The position numbers and the translations under genes are program-made. A stretch of DNA of 64,000 nt. Origin: Pseudooceanicola marinus (GTDB lineage Bacteria > Pseudomonadota > Alphaproteobacteria > Rhodobacterales > Rhodobacteraceae). The DNA lies in the NCBI RefSeq assembly GCF_002786295.1, contig NZ_PGTC01000029.1, forward strand, positions 64,064 through 128,063, in the 5' to 3' direction. This document shows positions 1 to 64,000 of the stretch, piece by piece. The stretch's first letter is position 1, and each line of letters opens with the position of its first letter. Below the pieces are notes generated by a model that saw only the letters and a program-made list of their open reading frames with translations, did not search any database and had not been told where the DNA came from.

Positions 1-33
1 GACCGGCTGCGCCACCTGAAAACGAACGGCTGA
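1..33 (+). CDS. C-terminal end of an unidentified upstream gene (partial)
   Basis: The window opens inside a frame reading DRLRHLKTNG and then TGA. That stop shares bases with the ATG of the next gene (TGATG), the arrangement seen between many genes in this window. Only ten residues are visible, so the product cannot be named and the frame itself is inferred from the overlap. Confidence 0.4.
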   Translation, partial: DRLRHLKTNG

Positions 34-323
34 TGGCGGGCGGCGCCGACGATCCCCGGGGCCGCAACGTCTGGCGGCGCGAGGCGGTGTCGTCGCCCTG
101 CGTGAACATCTGCGTGATGCACCCCGAGGCCCGGCTCTGCACCGGCTGCCTGCGCACGGGGGAGGAGATCGCCGCCTGGTCGCGCCTGACGGAGGAAGAG
201 CGCCTGGCGATCATGGCCCAGCTTCCGGCGCGCGGTCCCCTGGTGTCATCGCGTCGCGGCGGACGGAAGGGACGTCTGGCCCGGGGCACGCGCCCCGGCA
301 AGACGGATCAGGGCGAGACCTGA
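33..323 (+). CDS. DUF1289 family protein
   Basis: A 96-residue protein. Residues about 21-66 form the DUF1289 core: SPCVNICVMHP, then LCTGCLRT and EIAAWSRLTEEER. The spaced cysteines (PC, IC, LC, GC) suggest a small metal-binding fold. DUF1289 proteins are common in Proteobacteria and have no settled function. The basic C-terminal tail beyond residue 70 is low complexity. The start overlaps the stop of the preceding gene, so the two are probably co-transcribed. Confidence 0.8.
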   Translation: MAGGADDPRGRNVWRREAVSSPCVNICVMHPEARLCTGCLRTGEEIAAWSRLTEEERLAIMAQLPARGPLVSSRRGGRKGRLARGTRPGKTDQGET

Positions 324-338
324 CCTCCGACAGGAGAA

Positions 339-363
339 CGACCGCACGGGATCCGCACGGTCG
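339..363. terminator. Inverted repeat between convergent genes, possible terminator
   Basis: CGACCG and CGGTCG arms with further partial pairing between them lie between two convergent genes. There is no clear T-run, so it would be a weak or bidirectional terminator. The call rests on position and symmetry only. Confidence 0.35.
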
Positions 364-397
364 CTGATTAAACTGCTTCAATTTCGGAGGGCGCCGG

Positions 398-1243
398 TCA
401 GGCCGCAGCGGTGTCCTGCGTGTCTTCCTGGACCAGTTCCACATGGGCCGCGGTCACCTGCCCTTCGCCGCCCTCGACGATGGCCACGACCTTACCACCC
501 AGGGTGATCAGCGCGGCCCCCGGGTGACGATCATCACTGATGATCCCCACACGACCATTGCCCGCATCCTCGGGGCGATATTCCAGCACGATCTGGTCGC
601 GCTCGGGATCGAAATCCCGGATCAGCGGCGCGTTCAGCGGAGCCCGCACCGCGGGTTCGGCAGTCGTCTCCGGCGCCGGGTCGTCCGGCAACAGGTCATC
701 CTGGGCGCTGGCAACCAGCGCGCCGTCTTCCTCGACCGTATTCATCTCCGCCACCAGCGTACCGAGGGAGGAGGCCCAGGCCTCTTCCAGCGGCGCCTCG
801 TAGCCGTCCTCCGTCAGGTCCGGCTCGGCCGCCAGCACCGCGTCGACCTCACCGTCGGTGACATCATGATCCCAGCCCTGCTGATGCACGACATCCTCGA
901 TCCGCGCACCGGTCCGGTCGGGGTCCGCCGGCGCCTCGTCCTGCGCGGCCTCCGCCACATCCTCGGGAGTCTCATCCTGCTCCAAGCTGGCCGACAGGCG
1001 CGCGGCCAGGGCCTCGGCCTCGTCCAGCGCCTGCTGATCCTCCTCGCTGCGGTTCCAGAACCGCATGCTGTCGCGCAGGCGTCGGCCCACGTCGTGACCG
1101 AAGATGCCCACGGGTTCTGCCTGATCTTCTGTATCCTGCACCGACGAACGTCGCGCGACGGAGGTGCTTTCGCGGTCCCCCTGGTAGGAGGTGAAGGCCA
1201 CACCGATGGCGGCCAGCGCGACAACCGAAATGAGCTCCAACAT
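398..1243 (-). CDS. Membrane-anchored acidic hypothetical protein
   Basis: A 281-residue protein that I do not recognise. Residues 1-20 (starting MLELISVVALAAIGVAF) form one hydrophobic segment, probably a membrane anchor. Residues 60-200 are highly acidic and low complexity, rich in Asp, Glu and Ala. Residues about 210-270 look like a compact beta-rich domain beginning DFDPERDQIVLEYRP. An AAAGGGAT stretch precedes the ATG as a plausible ribosome site. It converges on the DUF1289 gene. The acidic linker could bind cations or act as a spacer, but nothing supports a specific role. Confidence 0.65.
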   Translation of the reverse strand: MLELISVVALAAIGVAFTSYQGDRESTSVARRSSVQDTEDQAEPVGIFGHDVGRRLRDSMRFWNRSEEDQQALDEAEALAARLSASLEQDETPEDVAEAAQDEAPADPDRTGARIEDVVHQQGWDHDVTDGEVDAVLAAEPDLTEDGYEAPLEEAWASSLGTLVAEMNTVEEDGALVASAQDDLLPDDPAPETTAEPAVRAPLNAPLIRDFDPERDQIVLEYRPEDAGNGRVGIISDDRHPGAALITLGGKVVAIVEGGEGQVTAAHVELVQEDTQDTAAA

Positions 1244-1657
1244 GGTTTGATCCCTTTGCTGCAGACATAGAAGCAGGGGAATATGGCCAGCCTAGGGCCG
1301 GGCCGGAATAATCCGGCCAAAGGAAACGATTTTGCCTTTTCAAATTTATTGTCGCCACCACCGCCTACAATCTACGACAATCGCGCGCCGAACAGCGCCT
1401 ATCCGCTATCTCTTGCGGCGCCCAAGGGTCGCAGCCGCAGCATGTTGGGAGGGCCTATAGAGGCAAAAATGGCAAAAATGCGCCCTGTCGCATGTGTTTT
1501 TCACGGCTGCGCGGAAACCGGCCGCTGCGCCTGCGCGACGGGCATCGCGGGCCTTTGTCGGCCCCGCCGGCGCCCGGCAGACTTGCCCGGGGACGCCCTA
1601 TCCCTAGGGTGAAAGGGCCCGGCCCTGCCGGCCCTTGCCCCCGACCGGAGATCTGTC
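1244..1657. other. Intergenic region, 414 nt, no gene seen
   Basis: It separates two divergent genes and should hold both promoters. A tandem duplication of GGCAAAAAT sits at 1462-1470 and 1471-1479. AT-rich patches near 1330-1355 are the likeliest promoter material for the leftward gene. GC-rich inverted repeats occur just before 1658. No RNA gene or known motif was recognised. Confidence 0.5.
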
Positions 1658-2533
1658 ATGATCCGCCCCCTCGCCCTGTCCTGCGCTGCCCTGCTGGGGC
1701 TCGCCCAGCCCGGTCTCGCCATGGAACGCACCCTGACACTGCCTGCCCCCGTGCAGGACATCACCGCCACGCTGGAGACACCCGACAGGGCCGCGGACGG
1801 CCCATTGCCCGCCGTGCTGCTGCTGCATGGGTTCACCGGCACCCGGGACGAGCTGGCCATTCCCGGCACCGACGAGGGCGTCTTCTCGCGCAGCGCCCGT
1901 CTGATGGCCGAGGCGGGCCTTGCCAGCCTGCGCATCGATTTTCGCGGCTCAGGCGACAGCGTGGGCGCCATGAGCTATGCCGACACCACCTTCGAGGGTC
2001 AGGTCGAGGACGCCCAGACCGCGCTGGCCTGGCTACGGCAGGAAGGGTTCGCGCCCATCTACCTTCTGGGCTGGAGCCAGGGCGGCCTGGTCGCCACCGG
2101 CGTCGCCGGGCGCAGCGAAGGGGTTGGCGCCGTCGCGCTGTGGAACGCGGTGGCCGATCCCGTGCCGACCTACACCGGCCTGCTGGGACAGGCGATGTTC
2201 GACGCCGCCGCGGCGGCAGATGACCCCGACACGCCGATCAGCACCGGCCTGCCCTGGGGGGCCGAGGTGGCCCTGAAACCGGCCTTCTTCGAGGGGGTCC
2301 GAAGCTACGACCCGCTGGCCGAGATCGCGGCCTACCCAGGCCCGCTACTGGTCGCACAAGGCAGCCAGGATACGCTAGTCGGCCCGGGCTCTGCCGACCG
2401 GCTGCTGGAGGCCCATGACGGGCCGGAGGCGAAGTACACCGACGAGATGGACCACAGTTTCAACATCTTCACGGGGACCGAGGCGCTGGACGCGCTGATC
2501 GCCCGCACCATCGCCTTCTTCGCGGAAAACTGA
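1658..2533 (+). CDS. Secreted alpha/beta hydrolase
   Basis: A 291-residue protein. The first ~21 residues are a signal peptide ending in GLA, so it probably acts in the periplasm. The alpha/beta-hydrolase fold is clear: oxyanion loop LLHGFTGTRDE (about residue 53), RIDFRGSGDS (about 96), nucleophile elbow GWSQGG (Ser about 139), acid loop QGSQDTLV and catalytic His in MDHSFN (about 267). The architecture resembles serine aminopeptidase/BAAT-type esterases. The substrate cannot be told from sequence. It converges on dusA with about 80 nt between the stop codons. Confidence 0.8.
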   Translation: MIRPLALSCAALLGLAQPGLAMERTLTLPAPVQDITATLETPDRAADGPLPAVLLLHGFTGTRDELAIPGTDEGVFSRSARLMAEAGLASLRIDFRGSGDSVGAMSYADTTFEGQVEDAQTALAWLRQEGFAPIYLLGWSQGGLVATGVAGRSEGVGAVALWNAVADPVPTYTGLLGQAMFDAAAAADDPDTPISTGLPWGAEVALKPAFFEGVRSYDPLAEIAAYPGPLLVAQGSQDTLVGPGSADRLLEAHDGPEAKYTDEMDHSFNIFTGTEALDALIARTIAFFAEN

Positions 2534-2614
2534 GGGGACGCGCGACGTCCTGAGAGCCGCCCGCTCCCCCTGCGCAGTTGCGCTCTGTCAGGCCTGCGCG
2601 CCCTGCGAAAAGCC

Positions 2615-3631
2615 CTATGCGTGCGCGCCTTCCGGCGCGACCATGGCCAGCGCCGCCTCGACCACCTCCGGGCCCGCGCCCGCGCGGTGTCCATGTTCCG
2701 ACAGGTGCCGCCGCCAGGCCCGGGCCCCGGGGCGCCCCTGGAAAAGACCCAGCATGTGCCGTGTCACCTGCGCCAGCTTGCCCCCCGCCGCCACGTGGCG
2801 TTCGATGTAGGGGAGCATGGCGCGCACGGCTTCCTCTGGGGTCAGGGCTGCATGATCCTCGCCATAGATACGACGGTCGGCCTCGCACAGGATATTGGCC
2901 GGCTCATGATAGGCCGCCCGGCCGATCATCACCCCGTCCAGCCCCTGCGCCAGCAGATCCTCGGCCTGCGCTAGCGTGCCGATGCCGCCATTGATCGAGA
3001 CATGCAGATCGGGGAAGGCTGCGCGCATGCGCAGCACCAGGTCATAGTCCAGCGGCGGGATGTCCCGGTTTTCCTTAGGGCTGAGGCCCTGCAGCCAGGC
3101 CTTGCGCGCATGGATCGTCACCCGGCGCACGCCGGCGGCGCGGATTTTTTCCAGGAAGTCGGGCAGAACCGCCTCCGGGTCCTGATCATCCACGCCGATG
3201 CGGCACTTCACCGTCACCTCGGCGGGCTGGGCCTCGGCCATGGCGGCAACGCAATCGGCCACCAGCTCCGGGTGCTGCATCAGCACCGCGCCGAAGGTGC
3301 CGGACTGCACCCGATCCGACGGGCAGCCGCAATTCAGGTTGATCTCGTCATAACCCGCCTCGGCCCCCAGCTTCGCCGCCTGCGCCAGCTCGACGGGGTC
3401 CGACCCGCCGAGTTGAAGGGCCACCGGGTGTTCCTCCGGGTTGGACTCCAGCAGGTGCAGCGCCCCGCCCCGCACCAGCGCGGGGGCGGTCACCATTTCG
3501 GTATAGAGCAGGGTCCGCGCCGAGAGCAGCCGATGCAGATAGCGGCAATGACGGTCCGTCCAGTCCATCATGGGTGCGACGGACAGGCGTGCGGCCGTTG
3601 GCAAATCTTGTTTTTTAATTTTCTCAGCCAC
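2615..3631 (-). CDS. dusA: tRNA-dihydrouridine synthase A, 5' end supplied by integrated element
   Basis: A 338-residue flavoenzyme that reduces uridines of the tRNA D-loop. Family marks are SVAPMMDWTDRHCR at the N terminus (FMN site), NLNCGCPSDRV with the catalytic Cys, KCRIGVDD, HARKAWLQGLSPKENR and NGGI...GVMIGRAAY (phosphate binding). Length is normal for DusA. The start is GTG at 3631 with GAGGCG upstream. Codons 1 to ~16 are unlike the displaced host copy at 35678-35737, so they were brought in by the element when it recombined inside the MMD codons. The gene remains intact; its promoter must now lie inside the element, in the 120 nt shared with the divergent integrase. Confidence 0.93.
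   Translation of the reverse strand: MAEKIKKQDLPTAARLSVAPMMDWTDRHCRYLHRLLSARTLLYTEMVTAPALVRGGALHLLESNPEEHPVALQLGGSDPVELAQAAKLGAEAGYDEINLNCGCPSDRVQSGTFGAVLMQHPELVADCVAAMAEAQPAEVTVKCRIGVDDQDPEAVLPDFLEKIRAAGVRRVTIHARKAWLQGLSPKENRDIPPLDYDLVLRMRAAFPDLHVSINGGIGTLAQAEDLLAQGLDGVMIGRAAYHEPANILCEADRRIYGEDHAALTPEEAVRAMLPYIERHVAAGGKLAQVTRHMLGLFQGRPGARAWRRHLSEHGHRAGAGPEVVEAALAMVAPEGAHA
3563..3595. other. attL: left junction of the dusA-integrated element
   Basis: This 33-nt stretch within dusA matches 35669-35701 at 28 of 33 positions, with a perfect nine-base core GTCCATCAT at its left end (3563-3571). Both copies encode the same residues on the minus strand (ARLSVAPMMD). Left of it the frame continues as true DusA (WTDRHCR); left of the other copy it does not. 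The crossover therefore lies in or next to the core. Integration at the 5' end of dusA is an established habit of one integrase family. Confidence 0.85.
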
Positions 3632-3669
3632 TTATATGCGCCTCGCCTTCGTCTCGTTCCGGCCTGTTA

Positions 3670-3737
3670 TGTACCAAACACGCCGATTTCGACGCTGGAC
3701 TTGGCACAACCTCCCAAACAGGATTCCCATGTACCAA
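3670..3737 (+). other. Putative integrase arm-type sites (TGTACCAA repeats)
   Basis: TGTACCAA occurs at 3670-3677 and 3730-3737, with a related inverted copy (CTTGGCACA) near 3700, in the short region between the dusA start and the integrase start. The same word occurs on the opposite strand just inside the right junction. Position, spacing and recurrence at both ends suit arm-type binding sites, which is an inference. They also overlap where the dusA and int promoters must be. Confidence 0.5.
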
Positions 3738-3751
3738 GTCAGGAGGTCAAC

Positions 3752-4828
3752 ATGGGCTCGATCAGTATACGCAAGCGAAAGAATGGCAGCAGCAGCTACC
3801 TTGCCCGCGTGCGAGTGATGCGAGACGGAACCTCCTATCATGACACGAAGACCTTTGACAGACGCCCCGCCGCAACCGCCTGGATAAAGAAGCGAGAGAA
3901 AGAGCGAGCAAAACCTGCTGCCTTGGAGGAGTGGAACGTATTTGCCCCCCGTTGCCCAAAGCGATTGAGCGCCACACAGAGGAAACTGTGAAGGACATCG
4001 GTCGCACCAGGGCGCAGGTCCTCAGGACCATCTCCACCTACCCGATCGCCGCTCTGCGCTGTTCCACCATGAAGTCGAAGGATATCATCGAGTTCCTTCA
4101 GTCACTGCCCGGACAACCGCAAACCGTCGGGACCTACGCGAGCCATCTCGCCTCCATATTCGCCATAGCACGACCAATGTGGGACTTCCCACTAGATGAC
4201 CAGGAGATGAGAGACGAGAGACGCGATCACCGTCGCGCGCCGTACAGGGATTATCTCCCGCTCAGCCCAGCGGAACCGCAGACCCACTCTCGATGAACTC
4301 GACCGGTTGCTGGCCCATCTCATTAATCGGCGCCAAAGAACACCTCAGGCCATGCTCATGCACAAGGTGATCGTGTTCGCTCTTTTCTCGACGCGCCGAC
4401 AGGCAGAGATCATCCGCCTCACCTGGGATGATTCCCATAAGGAGCACAAGCGCATCCTGGTCCGTGACATGAAGCATCCCGGCGAGAAGCTTGGAAACGA
4501 TACCCGGGTCGATCTGCCCGAGGAGGCCATTCGGATTATCGACAGCATGCGCAAGAGCAAGGCTGAAATCTTCCCCTACTCTCCGGACGCGATCACGGCC
4601 AACTTCACCCGCGCTTGCAAGCTGCTCGGGATTGAGGATCTGCACTTCCACGATCTACGCCACGAAGGCATTTCGCGATTGTTCGAGATGGGCTGGAGCA
4701 TTCCCCATGTCGCTGCCGTCAGTGGGCCCAGGTCTTGGGTCAGCCTGAAACGCTACACGCACATTCGGGAAACAGGCGACAAATACGCCAACTGGCTTGG
4801 AACGCAGCTTGCGATCGACAACACGTGA
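3752..4828 (+). pseudogene. int: dusA-type tyrosine integrase, broken by two frameshifts
   Basis: An AGGAGG ribosome site precedes the ATG at 3752. The protein starts MGSISIRKRKNGSSSYLARV (arm-binding region), shifts frame near the C-run at 3945-3950, continues as KAIERHTEETVKDIGRTRAQ with a core-binding region (QPQTVGTYASHLASIF), shifts back at about 4215-4245, and ends with the catalytic domain to 4828. That domain keeps FSTRRQAEI (first Arg), a Lys in RDMKHPGEK, HDLRHEGISR (His-x-x-Arg) and KRYTH (Tyr). The two shifts compensate, so the last part returns to the first frame. The C-terminal domain is well preserved, so decay is probably recent. Without a working integrase the element cannot excise itself. 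Confidence 0.88.
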
Positions 4829-5132
4829 TACGGCGACCCAAGCTTAACCTTCGCGCGACCGGTTTCGCTTTACCCACGAAGATAATGGAGCATGTGGACC
4901 GGAGAAGGCAATCCCCGCATCTATGAGGAAATCAAATCTTGGTAGGCGAGACACCGAGCGCGCAGAAAGTCACATACTCCCGTTGACTGGATTCCCTGAA
5001 AAGCCCGCGTTTTGAAATCCCCCCTGAACCAGAAGAGACGATCACCTGCGAACGCTTCTGGTGAGGTGGCTTGGCGCTATATGTCCAAGCGACCTTGGCT
5101 TTCGGTCGACCTCGGAAAAACAGCTCCCCAAA
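4829..5132. other. Intergenic region, 304 nt, nothing recognised
   Basis: It lies between the integrase end and the leftward-reading Rrf2 gene. Base composition is a little more AT-rich than the surroundings. I saw no convincing gene, hairpin or repeat. Confidence 0.5.
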
Positions 5133-5603
5133 TCATTCGTCCGGCACACCATGCCACTGGAACGGCACCGAGTGCCCGCTCTCTGCAAACCGCCGCTCGA
5201 AATCCTGCGCGACCTCCTCCACCGTGATCGCGGAAAATTGCGCCAGCAGCCGCGCCTCGGCCTCTGCCAGCGTTGCGTCCAGCCGCGCGTCGACCGCCTG
5301 TTCGACGAGGCACGACGAGGGATCCGCCTGTGGCCCGATGTTGAATAGCGGCGGGTGACCGACCGCCTCGTAGACATCGCGCAGGCTGATCCTGGCCAGT
5401 GGGCAAGCCAGTTGCCAACCGCCGCCATGGCCCTTTTCCGACGTCACGATTTCCCGCTCGCGCAGCCCTGCCATCATCCGGCGCACCACCACGGCATTGG
5501 TCGAGATCATCTGAGCGATCTGCTCCGAGGTGGCACGCCCGACGTGCCGGTCCATGTGGATCAACACGTGCAACATGCGGGACATGCGAAGATCGCGCGC
5601 CAT
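5133..5603 (-). CDS. Rrf2 family transcriptional regulator
   Basis: A 156-residue winged-helix repressor-type protein. MSRMLHVLIHMDRH opens the Rrf2 domain, followed by the recognition region (TSEQIAQMISTNAVVVRRMMAGLRE) and the wing GHGGGWQLACPLARISLRDVYEAV. It lacks the three closely spaced cysteines of IscR/NsrR, so it is unlikely to carry an Fe-S cluster; the YwnA-like subgroup fits better. I chose the ATG at 5603, preceded by AAGGAAA, over an upstream start because the domain begins at once. It is divergent from the flavoprotein gene, its probable target, with a 122-nt shared region. Confidence 0.85.
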   Translation of the reverse strand: MARDLRMSRMLHVLIHMDRHVGRATSEQIAQMISTNAVVVRRMMAGLREREIVTSEKGHGGGWQLACPLARISLRDVYEAVGHPPLFNIGPQADPSSCLVEQAVDARLDATLAEAEARLLAQFSAITVEEVAQDFERRFAESGHSVPFQWHGVPDE

Positions 5604-5725
5604 GGGGTTTCCTTTCCTTGTCTGTCCAGCCTCATTAGCAGCACTCAAGTAACAACGAAAGTTTCGTGTCTTGAAGGCGCGCGTCGACTCACGTAACTTT
5701 TAGTGATACATTAAAAGGAAACACA

Positions 5726-6643
5726 ATGGATCATGATGTCATCGTCATTGGCGGGAGTTTTGCCGGGCTCGCCGCCGCAATGCAGCTCGCCCGCGCCCGC
5801 AGACGCGTCTGCGTGCTCGACACCGGCGCCCCCCGAAACCGCTTTGCTGCCGCCTCGCACGGGTTCCCCGGGCAGGATGGGCGCTCCCCGCAGGCGATCC
5901 GCACGACCCTCAGACACGAACTCTCGGCCTACCCCACTCTGTCCTTTCGAGACGGCACGGCGGTTTCGGCGGTGCGCGACGGAGACGGATTTCGGGTGAC
6001 ATTGGCAAAGGGCGGAGACATCACCGCGCGGCGGCTGGTGCTGGCCTTCGGTGTCCGCGACAGCCTGCCCGACCTGCCCGGGGCGAGCGAACGCTGGGGA
6101 AACACCTTGCTTCATTGTCCCTATTGCCATGGCTATGAGCTGAACGGCGGGCCAGTCGGCGTTCTGGCGCGCGGCGAAGCGGCGCTGCATCAGGCGATGC
6201 TGCTGCCGGATTGGGGGCCGACCACGCTCTTTACGCAAGGCCGGCTCGCCCTCTCCGCAGATCAGCGGCAAGGCCTGGCCGACCGGAGGGTCACGGTCGA
6301 GGAAACGCCTGTCGCGGACCTGCTCGGCACCGCGCCGGCGCTCGACGGGGTGCGCCTGGACGATGGACGAGAGGTTGCGCTGGCGGGGCTGTTCCTGGCT
6401 CCCGACACCGCGCCCTCCTGCGATCTGGCACGTGATCTTGGCTGTGCACTGACGGACGGCCCGACCGGCCCCTATGTGGCCGTCGACCCGATTCAGGCCA
6501 CCAACCAGCCCGGCGTCTTCGCCGCCGGCGACCTTGCCAGCCCCATGCCCAACGCCACGATCGCCTCGGCCTCGGGCGTGATGGCGGGCAGCGCCGCGCA
6601 CCGCTCGCTGATCTTCGACCCCGATCTGACCGTAACGGCTTGA
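5726..6643 (+). CDS. NAD(P)/FAD-dependent oxidoreductase, thioredoxin-reductase-like
   Basis: A 305-residue flavoprotein. The N-terminal FAD-binding loop is VIVIGGSFAGLAAA; residues about 129-137 contain CPYCHGYE, matching the redox-active Cys-x-x-Cys position of thioredoxin reductases; GVFAAGDLA near residue 262 is the second FAD motif. The canonical NADPH-binding loop is weak here (GVLARGEAALHQA), so cofactor use is uncertain. It belongs to a commonly seen trio with an Rrf2 regulator and a small methyltransferase. A role in thiol or electrophile stress is an inference. Confidence 0.85.
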   Translation: MDHDVIVIGGSFAGLAAAMQLARARRRVCVLDTGAPRNRFAAASHGFPGQDGRSPQAIRTTLRHELSAYPTLSFRDGTAVSAVRDGDGFRVTLAKGGDITARRLVLAFGVRDSLPDLPGASERWGNTLLHCPYCHGYELNGGPVGVLARGEAALHQAMLLPDWGPTTLFTQGRLALSADQRQGLADRRVTVEETPVADLLGTAPALDGVRLDDGREVALAGLFLAPDTAPSCDLARDLGCALTDGPTGPYVAVDPIQATNQPGVFAAGDLASPMPNATIASASGVMAGSAAHRSLIFDPDLTVTA

Positions 6644-6655
6644 CGGAACATCGCC

Positions 6656-7276
6656 ATGCAACAAACCACCCGAGACTTCTGGAACGACCGCTGCCGCGAA
6701 AAGACCGGCGGGACCTCCGGCAAACCCGGCCTCGTTCTGTCCCTGTTCGCCGGTCCGCTGCAGCCGGGGACGGCGCTGGAACTGGGCTGCGGCCGGGGCG
6801 ACGACGCGCTCTGGCTCGCCCGGCAGGGCTGGCAGGTGACAGCGGTGGACGTGTCCGCCGTGGCGCTCGCCTACGCCTCTGAAGAATCCGCCCGCGCCGG
6901 ACTGGCTGGGACCCTCCGCTTCGAAGAACACGATCTGGCCGAAACCTTCCCGGACGGCACCCACGACCTCGTGGTCGCCAGTTTTCTGCAATCGCCGCAG
7001 GATTGGCCGCGCGCCCGGGTGCTGGCCCGGGCTGCGAGTGCGGTGGCCACCGGCGGGCGACTGCTGATCACCGAACACGGCAAGCGTCCGCCGGGCTCCG
7101 AGGCGGCAGAGGATATGGTGTTTCCCAGCGCCGAGGAAACGCTGGCCTCGCTTGCCCTCGATCCGCGCCAGTGGCGGCGGCTGTGCGTCTGTGCCATCGC
7201 CCGCAAGAGCACCCGGCCCGAGGTGCAGAGCCAAACGGCCGACGACAACGTGATCTTCCTGCAGCGGCTGGGCTGA
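6656..7276 (+). CDS. Class I SAM-dependent methyltransferase
   Basis: A 206-residue enzyme. The SAM-binding motif I is LELGCGRGDDALWLA (about residues 41-55), followed by VTAVDVS (motif II acid) and DLVVASFLQ. The start FWNDRCREK resembles the thiopurine/tellurite (TehB-like) methyltransferase group, which alkylates small molecules. It starts 12 nt after the flavoprotein stop, so the pair is an operon under the divergent Rrf2 gene. The substrate is unknown. Confidence 0.82.
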   Translation: MQQTTRDFWNDRCREKTGGTSGKPGLVLSLFAGPLQPGTALELGCGRGDDALWLARQGWQVTAVDVSAVALAYASEESARAGLAGTLRFEEHDLAETFPDGTHDLVVASFLQSPQDWPRARVLARAASAVATGGRLLITEHGKRPPGSEAAEDMVFPSAEETLASLALDPRQWRRLCVCAIARKSTRPEVQSQTADDNVIFLQRLG

Positions 7277-7417
7277 GGAAGGGATTTCGTTCAGCGCCCC
7301 TTTTCCCGCTCCGGCCACACCCGGCCCTTGTCCCCGGGGCGGGGTTTGTTTGGCGCTGCCGGACAGACTCCGTGGCGGCAGGCCTGCCAAGAGTATCGAC
7401 ATACCGCGGGGCATAAA

Positions 7418-7427
7418 TTATCTATAA
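7418..7427 (+). promoter_or_regulatory. BioR operator upstream of bioR
   Basis: The sequence TTATCTATAA exactly matches the established alphaproteobacterial BioR box. It ends three bases before the bioR ATG at 7431, where a Shine-Dalgarno would normally sit. BioR bound here would block initiation of its own gene, and the transcript may be leaderless or nearly so. Confidence 0.8.
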
Positions 7428-7430
7428 TTC

Positions 7431-8099
7431 ATGAAGCATACCCCCGAAGAGACCCAATCCACCCGCATTGCCCGCATCCTCGCCGATCGCATCATTTCGG
7501 GCGAGATGCCGCCCGGCGCGCGGTTGCGGCAGGACCACATCGCCGCCGAGTTCGGCGCCAGCCATGTCCCGGTGCGCGAGGCCTTCCGCGCATTACAGAC
7601 CCAGGGCCTGGCGGAGAGCGAACCAAGGCGCGGCTTTCGTGTTACCGAGTTCGACATTGCCGAATTGCGCGAGGTGGCCGAGATGCGTTCCAGCCTCGAA
7701 AGCCTGGCGCTGCGCCATGCCGCGCCCAACATGACGCGCAGGATTCTTCAGGAAGCGGAGGAAGTTACGCGGCGCGGCGACAGCGCCAGCACGGTGCGCG
7801 ACTGGGAGGCGGCGAACCGCCACTTTCACCGATTGATCCTTGCCCCCTGCCGGATGCCACGGCTCTTGCGAACCATCGACGACCTTCAGGCGGCAAGTGC
7901 GCGCTTTCTCTTCGCCGCGTGGCGACGCGACTGGGAGGCGCGCACCGATCACGATCACCGCGCCATCCTCGACGCGCTACGCAGAGGGCAGACCGATCTT
8001 GCCTGCGCCACGCTTGCACGCCACGTCGGCTGGATTGGAAAACGCAAACCTGCTGCAAAAAATTCTGATTCAAGGGAGGCTTACGAGATTCTCAGATAA
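7431..8099 (+). CDS. bioR: BioR, GntR/FadR-type repressor of biotin genes
   Basis: A 222-residue protein with an N-terminal GntR winged helix (RIARILADRIISGEMPPGARLRQ at the start; SHVPVREAFRALQTQGL as the recognition region) and a C-terminal all-helical FCD ligand domain (ELREVAEMRSSLESLAL, then NRHFHRL and HDHRAILDAL). FCD proteins bind small effectors and often a metal through such His residues. The BioR identity rests on context: BioR boxes lie immediately before its own start and before bioY. The domain begins so early that the ATG at 7431 must be the start, despite the lack of a ribosome site. BioR couples biotin sufficiency to repression of uptake and synthesis genes. Confidence 0.88.
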   Translation: MKHTPEETQSTRIARILADRIISGEMPPGARLRQDHIAAEFGASHVPVREAFRALQTQGLAESEPRRGFRVTEFDIAELREVAEMRSSLESLALRHAAPNMTRRILQEAEEVTRRGDSASTVRDWEAANRHFHRLILAPCRMPRLLRTIDDLQAASARFLFAAWRRDWEARTDHDHRAILDALRRGQTDLACATLARHVGWIGKRKPAAKNSDSREAYEILR

Positions 8100-8153
8100 T
8101 TATCTATAATCTTGATTGCCTGCGCCCTAACTAGCCCTCCTAATTATAGATAG
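8100..8153. promoter_or_regulatory. Two BioR operators in the bioR-bioY spacer
   Basis: TTATCTATAA at 8100-8109 starts directly after the bioR stop codon. A second copy on the other strand, TTATAGATAG at 8144-8153, differs from the consensus at one base. They are 34 bp apart and precede the bioY start at 8184 by 30 nt. Two sites flanking a promoter would allow strong repression of bioYB separately from bioR. Confidence 0.78.
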
Positions 8154-8183
8154 ATTCTACACCGATCTTCGGAGGACAGACAC

Positions 8184-8741
8184 ATGGCATTTCTCGACCC
8201 ATCCCAGACCCGCCCCGCATCGCTCTGGCGCGGCATCGCGGTCGTACTTGGTGGCGCCCTGCTGATAACAATCGGCGCCAAGGTTCAGATCCCGTTCTGG
8301 CCGGTCCCGATGACGCTTCACACGCTGGCCGTGTTCCTTCTCGCCGCCGCGCTCGGACCGAGGCTTGGTTTCGCGGCGATGGCAACCTATCTGGCCGTTG
8401 GTGCATTGGGCCTGCCGGTCTTTTCCAATGCGCCGGAACGCGGCATCGGGCTTGCCTATCTCGTCGGGCCGACGGGCGGCTACCTCGCGGGCTATCTGCT
8501 CTCGACATTGATCGTCGGCTGGCTGTCCCGCAATCGGGGGTGGATCGGCCAGGCACTTGCGATGCTCGCCGGTCTTGCCATCGTCTATGCCGTCGGCCTG
8601 CTCTGGCTGACCGCCTTCGTTCCGCTTCCCGGCCTGATCGCCGCAGGCTTCACACCATTCATCCTCGGCGATCTGCTCAAGGTCGCCCTGGCCAGCGGCC
8701 TGAACACGGCGATCAACTGCCTGAAGGGGCGCACACAATGA
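8184..8741 (+). CDS. bioY: BioY, biotin-binding S component of an ECF transporter
   Basis: A 185-residue membrane protein with about six hydrophobic segments. Diagnostic BioY stretches are [18 protein letters not shown] near residue 35 and [13 protein letters not shown] near residue 94. BioY captures biotin in the cytoplasmic membrane. No BioM or BioN energising subunits are in the window, so it either works alone, as reported for some BioY proteins, or borrows subunits encoded elsewhere. A CGGAGGA ribosome site precedes the ATG. The stop overlaps the bioB start by four bases (ATGA). Confidence 0.93.
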
Positions 8742-9712
8742 TCCGGACCGACTGGACCATGCAAGAAGCACGGGAGATTCACGCCCTGCCCTTTCCCGAC
8801 CTGCTGCACCGCGCCCAGACGCTGCACCGCGCCCATTTCGACCCGACCACGATCGAGACCGCGAACCTGCTCAGCATCAAGACCGGCGGCTGCCCGGAGG
8901 ATTGCGGCTATTGCTCGCAATCCGCCCATCACGAGACGGGCGTAAAGGCCACCAAGTTGATGACAACGGAGGAGGTTCTGGCAGCCGCCACGCGCGCCAA
9001 GGCCGCCGGGGCGCAAAGGTTCTGCATGGGCGCCGCCTGGCGCAGCCCCAAGGACCGCGACATGGACAAGCTGTGCGACATGGTGCGCGGGGTGGCCGAT
9101 CTGGGGCTGGAAACCTGCATGACGCTGGGCATGCTCTCGCCCGAGCAAGTCGCGCGGCTGAAGGCGGCAGGGCTCGATTTCTACAACCACAACATCGACA
9201 CCTCGCCAGCGTATTATGCCCAGATCGCCAGCACCCGCACGATGGAGGACCGCCTCGATACGGTCGAACAGGTCCGTAAGGGCGGCATCAAGGTCTGCTG
9301 CGGCGGCATCCTCGGCATGGGCGAGGCCGAGGAAGACCGCATCGCCATGCTGGTAACGCTGGCGACCCTCCCCGCGCATCCCGACAGCGTGCCGGTGAAC
9401 CTGTGGAACGAGGTCGAGGGCGTGCCGGTACAGGCGCGTGCGCAAACCGTCGATCCCTTTGCGCTGGTGCGGCTTGTGGCGCTGGCCCGCGTCCTGATGC
9501 CGGCCTCGGTCGTGCGCCTGTCGGCCGGGCGCACGGGGATGAGCGACGAGGTGCAGGCGCTGTGCTTCCTTGCCGGGGCGAACTCGATCTTCGTGGGCGA
9601 CCAGCTTCTGACAACCGGCAACCCGGCGGCGTGGAAGGACGCGGACCTGCTGCTTCGGCTCGGCATGCGGATCGCTCCGGCGAAGGCCCCCGCCCGGGTC
9701 TCCGCGGAATAG
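8738..9712 (+). CDS. bioB: Biotin synthase
   Basis: A 324-residue radical-SAM enzyme that inserts sulfur into dethiobiotin to make biotin. The cluster motif [11 protein letters not shown] (Cys-x3-Cys-x2-Cys) is at about residues 48-58. Other family marks are [25 protein letters not shown] and RLSAGR (the Arg ligand of the 2Fe-2S cluster). Length and order are canonical. It is translationally coupled to bioY and under the BioR boxes. The genes bioF, bioA and bioD are absent here, so the element offers only uptake and the last synthetic step. Confidence 0.96.
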
Positions 9713-9717
9713 GCTCA

Positions 9718-9746
9718 GCCCCGGCAAGGATCTCCGCTGCCGGGGC
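9718..9746 (+). terminator. Terminator hairpin after bioB
   Basis: A perfect nine-base stem, GCCCCGGCA with TGCCGGGGC, and an 11-nt loop starts six bases after the bioB stop. The following AATCTGCCTTTG is only mildly T-rich. Confidence 0.7.
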
Positions 9747-9855
9747 AATCTGCCTTTGTCTCCGCCGGAACAGCAGCGAACCCACGGTCCGGCGCGGCAA
9801 CGATAGGCTTGGCGCTCCAATTCGGCGGAAACGAAACCCGGGTGCCTTCCTCAAA

Positions 9856-10449
9856 TCACAGGTAGTGCTGGGTCAGTACGAGACCGAGGCAAATCACGCC
9901 AATTCGCAGACATTGCGGGTTCATGCGTCGTGCCAACCTGCCGCCCAGAGCACAGCCAATGGCAGCTCCGATGAAAATCAGTGCAGCCGGCCCCCACGAC
10001 ACGGCGCCGCCAAAGGAGAAGATGAGAACGGCGATGGTGGTCGTCAGGGTGGCCAGGGCGTTCTTTATGATGTTTGTCCGTTGCAGCTCATAGCCCGACG
10101 TCACCGTCAGCAGCGCCAGAAGCTACACGCCCAGCCCGGCCCCGAAGTAGCCTCCATAGAGCGCCACGTCCCCCTCTGACATAGTTGCCGCCCCGGCTCC
10201 GGCCACCACCTCGCGCCGCGCTAGCCAGCGGTTCAGTGCGGGCCCCGACGCGAAGAGCAAAGTCACGAAAAGCAGGAGCCATGGGATCAGCCTTCGAAAC
10301 AGCGCATCTTCTGACGCCAGCATCAGCGCGGCCCCTGCCGCCGAGGCCAACGTGAACAACACCACCCGCCGCGGTCGCGCGACAATATCCTGCCGCAGCA
10401 CCGCCCCTTCTCCGATCACGCCTGCCGCATGGCCGGGCCAGATCGCCAC
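9856..10449 (-). pseudogene. TauE/SafE (TSUP) sulfite exporter-like gene, truncated and with an internal stop
   Basis: Two pieces lie in one frame. The 5' piece (10449-10126) reads WPGHAAGVIGEG... WLLLFVTLLFASGP and ends GAGLGV; an in-frame TAG at 10125-10123 follows; the 3' piece resumes LLALLTVTSGYELQRTNIIKNALAT and runs to the real stop at 9856. TSUP proteins are usually ~250 residues with repeated halves; the first ~50 residues and their start are missing because an IS5-type remnant abuts the 5' side. The single nonsense codon could be a CAG-to-TAG change. The product would have been a putative sulfonate/sulfite permease. Confidence 0.8.
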
Positions 10450-10650
10450 CGCAAGCCATTGCGATTGATAAAGATAATACCGCTCAGAGCGCGCCGGTCA
10501 TCAACCCGGGGCTTGCCGTGCGACTTGGGGACGTAAGGCTCCAGACGCGCCATCTGCGCATCGCTCAACCAGAAGATATCTGACATGTTCACCGCTCATT
10601 TTCGAACGGTGAATCACGCTCACCCAACCAAATCAATGGGTCCTGACCCT
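10446..10650 (-). mobile_element. Remnant of an IS5-family insertion sequence (transposase 5' end)
   Basis: A leftward frame starting at the ATG at 10586 reads MSDIFWLSDAQMARLEPY, HGKPRVDDRRALSGII and FINRNGLRWR, the N terminus of IS5-family (IS427-like) transposases. After about 47 codons it runs into the TauE pseudogene in a different frame, so the rest of the transposase and the far end are deleted. On the right, TCAGGACCCATTGA (minus strand, near 10645-10632) resembles the terminal inverted repeat of this group and places the IS edge at about 10650. Confidence 0.72.
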
Positions 10651-11851
10651 AGACCTCCCTTGGACCGGCCGGAAACCCATGATCTCGGGCGGCAAAGGTC
10701 ATCGCTGCGGCCAGCGCGATCAGCAGCAACAGGCCCGGCGCAAGGCTCTCCGGCCCGAACCTCTCCAGAAGCAGCCCGCCCGCCAAACCGCCGCCGGCAA
10801 TCGCGGTGCTCCACATGGTCACGAGCATGGACTGCGCCAGATCCGCCGCGGGTCCGGCCGCCTTGGCGCTGGCGGTCTGGAACAGGGTCGCGCATCCACC
10901 GAAGGCCAGCCCCCAGATCGCGCTGGCCGCATAGATGGCCGTCGGCGTGTCGCGCCAGATCCAAAACATGGCCGCCGCCAAGGCGAAGAGCGCGATACTG
11001 GTGAGAGTGATTACTCTCAGGCGGGTGTCGATCAACATCCCGACGATCCAGATGCTGACCAGCGAGGCGAGGCCGAAGACCAGCAGCACGGCATCCGTGC
11101 GCTCGACCATCCCCGCGCCCGCCAGGAAAGGCGCGATGTAGGTGTATAGGATGTTGTGGGCCAGCACGAAGCTGAGCACCACCCCAAGCACCGGGCGGAT
11201 GCCCGGAAGCGTCAGCACGCCGCGCAGGGTTCGACGCTGACCTGCGGGTTCACCAGCAAAATCCGGTACCTTGGCCAGAACCCAGACGATCAGACCGACG
11301 GTCAGGAGGCTCATCAGGCCAAAACAGGCGCGCCAGCCGAGGATCGCCCCGAGGAAGGTGCCGGCGGGGACACCGAGCGACAGGGCGAGCGGCGTGCCTG
11401 CCATGGCGACGGCAATCGCCCGCCCCTTCAGATGATCGGACGCCATGCGCGCGGCGTAGCCCGCCGCCAGCGCCCAGAGCAACCCCGCCGCGACCCCTGC
11501 CACGAAGCGGGCCGACAGTGTCAGGGCGTAGCTGGTCGACAGCGCCGTGACCGTGTTCGCAATCAGGAAGCCCACGATCGCGGTCATCAGCAGCGGCTTT
11601 CGGCGCAGGCCCTGCGTCAGGGTCGTCAGCGGGATCGCGGCCACCAGCGAGCCGATGGCGTAGACCGTCACCAACTGCCCGGCCCCGGCCTCCGACACGC
11701 CCAGCCCCTGCCCGATTGCGGGCAGCAAACCGGCGGGAAGGGCTTCGGTCAGGATGGTGATGAAAGCCGCCATGGAGAGCGCCAGCAGCGCCGCCCAGGG
11801 AAACCGTGCCCCGGCGCTGTGAACCGTAGAAGGCATATGTATATCACTCAT
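10649..11851 (-). CDS. MFS efflux transporter
   Basis: A 400-residue, 12-helix major facilitator of the AraJ/drug-efflux type. Typical features are AFITILTEALPAGLLPAIGQGLGVSEAGAGQ in helix 1 and its loop (AlpA-like EA/LP motif) and the short loop TQGLRRKPLL between helices 2 and 3. The stop codon TAG coincides with the edge of the IS5 remnant, so the last residues (AARDHGFPAGPREV) may be shorter than in relatives. A LysR gene is divergent across 178 nt and probably controls it. The substrate is unknown. Confidence 0.85.
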   Translation of the reverse strand: MSDIHMPSTVHSAGARFPWAALLALSMAAFITILTEALPAGLLPAIGQGLGVSEAGAGQLVTVYAIGSLVAAIPLTTLTQGLRRKPLLMTAIVGFLIANTVTALSTSYALTLSARFVAGVAAGLLWALAAGYAARMASDHLKGRAIAVAMAGTPLALSLGVPAGTFLGAILGWRACFGLMSLLTVGLIVWVLAKVPDFAGEPAGQRRTLRGVLTLPGIRPVLGVVLSFVLAHNILYTYIAPFLAGAGMVERTDAVLLVFGLASLVSIWIVGMLIDTRLRVITLTSIALFALAAAMFWIWRDTPTAIYAASAIWGLAFGGCATLFQTASAKAAGPAADLAQSMLVTMWSTAIAGGGLAGGLLLERFGPESLAPGLLLLIALAAAMTFAARDHGFPAGPREV

Positions 11852-12029
11852 GGCCGGTCTCCCGCGCCTGTGTGGCGGGGCGGCCTTCAGGCCGGGGGCA
11901 TCCTGCTGCCAGAGCCGATGGTGTCGTGCAGATCATCTTGTGTCCTCAGTCGGTTGAGATGTCTGAGGGATTGTGCGGGCTTTGCCATTGAGGAGAAATA
12001 GGCTTCAATTCCGATGTTTTCGGACTAAA

Positions 12030-12992
12030 ATGTCCTGCATGTCGATCTCCACGGACAGCCTCGGCGCGCTCAACGTCTTCATTCAAGCGGCGGAAACGCG
12101 CAGCTTCACCGTAACCGGGCGGCAGCTCGGCGTGTCGTCCTCGGCGGTGGGCAAGGCCATTGCCCGGCTCGAGGACCGCATGGGTGTGCGGCTGTTTCAT
12201 CGGTCGACACGCGCGATCACGCTGACAGCGGAAGGGCAGATGTTCCTCGAACGGTGCCGCCGCGTTCTGAGCGAGTTGGAGGCGGCGGAGCTGGAGCTGG
12301 CACAAACCCGCGCGCGCCCTGCCGGCCAGTTGCGCGTCAGCCTGCCGCTGGTCGGGATGCTGATGATGCCGACGCTGACCGCCTTTATGGAGACCTGGCC
12401 CGAGATCGAGCTGGATCTCGATTTCAGCGACCGGCTGGTCGATGTGATCGAAGAAGGTTTTGACGCGGTGATCCGTTCGGGCGAACCCACGGACTCACGC
12501 CTGATGACACGGCGCCTCGGCAGTTCCGGCTTTCGCGTCGTCGGGTCGCCCGCCTATTTCGAACGGCACGGGACGCCCCGGTGCGCGGCAGAGCTTGCGC
12601 AGCACCGCTGCCTGCATCACCGTTACCCCAGCACCGGCAGGCTGGAACCCTGGCATATCGAGGGGCTGGCGGAGGGAGCCCTGCCCCGCACGGCAATCTC
12701 CAGCGCCATCGAGCCGCTGCTCGACATGGCCGAGCACGGACTGGGCATCGCCTGTCTGCCCGATTTCGCGGTGCGCGCCCATTGCGCAGACGGGCGGCTT
12801 GTTGCGGTGCTGGAGGATGCCGTGAAAGGAAATGCGGAGTTCCGCGTCTACTGGCCGTCGAGCCGGCATATCTCGCCGAAACTGCGGGTCTTCGTCGACT
12901 TCATGGCCGAAACCCTGTTTGCAAGCGCGCCGGAAGCGGCCTCGTTCCGCAGTTCGCCGACCGGGAAGAGTTCCCCGCCCGAGGAAACATGA
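12030..12992 (+). CDS. LysR family regulator, divergent from the MFS exporter
   Basis: About 320 residues. The N-terminal winged helix reads LGALNVFIQAAETRSF, then AVGKAIARLEDRMGVRLFHRSTR, the standard LysR DNA-binding unit. The C-terminal co-inducer domain includes GQLRVSLPLVGMLMMPTL and DVIEEGFDAVIRSGEPTDSRL, typical of the large PecT/CrgA-like group. ATGs at 12030 and 12039 both fit; the domain begins right after either. The divergent layout with the exporter suggests local control. Confidence 0.85.
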   Translation: MSCMSISTDSLGALNVFIQAAETRSFTVTGRQLGVSSSAVGKAIARLEDRMGVRLFHRSTRAITLTAEGQMFLERCRRVLSELEAAELELAQTRARPAGQLRVSLPLVGMLMMPTLTAFMETWPEIELDLDFSDRLVDVIEEGFDAVIRSGEPTDSRLMTRRLGSSGFRVVGSPAYFERHGTPRCAAELAQHRCLHHRYPSTGRLEPWHIEGLAEGALPRTAISSAIEPLLDMAEHGLGIACLPDFAVRAHCADGRLVAVLEDAVKGNAEFRVYWPSSRHISPKLRVFVDFMAETLFASAPEAASFRSSPTGKSSPPEET

Positions 12993-13369
12993 AAGACTAT
13001 GTCCTCGTGAAAGGAGATGAGCACGGGCGCGCCCATACCGGGCTCGCCCCTAGCCTCCGGCGCCGGGCCCGGAGCGCCGCCTCCATCAGGAAATGCTCCG
13101 CGATGCAGGAACGCTGGGCCGGCATGCTCGCCTCGGAGTTCTATTGCGCAGACCACGTTTCCTCAGGTCGATCCCAAAAGAACTGACTGATACCGTTTTC
13201 TGAAACCTGCACTTTCGAATTATTCGTTTTTCGGCCGCCGCCCCGAGGCTTACCCTCTGCAGAGAACCTTGAGGCAGAGGACATCTCTATGCTCACCGAT
13301 CGCCCCTTGGCGAGTAGCGCAATGCCCCGCCGCAACAGCTCTGTGCCCAGCTTGGTGACCAGATCGCAT
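12993..13369. other. Intergenic region, 377 nt, no gene called
   Basis: It follows the LysR stop. Several open frames exist only because of high GC and match nothing I recognise. An AT-rich patch with ATTATTCGTTTTTCGG lies near 13220-13235 and could be promoter material. Confidence 0.4.
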
Positions 13370-13570
13370 CTAACCGGGCGGAACTCGGTTTCGCGTCATT
13401 GGCAGGTCCGCGAGTTCGCGACGGCTCATCTTCCTGATGACCGGATGCGACAAAGGGTCTTCGTCCCATTGGCGGCGAAGGGCATCCGCCGCAAGGCGCG
13501 CATTGCGGATACGGCGCAGGGCACGAGCGCGGCGCCAGCGGCGCAGCATTCTGGCGAACGGTTTGAACAT
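13370..13570 (-). CDS. Small basic hypothetical protein, DUF1127-like
   Basis: A 66-residue Arg-rich peptide: MFKPFARMLRRWRRARAL at the start and MSRRELADLPMTRN near the end. The helix-Leu-Ala-Asp-Leu pattern after a basic region recalls DUF1127 proteins, small basic proteins common in alphaproteobacteria and linked in some species to RNA turnover and phosphate or stress adaptation. The ribosome site is weak, and a rightward frame overlaps on the other strand. It is divergent from the next LysR gene. I am not certain it is expressed. Confidence 0.4.
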   Translation of the reverse strand: MFKPFARMLRRWRRARALRRIRNARLAADALRRQWDEDPLSHPVIRKMSRRELADLPMTRNRVPPG

Positions 13571-13625
13571 GCCGATAGCATCCAGTGACCCAGGCCTCGC
13601 AGCAATCGAGGTTTGAACGAAGCTC

Positions 13626-14525
13626 GTGAAGAAAAACTATAGCTCTCATGGTGGCCGCCTGCCTCTTGTTGGCCTGCGCGCTGTCGAAGCGGTTTTGAGG
13701 TTGGGCAACCTCAACGCAGCGGCAGACGAGCTTTGCGTCACGCCGGGTGCCGTCAGCCAACAGGTGATCAAGGTCGAGGCGTATCTGGGGATCAAGCTTT
13801 TCCGGCGGACTCCCCAAGGGCTCGCACCGACGGAAACGGCGCGAAGGCTGGCGGAGCGACTTCATACGGGCTTCCGGGACATTGCCCGCGCCGTTGCGCT
13901 CGTAGAGCCGCCACGCCCCAAAGGTGTTGCTGTCTCAGCGCCGCCCGTTTTTGCCGCGAAATGGCTCGTGTGGCGCCTGCATCGCTTCACCGAGGCTCAA
14001 AGCAAGCTGAAAATCTCGATTGAGGCCACGACGGATTTCGCGGATCTCGACGACAACCGGATCGACGCCTGCATTCGCGTCGGCAGGGGCGATTGGGCCG
14101 AAACGAGGGCGATACACCTGGCCGACATTCGTGTCTTTCCTGTTTTCGCCCCCGAGTTTGCGAACCGAATTCGTACCCCTGCGGACCTGCTGAACATTCC
14201 GATAATCCGTGACGCAGGGTCGGGCTTTGACTGGAATCACTGGCTGCGACCAAACGACATGGACGCCGCGCAACTACCGGACGGACCATGCTATTCGGAT
14301 GCATCGCTCTGCCTGGATGCGGCGATTGCCGGCCAGGGCATCTTCCTGTCCTGGGAAACCCTGTCGCACGATGCGCTTCGCATGGGGCGGCTGCACGCCC
14401 TGCCGGGACGATTTCGTACTGGCTCTGCCTACTGGTTCGTCGAAAACGCGCAGCACAGCAGATCGAAGCCCGCGCAGCGATTCCTCGACTGGCTGCGCGA
14501 AGAGTTGAACGCATGTCTGAATTGA
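13626..14525 (+). CDS. LysR family regulator, GcvA-like
   Basis: A 299-residue protein. LVGLRAVEAVLRLGNLNAAADELCVTPGAVSQQV and LGIKLFRRTPQGLAPTE give the GcvA/AmpR-type LysR helix-turn-helix. The effector domain has FAAKWLVWRLHRF and RIDACIRVGRGDW. It ends inside the start of the next gene (13-nt overlap), so regulator and epimerase are one transcript. The target could be the epimerase operon itself or the divergent small gene. Confidence 0.85.
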   Translation: MKKNYSSHGGRLPLVGLRAVEAVLRLGNLNAAADELCVTPGAVSQQVIKVEAYLGIKLFRRTPQGLAPTETARRLAERLHTGFRDIARAVALVEPPRPKGVAVSAPPVFAAKWLVWRLHRFTEAQSKLKISIEATTDFADLDDNRIDACIRVGRGDWAETRAIHLADIRVFPVFAPEFANRIRTPADLLNIPIIRDAGSGFDWNHWLRPNDMDAAQLPDGPCYSDASLCLDAAIAGQGIFLSWETLSHDALRMGRLHALPGRFRTGSAYWFVENAQHSRSKPAQRFLDWLREELNACLN

Positions 14526-15379
14526 CCCGGCAACCCCAACGGATCGTTGTGACCGGTGCCAGCGGGCGTCTGGGTAAGACAATCGCCACGGTCGCCCGAC
14601 GGGCTGGTGCGCAAGTCGTCTCCTGCGATCGCGTTCCGGCGCCGAACGTGGTGACTGCGGACATCCGCGATCTGCATCGCCTTGCCTCGCTGTTCGACGG
14701 TGCGGATTGCGTGATCCACTGCGCCGGGCTGCACGCGCCCCATGTTGGCGTCAGGCCGGACGCCGAGTTCCGTGACATCAACGTCGAGGGGACCGCAACC
14801 GTTCTGCGCGCCATGCGGCAGGTTGGGGTCCGCTCGCTTGTGTTCACCAGCACCACGGCCCTGCTTGGTGGCGGCGCGCGCGCGGGGGAGCCTGCACGCT
14901 GGATCGATGATGTGACCCAACCGCGGCCGCGCAGCATCTATCACGAGACAAAGATAGCGGCAGAGCACCTCATCAGATCGGCGTGTGGTGTGTCGCTCTC
15001 GGCATCGATACTGCGGGTCGGGCGCTGTTTCGAGGAACCGCGCGATATCATGGCGATCCATCGTTTGTCGCGCGGCATTGATCCCCGTGACGCCGCCATG
15101 GCGCATCTGCGTGCCGCCCGCTTTACGCAACGGGATCCGGAGCCGCTCATCGTAAGCTATTCAACGCCGCTCCAGCGATCTGACTGTGGCGGGCTCGGTC
15201 ACCAGGCCGCGAGAGTCATCCGCAACCGCTGCCCCGTTCTGGCACGACGTTTCGACATGCTTGGCTGGTCACTCCCGAAGACAATCGACAGGGTATACGA
15301 TAACAGCACTGCCCGATCACGATGGGGTTGGACCCCGAAACTGGGGCCGGAAACCATGCTAGAACCTCAATTCCGCTAA
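14513..15379 (+). CDS. NAD-dependent epimerase/dehydratase family protein
   Basis: A 288-residue extended short-chain dehydrogenase. The Rossmann loop is VVTGASGRLGKTIATVA (about residue 14), with a conserved acid in DIRD, substrate-region FTSTTALLG, and the catalytic pair in IYHETKIAAEH (Tyr-x3-Lys). The last ~90 residues are diverged. It may act on a nucleotide sugar or a lactone-like substrate. The start ATG at 14513 lies within the preceding LysR gene, indicating translational coupling. Confidence 0.8.
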   Translation: MSELTRQPQRIVVTGASGRLGKTIATVARRAGAQVVSCDRVPAPNVVTADIRDLHRLASLFDGADCVIHCAGLHAPHVGVRPDAEFRDINVEGTATVLRAMRQVGVRSLVFTSTTALLGGGARAGEPARWIDDVTQPRPRSIYHETKIAAEHLIRSACGVSLSASILRVGRCFEEPRDIMAIHRLSRGIDPRDAAMAHLRAARFTQRDPEPLIVSYSTPLQRSDCGGLGHQAARVIRNRCPVLARRFDMLGWSLPKTIDRVYDNSTARSRWGWTPKLGPETMLEPQFR

Positions 15380-15526
15380 ACCCGTATCTGAACTTCGCAG
15401 GTCTGGTGTTCAGTCTGGCTCGATCCATCCCCGGACAAGGTGCACATTCGCCGCACAATAGCGGCTTCTTTCCCACAAGGTTCCCTCACATTCCAAACTC
15501 CACGTCGCCAGTCCGGCATGCAAAGG

Positions 15527-16012
15527 TCATGGTTTGGTGGCACCTCCCTCAAGGCTTCGCCCTCCCGCCGCGACCAGCCAACGGCGGACCGTGCGTTGCT
15601 CCTCCTCGGAGAACCCCTCCGCCAGGTCGGTTTCGAGCGCGTATACCAGCCTTTTTGCCCGGACAAGCACCTGTCGCCCTGCATCTGTCAGCTCGATTCG
15701 CCGCTTGCGCCCATGCTCCTGGTGCGGATGGCGTCGGATGAGCGCCGCATTTTCGAGGTTCCGCAGGATTGTGCTCATCGTCTGCGGGGTCAGCAGCGCG
15801 ATCCGCGCCAGATCGGCGCTGGAATGCTCGGGATAGGCGTCCAACATGGTCAGTGCGGCGAATTGCGGCTGCGTCAGCCCGGTCTCGCGCAGAGAGGTTT
15901 CCACTCGGTGCCGATAGCCGTTCGCCGCCTGGCGCAGAAGATAGCCCAAGTAGCCATCCGGTCCGCGCTTGTCCGTACCCTCGCCCGGAAGGAGTCTTGT
16001 CGTCTTGCCCAT
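15527..16012 (-). CDS. MarR family transcriptional regulator
   Basis: A 161-residue winged-helix protein. The core is GYLLRQAANGYRHRVETSL, TQPQFAALTMLDAYPEHSSADLARIALLTPQTMSTIL (recognition helix) and the wing RRHPHQEHGRKRRIELTDAG. No N-terminal cysteine like that of OhrR is seen, so sensing probably uses a small ligand. It is divergent from the ahpD-GNAT-azoreductase operon, with two near-identical operator-like repeats in the 63-nt spacer, and most likely represses both directions. Confidence 0.86.
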   Translation of the reverse strand: MGKTTRLLPGEGTDKRGPDGYLGYLLRQAANGYRHRVETSLRETGLTQPQFAALTMLDAYPEHSSADLARIALLTPQTMSTILRNLENAALIRRHPHQEHGRKRRIELTDAGRQVLVRAKRLVYALETDLAEGFSEEEQRTVRRWLVAAGGRSLEGGATKP

Positions 16013-16050
16013 TGTCAGAACTCTGATATTAATGTCAGCACTCTGACAAT
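16011..16050. promoter_or_regulatory. Two tandem operator-like repeats between marR and ahpD
   Basis: TGTCAGAACTCTGA at 16013-16026 and TGTCAGCACTCTGA at 16033-16046 differ at one base and are exactly 20 bp apart, two helical turns. Each is an imperfect palindrome (TGTCAG with CTCTGA; the right copy extends to CTCTGACA). The first touches the marR start codon. This is a convincing dimer-pair operator for the MarR protein, by position and symmetry. Confidence 0.72.
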
Positions 16051-16075
16051 AAAATGAACGAGGATCTTGTCCAAG

Positions 16076-16543
16076 ATGGAAACCGACCGGAACATGACCT
16101 ATTCGGATTTCGAGCGGGACCACCCCGCAGCGCTGGCTGCGCTCCTTGCCATGAGCAAGGCGGTCGATGCCTCCGGGCTTGAGAAGGCCCTGACCGAACT
16201 GGTGAAACTGCGCGTTTCCCAGATCAACGCCTGCGCCTTCTGCATCGAACTGCACCTGAGCGTGGCGCGGCGCGCGGGCGTCGATGAGGCAAAGCTCGAC
16301 CTGCTGCCGGCCTGGCACGACAGCGCCGCTTACAGCGCCCGGGACCGCGCCGCGCTCGCCTGGGCCGAACATGTCACCCTGACGCCGACAGCCGCCTTGC
16401 CCGCCGAGACCCGTACCGCGCTCGATGCGGTCTTCGACGCGTCCGAACAGGTCAACCTGACCGTCGCGATTGCCAATATCAACGCCTGGAACCGCATTGC
16501 CGGGGCGCTGCATTTTCCCACCCGGACCCCGGCGGCGGCCTGA
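16076..16543 (+). CDS. Carboxymuconolactone decarboxylase/AhpD family protein
   Basis: A 155-residue protein of the alkylhydroperoxidase D-like fold. Residues about 57-65 read CAFCIELHL, the AhpD Cys-x-x-Cys-x3-His active site. The following region (AWHDSAAYSARDRAALAWAEHVT) is standard for the peroxidase-related subfamily. It probably removes organic peroxides using a thiol donor. GAGGA at 16060-16064 supports the ATG at 16076; an ATG 18 nt further on is possible. Confidence 0.87.
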   Translation: METDRNMTYSDFERDHPAALAALLAMSKAVDASGLEKALTELVKLRVSQINACAFCIELHLSVARRAGVDEAKLDLLPAWHDSAAYSARDRAALAWAEHVTLTPTAALPAETRTALDAVFDASEQVNLTVAIANINAWNRIAGALHFPTRTPAAA

Positions 16544-16980
16544 TGAACAAGATCGTTCCAGTCGAGGATGCCGCCACCGTCGCCACCTGTTTCGAACTCA
16601 TGCGGCAGCTCCGTCCGCATCTTGGAAGCGCCGCCGAATTCGTGGCCCGTTGGCAAAGCCAGAGCGCCGAAGGCTACCGGCTGCTTGCGATCCACGAAGG
16701 CGGCAAGCCCGTGGCGCTGGCCGGATACCGGATTCAGGAGAACCTGATACACGGGCGGCATATCTACCTCGACGATCTGGTGACGGATCAGAGCCGTCGC
16801 AGCCGCGGTCTTGGTCAGCGCCTGCTGGACCATGTGCAGGAGATCGGCCGGGCGGCGGGCTGTGGCCGGCTGAGTCTCGACACCCCGTTGTCGAACGCCT
16901 TGGGCCATCGTTTCTATTTCCGCCAAGGGATGCTTGCCAGCGCCTTGCGGTTCAATATCCCCTTGACCGGCGTGGAATGA
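16543..16980 (+). CDS. GNAT family N-acetyltransferase
   Basis: A 145-residue acetyl-CoA-dependent acetyltransferase. The core VALAGYRIQENL, then YLDDLVTDQSRRSRGLGQRLLDHV contains the R/Q-x-x-G-x-G/A pyrophosphate loop (motif A), and HRFYFRQGM is motif B. Its start shares one base with the ahpD stop (TGATG). The acceptor is unknown; in this operon a detoxifying acetylation is plausible but unproven. Confidence 0.83.
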   Translation: MNKIVPVEDAATVATCFELMRQLRPHLGSAAEFVARWQSQSAEGYRLLAIHEGGKPVALAGYRIQENLIHGRHIYLDDLVTDQSRRSRGLGQRLLDHVQEIGRAAGCGRLSLDTPLSNALGHRFYFRQGMLASALRFNIPLTGVE

Positions 16981-17636
16981 GCACGCTTCTCCACATCAGC
17001 GCCAGCTCGCGGACGGCGAACTCCCGCAGTCGGCGATTGGGGCAACGCGCCAGCGAACGGATCTGCGCGGCGCATCCCGCGCTGAAGCTTTGCCGCCGCG
17101 ACCTGACACAACCGTTCCTGCCGCACCCCGACGAAGCTTTTGTCGAGGCCAGCCTGCGCCCTGCCTTGAACCGGACTGCGGACGATCGCGCAGCCCTCGC
17201 CCTGTCCGAGAGCCTGATCGCCGAGCTGGAGGTCTCTGACCTGCTTGTTATCGACTTTCCGATGTACAACTTCGCGGTGCCGTCCAGCCTGAAGGCCTGG
17301 CTGGATCTGGTTCTCCGGCCGAACCGAACGTTCCGCGTCACCGCGAAGGGCAAAATCGGGGCGCTCGCGGATCGCCCGGCGATTTGCATCATGGCCGCCG
17401 GCGGGCGCTTTGACGGCCCCCAGGCGCAGCCCGATTTTGCCACGCCCTATCTCCGCCACGCCCTGCAAACCATTGGCATCGGCAGCAGCCAATTCTTTAT
17501 CTTTGATCGCGCCGGGAGAGCCCAACACCAAGAGACGGATCGAGATTTTGATCGCTGGATCGGAGGGCTACTGAGAACAATTAGACCGGGTCATGCGCCG
17601 CTTCGGCAGTCCTTGCCATCGAGCGAGCCACACTAA
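16977..17636 (+). CDS. FMN-dependent NADH-azoreductase/quinone reductase
   Basis: A 219-residue flavodoxin-fold enzyme. The N-terminal FMN phosphate loop is HISASSRTANSRSRRL; DLLVIDFPMYNFAVPSSLKAWLD is the signature flavin/substrate loop of AzoR; GGRF near residue 142 contacts the isoalloxazine. Such enzymes reduce quinones and azo compounds by two electrons and protect against electrophiles. It overlaps the GNAT stop by four bases and ends the MarR-controlled operon. The C-terminal tail after residue 195 is AT-richer and may be an extension from recombination. Confidence 0.85.
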   Translation: MSTLLHISASSRTANSRSRRLGQRASERICAAHPALKLCRRDLTQPFLPHPDEAFVEASLRPALNRTADDRAALALSESLIAELEVSDLLVIDFPMYNFAVPSSLKAWLDLVLRPNRTFRVTAKGKIGALADRPAICIMAAGGRFDGPQAQPDFATPYLRHALQTIGIGSSQFFIFDRAGRAQHQETDRDFDRWIGGLLRTIRPGHAPLRQSLPSSEPH

Positions 17637-17666
17637 GAAATTTCGCACTTCTCTGCATCATCGTAT

Positions 17667-18281
17667 TTAACCGAGGGCCAACGCAACGCCGACCGATAGT
17701 ATGAGCATGATAGCGAATGCGATATTGATTGCGCGCCCCAAGCTCGGATCTTCCAGAAAGCGGGCGAATGTGCTTCCGAACGCAAGCCAAGCGGTATTCA
17801 CCACCGCAGCCACGAAGGCCAGCGCGGCAAATTTCAGGAGCGTGTCAAGCAAGAGGTGCTCGGGCGTGATCGAATATCCGGCGTACACGGCGCCGATCGC
17901 CGCGTAGGCTTTGGGGTTGGCGACGGAAAGGCCCAGACCCGGTAGAAACGACCCTATAACAACGCCTGAACGACCATCTGCGCCAGTTGGCGTTCGCCCG
18001 ACAGGCGCCGTCGCAATCTTCCACGCCAGGTAAAGAATATAGGCCACCGCAGCAATGCGGAGGACCACCAGCAACCAGGCCTCGGAAGACATGACCCCGG
18101 ACACGCCGGTCGCGATGATCGCCAGTACCACGATGGTTCCAAGTATGATGCCCATGAGATACGGCAGAGCGTTCCGAAACCCGAATGCAGCACCCAGACT
18201 CGCCAAGCTGATCGTGGCCGGCCCCGGGCTGCCCATGAGCGGCAGGGCGGCCGCGATGAGTATCAGGGTATTTCCGATCAT
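17667..18281 (-). CDS. LysE/RhtB family exporter
   Basis: A 204-residue, six-helix amino-acid exporter. The hallmark PLMGSPGPATISLASLGAAFG lies in helix 1 and its loop, and SVANPKAYAAIGAVYAGY carries the NPK motif of helix 4. It converges on the azoreductase gene and is divergent from a LysR gene. Exporters of this family release amino acids or homoserine-lactone-like compounds. The ATG at 18281 is chosen because the first helix begins immediately. Confidence 0.86.
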   Translation of the reverse strand: MIGNTLILIAAALPLMGSPGPATISLASLGAAFGFRNALPYLMGIILGTIVVLAIIATGVSGVMSSEAWLLVVLRIAAVAYILYLAWKIATAPVGRTPTGADGRSGVVIGSFLPGLGLSVANPKAYAAIGAVYAGYSITPEHLLLDTLLKFAALAFVAAVVNTAWLAFGSTFARFLEDPSLGRAINIAFAIMLILSVGVALALG

Positions 18282-18300
18282 CCTGGTTTTGGTCCTTAAT

Positions 18301-18340
18301 CTCTCTTCCGGCTGCCGCAAAATCGCAGCCGGCTGGAGAG
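18301..18340. promoter_or_regulatory. Strong hairpin in the lysE leader
   Basis: CCGGCTGC (18308-18315) pairs with GCAGCCGG (18325-18332), and the outer CTCTC and GAGAG arms pair as well. It sits 20 nt upstream of the lysE start on the minus strand, so it would be in the 5' leader of that mRNA or form a regulator site in the shared region. No known riboswitch class is recognised. Confidence 0.5.
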
Positions 18341-18425
18341 CGTCCTCTTGAACGGAAGAGTACGCGAGACTATGACTTAAGAAAATCAAATAGGTCGAAA
18401 CCTAGTAATTCGAGAATCGGGACCA

Positions 18426-19352
18426 ATGCCAAGCTTTGACATGGACGCGCTCCGTACGGTCGTCGTTGGCTCGGATCTGGGAAGCTTCGCGCGCGCTGCC
18501 GTGCAACTCGGCCGCTCGCAATCTGCCGTCAGCATGCACCTCAAGAAGCTGGAACAGCAGGCGGGCACAACGCTGTTCGTTCGCAAGGGACGCGGCCTCG
18601 TGCCAACCGAAGCGGGCGAGGCTTTCATCGCCTATGCCCGGCGTATCGTCGCGCTGAACGACGAAGCCGCGCTCTCGGTTGGCGCTGCGGCAGGCAAGGC
18701 CACCGTGCGGCTTGGCTTGCCGCAGGATTTCTTCGATGACGTGATGCCTGCGACACTCGGCAGGTTCGGACAGGACGTGGAAAACGTGCATGTCGACGTA
18801 CAGGCCGGGGAGAACCACAGGCTCGCCGAAGAGGTCCGGGCCGGGCGCATCGACGCCGCGGTTGCCTTTTTCCGGCCCGGCAGCTCGGCCGAAGGTGAAC
18901 CCCTGTGCGAATGCCCCATGCACTGGCTGGCGCATGGCGATCTGCTGGACAAGACCGTCGCCGATCCCCTCCCCCTCATCATGTTCAACCACCCTTGCCT
19001 GTTTCGGCAGGCCATGCTTGCCGCGCTGGATCACAGCCAGACGCGCTGGCGCGCCGCGCTCACCACGCCCAGCCTGCCCGCCGTCTGGGCCGGCCTGCGC
19101 CGTGGTCTGGGCATCGCCGTGCGCACCGATCACGGCAGACCCAAGGATATCGCCTGTGTCGGCGCAGAGCTTGGCCTGCCGGACTTGCCGAATATCGAGG
19201 TGCGCCTGCTACGGGCGCCGAACCTGTCGCGTTTTGCCGAAAGACTTGCAGAAGTGCTGCGAGAAGAGACGCTCGGGCATCTGGACCCGGCATTTCACAG
19301 CGCGGGAGGCGTTGATTCCGGCCACCGTCCTGATAGGCTCCGAGCCACCTAG
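18426..19352 (+). CDS. LysR family regulator, divergent from lysE exporter
   Basis: A 308-residue protein. DMDALRTVVVGSDLGSFARAAVQLGRSQSAVSMHLKKLEQQ and TLFVRKGRGLVPTEAGE form the LysR winged helix. The effector domain includes RLGLPQDFFDDVMPATLGRF. Divergent LysR-LysE pairs are a classical arrangement (ArgP/LysG with LysE), so it probably activates the exporter on amino-acid excess. Its stop codon is the first base pair region of the downstream TPP riboswitch. Confidence 0.86.
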   Translation: MPSFDMDALRTVVVGSDLGSFARAAVQLGRSQSAVSMHLKKLEQQAGTTLFVRKGRGLVPTEAGEAFIAYARRIVALNDEAALSVGAAAGKATVRLGLPQDFFDDVMPATLGRFGQDVENVHVDVQAGENHRLAEEVRAGRIDAAVAFFRPGSSAEGEPLCECPMHWLAHGDLLDKTVADPLPLIMFNHPCLFRQAMLAALDHSQTRWRAALTTPSLPAVWAGLRRGLGIAVRTDHGRPKDIACVGAELGLPDLPNIEVRLLRAPNLSRFAERLAEVLREETLGHLDPAFHSAGGVDSGHRPDRLRAT

Positions 19353-19459
19353 GGGTGTCCCGACAAGGGGCTGAGATATCGCTGGCGCTTCGGTCGCAGG
19401 GCCGTTGGGCAGCGCGGTGACCCTTTGAACCTGATCCGGATCATGCCGGCGAAGGGACA
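19350..19459 (+). ncRNA. TPP riboswitch (THI element) before NUDIX-thiD
   Basis: The aptamer core is recognisable: AGGGGTGTCCC, GGGGCTGAGAT (pyrimidine-binding arm), a variable stem at 19380-19410, then GTGACCCTTTGAACCTGATC and CCGGCGAAGGGA. This matches the conserved CUGAGA and ACCCxxxGAACCUGAUC...GCGxAGGGA pattern of thiamin pyrophosphate riboswitches. It begins at the stop codon of the preceding LysR gene, so its promoter lies within that gene or transcription reads through. Confidence 0.93.
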
Positions 19460-19486
19460 GGATCGCAGCGCTCTCTTGCCCTTGCC

Positions 19487-19506
19487 GGCCTCAGAATCAC
19501 GAGGCC
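19487..19506 (+). promoter_or_regulatory. Shine-Dalgarno-sequestering hairpin of the TPP riboswitch
   Basis: GGCCTC (19487-19492) can pair with GAGGCC (19501-19506), which contains the GAGG ribosome site of the NUDIX gene (TTG start at 19510). With TPP bound the hairpin would hide the site; without it the left arm would be taken up elsewhere. The pairing is visible; the mechanism is inferred. Confidence 0.6.
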
Positions 19507-19509
19507 GCC

Positions 19510-19959
19510 TTGCCATCTCCATCGACAGCCCCCCGCCCGATTCCGGCGACCATCGCCGCCGTCATACGCGACAACCAGGTCCTTCTCGTTCGCCGCGCAA
19601 ATCCACCGGACGCCGGACGATGGGGATTTCCGGGCGGAAAGATCGAGCACGGCGAAACACCGTTCGAAGCCGCAACAAGAGAACTGGCGGAGGAAACCGG
19701 CATTTCCGCCGAGCCGCTCCGCGTATTCACGGCAGTTGACGCGCTTGACCACGACAACGCCGGTCACCTGCGCCAACACTTCATCCTGATCGCCGTGCTG
19801 TTCCGATGGACGGCGGGAGAGCCGGTTGCAGGGGACGACGCGCTGGAGGCGCGTTGGGTCGATCTTAAAGCCCTCAAGGGAACCAGCCTCGCCCTTAGCC
19901 TCGATGTGGCAGAGGTCGCGCACGAGGCCGCCGCCTTGATGTCGGAGGTGCTGGCATGA
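19510..19959 (+). CDS. NUDIX hydrolase under TPP riboswitch control
   Basis: A 149-residue protein. The Nudix box runs from GGKIEHGETPFEAATREL to AEETGI (Gly-x5-Glu-x7-Arg-Glu-x2-Glu-Glu pattern intact), preceded by LLVRRANPPDAGRWGFPGG. It starts with TTG at 19510, with GAGG five bases upstream inside a hairpin. It overlaps thiD by four bases, so both are controlled by the TPP riboswitch. Nudix enzymes hydrolyse X-diphosphates; known members cleave HMP-PP or (oxy)thiamin diphosphates, which would suit this context, but sequence alone resembles generic MutT/ADP-ribose types. A paralogue lies at 50331-50765. Confidence 0.88.
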   Translation: MPSPSTAPRPIPATIAAVIRDNQVLLVRRANPPDAGRWGFPGGKIEHGETPFEAATRELAEETGISAEPLRVFTAVDALDHDNAGHLRQHFILIAVLFRWTAGEPVAGDDALEARWVDLKALKGTSLALSLDVAEVAHEAAALMSEVLA

Positions 19960-20759
19960 TCGCCAATGTCCTGACCATCGCGGGCACCGACCCTTCGGGC
20001 GGCGCAGGCATCCAGGCCGACATCAAGGCCATGTCCGCGCTTGGCGCCTATGCCTGTTCCGCCATCACTGCGGTGGTCGTGCAGAACACCCAAGGTGTTC
20101 GCTCCTTCCAGGCGCTCGACCCCGATTTCGTCGCCGCTCAGATCGACGCGGTACTGGACGACGTGCGCATTGACGCGGTGAAGATCGGCATGATCGCCAA
20201 CGCGGGGATCGCCCGCACCGTGGCCGACCGGCTGCGTCATCACGGCGCGCGCAACATCGTGCTCGACCCTGTGATGGTGGCCAAGAGCGGCCACGCGCTG
20301 CTGGACCCCGAAGCGGTTTCGGCCGTGCGCGAGGCGCTTGTGCCGATGGCGACGATCATCACCCCGAACCTGCCAGAGGCCGCCGTGCTGCTGGGCCGAG
20401 AAGACGGGTGGACCGCCGAGACGATGCAGGCCGCCCTGCCCGACCTCCTGGCACTCGGCTCGGACTACGTGCTGCTCAAGGGCGGGCACCTGGCAGGCGC
20501 GGATAGCACCGACCTGCTGGCCGGTCCTGAAGCGACTCAGACCTATGCCGCTCCGCGCATCGCCACGACCAACGATCACGGCACTGGCTGCACCCTCTCC
20601 TCGGCCATCGCGGCGCTTTTGCCAAATCACGACATGCCCGAGGCCGTCGCCCGCGCCAAGGCCTATCTGCATGCCGCGCTTGCCCAAAGCGACGCGCTGG
20701 ACGTGGGCCAAGGCCACGGACCGGTGCACCATTTTCATGCGTATTGGCCATCCGGCTGA
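19956..20759 (+). CDS. thiD: Hydroxymethylpyrimidine/phosphomethylpyrimidine kinase
   Basis: A 267-residue ribokinase-fold enzyme that phosphorylates HMP and then HMP-P to HMP-PP for thiamin assembly. Characteristic stretches are LTIAGTDPSGGAGIQADIK (N terminus), QNTQGV, KIGMIAN, LDPVMVAKSGHALL, ITPNLPEAAVLLG and the catalytic DHGTGCTLSSAI (about residues 208-218). Length is typical. It overlaps the NUDIX gene and shares its riboswitch. No separate ThiE domain is fused. Confidence 0.95.
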   Translation: MIANVLTIAGTDPSGGAGIQADIKAMSALGAYACSAITAVVVQNTQGVRSFQALDPDFVAAQIDAVLDDVRIDAVKIGMIANAGIARTVADRLRHHGARNIVLDPVMVAKSGHALLDPEAVSAVREALVPMATIITPNLPEAAVLLGREDGWTAETMQAALPDLLALGSDYVLLKGGHLAGADSTDLLAGPEATQTYAAPRIATTNDHGTGCTLSSAIAALLPNHDMPEAVARAKAYLHAALAQSDALDVGQGHGPVHHFHAYWPSG

Positions 20760-20927
20760 CGCCTCCGCGACCAACGCGCGCCTTGTCACATGCGACGCCA
20801 GTGCCTACACAGCGACCAGCCTTGGAAGGAGATTCATGCGCAGCTGACGGTTCTGTTCCGCCGTTTCCGGCCTGACCCGGCACATTCGTGCCGGCGGCCT
20901 TCGTGTATGCTTTTCCGAGGACATCCA

Positions 20928-21380
20928 ATGCATCCCTCACCTCTCTTGATCCGGCCTTTCGACAAGGCGACGGACATCGCCCCCCTATCGGACATCTGGT
21001 TCGATGCGTCCCTTCTGGCGCATCCTTTTCTGGGTTCCGCGCGCCTGACCCGACAACGCAAGCTGATCGAGAACCACTACCTTCCCATGGCCGACACGTC
21101 GGTGGCCTGCCGCGGTGGCAGACCCGTCGGCTTCATCAGCTTGCTCGACACCCACATCGGGGGGCTGTTCGTCGCGCCTCGCCACCAGGGCCAGGGCACA
21201 GGACGCCAGCTGATCGCGCAGGCCAGGGCACGCAACCGGCGGCTGTCGCTGGACGTCTACACCAGCAACGTTCAGGCGATGCGGTTCTACACCGCGCTCG
21301 GGTTTCGCGAGGTCCGGCGTCGGGACAGTGACGACGAGGGGCTGCCCTTCGAGAACGCACGTCTCGAGTGGCACGCCTGA
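20928..21380 (+). CDS. GNAT family N-acetyltransferase
   Basis: A 150-residue acetyltransferase. GGLFVAPRHQGQGTGRQLIAQA is motif A with its Q-x-x-G-x-G loop, and YTSNVQAMRFYTALGFREV is motif B, as in RimI/PhnO-like enzymes. GAGG at 20917-20920 supports the ATG at 20928. It lies between the thiamine transcripts with no evident functional link. The acceptor is unknown. Confidence 0.83.
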   Translation: MHPSPLLIRPFDKATDIAPLSDIWFDASLLAHPFLGSARLTRQRKLIENHYLPMADTSVACRGGRPVGFISLLDTHIGGLFVAPRHQGQGTGRQLIAQARARNRRLSLDVYTSNVQAMRFYTALGFREVRRRDSDDEGLPFENARLEWHA

Positions 21381-21387
21381 TAAGTGG

Positions 21388-21413
21388 GCCGGGCGGTTCG
21401 CGTCGCCCGGCCT
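21388..21413. terminator. Bidirectional terminator between GNAT gene and thiE
   Basis: A nine-base perfect stem, GGCCGGGCG with CGCCCGGCC and an eight-base loop, sits between the convergent genes. A T-run is lacking, so strength is uncertain. Confidence 0.6.
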
Positions 21414-21423
21414 TCCCGGGACG

Positions 21424-22058
21424 TCAGGGCACCGCGGCGGCGATCTCTGCACGCAGCACCCGCGCCGCCGCTTCGGGATCCGGCTGGCCGCAGATCGCCG
21501 ACACCACGGCGACGCCCCGCGCCCCGGCCCTCAGGGCGTGCGCCACGTGGTCGGCCTTCAGCCCGCCGATGGCCACGGCGGGCACCGTGCTGGCCGCGAT
21601 CTGCGCCGCCAGCCCGTCGAAGCCCACAGGGGCCTTGTGATCCGGCTTAGACGGCGTGGCAAAGACAGGCCCGGCGCCGATGTAATCGACCAGATGCGGA
21701 TCGACCGCCGCAGCCAGCGCGGGGCTTTCCACCGACAGGCCCAGAAGCATCCCTTCGCCAATCCGCGCGCGGGCCTCGGCCACGGCCATATCGCCCTGCC
21801 CGATATGCAGGCCATCCGCGCTGATCGCGACTGCAGCCTCGACATCGTCGTTGACGATCAGCCGCGCCCCGGTTCCCGCAAGCGCGCGTTTCAGGGCACG
21901 GCCGGTTTCGATCATCGCCGCCGTGCCACCCGTCTTGTCGCGCAGCTGCACCATCGTGGCGCCGCCCGCGACCGCCCGGCGGGCGGTGTCGACCATCCCG
22001 ATCCCGGCGCAAAGGCCGGGATCGAGCACGAGATACAGCGACAGATCGAACGCGGGCT

Positions 22059-22062
<4 letters not shown>
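21424..22062 (-). CDS. thiE: Thiamine-phosphate synthase
   Basis: A 212-residue TIM-barrel enzyme joining HMP-PP and thiazole phosphate to thiamin phosphate. It shows ATMVQLRDKTG (pyrophosphate contacts), LIVNDDVEAAV, DGLHIGQGDM, YIGAGPVFATPSK and VAIGGL, all family signatures. The ATG at 22062 overlaps the thiM stop (ATGA); an extra 9 codons upstream are unlikely. It is last in the thiC-thiM-thiE operon. Confidence 0.94.
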
Positions 22063-24882
<2,820 letters not shown>

Positions 24883-25032
24883 AGTGGCGACACGCTGCGT
24901 GGCAAACGCACCAATGTCAATATCGACGCCAGGAGAAATTACCCGTTTTATTGAACGCAGACTTTTGATCAATTCGTTATTCTAAATTGTTGAGGTCAGC
25001 TAGCCTGCGTCCCGCAGACACGGGAGAGAGTC

Positions 25033-25926
25033 ATGCAAACAGGAGAACAGATCGGTTTCATCGGGCTCGGAACCATGGGCCAACCTATGGCCTTAAACCT
25101 GCGCCACGCCGGACACCCCCTGATGGTCTGGAACCGGACGCCGGAGCGCACCGCGCCCTTGAGAGAGGCCGGGGCCGTGGTCGCCGCCGATGTGGACGAG
25201 GTCTTCGAGCAGTGCAACACCGTGCTTCTTATGCTGGAAAACGAGGGGGCGACCGATGCAGTGCTGGGCCGCGGCACCGAGGCCTTCATGCGCCGCGTGG
25301 ACGGGCAATGCGTCGTCTCGATGGGCACGACCTCGGCTGACTACTCCTTTCGCCTGTCGCAAGACATTGCTGTGGCAGGCGGGTGCTTTGTCGAGGCGCC
25401 GGTCTCGGGCTCTCGAAAACCGGCGGAGACGGGTCAGCTCGTCGGCATGCTGGCCGGATCTCCCGAGGAGATCGAACGCCTGCGCCCCCTGCTGGCGCCG
25501 ATCTGCAAGCAGCTTTTCGACTGTGGCGCCGTGCCCGCCGCCCTGCAGATGAAACTGGCGGTCAACACTTTCCTGATCACCATGGTCACCGGCCTTGCCG
25601 AAGCCGCGCATTTCGCGGCGCGCCACGGGCTCGACATGGACAGCTTCGCCGACATCCTCAACGCCGGGCCGATGGCCAGCGATGTCTCCCGCGTGAAGAT
25701 CGACAAGCTGCGCAACCGTGATTTCAGTCGCCAGGCCGGCATCTCTGACGTGCTGAAAAACAGCCGTCTGGTCTTAGAAGCGGCGAGAGCCGCCGACACT
25801 GCCTCCCCGTTGATGAACGTCTGTGAAGCGCTCTATGCGGAAACCGAAGCCATGGGCCGCGATGAGGATGACATGATCGCAGTGGTCCAGGCGATCGAAG
25901 CGCGCACCGGGCGGTGCGCTTCTTGA
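25033..25926 (+). CDS. 3-hydroxyisobutyrate dehydrogenase family oxidoreductase
   Basis: A 297-residue beta-hydroxyacid dehydrogenase. The N-terminal NAD(P) loop is IGFIGLGTMGQPMALNLRHAGHPLMVWNRTPER; the Asn/Arg after the second strand suggests NADP preference. The substrate loop is FVEAPVSGSRKPAETGQL and the catalytic Lys lies in ALQMKLAVNTFLI (about residue 176). Relatives reduce succinic semialdehyde, glyoxylate or tartronate semialdehyde. It faces away from thiC with ~150 nt in between and seems monocistronic. Confidence 0.85.
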   Translation: MQTGEQIGFIGLGTMGQPMALNLRHAGHPLMVWNRTPERTAPLREAGAVVAADVDEVFEQCNTVLLMLENEGATDAVLGRGTEAFMRRVDGQCVVSMGTTSADYSFRLSQDIAVAGGCFVEAPVSGSRKPAETGQLVGMLAGSPEEIERLRPLLAPICKQLFDCGAVPAALQMKLAVNTFLITMVTGLAEAAHFAARHGLDMDSFADILNAGPMASDVSRVKIDKLRNRDFSRQAGISDVLKNSRLVLEAARAADTASPLMNVCEALYAETEAMGRDEDDMIAVVQAIEARTGRCAS

Positions 25927-25990
25927 TAAAAAGCGTTGGGGCATCATTGCGTCCGCGCGGCACGATACTCAACCGCAACAGGGGCCGGGA

Positions 25991-26410
25991 ATGTACACAC
26001 CATCGCATTTTGAAGAGACCGATCCTGCGGCGATCCGTGAGGTACTCGATACAGCGCCACCGGCCTGTATCGTGGCGCAGACGGGAAAAGGATTGTAGGC
26101 AAACCACATGCCGTTGCTCCGGGCCCCGGACGGATCACTGGTTGGCCATGTCGCACAAGCAAATGCCATGCACCGGCTGAGCGCCGAGGAGCAAGAGGTT
26201 CTGGCCATATTCCGTGGTCCAGACGCCTAGATCTCACCGAACTTCTTTCCAAGCAAGGCTGACCATCACCGCCACGTTCCGACCTGGAACTATCAGGCGG
26301 TACCTATCTACGGGACCACTTCGTTCCAGCACGACGAACCGGCCAAACGTGCAGCCGTAGGTCTGTTGCCGGGCTCAGGGCTACCGGGAAGCCCACCATG
26401 GCAAACCTGA
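25991..26410 (+). pseudogene. PaiB/FMN-binding negative regulator-like gene with in-frame stops
   Basis: The frame from 25991 reads MYTPSHFEETDPAAIREVL, TAG (26096-26098), ANHMPLLRAPDGSLVGHVAQAN...EVLAIFRGPDA, TAG (26228-26230), ISPNFFPSK...VPTWNYQAVPIYG, then TGA at 26408. This follows the PaiB family closely: N-terminal MYxPxHF, DANHxPL, GPDAYISPNWYxSK and VPTWNY. The second stop replaces the expected Tyr codon. The remaining C-terminal third is not recognisable. The gene is dead by at least two nonsense mutations. Confidence 0.82.
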
Positions 26411-26569
26411 TGGCGGGACGGTGCCGAAAAACGGACGAGGACACCTGAAACGTCAATTGGCGAGCAGGCAACCGCGTTCGAGATGCTGCCACCGGGGCAG
26501 TCCTGCTTGGATGACTTCGCTGTGACGATTGCGACCTGGCAAAGAGCGTGACAAAGCAGACATAGAACG

Positions 26570-26790
26570 TCAGAACCGACCAACTGTTGGCGCACCCAAT
26601 TGCTGCTTTACAGCGTCCAGATCGCCAAGCACCCAAAGCTTGGAGAGCTTGCCGTCCGATATTCCCAAAAAAGCGGCGCCCGCCCATTCAATGTCTTTGC
26701 CGGTACAACCAACTCCGAAAAATTCAGACTGATGTGTTCCTCGAAAACCATACGGGCAGCCGCCCTGTCATCTCTGCAGACCAAGACAAA
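26570..26790 (-). pseudogene. SnoaL-like (NTF2 fold) gene fragment with a frameshift
   Basis: On the minus strand from 26740, one frame reads GTHQSEFFGVGCTGKDIEW, AGAAFLGISDGKLSKLWVLG and DLDAVKQQLGAPTV to a TGA at 26572-26570, matching the C-terminal half of SnoaL-like polyketide cyclase/NTF2 proteins. Just upstream a different frame gives DDRAAARMVFE, the expected preceding strand, so a frameshift lies near 26738. The N-terminal half is missing. It is too short and broken to work. Confidence 0.72.
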
Positions 26791-26822
26791 AATGATCCAA
26801 CGTCCAACCTTCCCGATAAGCT

Positions 26823-27443
26823 CTAACGCGTCACCGCCATGACCGCGCTTCCGCCGATCATGAACCCGCCGCCAACGTAGCCCATGCGGCGACGCGCGCG
26901 CCGACTGTCAAAGAGCCGACCCGCCCGCTCCGCGATCAGCGCATACCCGGCCAGCAGCACCACGACAACAAGGCTCGAGGTCACCGTCAGCACCGCAAGC
27001 TGCGCGGGCAGATCGCCTTGCGGGTCGATGAACTGAGCAAGGAATGCCATGTAGAAGACGATCGCCTTGGGGTTCAGCACGGCGGTCACGGTTCCGGCCC
27101 AGAAGCTGCTCCAGGAAGAAGCCCCACCTTCATGGGTGACCCTCTCGGGTGCATCGCGACGCGCCTCCATGATCTGGCCGATGCCCAACCACGCCAGGTA
27201 AAGGACACCGGCCCATTTCACGACCTGGAAGAGCAGCGCAGAGGTAGCCAGGATCGCCCCAACCCCGGCGAAGGACAGCCCGACAAGCACGATGCTCCCC
27301 ACGACATCACCAAGAATGCACATCGCCGCAGCCATCCTGCCCCGCGTCAGCGACTGCGCGATCACGAGCAGGACGCTCGGCCCGGGGATCACCGTCAAGA
27401 CGACGCAGGCAATGGTATAGGCAATCCAGGTGTCCAGCGACAT
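26823..27443 (-). CDS. LysE/RhtB family exporter
   Basis: A 206-residue, six-helix exporter. VLTVIPGPSVLLVIAQSLTRG and TAVLNPKAIVFYMAFLAQF contain the PGP and NPK hallmarks. The ATG at 27443 fits better than the TTG two codons earlier. It starts just after the stop of the broken EamA gene, with which it was perhaps once co-transcribed. The substrate is an amino acid or similar compound, not resolvable here. Confidence 0.85.
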   Translation of the reverse strand: MSLDTWIAYTIACVVLTVIPGPSVLLVIAQSLTRGRMAAAMCILGDVVGSIVLVGLSFAGVGAILATSALLFQVVKWAGVLYLAWLGIGQIMEARRDAPERVTHEGGASSWSSFWAGTVTAVLNPKAIVFYMAFLAQFIDPQGDLPAQLAVLTVTSSLVVVVLLAGYALIAERAGRLFDSRRARRRMGYVGGGFMIGGSAVMAVTR

Positions 27444-27445
27444 GA

Positions 27446-27643
27446 TCAATTCCTTTCGCTCTGGTCCGGTCCGCGATTGGCCGAGGCAGTGGTGGCAAGA
27501 AGTGCCCCGCTTCCGATCAGCACTATGCCCAGAAGATCAATGAAGCCCGGACGATCACCAAAGATCAAGTTGCTCCAGAACAGGGCGAAGACAAGATACC
27601 CATTATCGAACAAGCCGATGATCGGTGCGGACGCCCTCTGATA
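27446..27643 (-). pseudogene. EamA (DMT) transporter C-terminal fragment
   Basis: Read leftward: AYQRASAPIIGLFDNGYLVF, ALFWSNLIFGDRPGFIDLLG, then IVLIGSGALLATTAS and a TGA at 27448. This corresponds to the last two helices of EamA-domain exporters (typical pattern YQRAPASxIGPFDY...LFGExP). The first ~220 residues are gone; the upstream side joins the trbE fragment. It is a deletion relic. Confidence 0.8.
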
Positions 27644-28065
27644 CGCATATCCTCGTCCCAGAGCGTGATCGTGGCCATGACATAGGCCATGCCAGCCAGA
27701 TCCGCGCCGAGTTCCTGCAGGGCCACATCCGCATCAGCGGCCTTGTTCACAGCATCGGTATCGACCAATGCGGATTGCGCGTTGGTCATCACCCCCTTGA
27801 GGATCGCAGCGAGGCCATGAACTTCGACGCCAACATGGTGCGCGACCCGTCGAACGATGCGCTCGCCGTCCGCTGCGCTGAGCATCTTGCCGCTGTCGGC
27901 CAGCCCCTCCGAAAGTCGGTCAACCCAGAGCGGCCCATCGGGGTTGAGCATCACCTCGACGGTCATGGGGTCGTCCAGAAACCCGGCGATCGCCGGCCCG
28001 TGCGCGGTACGCAGAATCCGCGCGCCTCTCCGGATCACCTCTGGTCTCTGATCGGTCTTTGCCAT
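27640..28065 (-). pseudogene. In-frame fusion of a trbB 5' end to an internal trbE fragment
   Basis: The frame from the ATG at 28065 begins MAKTDQRPEVIRRGARILRT, then GPAIAGFLDDPMTVEVMLNP and RIVRRVAHHVGVEVH, the N terminus of the conjugation ATPase TrbB up to ~residue 83. It then passes, without a frame break, into LAAILKGVMTNAQSALVDTD, AADADVALQELGADLAGMAY and ATITLWDEDMRI, which matches the middle of the VirB4-like ATPase TrbE. An internal deletion of at least trbB's 3' part, trbC, trbD and the trbE 5' part explains this. No P-loop is left, so the product cannot drive secretion. Confidence 0.85.
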
Positions 28066-28514
28066 GCCGGCCCCGTTCCCTTACGGACGCCTCCAACAGG
28101 CTGCCCTGGATCGGGGTCGATGAAGAAAGCCGAAAATGCCTAGGTCTCAACAGGGCTCCGAGGGTCGTCGTAGTGTGGCGTGTAAAGACAGGTGATCGGC
28201 GGAACTGAACTCGCCTCAAGAAAACTCAATGCCGTGGAAGGTGTGGCCGTGCGCCGAGCCGTTCAACCATGATGATTCGGAATGCGACAGCAAACGGGAA
28301 CACAGGCATTAACCGCGGCAGGAATATCTTCAGCGGTTCCGTTATCAACCGCGCCAGCTCGCTTTTAGATCTCCTGAATGATGCCATACGATAGGTTTCG
28401 TTGGTTGTACCGTTGATTGGGCAGCTTGTGTTCTAGCCTCTATGTCGAACAGGACTGAAACGCTATCATCAGGCTAGAGACTTGCAATGATGACGCAGAT
28501 TTGGAGAAACGCAG
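28066..28514. other. Region of 449 nt without an intact gene
   Basis: It lies between the trbB fragment and the rightward rhtB gene, where copG would normally abut trbB. It is more AT-rich than the surroundings from about 28240. I found no convincing coding remnant. The rhtB promoter should be in its last 120 nt. The insertion of rhtB probably split the old copG-trbB junction here. Confidence 0.45.
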
Positions 28515-29156
28515 ATGATTGAAGCACTGTCCCATTCATGGCACGGCATACTTCTTGCCTACGGCGTGTTCGTGCTTGGAATGTTCAGCCCAGGTCCAAA
28601 TATTCTTTCTATCATCGGCACGTCCATGACTGTCGGGCGTGACCAAGGCCGGTCACTTGCCATTGGTATCGCATCAGGTTCATTTCTGTGGGGTGTTCTG
28701 GCGTGGGCAGGACTGACGACGGTTCTGATCGCCTATGCATCTCTTATGACGTTGATCAAATTCATCGGGGCAGGCTATCTTCTTTGGCTTGCAATTAAGT
28801 CTTTCCGTTCCGCTCTATCTGTGGGCGAAATCACTGCGAAGCCCCTTGCTGGCTCGAACAACAATTTTGACTATGTTCGCCGCGGCTTGTTGATCCAGAT
28901 GACAAACCCGAAAGCAGCGCTCACATGGACCGCGACAATATCACTCGGCCTTGATGCCAACTCCCCTTGGTGGATCGGTGGGGTGATAGTCGCTGGCACA
29001 TTCCTCATCTCTCTAACCGGGCATCTCACCTATGCCCTCGCGTTCTCGACGCAGCCAGTTGTCAGAATCTTCAATGCCGCCCGCCGTTGGATCGAGGCTG
29101 GTCTGGGAGTGTTTTTCTGCTTCGCCAGTTACAAGTTGGCTACCTCACGGCTATAG
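28515..29156 (+). CDS. LysE/RhtB family exporter inserted among conjugation relics
   Basis: A 213-residue exporter. VLGMFSPGPNILSIIGTSMTVGRDQG and IQMTNPKAALTWTATISLGLD are the family marks; six hydrophobic segments are evident. Its codon use is clearly less GC-biased than that of the neighbouring genes, with many T- and A-ending codons, suggesting separate acquisition. It sits between copG and the trbB fragment, which are adjacent in intact trb operons, and reads against them. GGAGAAACGCAG precedes the ATG. Confidence 0.87.
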   Translation: MIEALSHSWHGILLAYGVFVLGMFSPGPNILSIIGTSMTVGRDQGRSLAIGIASGSFLWGVLAWAGLTTVLIAYASLMTLIKFIGAGYLLWLAIKSFRSALSVGEITAKPLAGSNNNFDYVRRGLLIQMTNPKAALTWTATISLGLDANSPWWIGGVIVAGTFLISLTGHLTYALAFSTQPVVRIFNAARRWIEAGLGVFFCFASYKLATSRL

Positions 29157-29243
29157 ATCCCCTCGGGTCCATGAAGCCATATGCCTTTTGCACTTGCGGA
29201 GCACCGGTTCGTCCAAGCGTGCGTATGGAAAGCCACCTTGGAC

Positions 29244-29672
29244 TCACGCGCCGACCTCATCCACATCCTCCGAAACCTCCTGCCGCAGCTTCGGCCCCTG
29301 GGCCAGGCGTCGACCGAGAGCCGAGATGAATGCCTCGTAACGCCCCCCTGCTTTCGCCCGTGCCGCCTTGGCCGCGGGTTCCGGCAGAGCGGGTGTCGTC
29401 GCAAGGCAGAAACGGATGAACACGGCCAGGCTTTCCACGGAGATCCCGACATCGCGTTCCAGCCGGGTGATCCGCCTGTCGATCTGATCCAGGCGTCGGG
29501 CCAGAACCGCCTCGCGGCGCTCCGCGTCATCCGGATAGAGTAAGGATGCGATCGCCGCCTCGGCCACCATCGATTGGGATCTGTCGCGACGAGCTGCGAA
29601 GTCTGCCAGCATCTGCATGACCTCAGGATCGAGGTAGACCGAGATCTTCGTCTTTTTGCGGCTGGTGGCCAT
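29244..29672 (-). CDS. CopG-like (ribbon-helix-helix) protein of the trb conjugation locus
   Basis: A 142-residue protein. The N terminus SRKKTKISVYLDPEVMQMLADFAARRDRSQSMVAEAAI is a ribbon-helix-helix DNA-binding unit; the rest (RRLDQIDRRITRLERDVGIS, RRLAQGPKLRQEV) matches the conserved small gene between traG and trbB in Ti/rhizobial-type conjugation operons. It appears intact and follows the traG stop directly (TGATCATG). It probably regulated transfer genes and is now an orphan. Confidence 0.85.
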   Translation of the reverse strand: MATSRKKTKISVYLDPEVMQMLADFAARRDRSQSMVAEAAIASLLYPDDAERREAVLARRLDQIDRRITRLERDVGISVESLAVFIRFCLATTPALPEPAAKAARAKAGGRYEAFISALGRRLAQGPKLRQEVSEDVDEVGA

Positions 29673-29674
29673 GA

Positions 29675-29962
29675 TCAAAGCTCCATGCCATCGTCAGAAT
29701 TGAGAGAAACCTGACGCGCGACACCGCGCATCTGCTGCATGATGCGGCGACTGCGCGTGGCGGCATCCTCCTCATCCTCGGGTGGGTCAAACTCAAACTC
29801 GTTCTCAATGGGGGACTGCCTGTCGACCTGCTGAGGCTGCGCCAGCTCCGGGTGAAGACGGCGCCCCGACGCTGTCGGATCCTCATCCTCCGGTCCCGGC
29901 TCGGATACTGGCTCCGGCTCGTCGTCCTGCGTTGGGACTGCCGCGCTGCTCCAGTCCCCCAT
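29675..29962 (-). pseudogene. traG (coupling protein) 3' fragment
   Basis: Leftward reading ends in EFEFDPPEDEEDAATRSRRI, then QMRGVARQVSLNSDDGMEL and TGA at 29677-29675, the conserved C terminus of conjugal-transfer coupling protein TraG, including the final DDGMEL. The upstream ~560 residues with the Walker motifs are missing: at 29962 the sequence changes abruptly to a chloride-channel fragment on the other strand. It is a deletion remnant. Confidence 0.85.
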
Positions 29963-30435
29963 CCCGGGGGCGTTCTATGCCTTCGAACTGGTCATCGCCG
30001 CGTACTCGATCGGAAACCTTGCGCCGGTGGTGATCGCGTCACTGGCCGCGGCAGGCACGCGCATGGTGCTATACCCCTCCGGCCTGCACTTCGAGGTGCC
30101 GGCGTTGTCCCCCGGGCCCTCGGGGGTCGTCGTGATCCTGGCGATCACCTTCGCGACCGTGGCCATGGCCATCGCCGTCATGCGCTGCTGTACACGCGTG
30201 GAGACCCTGCTCCGCGCGGTCATGCCTTCCTGGCTGGCGCCCGTCGTTGGCTGAGCCGGGCTCGCCATACTCGCCCTGGCGAGCCCTGCGGCGCTATCCT
30301 CGGGGCGCTCGGCCTTGCACGCCCAGGATGCGTTCTGGTGGGTACTGGGTGGAGTGCTTGTGCTGAAAGCCCTGGCCGTCGTCCTTTCGATCGGCACCGG
30401 GTTCAGGGGCGGCCTGTCTTTTGCCTCGCTGTTTA
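29961..30435 (+). pseudogene. Chloride-channel (ClC) gene fragment
   Basis: Frame from 29961: IPGAFYAFELVIAAYSIGNL, APVVIASLAAAGTRMVL, then LRAVMPSWLAPVVG, an in-frame TGA (30252-30254), ILALASPAAL, and LKALAVVLSIGTGFRGGLSF with ASLF. GxFRGGxFxxSLF is the ClC anion-coordinating region. Both ends are missing; the start abuts the traG fragment head-to-head, and similarity ends at about 30435. It cannot function. Confidence 0.75.
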
Positions 30436-30860
30436 ACGCCGGAAGCCAGAGCTTTCGGTCTCATGCTCCGCTCGGCAATCCTTGATCGCCCCCCCCTTTT
30501 CGGCTCCCGCCGTCTGTCGCTTCCTGCCCCGAGCGGACCTCCGTCACGACCAGGATGCTGCGTACAGCTTCGCCGAAGCAGACCTTGGCAAGCCGTGGAA
30601 GCATCGGGCCCGGTCGTCTCAGCGGTCGATCATGGCGCCGGTTCCCTCTTGCTTGCATACCCAAAGGCTGCATCGGGACGGGTCTCTAGCGCACGCAAGG
30701 CGCGTCGAGGGCCATGATATCGAGGACCTGCGGATGAGTGGCCTGCGGCCTGACTTGTTGGGCCCTGTCGGCTTCAGACTGTAGGCGCATGGCATCGGCC
30801 GATGGCAGAACCGCCGAGATTTCGTTGAGGTCTCCCCGCCGCCTGAGGCCGGGCGCGGCG
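30436..30860. other. Unassigned region of 425 nt
   Basis: It lies between the ClC remnant and the tct terminator. A leftward frame (30898 to 30461) is open except for one stop near 30687, but its residues match nothing I know. It may be another gene relic. Confidence 0.35.
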
Positions 30861-30886
30861 ATCCCGGCTCGATCCTGAGCCGGGAT
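30861..30886. terminator. Terminator hairpin downstream of tctA
   Basis: A perfect ten-base stem, ATCCCGGCTC with GAGCCGGGAT and loop GATCCT, lies 19 nt beyond the tctA stop. It should end the leftward tctCBA transcript, though no long U-run follows on that strand. Confidence 0.7.
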
Positions 30887-30904
30887 TTCTCTGGTCACAT
30901 CAGG

Positions 30905-32395
30905 TCAGGCGCTGCGTCGACGCCGCGAAATTGCTGCTACGATCGGGAAGAGTATGAGCCCAAGGGTCGCAAGCGCGATGACCGCCGAGATCGGCCGCGT
31001 CACCAGTTCGGTGACATCGCCGCGGCTGATCAGGAGCGCCCGGCGCACGTTCTGTTCCGCCATGGGTCCGAGGATCAGGCCAAGGACGATAGGCGCCAGC
31101 GGGATGTTCGTCTTCTCGAAGACGTAACCCGCCAGACCGGCCACGAACATGATCCAGAGGTCGATGACCCGGCCGTTGATGACGTAGACGCCGACGGCCA
31201 TCAGCACGAGGATGGTCGGCACGAGCATCACGCCGGGCAGCCTCTGGACCTGGGCAAAGATCTTGGTCGCCGCGGCGCCGCCGACGGCGAGGATCAGCAG
31301 CGATGTCAGCAGCATCTGCACCATGAAGCCGCCGACAAGGCCGGGGTTCTGGTGGAAAAGCTGCGGGCCGGGTTGCAACCCGTGGATCAGCAGCGCGCCC
31401 AGCACGAGCGCGGCGATGACGTTGCCCGGAATGCCCAGCGTCAGCGCCGGGATCATCGAAGCCGCGTTGTCGGAGTTGTTGCCGCATTCCGCCGCCGCCA
31501 CGCCGACCGGGTTGCCCTTGCCAAAGCTGTCGGGGTCGTCGCTGGCGCTCTTGGCGGCGTTGTAGCTGAGGAAGGCGGCGATATTGCCGCCCGCGCCGGG
31601 CAGGATGCCCACGCCGATGCCGATCAGAGAGGACCGGATCCAGGTCGGCACGAGGCTGCGCACCTCGGACCACGGTACCTTGGCCGGTTCCAGCTTCAGC
31701 TGCGCCGCCGAAAGCCCCTTGAGGTCGGCCGCCTCGGCCAGTGCGATGACCGGCGGCAGGGCATAGAGCCCGACAAGGATCACGATGAGGTCGAGCCCGC
31801 TCAGCAGCCAGACCTGGTCAAAGGTGAACCGCGCCGTACCCGACAGCTGATCGAGCCCGACCGTGCCGAGCAACAGACCCAGTGTCGCCGCCATCAGCCC
31901 CTTGGCTGCGTCCGTGCCCACGAGCACGCCGATGGAGGCCATGCCGAACATGGCGATCCAGAAATACTCCGCCGGCCCGAAAGCCAGCGTCGCCCTTGCC
32001 AGGATCGGGCCGATGGTCATCAGGGCGATGGCCGAGGCCGTGCCGCCGAGCGCCGAGGACCAGCAGGCGATCTTGAGCGCGCGCGCGGCCTCGCCCCGCT
32101 GCGCCATCGGGTAGCCGTCGAAGGTGGTCGCGATGGCTGCGGGCGTGCCCGGAATGCGCAGCAGGATCGCCGGGATGGCGCCGCCGTACATCGAGCCGTT
32201 GTAGATGCCCGCGACCATGCCGAGCGCGACCAGCGGTTCCATCGAATAGGTCAGCGGCAGCAGCAGCGCGATGGCCATGACCGGGTTGAGGCCGGGCAGG
32301 GCTCCGATGAAGACGCCGAGGATCGAGGCGCCGATCATCGCCGCTATCGGCCCGAGCGCGAAGACGCCCGAAAGAACTTGGGTCACGATATCCAT
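30905..32395 (-). CDS. tctA: Tripartite tricarboxylate transporter permease TctA
   Basis: A 496-residue protein with about 11-12 membrane helices, the large permease of a TTT uptake system. Signatures are GALPGLNPVMAIALLLPLTY and the paired GIPGTPAAIATTFDGYP near the N terminus, and GVGILPGAGGNIAAFLSYNAAK in the middle. It lies 13 nt after tctB. Together with TctB and TctC it imports a carboxylate using an ion gradient. Confidence 0.93.
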   Translation of the reverse strand: MDIVTQVLSGVFALGPIAAMIGASILGVFIGALPGLNPVMAIALLLPLTYSMEPLVALGMVAGIYNGSMYGGAIPAILLRIPGTPAAIATTFDGYPMAQRGEAARALKIACWSSALGGTASAIALMTIGPILARATLAFGPAEYFWIAMFGMASIGVLVGTDAAKGLMAATLGLLLGTVGLDQLSGTARFTFDQVWLLSGLDLIVILVGLYALPPVIALAEAADLKGLSAAQLKLEPAKVPWSEVRSLVPTWIRSSLIGIGVGILPGAGGNIAAFLSYNAAKSASDDPDSFGKGNPVGVAAAECGNNSDNAASMIPALTLGIPGNVIAALVLGALLIHGLQPGPQLFHQNPGLVGGFMVQMLLTSLLILAVGGAAATKIFAQVQRLPGVMLVPTILVLMAVGVYVINGRVIDLWIMFVAGLAGYVFEKTNIPLAPIVLGLILGPMAEQNVRRALLISRGDVTELVTRPISAVIALATLGLILFPIVAAISRRRRSA

Positions 32396-32408
32396 GGAAT
32401 GGCCTCGA

Positions 32409-32843
32409 TCAGAAGGTTTGCCAGAACTCGGTCGGCAGCGGCTTTTCGAGAACGATCGAGAAGACCGTCCAGACGATGGCCACGAAGACGGCCGCCGTTA
32501 CGGCCAGGTAGACCGGCTGCCAGAAGCCGAGCGCGACCGGCAGAGCAAGCACGACAAGCGCCGATGCGGTGTAGAATCCGAGGATCGGAACGAGGGCAAG
32601 ATAGCCCGCGCCCACGATCACGGTGACAGCCACGCGGCCGGTGTGTTCGGTCAGCGGGCGCGGGGTTGCCCGTCCCCGGAGGCCCGCCTTGGCCGCGACG
32701 ATGACGCCGAAGGCCGCAAGGACGAGGCCGAGCACCATGGGATAGGTGCCCGACGCTCCGGAATAGGCGGTGGCCTTCACCGCCGCGAAAAGACCGAGGG
32801 CGGCAAAGATGGCGCCGAGGACGATATCCTGCCGCCGTTCCAT
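32409..32843 (-). CDS. tctB: Tripartite tricarboxylate transporter small membrane protein TctB
   Basis: A 144-residue protein with four hydrophobic segments (starting DIVLGAIFAALGLFAAVKA; later VIVGAGYLALVPILGFYTASALVVLALPVALG). TctB proteins are poorly conserved; the call rests on size, topology and its place between tctC and tctA. The start shares one base with the tctC stop. Confidence 0.86.
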   Translation of the reverse strand: MERRQDIVLGAIFAALGLFAAVKATAYSGASGTYPMVLGLVLAAFGVIVAAKAGLRGRATPRPLTEHTGRVAVTVIVGAGYLALVPILGFYTASALVVLALPVALGFWQPVYLAVTAAVFVAIVWTVFSIVLEKPLPTEFWQTF

Positions 32844-33793
32844 CAGCTGCCCAGACCCAGCTTCTCGGCGACCTTGGCGAGCGCGTCGTATTCGTTGCGC
32901 AGCCGCTCGGCGAGCGCCTCTCCGGTCACCACGTTCGGCACCTCACCCTTGGTGGCGAGGAATTCGACATAGGATGGATCGTTCACGGTCTTTTCGAGCG
33001 CCGCGGCCAGACGGTCCGCGATGGCCTGGTCGGTGCCTGCGGGGGCCAGCACCATGCGCCACAGGAGCGTTTCCTCGGACCCGAGGCCCAGCTCTTCGAG
33101 GCCCGCGGCCTGCGGCAGAGCCTCGACCGGGGCGGCCGAGGTCACGACCAGGCATTTGGCTTCACCGGAGTCGGTGTAGGGCAGCACCGGCGAGATCGAG
33201 CCGCCGTAGATGTCGACATGGCCGCCGAGGAAGTTCTGAAGCGTTTCGCCCGCGCCGCCGAAGGGAATGGCCACGGCCTCGATGTCCTTCGCCTGGAAGA
33301 TGCGCTCGGCCGCCATCTGCATGGTGCCGCCAATGCCGTCGTTGCCGTAGGTGTACTTGCCCGGGTTGGCCGCGAGCTCGGCCAGGAATTCCTCGCCGGT
33401 CTCGGCGGGGAAGTCGGGGGACACGCACATCGTGTAGGCGGTTTCCGAGGTCGAGGCGATGGGCGTGAAGCTGTCCACGTCGTAGGCCACGTTCTGCACC
33501 TGGGGCACCGTGGTGATCGGGCTGTTCCAGGTTGCCAGCAGCGAATAGCCGTTCGGTTTGTCCATCATGAACTGGGTGACGCCGACCGAGCCGCCACCGC
33601 CCGCGACGTTAAGGATGGCGAGCGATGTGCCAAGCTCTTCCTCGAGCAGGGTGGCCAGCTTGCGCGCGCTGGTGTCGGTGCCGCCGCCGGCGGGGGCCGG
33701 GATCGTCACCTCGATGGCGCGTTCGGGGTATTCGGCAAGCGCTGCCACTGTGGAAAGCGCCAGCGCGCTTGCGCCGATAAGCAGGGTTTTCAT
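32843..33793 (-). CDS. tctC: TTT transporter periplasmic binding protein TctC
   Basis: A 316-residue protein. Residues 1-20 form a signal peptide (MKTLLIGASALALSTVAALA). The mature part shows the Bug/TctC signature: YPERAIEVTIPAPAGGGTDTSARKLA, GGGGSVGVTQFM and GTMQMAAE. TctC captures the substrate in the periplasm and hands it to TctAB. The neighbouring amidohydrolase suggests the substrate is a carboxylated lactone or similar acid, which is an inference. Confidence 0.92.
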   Translation of the reverse strand: MKTLLIGASALALSTVAALAEYPERAIEVTIPAPAGGGTDTSARKLATLLEEELGTSLAILNVAGGGGSVGVTQFMMDKPNGYSLLATWNSPITTVPQVQNVAYDVDSFTPIASTSETAYTMCVSPDFPAETGEEFLAELAANPGKYTYGNDGIGGTMQMAAERIFQAKDIEAVAIPFGGAGETLQNFLGGHVDIYGGSISPVLPYTDSGEAKCLVVTSAAPVEALPQAAGLEELGLGSEETLLWRMVLAPAGTDQAIADRLAAALEKTVNDPSYVEFLATKGEVPNVVTGEALAERLRNEYDALAKVAEKLGLGS

Positions 33794-33820
33794 GGTTTTC
33801 CTCCCTTTGGATACTGGATG

Positions 33821-34549
33821 TCAGCCGATGCGGCTGCGGTAGCGGAAACGGTCGGCCCGTCCCGAGGCGACCCGCCATTCGATGGCTTCGCCGGTCATGG
33901 CAAAGGCGGTGCGTTCGATCCGGGCGACGGGATCGCCCTCTGTCATGCCGAGGCGCAGGGCTATGGTCCGATCTGCGGTGCCAAAGCTGACCTCGTCCTC
34001 GGCCCGCGCGACGAAAACGCCGAAGCGTTCGAAATAGACCGGGTACAGAAGCGGCCCGATATCTTCTGCCGGGATCAACTCGAACCCCGGAAAGCGCGCC
34101 TGCGGAATATAGATCTCTTCGAAAAGGAGCGGCTGTTCGGACAGGCAGCGCAGGCGCTCGATGCGGATGACCTCTGTGGTGCCGAGCGTATCGGCCAGGT
34201 GTTTGGTGGGCGTCACCACCGCGCGCGAGATCAGCCGGCTGGTCGGGATGCTCTGTTCCGCGCCGTGTTCGCGCACCTGAAAGAACCTGAACAGGGTCGC
34301 GTCGAAGGCCGGCTTGCGCAGGAAGGTCCCCGCGCCCTGCCGCCGTTCGAGAAGCCCCTCGTCCGAGAGCTGCTGCAGGGCCTTGCGCACGGTCCCGACC
34401 GAAAGCGCGTGTTCCGCGGCGAGACGATTGTCCGAGGGCAGCGCCTCGTCCGGCTGCCATTCGCCGGCGGCGATGCGGCGCGCGATGTCGTCACGCAGCC
34501 GAAGATAGGCGGGAAGCCTGTCGTCACTGACCGTCGATGCATGTGCCAT
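33821..34549 (-). CDS. GntR/HutC family regulator
   Basis: A 242-residue regulator. The GntR winged helix reads AYLRLRDDIARRIAAGEWQPDEALPSDNRLAAEHALSVGTVRKAL; the C-terminal UTRA ligand domain includes EVIRIERLRCLSEQPLLFEE and RADRFRYRSRIG. I chose the ATG at 34549, with GGAG upstream. It lies 27 nt before tctC and is divergent from the amidohydrolase, so it probably controls both sides in response to the imported compound. Confidence 0.88.
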   Translation of the reverse strand: MAHASTVSDDRLPAYLRLRDDIARRIAAGEWQPDEALPSDNRLAAEHALSVGTVRKALQQLSDEGLLERRQGAGTFLRKPAFDATLFRFFQVREHGAEQSIPTSRLISRAVVTPTKHLADTLGTTEVIRIERLRCLSEQPLLFEEIYIPQARFPGFELIPAEDIGPLLYPVYFERFGVFVARAEDEVSFGTADRTIALRLGMTEGDPVARIERTAFAMTGEAIEWRVASGRADRFRYRSRIG

Positions 34550-34579
34550 ATCGTCTCCTCCGGCTTCGGTTGTAGTCGT

Positions 34580-34613
34580 GTTGACCGCTTCAGTCAACTA
34601 GTTCTATATAGAA
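34580..34613. promoter_or_regulatory. Palindromes in the gntR-amidohydrolase spacer, putative GntR operators
   Basis: GTTGAC (34580-34585) and GTCAAC (34593-34598) form a 6-7-6 inverted repeat; a perfect 12-bp palindrome TTCTATATAGAA follows at 34602-34613. They lie in the 86-nt divergent region. The second is similar in shape to HutC-type GntR operators. Assignment is by position and symmetry. Confidence 0.6.
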
Positions 34614-34635
34614 GTGCATAACTTGAGGTGCCGCC

Positions 34636-35409
34636 TTGATTTCCTTCGACTGTCACGCCCATGTCTATGAACGTGTTTGCGCGGTGCCCGGCGCACGTTA
34701 CGTGCCGGGGGCTCCTGCACCGCTGGAGACCTGGCTTCGGATGCAGTCCGACCACGGGCTGCATGGAGGAGTCATCGTTCAGGTCAGTTTTCTCGGCACG
34801 GACAATTCCCAGCTGCTGGATGCGCTGTCGACGCTCGATCGCGACCGGTTCGCCGGCATTGCCTGCGTCGCGCTGGATAGTCCGGAATCGGTCATGCGCG
34901 ACCTCGGAGAGGCGGGCGTCCGCGGCGTGCGCTGGAACCTCGTCTCGGGGGCTGCCCTGCCGGATCCGACCGACAAGACGGTGCAGCGCTTTCTGGACAT
35001 CTTGCGGGCCCACGACATGCACGTCGAGGTGCAGCTCGAGAGCGCCCGCTGGGCGGACTACCTGCCCGCCCTGTCGCGCGCGCCGGTGCCGGTGGTCGTC
35101 GACCACATGGGCCTGCCGGCTTCGGAAAACGCGCAGGGCGAGCCCTGGCTGAACGCGCTTGCGGCCTGCCCGACCCGCGCGCCGTTTTTCGTCAAGCTGA
35201 GCGCGCCCTACCGTGGCGTCCCGGACGCCCGCGGCCATCTGGACCGATTGACCGCCCTCTTGCCCGCCGACCGTTTCGTCTGGGGCAGCGACTGGCCGCA
35301 CACGCGGTTCGAACAGGTGGCCTCCTACGCCGGCCGGCTCGAAGACCTGTCCGTCCGGTTCGATGACCGGGAAGCGTCGAAAACACTGTACGGCATTTCC
35401 TGCACCTGA
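34636..35409 (+). CDS. Amidohydrolase family (amidohydrolase_2) hydrolase
   Basis: A 257-residue metal-dependent TIM-barrel hydrolase. FDCHAHVYE is the first metal motif (Asp-Cys-His-x-His), VVDHMG carries the barrel His/Asp, and VWGSDWPHT the final Asp. The subfamily includes 2-pyrone-4,6-dicarboxylate lactonase, 4-sulfomuconolactone hydrolase and L-fucono/rhamnono-lactonases. It starts with TTG at 34636, with GAGG seven bases before. With TctCBA and GntR it forms a small uptake-and-hydrolysis module for a lactone or carboxylic acid. Confidence 0.87.
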   Translation: MISFDCHAHVYERVCAVPGARYVPGAPAPLETWLRMQSDHGLHGGVIVQVSFLGTDNSQLLDALSTLDRDRFAGIACVALDSPESVMRDLGEAGVRGVRWNLVSGAALPDPTDKTVQRFLDILRAHDMHVEVQLESARWADYLPALSRAPVPVVVDHMGLPASENAQGEPWLNALAACPTRAPFFVKLSAPYRGVPDARGHLDRLTALLPADRFVWGSDWPHTRFEQVASYAGRLEDLSVRFDDREASKTLYGISCT

Positions 35410-35646
35410 CTGATTGGACCCTTGTATTGGGCAGGCCTTCCTCGCTGGGCTCAGGACGCATTGACCAGGATTGCTCTGCGTGATCCAGCGTTTGCTATGG
35501 GGAAGCTGAAGATGGTCGTCTCAGGACATGCCATGAAAATCTGCCGCGTCTTCGACGGTCAGCAGGCCTTATGCAATCTCTCGCCGAAGGAAGGCGCGAT
35601 CCCTCTTCTTCGGATCCAGGCCCATCAGACACGCCCCAAACGAAGC
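35410..35646. other. Right end of the integrated element, no gene
   Basis: It runs from the amidohydrolase stop to the arm-type repeat. I see no coding remnant or hairpin of note. Confidence 0.5.
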
Positions 35647-35662
35647 TTTGGTACTTGGTACA
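35647..35662 (-). other. Putative arm-type integrase sites at the right end
   Basis: On the minus strand TGTACCAAGTACCAAA contains two overlapping copies of the GTACCAA word that recurs at 3670-3677 and 3730-3737 near the left end. It is seven bases from the core match. The orientation is opposite to the left-hand copies, as expected for element ends. Confidence 0.5.
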
Positions 35663-35668
35663 GACAAG

Positions 35669-35701
35669 GTCCATCATCGGGGCGACAGAGAGGCGCGCGG
35701 C
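35669..35701. other. attR: right junction of the dusA-integrated element
   Basis: It matches the attL stretch at 28 of 33 positions, with the perfect core GTCCATCAT at 35669-35677. To its left the sequence is element-specific; to its right it is the original dusA 5' end. The distance between the two cores is 32,106 bp. Confidence 0.83.
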
Positions 35702-35737
35702 GCGGTCGAGATCGTTCTTGTCGCGGCTCCCGGTCAT
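35669..35737 (-). pseudogene. dusA: Displaced 5' end of the original dusA gene
   Basis: A leftward frame starts at the ATG at 35737 and reads MTGSRDKNDLDRAARLSVAP and MMD, the start of DusA. It then departs into unrelated residues (LVCTKYQSFV) because the rest of the gene is 32 kb away. The nine codons for ARLSVAPMMD are shared with the intact gene, but the first 13 residues differ from the element-supplied start. It retains the host start codon and probably the host promoter to its right. Confidence 0.85.
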
Positions 35738-35946
35738 CGCGGGCCCGCTCCTCTATCGGTCGTCTATGGTCACGGCATGGGGATCGGGTGCCTGCATGGG
35801 GCAGATCGGACGCTCTGGAAAGGGGGCGCGCCACGGCAATGCCGGCCCGGCGGGGCGCGCACAGCGCCTCAGTCGACGACAGGGGCGCAGCTCGGGCCCG
35901 CAGTACAGCAGGCGGGCGTACTCTTCGCGCGTCCCGGGCGGCGGGG

Positions 35947-37122
35947 TCAGAAGATCTCGAACAGCCCCGCGGCCCCCTGCCCGCCGCCCACGCACATCGA
36001 CACGACGCCGTAGCGTGCCCCTCGGTGGCGGCCTTCCAGCAGGACATGCCCGGCCATGCGCGCGCCCGACATGCCGTAGGGGTGGCCGATGGAAATCGCC
36101 CCACCGTTGACGTTCAGCCGCTCGTTCGGGATGCCCAGGCGGTCGCGGCAGTAAAGGAGCTGCGCGGCGAAGGCCTCGTTGACCTCCCACAGGTCGATGT
36201 CCTCGATCCCAAGGCCGGTGCGTTCCAGCAGACGGGGAATGGCCAGGACCGGACCGATGCCCATCTCCTCCGGCGCACAGCCCGCCACCGCAAAGCCCCG
36301 GAAGGCCCCCAGCGGGGTCAGGTTGCGCCGCGCGGCCTCCGCCGCCGACATCAACACCATGACGGCGGCCCCGTCGGAGAGCTGGCTGGCGTTGCCGGCG
36401 GTGACGCAATGATCCGGCCCCAGCACCGGCTTCAGCCCCGCCAGGCTGTCCAGCGTCGTGCCGGGGCGGTTGCATTCGTCCGCCGTCAGCCGCACCGTTT
36501 CCTCACGCGTCTCGCCCGTGGCGCGGTCGGTGACGATCTTCACCGCCTCAACCGGCACGATTTCCGCGTCGAACCGTCCCGCCGCCTGGGCGGCGGCGGT
36601 GCGTGCCTGGCTCTGCACGGCCAGCGCGTCCTGGGCCGCGCGGTTCACGCCATGGCGCTCGGCCACGACCTCGGCGGTTTCGATCATGCTCATGTAGTAG
36701 GTTTCGGCCACCCCAGGCGAACGGTAGCGGTAGCCGTTCCAATGTTCGTTCTGCACCAGCGAGATGCTGTCGAGGCCACCCGCCAGCGCCACCTCGACAC
36801 CCTCGCTGCGGATCATGTGGGCGGCCACGGCGATGGCGTTGAGGCCCGAGGCACATTGCCGGTCCAGGGTGACGCCCGCCACGCTGTCGCCCAGCCCCGA
36901 AGCCAGCGCGATGTGGCGCGCCACGTTGATGCCAGTGGAGCCCTGCGTGAGCGCGGAGCCAAAGACGGCCTCTTCGACCTCCGGCCCCTCGACACCTGCG
37001 CGGGCGGCGGCGGCGCGCACCGCGTGGGCGGCCAGCGCCGGCCCTTCAAGGTTGTTGAACGCCCCGCGATAGGCCTTGCCGATCGGCGTGCGGGCAGTGG
37101 AAACGATGACGGGATCGCGCAT
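35947..37122 (-). CDS. Thiolase (acetyl-CoA acyltransferase)
   Basis: A 391-residue thiolase. Active-site features are [16 protein letters not shown] (acyl-accepting Cys, about residue 89), [16 protein letters not shown] (His, about 347) and [13 protein letters not shown] (second Cys, about 377). Length is standard. It cleaves 3-oxoacyl-CoA to acetyl-CoA and a shorter acyl-CoA. It is the last gene of a leftward operon with a CoA-transferase and an aminotransferase, so it probably completes breakdown of the carbon chain. Confidence 0.92.
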
Positions 37123-37132
37123 GTCGTGGTCC

Positions 37133-38431
37133 TCAGATGGTTTCGGTGCCGCACCAGTCGGCGATGAACAGCGCCGTGGCGGCGGTGATGCGGCGGAGGC
37201 TTTCCAGCTCCACCCGCTCGTTGAAGCCGTGTATCGCCTCGGCGCGGGGGCCGTAGACCAGCGCGGGCGTGTCGGAGTAGAGGCCGAAGAAGCGCGCATC
37301 GGTGGTGGCGGTGATCGCCTTGCGTTCCAGAGCCTGGCCGGTGGTTGCGCGATGCGCCCCCTCCAGCGCGCCGATGGCCGCACCGGCACGGGCCGAGCGG
37401 TCGTCCGAGAGCGCGTAGCCCTCGGCCATGAAGCCGTGCCAGACGATCTCGGGCAGGGCGTTCTTCAGGAAGGCGTTCTCCCGCGCGGCCTGCAGGATCA
37501 CCTCCTCGATCTCGGCGCGGGCGGCGGCGATGTCCTGGCCCGGGTAGATGGCGATGCGCATGTCGAAAACGCACCAGGCGGGCACGGAGCTGGTCCAGTC
37601 GCCGCCCTGGATCTTGCCGATGTTCAGGTTGATCGGATGGTGAGCATGGACATAGCCGCCGTGACGGTGCGGGCAATCGGCCTGGTTCCAGCGCTCTTCC
37701 AGCCCGTGCAGCGCGGCGATCAGCGGCACCGCCGCCTCGATCGCATTGGCGCCGCTGCCGGCATAGGCCACGTGGGTCGGCAGGCCCTTCAGGTGCACCT
37801 GCGCCCAGATGACGCCCAGCTGTTCGCTGACCAGCGCCTCCTCGAAGGGTTCGGGGATCAGAGCGGCCTCGGCGCGGTAGCCGCGCACCAGGCAGGCCAG
37901 GGCGCCGTTGCCGGTGCATTCCTCCTCGACCACGGATTGATAGAAGACATCCGCCGCCGGTTGCAGGTCCAGCGCGCGCAGCGCATCCAGCGCGAAGAGG
38001 TTGGAGGCCAGCCCCGCCTTCATGTCCCCGGCGCCCCGCCCGTACAGCCAGCCGTCATCCACATGGGGCGCGAAGGCCGGGCGGTCCCACATGTCGGCGG
38101 GGCCTGCGGGCACCACGTCCACATGGCCGTTGAGGATCAGCGACCGCCCCTGCCCCGTGCGGCTGCGGTGCGTGCCGACGACGTTCTGCGCATCCTCGTA
38201 GTCCCCGATGACGGGGGAAAAGCCAGGCTGGTCGCGGATCGCCTGGACGTCGATCCGCCAGCGGTCAACCGACAGGCCCCGCTCGCCCAGCTCGCCGGCG
38301 ATGAAATCCTGCGCCGACTGTTCCTGCCCCCGGGTCGAAGGGTGCGAGGTCAGCTCGGCCAGGAAGTCGATTTCGCGGTCGAACAGGTCATCGACCGCAT
38401 GCAGGATGCGGGTGGAAAGGTCTTGATCCAT
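37133..38431 (-). CDS. M20 family deacylase/peptidase (ArgE/DapE type)
   Basis: A 432-residue zinc hydrolase. [10 protein letters not shown] holds the first metal His and Asp, [11 protein letters not shown] the bridging Asp, [10 protein letters not shown] the general-base Glu pair, and [10 protein letters not shown] the last metal region. It is closest in style to ArgE/DapE-type N-acyl amino-acid deacylases. It lies 10 nt upstream of the thiolase. In this operon it may remove an N-acyl group before transamination. Confidence 0.88.
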
Positions 38432-38460
38432 CGGGAACCTCGGCACGTCGGAGGGAAAAC

Positions 38461-39150
38461 TCAGAAGGTGGGAATGTCGCCCTCGGGCAGATGCAGGGGC
38501 GCGCCGGTGGCCTCGGTCACCTCCGCGACGCTCACCCCTTGGGCGCATTCGCGCAGGGTGAAGCCCGCGGGCGTGACGTCGATCACCGCCAGGTCGGTGA
38601 AGATCCGCATGACGGCCCCGGCTGCGGTCAGCGGCAGGGTGCAGCGCCGCTTCAGCTTGGGGTTGCCCTTGCGGTCGCAATGGGTGGTCATCACCACCAC
38701 CCGCAGCGCCTTCTGCGCCAGTTCAATCGCGCCGCCGGCCCCGGGCGAAAACCGACCGGGGATTTTCCAGTTCGCCAGATCCCCGTTCTCGGCCACCTCG
38801 AAGGCGCCCAGCATGGTCAGGTCCAGTCGGCCCGAGCGGACCAGGGCGAAACTGGTGGCGCTGTCGAAATAGCTGCAGCCGGGGATGGGGGAGACATAGG
38901 CCCCGCCCGCGTCGATCAGGTTCCGGTCGGCCAGCTCATGCGGCAGGGTCGGGCCGACGCCCGCCATGCCGTTTTCGGTGTGCAGGCAGACGGGGAAGTC
39001 GGGGCCGAGGTGATCCACGACCTGGGTCGGCAGTCCGATCCCCAGGTTCACCACCATGCCCGGCGCGATCTCGCGCGCGGCGCGGGCCACCATGCGGCCA
39101 CGCGGATCGGCGGGTTTCAGCGGCACGATCTTATCTGCGGACAACGCCAT
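38461..39150 (-). CDS. 3-oxoacid CoA-transferase subunit B
   Basis: A 229-residue subunit. NLGIGLPTQV begins the fold; the catalytic Glu lies in HTENGMAGVGP; SGRLDLTMLGAFEVAENGDLANWKIPG is a conserved block. It resembles PcaJ/ScoB/AtoA. Its start overlaps the subunit A stop by 20 nt, ensuring coupled synthesis. The pair moves CoA from succinyl- or acetyl-CoA to a 3-oxo acid. Confidence 0.92.
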   Translation of the reverse strand: MALSADKIVPLKPADPRGRMVARAAREIAPGMVVNLGIGLPTQVVDHLGPDFPVCLHTENGMAGVGPTLPHELADRNLIDAGGAYVSPIPGCSYFDSATSFALVRSGRLDLTMLGAFEVAENGDLANWKIPGRFSPGAGGAIELAQKALRVVVMTTHCDRKGNPKLKRRCTLPLTAAGAVMRIFTDLAVIDVTPAGFTLRECAQGVSVAEVTEATGAPLHLPEGDIPTF

Positions 39151-39823
39151 ACTCCTCGGTGATCTCGGCCATTGGGCAGAGGTGATCGACAAAGACGCCC
39201 GGGGTTTCGACCTCGTCCGGGGCCAGCCCGCCGAGGGGCAGCAGCACCTCCGCCTCGGCGATGACGGTTGTGGCGGCCATGGCCATCGGCGGGTTGAAGT
39301 TCCGCGCGGTGGCCCGGTAGGCCAGATTGCCGAAGGGATCGGCCCGGTCGGCATGGATCAGCGCCACATCGGCCCGCAGGGCGGTTTCCACCATCAGGCA
39401 ACGCCCGTCGACCTGGACGATCTGCTTGCCCGCCGACAGCTCCGTCTGCATCCCGATGTCGGTCAGCAACGCCGGCAGGCCCGCGCCACCGGCGCGCACC
39501 CGCTCCGCCAGGATGCCCTGGGCGCAGAACTCGACCTCGATCCGGCCTTCGTTCATCGCCGCGATGGCATTGGCGTTCAGCCCGATATGGGTGGTGATCA
39601 GCCTGCGCACCCGCCCCGAGGCGATCAGCAGGTCGACCCCGGTGCCGGTCTCGTTGGCATCGTTCTTGATCAGCGTCAGCTCCCGCTTGTCCTGCCGGGC
39701 CAGTTCCGCCAGCAGGGCAAAGGGCGTGCCGGGCACGCCGAAGCCGCCGACCATGACGGTCGCCCCGTCGGGGATCGCCGCCACGGCCTCGGCCATGGCG
39801 CAGGTCTTGTCCGAAAGCCTCAT
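39131..39823 (-). CDS. 3-oxoacid CoA-transferase subunit A
   Basis: A 230-residue subunit. It shows VMVGGFGVPGTPFALLAEL (the GGFG-x-x-G CoA-transferase motif), LTLIKNDANETGTGVD, THIGLN, VEFCAQGILAERVRAGGAGLPA and DVALIHADRADPFGNLAYR. It resembles PcaI/ScoA/AtoD. It overlaps the aminotransferase stop by four bases. Confidence 0.93.
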   Translation of the reverse strand: MRLSDKTCAMAEAVAAIPDGATVMVGGFGVPGTPFALLAELARQDKRELTLIKNDANETGTGVDLLIASGRVRRLITTHIGLNANAIAAMNEGRIEVEFCAQGILAERVRAGGAGLPALLTDIGMQTELSAGKQIVQVDGRCLMVETALRADVALIHADRADPFGNLAYRATARNFNPPMAMAATTVIAEAEVLLPLGGLAPDEVETPGVFVDHLCPMAEITEEYGVVRR

Positions 39824-41178
39824 GCCGACACCTCGCCTGAGACATCCAGCCCGTGGCGCGCGGCGAAGGTATCCAGCGCGCCGGTGAGGATCTGCAGGAT
39901 CTCGTCAATCTGCGCCTCGGTGACGATCAGCGGCGGACAGACCAGGAAGTGATCCCCCTCCACACCGCCCCGGGTGCGGCGGGAATAGAGGATAAGCCCC
40001 GCGTCATAGGCCAGTTCCACCAGCTCGCTATGGGCATTCCATTCTTTCGGCAGGGGGGCCATCGTCTCCCGGTCCGAGACCATCTCGAAGGCCGTGAGCA
40101 GGCCCTTGCCCCGGACGTGGCCGATGAAGGGGTAGCGCGCCATCAGCCCCTGCAGGCGGTCCATCAGCACGGCCCCCATGCGGGTGCAGTTGCCCAGGAT
40201 ATCCTGCTCCTCCATCTCCTCCAGCACCGCCAGACCGGCGGCGCAGGCCAGCGGGTTGCCGGCATAGGTGAACCCGTGCAGGAAGCCACCAGCATCCAAG
40301 AGCGCCTCAACCATGTGAGACCGGGCCGCCACGGCGCCGAGCGGCGCATAGCCCGCGCCGAGGCCCTTCGACATAGCGACGATATCCGGGGTCACGCCCC
40401 AGTGTTCGCAGGCCAGGAAGGTGCCGGTGCGCCCGGCGCCGCTCATCACCTCGTCGTAGATCAGCAGCACGCCATAATCGTCGCAGATCTCGCGGATGCG
40501 GGTGTAGTAGCTGTCGGGCGCCACCAGCGCCCCGGTCGAGGCCCCGCCCACGGGTTCCATGATGAAGGCCAGCACGCTGGCTGGGCCTTCCGCCTCGATC
40601 CGCTCGCGCAGTTCATCGGCATACTTCAGCCCGCGTTCCTCCTCGGTCAGGTTGTCCCGGTCGAGGTAGGTCTGCGGGGCGCGCACATGCGGCATCTCCT
40701 GGAACATCTCGGCGAAGGGGCCGGCAAAGAGCTTGCCCCCTGTCAGCGCCAGCGCGCCCAGGGTGCCGCCGTGGTAGGCGGGCGTGCGCGAGATGACCTT
40801 CCAGCGGCTGCCCTGCCCCTGCGTGACCGCGTACTGGCGGGCCAGCTTCTCGGCGGTTTCCACCGCCTCGGAGCCGCCGGAGACGAAGAAGACCCGGTCG
40901 AGGTCCCCGGGCATCAGCCCGGCCAGCTTCGCCGCCAGGTCCTCGGACGGGTGGGTGCGGAAATGCAGGCGGTAGCCGAAGGTCGCGCGATCCATCTGGA
41001 CCTTCATCTTGGCCAGAACGCGCGGGTTGGAATGGCCGATGTTGGACACCATCGCCCCGGAGGAGCCGTCGATGTAGCGCTTGCCGCTTTCATCGTAGAG
41101 GTAGATCCCCTCACCGTGGGACAGGAAGGGGCGCGGCGCGCGCGCCTGGTAGAAGAGGTGGGACGGCGCGTCGGTCAT
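39820..41178 (-). CDS. Class III (omega-amino acid) aminotransferase
   Basis: A 452-residue PLP enzyme. DGSSGAMVSNIGHSNPRV at the N terminus, SGGSEAVETAEKLARQY (phosphate region), ISRTPAYHGGTLGALAL, LIYDEVMSGAGRTGT (Asp to the pyridine N) and DIVAMSKGLGAGYAPLGA (the PLP Lys, about residue 280). Class III enzymes transaminate terminal or beta amino groups. With a 3-oxoacid CoA-transferase and a thiolase downstream, a beta-amino acid substrate is the simplest reading. Confidence 0.91.
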   Translation of the reverse strand: MTDAPSHLFYQARAPRPFLSHGEGIYLYDESGKRYIDGSSGAMVSNIGHSNPRVLAKMKVQMDRATFGYRLHFRTHPSEDLAAKLAGLMPGDLDRVFFVSGGSEAVETAEKLARQYAVTQGQGSRWKVISRTPAYHGGTLGALALTGGKLFAGPFAEMFQEMPHVRAPQTYLDRDNLTEEERGLKYADELRERIEAEGPASVLAFIMEPVGGASTGALVAPDSYYTRIREICDDYGVLLIYDEVMSGAGRTGTFLACEHWGVTPDIVAMSKGLGAGYAPLGAVAARSHMVEALLDAGGFLHGFTYAGNPLACAAGLAVLEEMEEQDILGNCTRMGAVLMDRLQGLMARYPFIGHVRGKGLLTAFEMVSDRETMAPLPKEWNAHSELVELAYDAGLILYSRRTRGGVEGDHFLVCPPLIVTEAQIDEILQILTGALDTFAARHGLDVSGEVSA

Positions 41179-41954
41179 TTCTCTTTCTCGTATTGGGACA
41201 GATGCTTGCGCAGGAAGTCGCGGGTGCGCGGCTGGGTCGGGTTCTGGAAGACGATCGAGGGCGGCCCCTCTTCCACCACCACACCGCCGTCCATGAAGAT
41301 CACCCGGTCGCAGACGTCGGCGGCGAACTCCATCTCATGGGTGACGATGATCATCGTCATGTGTTCCTGGGCCAGGGTCTTCATCACCTGGTTCACCTCC
41401 TCGACCAGCTCCGGGTCGAGGGCCGAGGTCGCCTCGTCGAAGAGCATCAGCTTGGGCTTCATCGCCAGGGCGCGGGCGATGGCCACCCGCTGTTTCTGGC
41501 CGCCCGACAGCTGCGAGGGGTAGTAGTCGATGCGCTCCAGCATGCCGACATGGGCCAGCTGTTCCTCGGCCAGCTTCTGCGCCGCGTCCTCGGAAATGCC
41601 CTTCAGCAGCTTCGGCGCCATGACCACGTTGTCGCGCACGGTCAGATGCGGGAACAGGTTGAAGTGCTGGAACACCATGCCGATCTGCTGGCGCATCTGG
41701 TTGATGTGCTTTTCGTACTGGCGATGCGGCAGGGCCTTGTTGACCTGGGTGCCGTCCAGGATCACCTCGCCCCCGGTCAGCGGATCGAGGTCGTTGATCG
41801 CCCGCAGCAGCGTCGACTTGCCGGACCCGGAGGGGCCGATGATGGCCACGATCTCGCCGCGGTCGACAGTCAGGCTGATGTCCTTCAACACCTCAAGACT
41901 GCCATAGGATTTCTTCGCATGGCGGATTTCCACGAAGGGTCGTGTCTCGGTCAT
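41175..41954 (-). CDS. Polar amino-acid ABC transporter ATP-binding protein
   Basis: A 259-residue ABC ATPase. Walker A is GPSGSGKSTLLRA, signature LSGGQKQRVAIARAL, Walker B LMLFDEATSALDPE and switch His in VTHEME. It has the HisP/GlnQ look. It overlaps the aminotransferase start by four bases, tying uptake and catabolism together. Confidence 0.95.
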   Translation of the reverse strand: MTETRPFVEIRHAKKSYGSLEVLKDISLTVDRGEIVAIIGPSGSGKSTLLRAINDLDPLTGGEVILDGTQVNKALPHRQYEKHINQMRQQIGMVFQHFNLFPHLTVRDNVVMAPKLLKGISEDAAQKLAEEQLAHVGMLERIDYYPSQLSGGQKQRVAIARALAMKPKLMLFDEATSALDPELVEEVNQVMKTLAQEHMTMIIVTHEMEFAADVCDRVIFMDGGVVVEEGPPSIVFQNPTQPRTRDFLRKHLSQYEKEK

Positions 41955-41969
41955 GTGTCTGGGCCTCGC

Positions 41970-42626
41970 TTAGCGGGAAAGCTGGGTGCGGCGCTCGATC
42001 CGGCGCAGGACCGCTTCCATCCCGAGGTTGATGAAATAGTAGAGGACGGCGGCAACGGCGTAGAACTCGAACGGGCGGTAGGTGCGCCCGATGGCCAGCT
42101 GCGCCGAAAGGGTCAGTTCCGACACGCCGATCACCGACACCAGGGCGGAATCCTTCAGCAGGGCGATCATGTTGTTGCCAATGGGCGGGATCACGTCGCG
42201 CACCGCCTGGGGGATCACCACGCGCACCAGCGCCTGGCCGCGGCTGAGGCCGAGGGTGCGCGCGGCCTCCATCTGGCCGCGGTCGACGGCGACGATGGCG
42301 GTCTGGATCAGCTCGGAATTGTAGACCGCGAAATGCAGGCCCAGGCCGATCACGCCCGCCACGAAGGCCGGCAGGTCGATGCCCAGTTCCACCAGGCCGA
42401 AATAGATCAGGAACAGCTGCAACAGCAGCGGCGTGCCCATGAAGAGCCAGGCGAAGAAGCGGAAGGGCAGCCGCACCAGCAGCGGCGCGTAAAGCGCGAT
42501 GACGGCCAGCAGGATGCCCCCGAAGAAGCTGAGGACGGCGGCGGCCACGGTGATGGCGATGGTCCACAGCACGCCAAGCAGCAGCGCATCGGCGAAGCCG
42601 GGAACCACGGAGAAATCAAGACCCAT
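41970..42626 (-). CDS. Polar amino-acid ABC transporter permease
   Basis: A 218-residue HisM-type permease with about five helices. The EAA loop reads EAARTLGLSRGQALVRVVIPQAVRDVIPPIGN, contacting the ATPase. It is paired with a second permease encoded just upstream. Confidence 0.93.
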   Translation of the reverse strand: MGLDFSVVPGFADALLLGVLWTIAITVAAAVLSFFGGILLAVIALYAPLLVRLPFRFFAWLFMGTPLLLQLFLIYFGLVELGIDLPAFVAGVIGLGLHFAVYNSELIQTAIVAVDRGQMEAARTLGLSRGQALVRVVIPQAVRDVIPPIGNNMIALLKDSALVSVIGVSELTLSAQLAIGRTYRPFEFYAVAAVLYYFINLGMEAVLRRIERRTQLSR

Positions 42627-42665
42627 GGGAACGGCCTTTCTGTCGGGAAATGCGGGCGATCAGGG

Positions 42666-43313
42666 TCATTGCAGGCGCACCCTGCGGTCGAGGAAACTGA
42701 TGCCCTTGCCCACCACCGTGATGATGATGAGGTAGAGGACACCGGCCAGCAGGAACATCTCGAAGGGCTTGTAGGTCGAGCCGATGTAGCGCTGCGCGGT
42801 ATAGGTCAGCTCCACCACCGAGATGGCGGCGACCAGGGCCGTGCCCTTGATCTGGGCGTTGATGTTCACGCCCAGCGGGCGGATCATCAGCCGCAGCGCC
42901 TGCGGCAGCACCACCTTGCGGAAGCTCTGCGCACGGCTGAGGCCCAGGGTGCGGGCGGCCTCGCCCTGACCATGGTCGACGGCGACGATGGCGCCACGCA
43001 TGGTCTCGGTCATGTAGGCGCCGATGTTGACGCCCAGGCCGATGACCCCGGCCTCGAAGGCATCGAGCTGGATGCCCACCTGGGGCCCGCCGAAGTAGAG
43101 CAGGAAAAGCTGGATCAGCGCGGGCGTGCCGCGGAAGACACTGACATAGGCCGCCCCGGCAAAGCGCAGCAGGGCAAAACGCGACAGCCGCGCCCAGGCC
43201 CCGGCGGCGCCGCACAGAAGGCCCAGCAGGATGGTCAGCACCGACAGCTCGATGGTGACCACCGCCGCTTCCAGGAAATAGGGATAAACCCGGAGGATCA
43301 GATCAACGTCCAT
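42666..43313 (-). CDS. Polar amino-acid ABC transporter permease
   Basis: A 215-residue HisQ-type permease. The EAA loop is EAARTLGLSRAQSFRKVVLPQALRLMIRPLGVN, closely similar to that of its partner. About five hydrophobic helices are present. It sits between the binding protein and the second permease. Confidence 0.93.
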   Translation of the reverse strand: MDVDLILRVYPYFLEAAVVTIELSVLTILLGLLCGAAGAWARLSRFALLRFAGAAYVSVFRGTPALIQLFLLYFGGPQVGIQLDAFEAGVIGLGVNIGAYMTETMRGAIVAVDHGQGEAARTLGLSRAQSFRKVVLPQALRLMIRPLGVNINAQIKGTALVAAISVVELTYTAQRYIGSTYKPFEMFLLAGVLYLIIITVVGKGISFLDRRVRLQ

Positions 43314-43411
43314 GGGGATCTTTCAACGTAAGGGCAGCGTTTGGGGAACCCGCCGCGCCCGAAGGGGATCGCGCGCGGCGGGTCCGGTCCGGAGCCGGGG
43401 CGCCGACGGCA

Positions 43412-44197
43412 TCAGCGGATGTCTTCGCCGATCCATTCCTCGGCGATCTCGACGTAGGTGCCGTCTTCCATCATCGCGTCCAGGGCTTCCTGCATGGCGG
43501 CCTTCAGCTCGGGGTTGCCCTTGCGGATGGCGATGCCGGCGCCGAAGGGTTCGCTTTCGGGATCGTCGAACATCTCGTAGTCGTAGCCGTTCTCGTTCAG
43601 CGCCAGGATGGCGGCGATGGAGTCGTTGACGATGGCGTCGACGCGGCCGTTCTCCAGCTCCAGCAGCAGCTCGGGCAGGCCCTTGTAGGTGCGCACGCTG
43701 TAGCCCTTGTCTTTGGCCCATTCCTCGTGCGTCTCGCCCAGGGTCACGCCGACCTTGGCGTCCTCCAGGTCCTCCAGAGAGGCGATGCCGCTGCCCGGCT
43801 TGGTGAAGATGGCGCGGCGGGTGGTGTAGTAGGGGCCGACGAAATCCACGACCTCGGCACGTTCCTCGGTGATGGTCATGGAGCCGACGATGGCATCGTA
43901 TTTCTGCGCCAGAAGGCCGCCGATGATGCCGTCCCAGGCGGTGGTCACCACCTCGGTTTCCAGGCCCATGCGGCTGTTGATCTCGGTGCCGATGGCCGGG
44001 TCGAAGCCCACGACCGCGTTGCTGTCGCTGACGAAGTTGAACGGAGGATAGGCGCCGGACATGGCGATGCGCATCACGCCCTCTTCCTTCAGCGTGTCCA
44101 GTTCGTCGGCCATCACGGGCGCGCTCAGGCCGAGGCCCGCCAGGGCCAGGGTGCCGGCGGCGATGGCGGATGTCATGAGAATGCGGCGGGTGGTCAT
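43412..44197 (-). CDS. Amino-acid ABC transporter periplasmic binding protein
   Basis: A 261-residue SBP_bac_3 protein. A signal peptide with a twin-arginine-like start (MTTRRILMTSAIAAGTLALA, cleaved near VMA) is followed by GVMRIAMSGAYPPFNFVSDSN, VGFDPAIGTEI, DAIVGSMTITEERAEVVDFVGPYY and GVTLGETHEEWAKDKG. The Arg of TITEERA is the usual ligand carboxylate anchor. It is the first gene of the operon and is divergent from the LysR gene. Confidence 0.92.
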   Translation of the reverse strand: MTTRRILMTSAIAAGTLALAGLGLSAPVMADELDTLKEEGVMRIAMSGAYPPFNFVSDSNAVVGFDPAIGTEINSRMGLETEVVTTAWDGIIGGLLAQKYDAIVGSMTITEERAEVVDFVGPYYTTRRAIFTKPGSGIASLEDLEDAKVGVTLGETHEEWAKDKGYSVRTYKGLPELLLELENGRVDAIVNDSIAAILALNENGYDYEMFDDPESEPFGAGIAIRKGNPELKAAMQEALDAMMEDGTYVEIAEEWIGEDIR

Positions 44198-44340
44198 CAG
44201 TCTCTCTCCTGTTGGCGCGCCCGTCGCGGGGCGCGAGAAAAAATCTGGCGGGCGCTTTTTCCTCCCGCGCCTCTTAGGGCTTGCATGCAGCCCCTCATTC
44301 CGCAAATAAATAAACCAAATGTTCACCATAGATCAGGACG

Positions 44341-45297
44341 ATGATGGGCCCCGACGAACAACGCTTTCCCTGGCACCTGGACTGGAACCTGCTGCGCACC
44401 TTCATGGTGGTGGTGGAACAGCGCGGCATCTCCCGCGCGGGGGATTTCCTGAGCCTGAAGCAACCCACGATCTCCTCCGCGCTGAAGCGGCTGGAAGAGA
44501 CGATGGGCCATCAGCTGATCGTCAGAAAGCCCAATGAATTCAAGGTAACACGGGCCGGACAGCGTCTTTACGCGGAATGTTCGTCGATCTTCGGAACGGT
44601 GTCGCAACTGCCGTCGCTGTTACAGGAAGACGCCTCGGAACTGCGCGGCCATATCTCGATCATGAGCGCCTCGCATGTCGTCTCGGACCATTTCGACGAG
44701 GTCCTCAGCCGCTTTTCCGAGGCCCACCCCCGGGTCAGTTTCTCGATCACCGTGGCCAACAGCGACGAGGTCGTCAGCCGGGTCAGCCAGAACCGCGTCT
44801 CCTTCGGGATGTGCCTGTTGCACAGGGAACCGGCAGATCTGCGCACGCAGATCCTGTTCCGCGAATATTTCGGCCTGTTCTGCGGCCCGCGCCACCGGCT
44901 GTTCGGCCGCGACGACGTGAGCCTCGCGGATCTGGAGGGGGAGCCGGCGGTGTCTTTCCAGACCGAAACCGAGGGCGGCCCGCTGGAGCCCGTCACGCGG
45001 CTGCGCCTGCGCGCCAAGATGTCGACGCACTGGAGCGGGATGTCCGCCAATCTGATGGAGACGCGGCGCATGATCGTCGCCAACATCGGCATCGGCGCCC
45101 TGCCCCTGCACGTCGCGCGCCGCGACGTGGACCTGGGGATGTTGCGTCAGCTGCCCCCCGACGAAGGGCTGCCCCGGATCAACATCTACCTGCTGAGCAA
45201 CCCGCGCCGGAAGCTGTCGGAGGCCGAGGCGGCCTTCCACGAGATGCTGAACGCCATGCTGGAGGACGTGCCCCTGGAAGACCGCACCTATACCTGA
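44341..45297 (+). CDS. LysR family regulator of the amino-acid catabolic operon
   Basis: A 318-residue regulator. LDWNLLRTFMVVVEQRGISRAGDFLSLKQPTISSALKRLEETMGHQLIVRK is the helix-turn-helix. The effector domain includes GHISIMSASHVVSDHFDEVLSRF. It is divergent from the ABC binding-protein gene across 143 nt, so it probably senses the imported compound. ATG at 44341 or 44344 could start it. Its 3' end overlaps the convergent metal-transport operon by 10 nt. Confidence 0.87.
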   Translation: MMGPDEQRFPWHLDWNLLRTFMVVVEQRGISRAGDFLSLKQPTISSALKRLEETMGHQLIVRKPNEFKVTRAGQRLYAECSSIFGTVSQLPSLLQEDASELRGHISIMSASHVVSDHFDEVLSRFSEAHPRVSFSITVANSDEVVSRVSQNRVSFGMCLLHREPADLRTQILFREYFGLFCGPRHRLFGRDDVSLADLEGEPAVSFQTETEGGPLEPVTRLRLRAKMSTHWSGMSANLMETRRMIVANIGIGALPLHVARRDVDLGMLRQLPPDEGLPRINIYLLSNPRRKLSEAEAAFHEMLNAMLEDVPLEDRTYT

Positions 45298-46136
45298 GAG
45301 GCCGCGCCGCTGCGCGAGGCGCGGCGGGTCACGCGGATGCGGTTGACGAAGGCCAGCAGGAAGATCCCGGTCAGCACCAGCACGATGGTCGCGGCGGGCG
45401 AGCTGTCCAGCCAGAAGCTGGCATAGGTGCCGCCCAGCATCGACAGCAGGCAGACCACGACCGAGACCCCCAGCATCCGGCCGAAGCTGCGCGTCGTGAG
45501 GAAGGCGATGGCCCCCGGAGCGATCAGCAGGGCCACCGCCAGGATCAGCCCCGTGGCCGTCAGCGTGGCGACGATGGTCAGCGACAGGATGGTCAGAAGG
45601 CCGTAGTGCAGCAGCCCGACCGGCAGGCCCGAGGCCTTCGCCTGGGCCGGGTCGAAGGCATGCAGCAGCAGGTCCTTCCACTTCAGCAGCAGCGCGGCGG
45701 TCACCACCAGGGCGATGCCGCCCGCGGTCCACAGATCCTCCGGCCCCACACCCAGCATGTTGCCGAAGAGGATGTGGTCGAGGTGCACATTGGTGCTGAT
45801 CGAGGTGTAAAGCACGATGCCCAGCCCGAACATGCCGGAGAAGACCACGCCCATGATCGTGTCCTGCTTCACCCGGCTGTTTTCGGCCAGATACCCCGTG
45901 GCCAGCGCCGTTGTCATGCCGGCGGCAAAGGCCCCCAGCACCAACGGCAGCCCCAGGATATAGGCCAGCACCACGCCGGGCAGGATCGCATGGCTGATCG
46001 CGTCGCCCATCAGGGCCCAGCCTTTCAGCACCAGGAAGCACGACAGCAGCGCCGTCGGCACCGCCACGATGGCGCAGATCAGGAAGGCATATTGCATGAA
46101 GGGGAACTGGAAAGGCAGCAGTAGGGTCTCGGTCAT
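45288..46136 (-). CDS. sitD: Manganese/iron ABC transporter permease SitD
   Basis: A 282-residue ABC-3 type permease with about eight helices. LKGWALMGDAISHAILPGVVLAYILGLP is the conserved loop near residue 40 and EDLWTAGG another family mark. It overlaps the sitC stop by four bases. Two tandem permeases distinguish SitCD systems from ZnuB, which works with one. Confidence 0.9.
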   Translation of the reverse strand: MTETLLLPFQFPFMQYAFLICAIVAVPTALLSCFLVLKGWALMGDAISHAILPGVVLAYILGLPLVLGAFAAGMTTALATGYLAENSRVKQDTIMGVVFSGMFGLGIVLYTSISTNVHLDHILFGNMLGVGPEDLWTAGGIALVVTAALLLKWKDLLLHAFDPAQAKASGLPVGLLHYGLLTILSLTIVATLTATGLILAVALLIAPGAIAFLTTRSFGRMLGVSVVVCLLSMLGGTYASFWLDSSPAATIVLVLTGIFLLAFVNRIRVTRRASRSGAASQV

Positions 46137-46996
46137 GCCTCCGCCTCCTCATCCAGCGCCGCGCGGGCCCGGGCGCGCGCCGCCAGCATGCCGTGCTTCG
46201 GCGCCCAGACGAAGACGCCGAGGAAGATCAGGGTCTGCAGGATGACGATCACGCCCCCCGTGGCCCCGTCAAGGAAATAGCTGATCCAGGCACCGACGAA
46301 GCTGGTGCCGGTGCCGATCGCCACCGAGGTCAGGATGAGGCGCGGAAAGCGGTCGCATAGCAGGTAGGCCGTGGCGCCGGGCGTCACCACCATGGCGATC
46401 ACCAGGAAGGCCCCCACGGTCTGCATCGCCGCCACCACGCAGGCGGCCAGCAGAACGAAGAATACGGCCTTCAGCAGCCCGGGCCGCAGCCCGATGGACC
46501 GTGCGTGGCTTTCGTCGAAGAAGACGACGACCAGGTCCTTCCACTTCAGCGCCAGCACCGCCAGCGAGACCACCCCGATGATGACCAGCTGAAGCGTATC
46601 CTCAGGCGAGATCGCCAGGATGTTGCCCATGGTGATGGTCTGGATCGACACCGCCATCGGATTGACCGAGGCCATGAAGAGGCCGAGCCCGAAGAAGCTG
46701 GTGAAGATCAGCCCGATGATGACATCGACCTTCAGCCCGGAGCGGTTCGACAGGAACAGCATGGCCGCCGCCGCCAACCCGCCCGACAGAAAGGCGCCCA
46801 GGGCAAAGGGCAGGCCCAGCATGTAGGCCCCCGCCACCCCCGGCACGACGGAATGCGAAAGGGCGTCGCCGATCAGCGACCAGCCCTTCAGCATCAGGTA
46901 GGAGGACAGGAAGGCACAGACGCCGCCCACCAAGGCCGAGACCAGCATGGCGTTCAGCATGTAGCTGTAGGTGAAGGGTTCCCAGAGGGCGCTCAC
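46133..46996 (-). CDS. sitC: Manganese/iron ABC transporter permease SitC
   Basis: A 287-residue ABC-3 permease. [28 protein letters not shown] near residue 36, [20 protein letters not shown] and a C-terminal charged tail are seen. It resembles sitD along its length, so the pair arose by duplication. It overlaps sitB by four bases. Confidence 0.9.
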
Positions 46997-47892
46997 TTCT
47001 CGCCCTCCGTCACGCGGGTCTGGTCGCCGTATTGCACGAAGGGGCGTTCGTCATCGGTCAAGATGGTGACATGGCGTTCGTCATCGTCGTCATGCAGATC
47101 CGCCCCGCCCAGGGTGAAGTGGCGCAGCACGCCGCCGAAGGCCTGGGTCAGGTTCTCGCGGGTGAAGGTGGTCTCGGTCGGGCCGTAGCCCAGCACGGTG
47201 CCCTTCACCAGGACGGTGCGATCGCAGAACTCCGGCACGGTGCCGAGGTTGTGGGTCGAGACCAGCATCACCCGGCCCTCGTCGCGCAACTCGCGCAGCA
47301 GCGCGATGATCTGCTCCTCGGTCTTCACGTCGACACCGGTGAAGGGTTCGTCCAGCAGGATCACCTGCCCCTCCTGGGCCAGGGCGCGCGCCAGGAAGAC
47401 GCGTTTCTTCTGGCCGCCCGACAGCTCGCCGATCTGGCGGTGGCGGAACTCGGTCATGTTGACCCGCGCCAGCGCCTCGGCCACGGCGGCATGATCGGCG
47501 GCCCTGGGGCGCCGCAGGAAGCCCATGTGGCCATAGCGCCCCATCATCACCACGTCTTCGACCAGCACCGGGAAGGACCAGTCGACCTCCTCTGACTGGG
47601 GGACATAGGCGACCAGGTTCTTCTTCAGCGCCTCCTTCACGGTCATGCCCAGCAGGCGGATTTCTCCGCCCGCGACGGGGACAAATCCCATGATCGCCTT
47701 GAACAGAGTGGACTTGCCGGCCCCGTTCACCCCCACCAGGGCGGTGACAGTGCCGCGCGGGATCTCGAAACTGGCGTGGCGCAGGGCGGTGTGGCCGTTG
47801 CGATAGGTCACCGTCACGTCGCTGGCCCGGATGCCGCCCCCCGCCTCGTCGGCGCGGGTCTCGGCGGTTGGGGACTGGCTGTCTTTCATCAT
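46993..47892 (-). CDS. sitB: Manganese/iron ABC transporter ATP-binding protein SitB
   Basis: A 299-residue ABC ATPase. Walker A is [14 protein letters not shown], signature [16 protein letters not shown], Walker [13 protein letters not shown] and switch His in STHNLG. I place the start at the ATG at 47892 because GGAAAG lies five bases ahead of it; an ATG four codons upstream is the alternative. A C-terminal acidic/His stretch ([14 protein letters not shown]) could bind metal and modulate activity. Confidence 0.92.
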
Positions 47893-47972
47893 GCGTCTTT
47901 CCATCGGCCCGTACGCGGGCCCTCGTATCCTTACACCGGCCCCGTTGCGGCGGCCGGCGAAATATCGCGGCC

Positions 47973-48872
47973 CTAGTTCATGCCCTCTTCCAGGCCATGC
48001 GCAATGGTCTCTGCGGTGACCCTCATCAGATCGAGGTAGCTGGGCACCGGGCCGCCCGCCTCCGACAGGCTGTCGACGTAAAGGACGCCGCCATATTGGG
48101 CACCGGTTTCCCGCGCGACCTGTTTCGCCGGGTCGGTGTTCACCGTGCTTTCGCAGAAGACGACCGGAATGTCGTTCTCGCTCACCCCGTCGATCACGGC
48201 CCGCACCTGCTGGGGCGTGCCCATCTGGTCGGCGTTCATCGGCCAGAGGTACAGCTCCTTCATGCCGAAATCCCGGGCGAGGTAGCTGAAGGCGCCCTCG
48301 CAGGTCACCAGCCAGCGCTGCGCCTCGGGGATCCGGGCGATCTCCTCGCGCAGCGGCTCCAGCGTGTCGCGCAGCTGCTGGCGGTAGGCCTCGGCATTGG
48401 CGGCATAGACCTCGGCGTTGTCGGGGTCGTGCTCGGCAAAGGCCGCCTCGATATTGTCGATGTAGATCATCGCGTTATCCAGGCCCATCCAGGCATGCGG
48501 ATTGGGCTGCCCCTCGTAGGAGCCGCCGGAGATGGAGATCGGGTCGATCCCCTCGCTCAGCGTCACGGCCGGCACATCGCGCAGGTTGGCGAGGAACTGT
48601 TCGAACCACAGCTCCAGGTTCAGGCCGTTCCACAGGATCAGGTCCGCGTCATGGGCGCGCACGATGTCACGCGGGGTGGGTTCGTAGCCGTGGATCTCCG
48701 CCCCCGGCTTGGTGAGCGACACGACCTCGGCGGCATCGCCCGCCACCTGGGCGGCCATGTCCGCCAGGACGGTAAAGGTGGTGACCACCTTCATCTTGTC
48801 GGCCGCCATGGCCCCCTGCGCCAGCATCAGCGCCAGGCCCGTTCCGCCCAGCAAGGCCTTCCAAGTTGTCAT
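47973..48872 (-). CDS. sitA: Manganese/iron ABC transporter binding protein SitA
   Basis: A 299-residue cluster A-I (ZnuA/PsaA-like) metal-binding protein. It has a signal peptide ending GAMA, then [16 protein letters not shown], metal His in [12 protein letters not shown], a second His in [10 protein letters not shown], Glu in VFCESTVN and Asp in YVDSLS. The His-His-Glu-Asp set and lack of the ZnuA His-rich loop favour Mn/Fe over Zn. It heads the sitABCD operon behind two Mur-like palindromes. Confidence 0.92.
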
Positions 48873-48927
48873 CGCGCGTCAATCCTCGCCCTTGTCCGAT
48901 ACCGCCGCGACCGGGGCCGCAGCTTTC

Positions 48928-48994
48928 TTGCAACTTATTCTCAACTAAAAAGATGACAAGAGGCGAAGTCAAGAAAGTTGCGAACCGTTCGCAA
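48928..48994 (-). promoter_or_regulatory. Two Mur/Fur-like palindromes upstream of sitA
   Basis: TTGCGAACCGTTCGCAA at 48978-48994 is a perfect 7-3-7 inverted repeat. A second 17-mer at 48928-48944 (TTGCAACTTATTCTCAA) matches it at 11 positions, keeping the outer TTGC and CAA arms. They precede the sitA start by about 106 and 56 nt. Manganese-responsive Mur (a Fur protein) controls sitABCD in alphaproteobacteria, so these are its likely operators. Confidence 0.65.
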
Positions 48995-49146
48995 TACATT
49001 CATCTCCTCCCCCCTCTTGCCCGCGAAACGCGCAACACAGGGCGACCGATGCGCGCCACACGGGGATCCGCGCCTGCCGCGTGCCCCCTCTGGCCTCTCC
49101 AGCGGCCTGCACCTAGGATGCCTGCAGACAGGCCACAGGACGCACC

Positions 49147-50310
49147 ATGACCGCCCCCACCTCCCTCGACGGGCTGGAGCCCGGATATGACATCCCCGCC
49201 CTGCCCGGCATGACCCTGGCGGAGGTGCAGACCCCCTGCCTGATCCTTGACCTCGACGCTCTGGAGAGAAACATTGCCAAGCTGGGCGCCTTCATCCGCG
49301 CCCGGGGCCTGCGCCACCGGGCGCACGCCAAGATGCACAAGTCGGTCGACGTGGCCCGGCTGCAGATGTCGCTGGGCGGCGCCTGCGGGATCTGCTGTCA
49401 GAAGGTGTCGGAGGCGGAGGTCTTTGCCCGCGCCGGCCTGCCGGACATCCTGATCTCGAACCAGGTGCGCGGCGCGGCACGGATCGACCGATTGGCGCGG
49501 CTGCCCCGGACCGGAGCGGCGATCTCGGTCTGCCTCGACGACCTGGCCAACGTCGCCGAGCTGCAGGCGGCCTGCGCTCGCCACGGCACCCGGATCGACG
49601 CGCTGGTCGAGATCGACTGCGGCGGGTCCCGCTGCGGTACAACCTCTGACGCGCAGATGCTGGCCATCGCCCGCGCCATCGACGCCGCCCCGAACCTGAC
49701 CTTTGGCGGCATCCAGGCCTACCACGGCCCGGCCCAGCACCTGCCCACCCATGCCGACCGCCGCGCCGCGCTGGATGAAACCATCGCCGTGACCCGCGCC
49801 GCCGTCGCCACCTTGACCGACGCGGGCCTCCCGCCCCCGCTGGTCACTGGCGGCGGCACCGGCAGCTACCTCTTCGAGGCGGCCTCGGGCATCTTCACCG
49901 AGCTGCAATGTGGCTCCTACGCCTTCATGGATGCCGACTACGGCCGGCTGAGGGATGAGGCGGGCCAGCGCCTGGACGCCGGCACCTGGGACAACGCCCT
50001 CTTCCTGCTGACCGAGGTGATGTCCCACACCCACCCGACCCGCGCCATCTGCGACGCCGGACTGAAGGTGCAATCGCTCGACTCGGGCCTGCCGGTGGTG
50101 CACGGGCGGTCCGATGTCACCTATACCCAATGCTCCGACGAACATGGCACGATCGAGGACCCGGAAGGCGCGCTGACCGTGGGTGACCGGCTGCGCCTGG
50201 TGCCGGGGCATTGCGACCCCACCTGCAACATCCACGACTGGTACGTGGGCCTGCGCGGCGACCGGGTGGAGGTGCTCTGGCCCGTCTCCGCCCGTGGCAA
50301 GGCCTTCTGA
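49147..50310 (+). CDS. DSD1 family PLP enzyme (D-threonine aldolase/3-hydroxy-D-aspartate aldolase-like)
   Basis: A 387-residue fold-type III PLP enzyme. The barrel begins VQTPCLILDLDALERNI; the PLP Lys is in HAKMHKSVDVARLQ; EIDCGGSRCG and VTGGGTGSY bind the cofactor phosphate. The C-terminal PGHCDPTCNIHD holds the metal ligands of D-threonine aldolases. Such enzymes cleave beta-hydroxy-D-amino acids to glycine and an aldehyde or glyoxylate. It is followed after 20 nt by a NUDIX gene. No bhcABD neighbours are visible, so a beta-hydroxyaspartate cycle role is not shown. Confidence 0.85.
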   Translation: MTAPTSLDGLEPGYDIPALPGMTLAEVQTPCLILDLDALERNIAKLGAFIRARGLRHRAHAKMHKSVDVARLQMSLGGACGICCQKVSEAEVFARAGLPDILISNQVRGAARIDRLARLPRTGAAISVCLDDLANVAELQAACARHGTRIDALVEIDCGGSRCGTTSDAQMLAIARAIDAAPNLTFGGIQAYHGPAQHLPTHADRRAALDETIAVTRAAVATLTDAGLPPPLVTGGGTGSYLFEAASGIFTELQCGSYAFMDADYGRLRDEAGQRLDAGTWDNALFLLTEVMSHTHPTRAICDAGLKVQSLDSGLPVVHGRSDVTYTQCSDEHGTIEDPEGALTVGDRLRLVPGHCDPTCNIHDWYVGLRGDRVEVLWPVSARGKAF

Positions 50311-50330
50311 TCCCGATAACGGAGCCGACA

Positions 50331-50765
50331 ATGACCGATCTTGCGCATCCGATTCCCGCCGTGCTCTGCGTCTGCCTGCGCGGACCCGAGGTGCTGCTGG
50401 TGCGCCGCGCCAATCCGCCCGATGCCGGGCTCTGGGGCTTTCCCGGCGGCAAGATCGACGCGGGAGAGACCATGGCCCTGGCGGCACAGCGCGAGCTGGC
50501 CGAGGAAACCGGGCTGACCGCCCTTTCTGCCGGGCCGGTGCTGGGGGCCAGCGATGTGCTCGACCGCGACGCGGAGGGCGCCCTGCGCCATCACTACGTG
50601 CTGCTGGCCGTGCTGTGCACCCTGCCCGCGGATGCTCCGCCCCCACAGGCCGCCGACGATGCGCTGGAGGCCGCCTGGGTGCCCCTGGCCGAGATCGACC
50701 ACCGCCCCTGCAGCGCCGGGGTCGCCGAACTGGCCAACCTGGCCCGGACCAGCCACGGAGGCTGA
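50331..50765 (+). CDS. NUDIX hydrolase
   Basis: A 144-residue protein. The Nudix box spans GGKIDAGETMALAAQREL to AEETGL, preceded by LLVRRANPPDAGLWGFPGG, almost identical to the TPP-controlled NUDIX protein at 19510-19959. It is co-transcribed with the PLP enzyme. No riboswitch precedes it. The substrate is unknown; the two genes are probably paralogues with different control. Confidence 0.87.
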   Translation: MTDLAHPIPAVLCVCLRGPEVLLVRRANPPDAGLWGFPGGKIDAGETMALAAQRELAEETGLTALSAGPVLGASDVLDRDAEGALRHHYVLLAVLCTLPADAPPPQAADDALEAAWVPLAEIDHRPCSAGVAELANLARTSHGG

Positions 50766-51358
50766 AGGCGCCCATGCCTCACGGACGTCGTGACAGGGGC
50801 GGAAAAGGCCAGTGCGGCCAGCCACTTGCCAGACAGAGACCGCGTGGCCTGGCAAATTCCGAGCAAAAGAGTCACCCTCCAAAGCCCGATGCTTTCTATC
50901 AACTATTTGATTTTATTCACTTTTATCTTGCGCCCGCCGAGGCCACGGGGTAGGAAAGCGTCAAGACAGCAAGCCAGCCAATCGCCAGCAAGCCATCCCC
51001 TTTCCCGCCAGCTCGACCGACCCAGCGACCCTCTGCCCAGATGGCAGCACGGTCTGCCAGGCCTCCAGCCCGCTCTCCTCCAGACAGATCCGCGTCACGG
51101 CCGCCACCAAGCCCGCCAACCTCCGACCGGAGGACAGCTCGCCAGGCCGCCCCTGTGATGCAGACCGGGCGACCCGGCTCGCCTCACGCTCGCAACCGCG
51201 CCCCTGCGCCCCTTCTCCCCAAGGACGCGCACCGCCAGGCAGCCAGCCATCCCGGGCCACCAGCCCGATCGCGTAGTCCAGACACTCCCCCACAACCAAG
51301 ACGATAGTCCCATTTCCCTCGCAGCGGCAGCCTATACGCTCGTGCAAAGTGGTCATGA
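50766..51358. other. Region of 593 nt, no confident gene
   Basis: A leftward frame from 51356 to 50961 (131 codons, beginning MTTLHERIGCRCEGN) is open and divergent from the next gene, but its codon positions lack the usual bias and it matches nothing I know. AT-rich sequence near 50890-50935 could be a promoter or end region. I leave it uncalled. Confidence 0.4.
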
Positions 51359-52306
51359 GTGTCAGACGTTACCGAAATGCGAAAAAATGTTGAGGCCTCC
51401 GCGCCAGACCGGCCAGTCCTGATCGGGATCGCCGGGCAGGACCGGGCGCTGGAACCCGTCATTCGAAGCCTGGAAAACCGTTCAGACGGGCGACGCGCGC
51501 CCCTGCGCCTGCGCCGCTTTCCCCTGCCCGATCTCACTGGCCTGGGTGCCGCGCGCCGACTGATGAACGCGGGCCGCTCCGGCGGCTTCGACGCGGTACA
51601 CTTCGCCGACCCGCTGCGGGCGGACATCACCGACCTGCTGGCCGATCGCCGTTCGCCGCTGGCGCCGGGACAGATCGTCGACACCCTGCTGTTCAGCGAC
51701 GCAGGGCCCGCGCTTGGCTACGATGCCGGCACCCACGCGCTGCAAGATTGCCTGGCTCCCTTCCTCTCCGGGCGGCCCGCGCACCACGTGCTGATCGTCG
51801 GCGCCGGAACCGAGGGACAGTCGGTGGCCATGGCGCTGGCCGCGCTTGGGGTGACCCGGCTGACTTTCTACGACTGCGACATGGGACGCGCGGCGGCGCT
51901 GGCCAATCTCGTTAACCGCGCAACGCGGTCCCGTGCCGCGCTGCTGGCCAGTCCGGAAGGCCTGTTCCACGAATTTTCGCGCCCCGGCCTGACCCGCGGC
52001 TGGATCGACGGGATCGTCAACGCAACCCCCGTTGGCGGCCCGCACCGGCCGGGCCAGGTCCTGCCGGACGAGGGATTTGAGGCACCGCTGTGGCTGGTCG
52101 ATATCGCCGCGACCGATGGCACGACACCACTGACCCGACGGGCCGCCGACCGCGGCTGCGCCCTTTTGACGGGGGCCGAGATTGCATGGCGCAGGGCCGA
52201 ACGGTTGCTGGCCTGCTCCCAGGGTGGCGGGCAGATCGGCTGCTCACCGCGATCCTGCCAGATTGACCTGGCACCATGTGCAACGCCCGTCAGCCAGGCG
52301 GGGTGA
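51359..52306 (+). CDS. Shikimate dehydrogenase-like (AroE family) protein
   Basis: A 315-residue protein. The C-terminal Rossmann domain is clear: HVLIVGAGTEGQSVAMALAALGVTRLTFYDCDMGRAAALANL (about residues 142-183), as in AroE/YdiB. The N-terminal substrate domain is atypical: the usual SxSPxxHN segment is not visible, and the catalytic Lys region is replaced by AVHFADPLRADITDLL. It may act on a different quinate-like substrate or be inactive as AroE. The start is GTG at 51359 or ATG at 51377. The Cys-rich tail after residue 285 looks unusual. Confidence 0.7.
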   Translation: MSDVTEMRKNVEASAPDRPVLIGIAGQDRALEPVIRSLENRSDGRRAPLRLRRFPLPDLTGLGAARRLMNAGRSGGFDAVHFADPLRADITDLLADRRSPLAPGQIVDTLLFSDAGPALGYDAGTHALQDCLAPFLSGRPAHHVLIVGAGTEGQSVAMALAALGVTRLTFYDCDMGRAAALANLVNRATRSRAALLASPEGLFHEFSRPGLTRGWIDGIVNATPVGGPHRPGQVLPDEGFEAPLWLVDIAATDGTTPLTRRAADRGCALLTGAEIAWRRAERLLACSQGGGQIGCSPRSCQIDLAPCATPVSQAG

Positions 52307-52619
52307 TCCCTCTGCCGCCCCGATCCTGGCGGCCCCGTGCCCACCCTGCCCGCACATCAGGCCCGCAGAAAGCCCGCCTGGCACAGAAGCCATTCGGTGA
52401 CCCCGCCCTTGCGCGGGGCGACAAGGCAATGCAGGACGAAACGCAGCGGCGACAGTTCGGTCATGGTATCCCCCGATCCATGGGCAAAGGTGATGCAGAC
52501 CGGGTAGCGCGCGCCGGTAACATCCCCGTGACGGCCCCGCGACCCGTTGATGACCGCGCAGGTGCCCCGCCGACCCGCGCCCACTGGATTTTCCCGCAGC
52601 CTCGGGCTAAGCGCGGGGC
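52307..52619. other. Intergenic region, 313 nt, possible 35-codon ORF
   Basis: On the minus strand, an ATG at 52464 after GGGGAT opens a 35-residue frame (MTELSPLRFVLHCLVAPRKG at the start) ending at 52357. The peptide is hydrophobic and basic. It could be a real small protein or chance; I have no family for it. Otherwise the region shows no motif. Confidence 0.35.
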
Positions 52620-53189
52620 ATGTCGCGCACCATCCTGTTCAACAAGCCCTTCGGCGTCCTGCCGCAATTCACCGACCGTGGCACCGAAGGCTCCGCCCGA
52701 CCGACGCTGTCGGATCACATCGATCTGCCTGGCGTCTACCCCGCAGGCCGGCTGGACCGCGACAGCGAGGGGCTGATGGTTCTGACCTCGGACGGGCGGC
52801 TTCAGGCCCGGATCAGCCATCCCAAGTTCAAGCTGCCGAAACGCTACTGGGCGCAGGTCGAGGGGACGCCCGACGAGGCCGCCCTGAAAGCCCTGCGCGA
52901 AGGCGTGACCCTGAAGGACGGGCCGACGCGTCCCGCCAAGCTGCAACGGATCGAGGAACCCGCCGGCCTCTGGCCACGCAATCCGCCGATCCGCGTCCGA
53001 CAGAGCGTGCCCGACTGCTGGATCGCGCTGGAGATCACCGAAGGCCGCAACCGGCAGGTGCGCCGCATGTGCGCCCACGTCGGCCACCCCTGCCTGCGCC
53101 TGATCCGCGCCGCCATCGGCCCCTGGGAGCTTGGCGACCTGTCCCCAGGCGCCTGGCGGGACGCCCCGCAGGTACGCCTGACCCGCTGA
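52620..53189 (+). CDS. rluE: 23S rRNA pseudouridine synthase, RluE type
   Basis: A 189-residue enzyme of the RsuA/RluB/E/F group without an S4 domain, as RluE. The catalytic Asp lies in [19 protein letters not shown]; other marks are [29 protein letters not shown] and [29 protein letters not shown]. RluE modifies U2457 of E. coli 23S rRNA. Length and architecture agree. Confidence 0.88.
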
Positions 53190-53574
53190 CCCGGCCCAGG
53201 GGCGCGATGCGGCGCACTCCTCCTAGGGGGCCAGAAGCAGCGTCGAAGCCACCTCCCGCTGGAGCCTCGCGCTTGCCCTGCACAGAGTAAACCGAATTGA
53301 AGAAGGCCGAGACCTCCTCGGCGCTCGGTCCCGAGCGGCGTCTCTATTGGCCGATGAGACTACCCATGGGGATGTGACCCCGCTCAAGCAGCATAGAGGG
53401 ATTCCGCAAGCTGCTGTTCAACGGCAACACGTGTTGAATGTATTCAACATGACAAGTCTCACGCCCAATCTGGGTCGCCGGCGACATCACCGAGCGCTCA
53501 TCCGAGACCAAACCGAGTCTTCAATTTTATTACTTTAATTTCAGTCAATTAGATTAATATGCTAAAGTAGAAGA
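53190..53574. other. Intergenic region, 385 nt, with overlapping palindromes
   Basis: It separates the convergent rluE and dctP genes. CAACACGTGTTG (53425-53436) is a perfect palindrome and shares four bases with GTTGAATGTATTCAAC (53433-53448), whose six-base arms are also perfect. The right third (53510-53574) is strongly AT-rich. Operators are not expected between two 3' ends, so this may mark a lost gene. A 63-codon rightward frame across it is not convincing. Confidence 0.45.
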
Positions 53575-54585
53575 TCACATCTGGGCGTCTCTCAACGCCG
53601 CCATCATCGTATCGTAAAGATGCTGCGCCGGCAGGTCTCGGGCGGTCATCTCCGCGATCCACTGATCGCGGATCGGGTCGGCGGCCCTGGCGCGGAAGAC
53701 GGCCAGATCCTCGTCGGAGAAGGTCACCTTCTCCACCCCGCGCTCTTCCAGCACCTGGCCCCACGTCGCGTAGATCTTCGCGTATTCAGCCATGTAGTGC
53801 TCCATCGCCTCGGGCACCGCCGCGTCCAGAGCGGCCCGATGGCCCTCCGGCAGCGCCTCGTAGGCGTCGGTATTGACCACGACCGGGCAATTGACGGTGC
53901 CGGGGTTGAGGTTGGTGGTCCACCAATCCGCCACGTCGATCGTGCGGAAACTCAGATGGGCATGAGGGGCAAAGGCCACCGTGTCCACCGTGCCGCTGTC
54001 CAGCGCCGCATAGGCCTCGGACGAAGTGACGGAGCTCGGCACGGCGCCCACGGTCCGGAAGGCCTGACCCATGCCGCCCGTGGCGCGCACGCGCATCCCG
54101 TCGAAGTCCTTCAAGGTGCGTCGCGGTGCCCCGGTGCCGACGATATTGTATTGCGGCAACGGCGAGGGCATCAGCAGCGTCGCGTTCCAGCGCCCCAGAT
54201 CTTCCCTTGTGGCCGGGTGGTTATAGACCGCCATTGAAGCTGCGATTTCCTCCTCCAGCGTGTTCACGCCCAGGAACGGCAGTTCCAGCACCGTGATCGT
54301 GGGGGTCTTGTCGCGGTGATAGCCGGCGCAGAACTGGGCCATCTCGAACGCCCCGATCGCGATCCCATCCAGGGTCTCGGTGTTCTTCGACAACCCGCCA
54401 TAGCGGATGTCGAGGGTGAACATGCCCTGTGTACTCTCCTCCAGCAGCTCCGCCAGCTTTTCCACATGGGCGGTGAAGGCCCGCGGCTTGCCCCAGAGAG
54501 AGACGCTCCACTCCTCCGCCCGGACGGTCCCGGTAGCGCAAAGGGACAGCGCCGCAGCCGCGGCGCCGATCAAAAAGGGCCTCAT
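53575..54585 (-). CDS. dctP: TRAP transporter periplasmic binding protein, DctP type
   Basis: A 336-residue DctP/TeaA family protein. Signal peptide MRPFLIGAAAAALSLCATGT ending VRA; then LAELLEESTQGMFTLDIRYGG, MAQFCAGYH, PRRTLKDFDGMRVRATGGMGQAF (conserved Arg that binds the substrate carboxylate) and VDTVAFAPHAHLSFR. It should capture an organic acid in the periplasm. No DctQ or DctM membrane genes are nearby, so it is an orphan or uses membrane subunits encoded elsewhere. Confidence 0.88.
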   Translation of the reverse strand: MRPFLIGAAAAALSLCATGTVRAEEWSVSLWGKPRAFTAHVEKLAELLEESTQGMFTLDIRYGGLSKNTETLDGIAIGAFEMAQFCAGYHRDKTPTITVLELPFLGVNTLEEEIAASMAVYNHPATREDLGRWNATLLMPSPLPQYNIVGTGAPRRTLKDFDGMRVRATGGMGQAFRTVGAVPSSVTSSEAYAALDSGTVDTVAFAPHAHLSFRTIDVADWWTTNLNPGTVNCPVVVNTDAYEALPEGHRAALDAAVPEAMEHYMAEYAKIYATWGQVLEERGVEKVTFSDEDLAVFRARAADPIRDQWIAEMTARDLPAQHLYDTMMAALRDAQM

Positions 54586-54787
54586 GGTGTCCTCCCTTGC
54601 CGGCCCTCTCCTCCGGGGCCGATCACAGGGAGAAGCCTAAAGGCTGACCGCCCCCGCGCAAGAGGATTTACCCATCATCGGACCGGACGGGGCGCGCCTT
54701 GCCCCGTTCCGCAAGATCATACAGACACAGGATTTTCACCACCTTCCGGTTGTAGATCCCCCGTACGGCTTTCCCTTTTTCAATCTC

Positions 54788-57253
54788 TCAGGCGATCGCG
54801 GCCGTCAGTGCGGGGGCCACGCGGCGCAGGCGCAGGGCGTTGCTGACCACGATGACCGAGGAAGCCGCCATGGCCGCCGACGCCAGCATCGGCGACAGCA
54901 TCGGCCCACCCCAGAGCGCCAGCAGCCCGGCCGCCACGGGGATCAGCGCGACGTTGTAGGCGAAGGCCCAGAAGAGGTTCTGGTGAATGTTCGACATGGT
55001 GCGCCGCGACAGGTCCATCGCAGTCACGACGCCGCGCAGGTCGCCCCCGATCAGCACGACCTCGGCGGCCTCCATGGCCACGTCGGTGCCCGACCCCATG
55101 GCGATGCCCACGTCCGCCGCCGCCAGCGCCGGGGCGTCGTTGATGCCATCGCCGGCAAAGATCACCGCACCGGCCTCGGCGCGCAGTTCTTCGACCGCGC
55201 GGGCCTTGTCGGTGGGTTTCACCTCTGCCCGGACATGTTCGATCCCCAGTTCGCGGGCCACGTGCTGCGCGGCGGCCTGGCTGTCGCCGGTCACCATGGC
55301 AGGGTGCAGACCGCGCGCCTTCAGCGCCGCAATCACGGCGCGGGTTTCCTCGCGGATCTCGTCGGAGATCGCCAGGACGGCCAGAGTCTGGTTGAGCTTC
55401 TCGGCATAAAGCACCGTGGCGCCTTCATTTTCCCAGGCCGCCGCCTGACTTTCCAACTCGGGTGGCAGATCGCAGCGCAGGAAGGCCCGGTTGCCGATGC
55501 GGATCTCCTCACCGCCGACAAGGCCGGTCAGCCCCTCGCCCGGGATGGCCGTCACGCCCTCCGCCTGCGGCAGGGTCAGCCCGCGCGCCTCGGCACCGGC
55601 GACGATGGCGCGACCGATGGGATGTTCCGACTGAGACTCCAGCGCGGCGAGCGCGGCCAGCGCCTCGTCCTCGGCGCCCAGGGCGGCGATCCCGCCCAGC
55701 ACCGGCTTGCCCCGGGTCAGCGTGCCGGTCTTGTCGAAGGCCACCACTTGCGCCTCCTGCATCCGTTGCAGCGCGTCGCCCCGGCGGAACAGCACACCCA
55801 GTTCCGAGGCCCGCCCCGTGCTGACCATGATCGACACCGGAACCGCCAGCCCCATGGCGCAGGGGCAGGCCACGACCAGCACCGAAACGGCCGCAACCAC
55901 AGCCGCGCCCAGCCCGCCGCCCGCCAGCAGCCAGACCGCCAGGGTCAGCAGCGCCACGACAATCACCGCCGGGACGAAGACCTGCGCCACGCGGTCCACA
56001 AGGTTCTGGATCGGCAGCTTGGCGCCCTGCGCCTCGTCCACCGCCTGCATGATGCGGGCCAGCACCGTGTCCTCTCCGGTCGCCGTGGCGCGCATCACCA
56101 GCGCGCCTGCGCCGTTGACGGTGCCGCCAATCACCGGATCGCCGGGGCGGCGGGTCGCCGGGATCGGCTCGCCGGTCACCATGCTTTCGTCGATGTCCGA
56201 CGTGCCTTCGGCAACCACGCCGTCCACCGGCAGGCGGTCGCCGGGCTTCAGCGCGATCATGTCACCGGGCTGCAGGGCGCTGACGGGCACCGGAGAGAGC
56301 GTTCCATCAGGTGCGCGCAGCATCGCCTCGCGCACCTGCAGGCCGGCCAGGCGCCGGATCGCGGCGGACGCCCGGCCCCGGGCGCGGGACTCCATCCAGC
56401 GGCCCGCCAGGATCAGGGTCACGATGACGGCGGCCGCCTCGAAATAGACATGGGCCGCGCCCTCGGGCAGGACGCCGGGGGCAAAGGTGGCCACGGTGGA
56501 ATAGGCCCAGGCGGCGGAGGTGCCCAGCACCACCAGCGCGTTCATGTCGGGGGCCATGTGGCGGATCGTGGGCAGGCCCAGGCGGAAGAACCGCGCGCCG
56601 GGCCAGGCCAGGACCAGCGTGGTCAGAAGGAACTGGATCACGTTCGAGGCGGTCATGCCGATGCTGTTCTCGATCAGCATGTGGAAGCCCGGCACCAGGT
56701 GCGCCCCCATGGCCAGCACCACCACCGGCAGCGACAGCGCGCCGGCCAGAACGGTGTCGCGGCGCAGCCCGGCGGCTTCGGCTTCGGCGCGCGCCTCGGC
56801 CTGTTCCGAGGCACTTGCGCCGCTGCTGGCCTCGCGCGCGGAATAGCCTGCTTTTTCAATCGCCTGAACGACGTCCCTCATGTCAACCGCACCGGTCAGG
56901 ACCTTCGCCCGGGCCGTGCCGTTGGCCAAGTTGAAGGAGGCCTCCTCGACCCCCGGCAGCGCCGTCATCGCCCCCTCGATCCGCGCCGCGCAGGAGCCGC
57001 AGGTGGCGCCCTCGACATCCAGGACCAGTGTGGTTTCGGAGGCCGGATAGCCCGCCTCCTGCAACCTGGCCGCCACGGCAGCCGGCGTCAGGCTGCCGTC
57101 ATGTTCGATCTCAGCCTTGCGGGTCGCCAGGTTCACCCGTGCCTCGCGGGTGCCCGGCATCTCCGACAGGGCGGTTTCCGCCCGCCGCACGCAGCCGCCG
57201 CAGTTCAGCCCGGTCACTTCCAAGGTCAGGGTGTGGGGAGATATCTGGTCCAT
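54788..57253 (-). CDS. copA: Copper-exporting P1B-type ATPase
   Basis: An 821-residue heavy-metal P-type ATPase. Two N-terminal metal-binding domains carry LNCGGC (Cys18/Cys21) and ATCGSC (near residue 82). Eight membrane helices are expected; the transport site is ACPCAMGLAVP, the phosphorylated Asp is in FDKTGTLTRGKP, the HP motif in SEHPIGRAIV, and the hinge in GDGINDAPALA. CPC plus these motifs marks the Cu(I)-exporting CopA group. The ATG at 57253 places MBD1 at the N terminus. It is a single gene downstream of the phn operon. Confidence 0.95.
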   Translation of the reverse strand: MDQISPHTLTLEVTGLNCGGCVRRAETALSEMPGTREARVNLATRKAEIEHDGSLTPAAVAARLQEAGYPASETTLVLDVEGATCGSCAARIEGAMTALPGVEEASFNLANGTARAKVLTGAVDMRDVVQAIEKAGYSAREASSGASASEQAEARAEAEAAGLRRDTVLAGALSLPVVVLAMGAHLVPGFHMLIENSIGMTASNVIQFLLTTLVLAWPGARFFRLGLPTIRHMAPDMNALVVLGTSAAWAYSTVATFAPGVLPEGAAHVYFEAAAVIVTLILAGRWMESRARGRASAAIRRLAGLQVREAMLRAPDGTLSPVPVSALQPGDMIALKPGDRLPVDGVVAEGTSDIDESMVTGEPIPATRRPGDPVIGGTVNGAGALVMRATATGEDTVLARIMQAVDEAQGAKLPIQNLVDRVAQVFVPAVIVVALLTLAVWLLAGGGLGAAVVAAVSVLVVACPCAMGLAVPVSIMVSTGRASELGVLFRRGDALQRMQEAQVVAFDKTGTLTRGKPVLGGIAALGAEDEALAALAALESQSEHPIGRAIVAGAEARGLTLPQAEGVTAIPGEGLTGLVGGEEIRIGNRAFLRCDLPPELESQAAAWENEGATVLYAEKLNQTLAVLAISDEIREETRAVIAALKARGLHPAMVTGDSQAAAQHVARELGIEHVRAEVKPTDKARAVEELRAEAGAVIFAGDGINDAPALAAADVGIAMGSGTDVAMEAAEVVLIGGDLRGVVTAMDLSRRTMSNIHQNLFWAFAYNVALIPVAAGLLALWGGPMLSPMLASAAMAASSVIVVSNALRLRRVAPALTAAIA

Positions 57254-57302
57254 GGGGCACCACCTTTCGACGAATAGATGGATCCGCCACCTATGAAAGG
57301 TC

Positions 57303-57325
57303 AAGGGGCAGCCCTGCTGCCCCTT
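57303..57325. terminator. Terminator hairpin between phnM and copA
   Basis: AAGGGGCAGC pairs perfectly with GCTGCCCCTT around a three-base loop, a ten-base stem. It lies 46 nt beyond the phnM stop and just ahead of the likely copA promoter (TTGACC at 57306-57301, minus strand), so it should insulate the two transcripts. Confidence 0.75.
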
Positions 57326-57370
57326 CTGCGGCGCATGGCCGCCCCTTCCGTGCCAGATCGCGTGGCCCGG

Positions 57371-58552
57371 TCAGCCGACGCGCGCGCCCTCGACGAAGAC
57401 GCCGCGCACCACCGGCACGTTGCCGCGCTTGGCAAAGCGGATCAGGTCGGCCCGCTGGCCCACCTCCAGCGCGCCCCGGTCGTTCAGCCCCGAGGCCCGC
57501 GCCGGCGAACGGGTCACCGTCGCCATCCCGCGCGCCATGTCGCCCCAGTGTTCGCCCAGCATCACCGCCGCCTGCAAAAGCGCCGCCGGCACGTAGTCGG
57601 AGCTGATAATGTCCAGCAGGCCGAGGTCCGCCAGTTCCAGCGCGGAGACGTTGCCGGAATGCGACCCGCCCCGGATCAGGTTGGGCGCCCCCATGATGAC
57701 CTGGATACCGTGGTCATGGCAGGCCCGCGCCGCCTCCACCGTGGTCGGGAACTCCGCCAGGCGGATGCCGTGGCGGGCGGAGGTTTCGACCTGGTCGCGG
57801 GTGGTGTCGTCATGGCTGGCCAGCACCGCGCCATAATTCGCCGCCGCCTGCACTGAGGCCGCCTCGTGCCGGGCGCCCAGCCGGTCATGCAGATCGTAGA
57901 GGAACTGGCAGTACTCGCCGAAGCCTTCCTTCGACAGCCCGTGCTTGCCGCAGACATAATCCTCGAACTTCGAGATGTCGCTGAACTGGCGCTGGCCCGG
58001 GGTGTGATCCATCAGGGAGACGATGCCCACGTTGTCCTCGGGGCCGAACTCTGACAGCTCCTCGATCAGGGTCTCGGAGCAGGTCTCGGCCCGCAGGTGC
58101 AGCTTGTGGCTGATCTTCAGGGCACCGGCGTCGCGCATGGCGGCGATCTGGTCGGCCATGGGGCGGGCATAGCGGCGGTAGTCCCCGCGCGGCCCCTCGA
58201 CGATCGAGCCCACCCGGATCGCGTCGAAGACCGTGGTGATGCCGCAGCCGGCCAGTTCCGCGTCATGGGCGACGATGGCGGCATTGTGCGGCCAGTGGGC
58301 CTTGGGACGCGGGGTGATGTGGCGTTCCAGGTTGTCGGTGTGCAGCTCGATCAGCCCGGGCGAAAGGTAGTCGCCCTCGCAATCGACCGCGCCCGCGGGT
58401 ACCGCGCCGCTGCCGATCTCGGCAATCTCGCCGCCGCGGATCACCACATGGCCCCTGCGCGTCTCGCCGGGCAGCACCAGGGTGGCATTGGCCAGGATCA
58501 ACTCGTCCGTCGTGCTTTTCGCCATCTCGTTTTTCACCATCTGGTCTTTCAT
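57371..58552 (-). CDS. phnM: PhnM, ribose 1-methylphosphonate 5-triphosphate diphosphatase
   Basis: A 393-residue amidohydrolase-superfamily enzyme of the C-P lyase pathway, which removes diphosphate from the alkylphosphonate ribose triphosphate. LSPGLIELHTDNLERH is the first metal motif (His-x-Asp variant), LKISHKLHLRAET holds the bridging Lys and next His, and SLMDHTPGQRQF is another. IISSDYVPAALL near the C terminus carries the catalytic Asp. It overlaps phnN by four bases and ends the operon. Confidence 0.94.
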   Translation of the reverse strand: MKDQMVKNEMAKSTTDELILANATLVLPGETRRGHVVIRGGEIAEIGSGAVPAGAVDCEGDYLSPGLIELHTDNLERHITPRPKAHWPHNAAIVAHDAELAGCGITTVFDAIRVGSIVEGPRGDYRRYARPMADQIAAMRDAGALKISHKLHLRAETCSETLIEELSEFGPEDNVGIVSLMDHTPGQRQFSDISKFEDYVCGKHGLSKEGFGEYCQFLYDLHDRLGARHEAASVQAAANYGAVLASHDDTTRDQVETSARHGIRLAEFPTTVEAARACHDHGIQVIMGAPNLIRGGSHSGNVSALELADLGLLDIISSDYVPAALLQAAVMLGEHWGDMARGMATVTRSPARASGLNDRGALEVGQRADLIRFAKRGNVPVVRGVFVEGARVG

Positions 58553-59121
58553 CGTCTCACTTCCATCTCTGTTGCCGCCTCTTGCAGCCTGTCGTCCAGC
58601 AGGGCCAGCACCGCCGCGACGGTGCGCTCCAGCGGGCCCGAATTGTCCAGTTCCACCACGTCAACGCTTTCCGGCAGGGCAAAGCCCGCCCGTGCCAGGC
58701 GCCCCGCGATCTCCTCTCGGCTTTCGCGCCCCCGCGCGGCCAGCCGGTCGGCCAGGACCTCCACGGGGGCGGTCAGGGCGACGCAGGCGAACCCCGGTAC
58801 CTTCGCCTGGGCCTCTGGCAGCACCGCGCGCGAGAGGTTCACCAACAGGTCGCGCCCCGCGGCCAGCTCGTCCAGGACCGTGGCCGGGATACCATAGTGC
58901 AGCCCATGGGCCGGCCAGGACAGCAGGAAGGCGCCCCGGGCGGCACGGGCGGCAAATTCCGCCTCGCTGACACCCTCGAACTCTTCGCCCCCGGCCTCCG
59001 ACGGTCGCGTGATGACACGCCGCACCAACCCGATGCCCGGGCGGGCGGCGGCCACCGCCTCCATCACGCTGTCCTTGCCGACGCCCGACGGCCCGACGAT
59101 GCCCAGAAGACGTCCCGCCAT
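58549..59121 (-). CDS. phnN: PhnN, ribose 1,5-bisphosphate phosphokinase
   Basis: A 190-residue P-loop kinase, guanylate-kinase-like: LGIVGPSGVGKDSVMEAV at the N terminus, RRVITRPSEAGGEEFEGVS as the nucleotide-binding region. PhnN turns ribose 1,5-bisphosphate into PRPP, recycling the C-P lyase product. It overlaps phnL by one base and phnM by four. Confidence 0.93.
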   Translation of the reverse strand: MAGRLLGIVGPSGVGKDSVMEAVAAARPGIGLVRRVITRPSEAGGEEFEGVSEAEFAARAARGAFLLSWPAHGLHYGIPATVLDELAAGRDLLVNLSRAVLPEAQAKVPGFACVALTAPVEVLADRLAARGRESREEIAGRLARAGFALPESVDVVELDNSGPLERTVAAVLALLDDRLQEAATEMEVRR

Positions 59122-59816
59122 CAGGCCACCCGCGCCGGGGTGAAGCCGGTCACGTCGACCTCGCGGTCACAGACTCGGTCGCGGGCCGGCTGATCGTGGA
59201 AAATGCCCACGATGGCCGCGCCGCGTGCCTTGGCCTCCTCGATCAGCTGCAACACCTCCTCGCGGTTCACCGCGTCGAGGCTGGCGGTCGGCTCGTCGAG
59301 CAGCAGCGCCGGGTACTGGCGGGCAAAGCCGCGGGCGATATTCACCCGCTGCTGTTCGCCGCCCGAAAACGTGGTGGGCGACAGCCCCCAGAGGCGTTCG
59401 GGGATGTTCAGCCGGGTCAGCAGGGTACGGGCGCGCTCCTGCGCCACTTCCCGGGGCAGGCCCACCGACAGCAGCGGCTCGGCCACCACCTCCAGCGTCG
59501 GCACCCGGGGCACCACCCGCAGGAACTGGCTGACGTAGCCCAGCACGGCGCGGCGCAGCGCCAGGATCTCGCGCGGCTCGGCGGTGGCGACATCGGTGCC
59601 GTCCACCAGGATCCGCCCCGAAGCGGCCAGGTAGTTGCCGTAGATCATCCGCATCAGGGTGGATTTGCCCGCCCCCGAGGCGCCGACCAGTGCCACGCAT
59701 TCGCCGGGGGCCACCGCAAGGCTCGCCCCTTCCATCACCGGAATGACCGTGCCGCCCTGGTTGTGCAGGGTGAAGGTCTTGGTCACGTTCTCGACCGAGA
59801 TCATTGCGTCCGTCAT
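59121..59816 (-). CDS. phnL: PhnL, C-P lyase ABC-type ATPase
   Basis: A 231-residue ABC ATPase. Walker A is [14 protein letters not shown], signature [15 protein letters not shown], Walker [13 protein letters not shown]. In the C-P lyase system PhnL associates with the core complex and is not known to be a membrane transporter. It lies 11 nt after phnK. Confidence 0.93.
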
Positions 59817-59827
59817 CTCATCTCTCC

Positions 59828-60631
59828 TCAGACCTGCAGGACCGAGCTGACCAGCAGCTGGGTATAGGCATGTTGCGGGTCGTCCAGCACCTGGTCGGTC
59901 AGGCCGGTTTCGACCACATGGCCGGATTTCATCACCATCAGCCGGTCCGCCAGCAGGCGGACCACGGCCAAGTCATGGGTGACGATGATGGCCGACAGGC
60001 CCATCTCTCGCACCAGCCCGCGCAGGAGATCCAGCAGGCGCGCCTGCACGCTGACGTCGAGGCCGCCCGTGGGTTCATCCATGAAGACCAGCCGCGGGCC
60101 GGTGACCAGGTTGCGCGCGATCTGCAACCGCTGGCGCATGCCGCCCGAAAAGGCCGTGGGCCGGTCGTCCATCCGATCGGCGGCGATTTCCACCCGGCCC
60201 AGCCAGTCCTCGGCCTTGGCCCGGATGTCGCCGTAGTGGCGTGCCCCCAGCCCCATCAGGCGTTCGCCCACGTTGCCGCCGGCGCTGACATTCATGCGCA
60301 GCCCCTCATGGGCGTGCTGATGCACGAAGGCCCAGTCGGTGCGCCCCAGCATGCGCCGCTCCGGCTCGCTCATGGTCACGGTATCGACCATCTGGCCCGC
60401 ACGGTCGAACAGCACCCGGCCCGTATCGGCCGCCAGGTGGCCCGCCAGGCAGTTCAGCAGGGTCGTCTTGCCCGAGCCGCTTTCACCCACGATGCCCATC
60501 ACCTCGCCCGGGTAGAGGTCGAAGGAAACCTCCTCGCAGCCGATCCGCCCGCCGTAGTATTTCGCCAGCCCCTCGACCGTCAGCAACGGCCGGTCGGTGG
60601 CGCCGGCGCGGTCCTCGATCATGTCCTTCAT
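59828..60631 (-). CDS. phnK: PhnK, C-P lyase ABC-type ATPase
   Basis: A 267-residue ABC ATPase. Walker [15 protein letters not shown], signature [15 protein letters not shown], Walker [13 protein letters not shown], switch VTHDLAV. The [22 protein letters not shown] segment is typical of PhnK, which binds the PhnJ subunit of the core. The ATG at 60631 follows a GTGAGACG leader nearly identical to that of phnM. Confidence 0.94.
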
Positions 60632-60653
60632 CGTCTCACTCTCCGTTCCGCGC

Positions 60654-61535
60654 TCAGGCTGCGCTCTCGGCCACGCCGAGGGGCCCAAGGTGCCCCGCCG
60701 CGCGACGCTCGCCGCAGAAATCCGTGTCCGAACAGACGAACATCCGCCCGCCCGCATCATCGGTGATCACCTCGTCGAGATAGCTGTCCTCCGCCCCGCA
60801 CAGGTCGCAGCAATGCTCGGCCCGCATCCGGGTGAAGGGGTAGTCCTCGAAATCGAGGCTCACGACCTCGCAATAGGGCGGCAGGGCATAGATCCGCTGC
60901 TCCCGGCCCGCGCCAAACAGCTGAATGCCCGCCATCTCCAGCTTGGGGTTGTCGAACTTGGGGATCGGGCTGGGGTCCATCACGTAGCGCCCCTCCACCT
61001 TCACCGGATAGGCATAGGCGGTGGCGATCTCGCCGTGGCGCGCGATGTCCTCGTAGAGCTTGACGTGCATCAGCCCGTATTCCTCCAGCGCATGCATCTT
61101 GCGCGTCTCCACCTCCGAGGGTTCGAGGAAGCGCAGAGGTTCCGGGATCGGCACCTGGTAGACCAGCACCTGGCCCTCGGTCAGGTCCCGTTCCGGGATC
61201 CGGTGACGGGTCTGGATGACCGTGGCCTCGGCGGTCTTTTCGGTAGTCTCAACCTGCGCCACCTTCTCGAAGAAGCGCCGGATGGACACGGCGTTGGTGG
61301 TGTCATCCGCCCCCTGGTCGATGACCTTGAAGCGGTCCTCGGGCACCATGATGGCGGCCGAGATCTGCACGCCGCCGGTGCCCCAGCCATAGGGCATGGG
61401 CATTTCGCGGCTCGCGAAAGGCACCTGGTAGCCCGGGATCGCCAGCGCCTTCAGCAGCGCGCGGCGGATCATCCGCTTGGTCTGTTCGTCGAGGTAGGCG
61501 AAATTGTACTCGCCCGCGATCTGTTCCACGCTCAT
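60654..61535 (-). CDS. phnJ: PhnJ, carbon-phosphorus lyase
   Basis: A 293-residue radical-SAM C-P bond cleaving enzyme. The four key cysteines are present near the C terminus: CDLC (two cluster ligands), then FVCSDTDFC, giving the third cluster ligand and, six residues on, the catalytic Cys equivalent to E. coli Cys272. The N terminus (NFAYLDEQTKRMIRRALLKALAIPGYQVPF) is conserved. Its start overlaps the stop of a 38-codon ORF by three bases. Confidence 0.96.
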   Translation of the reverse strand: MSVEQIAGEYNFAYLDEQTKRMIRRALLKALAIPGYQVPFASREMPMPYGWGTGGVQISAAIMVPEDRFKVIDQGADDTTNAVSIRRFFEKVAQVETTEKTAEATVIQTRHRIPERDLTEGQVLVYQVPIPEPLRFLEPSEVETRKMHALEEYGLMHVKLYEDIARHGEIATAYAYPVKVEGRYVMDPSPIPKFDNPKLEMAGIQLFGAGREQRIYALPPYCEVVSLDFEDYPFTRMRAEHCCDLCGAEDSYLDEVITDDAGGRMFVCSDTDFCGERRAAGHLGPLGVAESAA

Positions 61536-61648
61536 GCGTCCTGCTCCCGGGCGGAAGGCGCCACGCCCCCTGCCCCTATCCGATAGCCGAAAATACTCTC
61601 GCCGAAGGCTTCGGCCCGGCACGGGCCGAAAATGCAATGGCTGCTCAT
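61532..61648 (-). CDS. Candidate 38-residue small protein between phnI and phnJ
   Basis: An ATG at 61648 overlaps the phnI stop by four bases (ATGA), and its TGA overlaps the phnJ ATG by the same pattern. The peptide reads MSSHCIFGPCRAEAFGESIF and ends GYRIGAGGVAPSAREQDA. It has a Cys-x4-Cys pair and a glycine-rich tail. The standard phn operon runs phnI directly into phnJ, so this is an extra coding frame or a coupling device. I know no family for it. The double overlap is the main support for translation. Confidence 0.55.
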   Translation of the reverse strand: MSSHCIFGPCRAEAFGESIFGYRIGAGGVAPSAREQDA

Positions 61649-62754
61649 TCCGCCGCCTCCCGGCGCGCGCCCTGCTGCGCCGCATCCGCCTCGCGACGGA
61701 TCTTGCGCACCAGTTCCAGTTCCGACTGGAAATCGACGTAGTGGGGCAGCTTGATATGTTCGAGGAAGCCCGTCGCCTGGATATTGTCCGAATGGTACAG
61801 CACGAATTCCTCGTCCTGCGCCGGCGCGCCCTTGTCGTCTTCGCCCAGCTCCTTCCAACGCAGCGCCCGGTCGACCAGCGCCATGGAGATCGCCTTGCGC
61901 TCCGTCTGGCCAAAGACCAGGCCATAGCCCCGGGTGAACTGCGGCGGCTCGGTCTTGCTGCCCAGGAACTGGTTCACGGTCTCACATTCGGTGAGGGTGA
62001 TCTCGCCGACCTCGATGGCAAAGCCCAGCTCGGGGATCTCGGCCTCGACCGGGACGGTACCGATGCGAAGCTCGCCCACGAAGGGGTGGTTCTTGGCGTA
62101 GCCCCGTTGGGTGGAATAGGCCATCGACAGGACGAAGCCCTCGTCGCCCCGGGTCAGCGCCTGCAGGCGCAGCGGGCGCTCGGCGGGCAGCTCCAGAGGC
62201 TCGCGCGTCAGGTCGCCGGGCTGGTCGGCCTCGGGCGCGGGGGGCACCTCGTCCTGGATCAGACCTTCGCGGTTCAGGAACTCCGTCACCCGGGGCATCA
62301 CCGGATGCTCGGCGGCCTCCGCCGGGGGCTCGGGCCGCTCCAGCCCTTCCGCCTCTAGCGCGAAGTCCAGCAGACGGTGGGTATAGTCAAACGTCGGGCC
62401 CAGCACCTGCCCCCCCGGCACATCCTTGAAGGTGGCCGAGATGCGCCGGTCACAGGCCATCGCCCCGGTATCGACGGGCTGCGAATAGCCGAAGCGCGGC
62501 AGGGTCGTGCGATAGGCGCGGATCAGGAAAATCGCCTCGATCAGATCGCCGCGTGCCTGCTTGATCGCCAGCGCCGCCAGGTCGGGATCGTAGAGGGAGC
62601 CCTCGGCCATCACCCGGTTCACCGCCAGCGCCAGCTGTTCGCGGATCTGCGCCACCGACAGCTCGGTGACCGACACATCGCCCCGGCGTTCGTCCTCCAG
62701 CCACTCATGGGCCTTATCGATGGCCTTCTCGCCACCTTTCACTGCCACATACAT
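61645..62754 (-). CDS. phnI: PhnI, C-P lyase core subunit
   Basis: A 369-residue protein. It begins MYVAVKGGEKAIDKAHEWL, the PhnI hallmark, with RISATFKDVPGGQVLGPTFDYTHRLLDF in the middle and HYVDFQSELELVRKIRREAD near the end. PhnI with PhnL, PhnG and PhnH attaches the phosphonate to ATP in place of adenine. The start shares bases with the phnH stop. Confidence 0.95.
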   Translation of the reverse strand: MYVAVKGGEKAIDKAHEWLEDERRGDVSVTELSVAQIREQLALAVNRVMAEGSLYDPDLAALAIKQARGDLIEAIFLIRAYRTTLPRFGYSQPVDTGAMACDRRISATFKDVPGGQVLGPTFDYTHRLLDFALEAEGLERPEPPAEAAEHPVMPRVTEFLNREGLIQDEVPPAPEADQPGDLTREPLELPAERPLRLQALTRGDEGFVLSMAYSTQRGYAKNHPFVGELRIGTVPVEAEIPELGFAIEVGEITLTECETVNQFLGSKTEPPQFTRGYGLVFGQTERKAISMALVDRALRWKELGEDDKGAPAQDEEFVLYHSDNIQATGFLEHIKLPHYVDFQSELELVRKIRREADAAQQGARREAAE

Positions 62755-63350
62755 CAGGCAAGCTCCCCTTCGGCAACGCGCGTGGTGCGCGGCAGCGCCC
62801 AGAGGGTCGCGCCGTCGCAGAAATAGAAATCCAGCCCCAGCGGGAAGAGCGCCCGGTTGGCCTGGAACGGGCCCACGGCGGGCAGCTCGGCCCGGCGGCT
62901 CTCCTTGATCCCCGGCCCGACCAGTGTCACCGGCTGGGCCGCAAAGGCGCCGTCGACGATCAGCGTGGCGCTGCGGTCGGGGTACTCGGCGGTGCCGATG
63001 GCGTATTGGCCCAGATCGCCCAGGGCCTCCCAGGTGCCCAGCCCGAAGGCCGCCTCGCCCCGCGCCACCAGCGGCGCCCCGCAGTGGAAGGTGATCCAGT
63101 CGCGCACCTCCGGCCGGTCATGATCGCCCGCCAGATGCACCGGCGTTTCCGGATCGCACAGGACCAGCAGCAGGGTCGCCGCCGCCGGGCTGACCGGCGC
63201 GGGCGCCGCGCCCAGGTCTCCCAGCTTCTGTACCTCGCCGGGGCGTGCCATGACCTCCAGCGCCGCGCGGAAGGCGCGGGCCGACTGGCGCGGCGCATCC
63301 TCGAAGCCGCCCGTCAGGGCCTCGCTTGCCATTGCTCCGTTTCGGGTCAT
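62754..63350 (-). CDS. phnH: PhnH, C-P lyase core subunit
   Basis: A 198-residue subunit. GGFEDAPRQSARAFRAALEVMARPGEV at the N terminus and LVLCDPETPVHLAGDHD are typical; FYFCDGATLWALPRTTRV ends the protein. PhnH is a dimeric, PLP-transferase-like fold without PLP and belongs to the GHIJ core. The ATG at 63350 shares one base with the phnG stop. Confidence 0.94.
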   Translation of the reverse strand: MTRNGAMASEALTGGFEDAPRQSARAFRAALEVMARPGEVQKLGDLGAAPAPVSPAAATLLLVLCDPETPVHLAGDHDRPEVRDWITFHCGAPLVARGEAAFGLGTWEALGDLGQYAIGTAEYPDRSATLIVDGAFAAQPVTLVGPGIKESRRAELPAVGPFQANRALFPLGLDFYFCDGATLWALPRTTRVAEGELA

Positions 63351-63814
63351 CAGTCTTCTCCCCGTACCATGGTGAAGAAATCCACCTTCGTCTGATCGGC
63401 CCTGGTCGCCCGCGCGGCCCGGGCCGCCGTCATCTCGGCCTCCAGCGGATCCAGCAGTTTGGCCCGCAGGCGCGGGGCGTCGGCGCCCTGCATGCCCGCA
63501 TCGACCAGCGCAGCGATCTCGGCCTTCTTGCGATCCCGGCCCTGCACCATGGCATGGCCGACCGCTCCCGCTTCGGTCTTCAGCGAACAGCGCGTCACGC
63601 TCATCTCGCCCAGGTTGAAGGCCGCGCCGGTGCCCCCGGCCCGACCGCGCACCATCACGCCGCCGACTTCCGGCGCGCGCAGCCAGGTGAACCCCGCCTC
63701 GCGCCCCGCCTCGGCCCAAAGCGCCGCCAGCCGCGCCGCCGGCGCCTTCGCCAGAAGCGACATCCAGGCCTTCCGGGCCGCCTCCTCTTCCGTCAATTCC
63801 CGCCGTTCCGACAT
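63350..63814 (-). CDS. phnG: PhnG, C-P lyase core subunit
   Basis: A 154-residue subunit. RKAWMSLLAKAPAARLAALW and GAAFNLGEMSVTRCSLKTEAGAVGHAMVQGRDRKKAEIAAL are the diagnostic blocks. It is the first gene of the operon, divergent from phnF over a 106-nt region that holds palindromic operators. Confidence 0.94.
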   Translation of the reverse strand: MSERRELTEEEAARKAWMSLLAKAPAARLAALWAEAGREAGFTWLRAPEVGGVMVRGRAGGTGAAFNLGEMSVTRCSLKTEAGAVGHAMVQGRDRKKAEIAALVDAGMQGADAPRLRAKLLDPLEAEMTAARAARATRADQTKVDFFTMVRGED

Positions 63815-63828
63815 TAGACACCTTGCAG

Positions 63829-63868
63829 ATTTGTCTATCTAACTATACAACTAGACAAATCTATAGAC
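63829..63868. promoter_or_regulatory. Putative PhnF operators between phnG and phnF
   Basis: TTGTCTA (63831-63837) and TAGACAA (63852-63858) form an inverted repeat 14 nt apart, and TATAGACA (63862-63869) adds a third half-site. The AT-rich stretch stands out from GC-rich surroundings. GntR/HutC-type PhnF proteins bind such TCTAxAC-like sites. The shared position suggests control of both genes. Confidence 0.6.
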
Positions 63869-63920
63869 AGCCGCCCCGAGTCGCACAAGGCCGGGCGCCC
63901 CCGATCAGGATGAAACTTTC

Positions 63921-64000
63921 ATGACGCCTGCCGACGGCTCCCCGCCCCGCAAGACCCCACTGTGGCGTTCCATCGCGGATGCGCTGACCAATGATATCGC
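63921..64000 (+). CDS. phnF: PhnF, GntR family regulator of phn genes (partial)
   Basis: The frame from the ATG at 63921 reads MTPADGSPPRKTPLWRSIAD and ALTNDI before the window ends. LWRSIADALTNDI is the usual start of the PhnF winged helix (pattern W-x-x-I-A-x-x-L). The divergent position from phnG is standard for phnF. Only 26 codons are visible. Confidence 0.8.
   Translation, partial: MTPADGSPPRKTPLWRSIADALTNDI

Follow-up and report, generated by a model that had tools for sequence, protein, structure and literature searches.

Coupling of adjacent genes by termination-reinitiation works best at short overlaps and is enriched among the subunits of complexes, the commonest gene spacings in prokaryotes being −4, −1 and −8, and gaps of about 20 nt nearly abolish the coupling in experiments (excerpts of PMC10666635). 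Two further systems come close to the arrangement described here. The mycobacterial MIRUs, which are apparently mobile, insert at start codons and carry an internal ORF that couples to the gene at −4 (PMC12548453, in excerpt, citing Supply et al. 1997), an arrangement that likely limits the impact of the insertion (same excerpt of PMC12548453). In an engineered setting, a synthetic short nonfunctional ORF boosts the next gene (excerpt of PMC13255528). Relay ORFs in phn operons are not reported among the matches listed in the literature searched, in which the MIRU passage is nearest in kind.

The window, a stretch of 64,000 nt from Pseudooceanicola marinus, contains a 38-codon ORF between phnI and phnJ. 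Its ATGA overlaps with the phnI stop and the phnJ start, pointed out in the preliminary description, are confirmed by the sequence (Table 1). We consider it very likely that the ORF serves as a relay frame, through which termination-reinitiation still couples phnJ to phnI, with selection acting on the open frame and its end point rather than on the peptide. The locus shares with termination-reinitiation the same −4/−1/−8 spacings, the membership of both genes in one complex and the need for a short distance (excerpts of PMC10666635 and PMC6728339): the window ORF lies at −4 on both sides, and 52 of 67 comparable inserts in relatives (defined below) lie at −4, −1 or −8. However, two real genes touch in the systems of PMC10666635, as excerpted, whereas the bridge in these operons is a frame, 16 to 210 codons long, that is not conserved. 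As in the synthetic case, an upstream frame encoding a nonsense peptide would promote translation of the target ORF; that frame was engineered, whereas the present one is natural and lies between two coupled genes (excerpt of PMC13255528).

Table 1. Features at the phnI-phnJ junction, in positions of the window.
Feature	Position	Strand	Details
Putative relay ORF	61532-61648	minus	38 codons, MSSHCIFGPCRAEAFGESIFGYRIGAGGVAPSAREQDA; same-length open frame in 3 further species of the genus
phnI	61645-62754	minus	369 codons; PF05861, E 2.4e-165
phnJ	60654-61535	minus	293 codons; PF06007, E 4.2e-142
ATGA, overlap of phnI stop and relay start	61645-61648	minus	sequence
ATGA, overlap of relay stop and phnJ start	61532-61535	minus	sequence
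GGGAGG, Shine-Dalgarno-like, within the phnI 3' end, 7 nt upstream of the relay ATG	61656-61661	minus	sequence
GGGAG, Shine-Dalgarno-like, upstream of phnJ	61544-61548	minus	sequence
Dispersed-repeat part of the ORF (nt 17-91)	61558-61632	minus	longest single match, 77% identity; most matches shorter
Perfect 10-bp hairpin, first half of the repeat	61609-61631	minus	stem sequence varies between copies
Repeat core GCCTTCGGCGAGAGTATTT	61591-61609	minus	matches in 119/149 sampled family genomes, ≤2 mismatches
Terminator-like site within the repeat	61621-61600	minus	1 found vs 0.2 expected

An ORF with a fitting start, Shine-Dalgarno motif and stop could encode a genuine small protein assisting PhnJ or the C-P lyase core complex, and the preliminary description had named as possible a small accessory in handling the cluster or assembling the complex. 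The same 38-codon ORF is intact in three other species of the genus (G018, G003 and G017; the window genome is G000), and by codon score its own frame ranks first (1.5 versus −23.1 and −6.7 in the other two), although this value is low for a gene (our home-made caller required >10, with start terms added). Against this, pN/pS of the peptide is 0.57-1.38 for the six pairs among the four species (a short sequence with wide error), giving no sign of purifying selection on the frame as a peptide; in phnJ of the same species pairs, 84-96% of the differences fall at third positions. The spacer diverges more than its flanks, with 86.3% identity between G000 and G018 versus 94.0% in phnI and 95.5% in phnJ (over 600 nt for phnJ; phnI comparisons between the pairs G000/G018 and G003/G017 were left out as out of register, with about 32% identity and an indel). 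The Cys-x4-Cys pattern noted earlier is present in the letters of the window and survives among relatives in its second half: residue 10 is Cys in all four species with the ORF, but residue 5 is Cys in the window only and Arg in the three relatives (MNGNR, MSGKR, MNGER). Up to two thirds of the ORF, moreover, matches a dispersed repeat, and at E ≤ 1 neither Pfam nor NCBIfam matches the peptide. Among the 20 genus genomes with phnJ, the ORF is present in 4, the other 16 having different peptides or different genes at the site; one of the 16 (G010) shares the first ~28, repeat-derived codons and differs in the rest. On pN/pS, Cys5 and repeat content we rejected a conserved small protein, and a functional accessory is very improbable; weak selection may still act on the peptide, the sequence being short. 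Other kinds of element were sought too: across 59000-64000, Rfam has no match close to the ORF even when E values up to 1 are allowed, the stability of the whole ORF as RNA equals that of shuffles (z 0.02), and no promoter-like site was found in 61400-61800.

The phnI-phnJ junction was then compared across relatives in two sets. The first comprised 22 genus genomes, 20 of them with phnJ, plus 80 named loci, 78 with phnI too, giving 98 junctions, of which 29 are direct −4 overlaps and 69 carry an insert. For the second, fetched after the pattern was seen, phnJ was found in 171 of 345 family genomes and 102 places were taken (30 loci and 72 more); 95 were parsed, 8 repeated the first set, and of the 87 new junctions, 54 carry an insert and 33 are direct, 32 of them at −4 and one at +5. 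The seven second-set junctions that had no start by rule, inspected afterwards, were five direct overlaps, one junction open in frame (L282) and one failure (L283). Over both sets of Rhodobacteraceae, 62 of 185 junctions are direct (one at +5) and 123 are split by unrelated DNA. Because 15 of 21 loci in other alphaproteobacterial families show a direct −4 phnI/phnJ overlap, this is probably the ancestral state.

To describe the inserts, we use relay frame for the reading frame opened by the ATGA at the phnI stop and followed towards phnJ. Among the 49 inserts set apart as genes, a Pfam scan recognised a HAD hydrolase in 42, a glyoxalase in 3, and a pyridoxamine oxidase, an EamA transporter and a histidine phosphatase in one each; the last (L348) had no match. 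Among 65 other relay-frame peptides of at least 20 codons, DUF559 lies in frame in 8, with a related nuclease model on 4 of the 8, and the remaining peptides have no Pfam match at E ≤ 0.01; four relays of fewer than 20 codons and five in-frame relays were outside the scan. The inserts without a Pfam-recognised sense gene number 67 (40 in the first set and 27 in the second), with L348 counted in and the eight DUF559 cases counted out. They fall into 52 sequence clusters, 48 of them single sequences; one cluster of 12 inserts holds the repeat and includes a member from a Yoonia (L115), and the insert of G019 has equal length and identical first letters to that of Oceanicola sp. 22II-s10i (L160).

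Several kinds of insert stand out in their own right. The commonest is a HAD-hydrolase gene of about 200 codons (e.g., L108, L126, L137, L140, L172, G005, G008), which as a single gene with −4 overlaps to both phnI and phnJ occurs at 19 first-set loci and may represent a genuine additional function of C-P lyase operons. In L120, L121, L134, L148, L151, L161, L168 and L169 the insert resembles, by eye, a small opposite-strand gene whose Gly/Asp-rich tail abuts the phnI stop. DUF559 in the relay frame is found in G006, G009, L184, L290, L301, L319, L359 and L362, in several of them after a palindromic repeat (by eye) through which the frame runs too.

In the 67 inserts without a recognised gene, the relay frame reaches phnJ 61 times (38/40 in the first set, 23/27 in the second), stopping between −14 and +1 nt from the phnJ start in 56 and running into phnJ in frame in 5. 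The end spacings are −4 in 29 inserts, −8 in 19, −1 in 4, −14 in 2 and +1 in 2, and the median relay length is 74 codons. With clustering as a partial correction for common descent, 47 of the 52 clusters contain a relay. Over 5314 codons per frame in the 67 inserts, the relay frame holds 28 stops versus 113 and 107 in the other two frames (first set, 6 vs 64 and 56; second set, 22 vs 49 and 51), and it is stop-free in 60 inserts versus 16 and 29 (p 7e-15). The six failures are G001, L175, L285, L295, L348 and L366, of which L285 passes with a GTG start; L302, counted as a success, has ATAA at the phnI stop and hence no start codon there. With genic inserts included, 109 of all 123 inserts are bridged and 14 are unbridged, and therefore coupling is not strictly required. 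The comparative evidence strongly supports the alternative offered in the preliminary description, carriage of ribosomes from phnI to phnJ. A spacing that varies freely without a reading frame, which that description had named as evidence to the contrary, is the opposite of what was seen: the spacers span tens to hundreds of bases and keep a frame to phnJ in 61 of the 67 inserts. Selection thus seems to preserve the openness and end points of the frame and not the peptide sequence, with the caveat that antisense-coding stretches can be stop-poor in one frame for other reasons.

The start of phnJ varies with the insert. In a phase 1 insert, the relay is ended by ATGA or TGATG; in a phase 0 insert, ATGA cannot end the relay and ATGTCTGA does, at −8; in phase 2, a relay without stops continues into PhnJ. 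Correspondingly, ATGTCTGA/ATGCCTGA phnJ starts coincide with phase 0 in 19 of 21 inserts, and all other starts in 7 of 46 (p 4e-9). The ATGTCTGA start is absent from the 29 direct first-set junctions and from the 370 genes called across 400 kb of the window's own genome. The type of phnJ start suits the phase of the insert. A Shine-Dalgarno-like motif of at least 4 bases precedes the phnI-stop ATG in 60 of 67 inserts and at all 62 direct junctions; before phnJ it is found in 27 of 67 inserts and absent in 40, versus 7 of 67 lacking it before the phnI-stop ATG.

Could such frames arise by chance? On this view, spacers rich in G+C are often open, and a frame that crosses one would end close to phnJ in any case. 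Dinucleotide shuffles of the window spacer and of its three relatives still leave the frame open in 40-52% of trials, so that openness over 38 codons is by itself unsurprising, and once the phnJ start is reached, several phases yield a nearby stop. The window spacer by itself is weak evidence, and the case rests on the family-wide comparison. There, the other two frames hold about four times more stops, the pattern recurs in the second set, the start follows the phase (p as above), and the base rate is low: of 154 same-strand gaps of 30-620 nt in 400 kb of the window's genome, 24 stay open in that phase as far as the next start, as do 5 of the 16 in which ATGA or GTGA overlaps the stop (genes called by a home-made gene caller). 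Chance alone is exceedingly improbable as an explanation; a double ATGA in the window, combined with equally open frames at the majority of the other phnI-phnJ junctions, is far beyond it.

Other junctions of the phn operon were examined in the same way. A gap of at least 30 nt occurs in 1 of 52 phnG-phnH junctions and in 0 of 84 phnH-phnI junctions. The phnK-phnL gaps of at least 30 nt in first-set operons are an unclean control, being open in 17 of 40 regardless of the start codon; with ATG or GTG at −4, 10 of 19 are open. The script used for them finds 57 of 67 phnI-phnJ gaps open, genic inserts included. The phnJ-phnK junction, where 7 of 8 looked relayed, was dropped as support, as 3 long inserts resemble one VOC-like gene and several starts are unclear. 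By eye, the phnJ-phnK junctions of L126, L138, L144, L172 and L180 contain relay-like frames or the VOC-like gene.

The DNA that the window ORF traverses belongs in large part to a dispersed repeat. As a peptide query against its own genome, the ORF gave 11 matches including itself, some with stops; as a 117-nt query it gave at least 42 matches at E ≤ 10 including itself, scoring having covered 40 of 81 candidates, and the 41 beyond the self-match each cover part of the ORF. The pattern GCGAGAGTATTTTCGGC at ≤3 mismatches has 67 matches in this genome versus 6 for the reversed control, and the core GCCTYCGGCGRGAGTATTT at ≤3 mismatches has 71 versus 5 for the control; at ≤2 mismatches, the core reaches up to 156 matches per genome among the sampled family genomes (controls, 0 to 4). 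Of 55 own-genome copies with ≤2 mismatches, 53 were inspected, the phn copy and one other being left out. A stem of at least 6 bp lies just upstream of the core in 34 of the 53; the corresponding rates are 4.7% at random places and 7.3% when the upstream stretches are base-shuffled. The stems vary in sequence among copies, and core positions 5 and 11 hold C and G in 42 copies and T and A in 11, with no mixed combination. Compared with shuffles, the RNA structure of the 61-nt repeat part has a z of −1.0. The window copy has no Rfam match, and the literature searched contains no named repeat of this kind among the matches listed, which is not proof of absence.

Placement of the repeat was tabulated in 54 rows (53 distinct copies, one site appearing twice, the phn copy excluded; genes from the home-made caller). 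In 44 rows the copy lies downstream of a co-oriented gene 3' end, 29 of these before a convergent gene, and the upstream stops at the 44 are ATGA in 0, GTGA in 2 and TTGA in 3; preferential insertion at coupling sites was not seen among the 54 own-genome rows. The repeat looks like a 3'-end element, perhaps terminator-like; the phn copy lies inside an operon instead. An untranslated copy in that position might stop transcription, and the terminator-like site within it (Table 1) adds to an account based on polarity, in which the frame is kept open so that ribosomes on the mRNA guard against decay and against termination, Rho-dependent or intrinsic, and not for delivery to phnJ. Such protection, however, would tolerate a relay ending tens of bases short of phnJ, whereas 56 of 67 end within −14 to +1, the great majority at the three common spacings, and the phnJ start follows the phase of the insert. 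We regard polarity in place of delivery as unlikely. The two may nevertheless act together, and keeping ribosomes on hairpins otherwise able to end transcription may be a second benefit.

Ribosome delivery by termination-reinitiation, the reading we prefer, suggests the following course. At the ancestral junction, a direct 4-nt ATGA overlap would have coupled translation of phnJ to that of phnI by termination and reinitiation. Later, DNA containing the dispersed hairpin repeat would have come to occupy the junction; because gaps of about 20 nt almost abolish coupling, its 109 nt would uncouple phnJ unless bridged. A ribosome finishing phnI would restart at the same ATGA, aided by the Shine-Dalgarno motif in the phnI 3' end, read 38 meaningless codons through the hairpins, stop at the second ATGA and restart on phnJ, while selection would act to keep the frame free of stops and ending at phnJ rather than to conserve the peptide. 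We infer each of these elements, namely translation of the ORF, reinitiation as the mechanism, the ancestral direct overlap and the later arrival of DNA, and PhnJ would by the same inference depend on translation of the relay.

By arrangement, this resembles the MIRUs: a multi-copy interspersed repeat (here 67 core matches versus 6, and 119 of 149 family genomes) is traversed by an ORF coupled to the downstream gene by 4 nt, as ATGA. The differences are that the MIRUs belong to another phylum, that the other own-genome copies inspected here lie mostly behind gene 3' ends, and that between phnI and phnJ a relay persists across many unrelated inserts, also by −8, −1 and in-frame solutions. On balance we lean towards viewing the junction as a natural insertion experiment, in which unrelated DNA has repeatedly entered one coupling site and continuity has been kept or rebuilt by three phase-dependent solutions (ATGA or TGATG in phase 1, a ATGTCTGA-type start in phase 0 and an in-frame PhnJ extension in phase 2).

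If this is true, coupling of PhnI and PhnJ synthesis, not any gene at the junction, would be a trait under selection in this operon, and bridging ORFs without a coding role would give bacterial operons a general means of absorbing insertions. An annotation puzzle would then become a test of the strength of selection on translational coupling. Many inserts at one junction, with unrelated peptides, an open frame and a phase-suited phnJ start, make an unusually clean comparative case that selection may act on ribosome delivery itself and, for the C-P lyase operon in marine bacteria, yield a clear bench-testable prediction. They also carry a warning that small ORFs with a gene-like start, a Shine-Dalgarno motif and double overlaps need not encode functional peptides.

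Two minor observations concern other loci. Four genomes of the genus (G010, G017, G003 and G001; loci L101-L104) have a second, diverged phnI-phnJ pair of about 41-46% identity, with a direct −4 overlap. Three short frames on contig C10 of the window's own genome (G000), near positions 262890, 383866 and 390032, are bridging candidates: they are 36, 16 and 44 codons long, and each has ATGA at the preceding stop and lies at −4 to the called start that follows.
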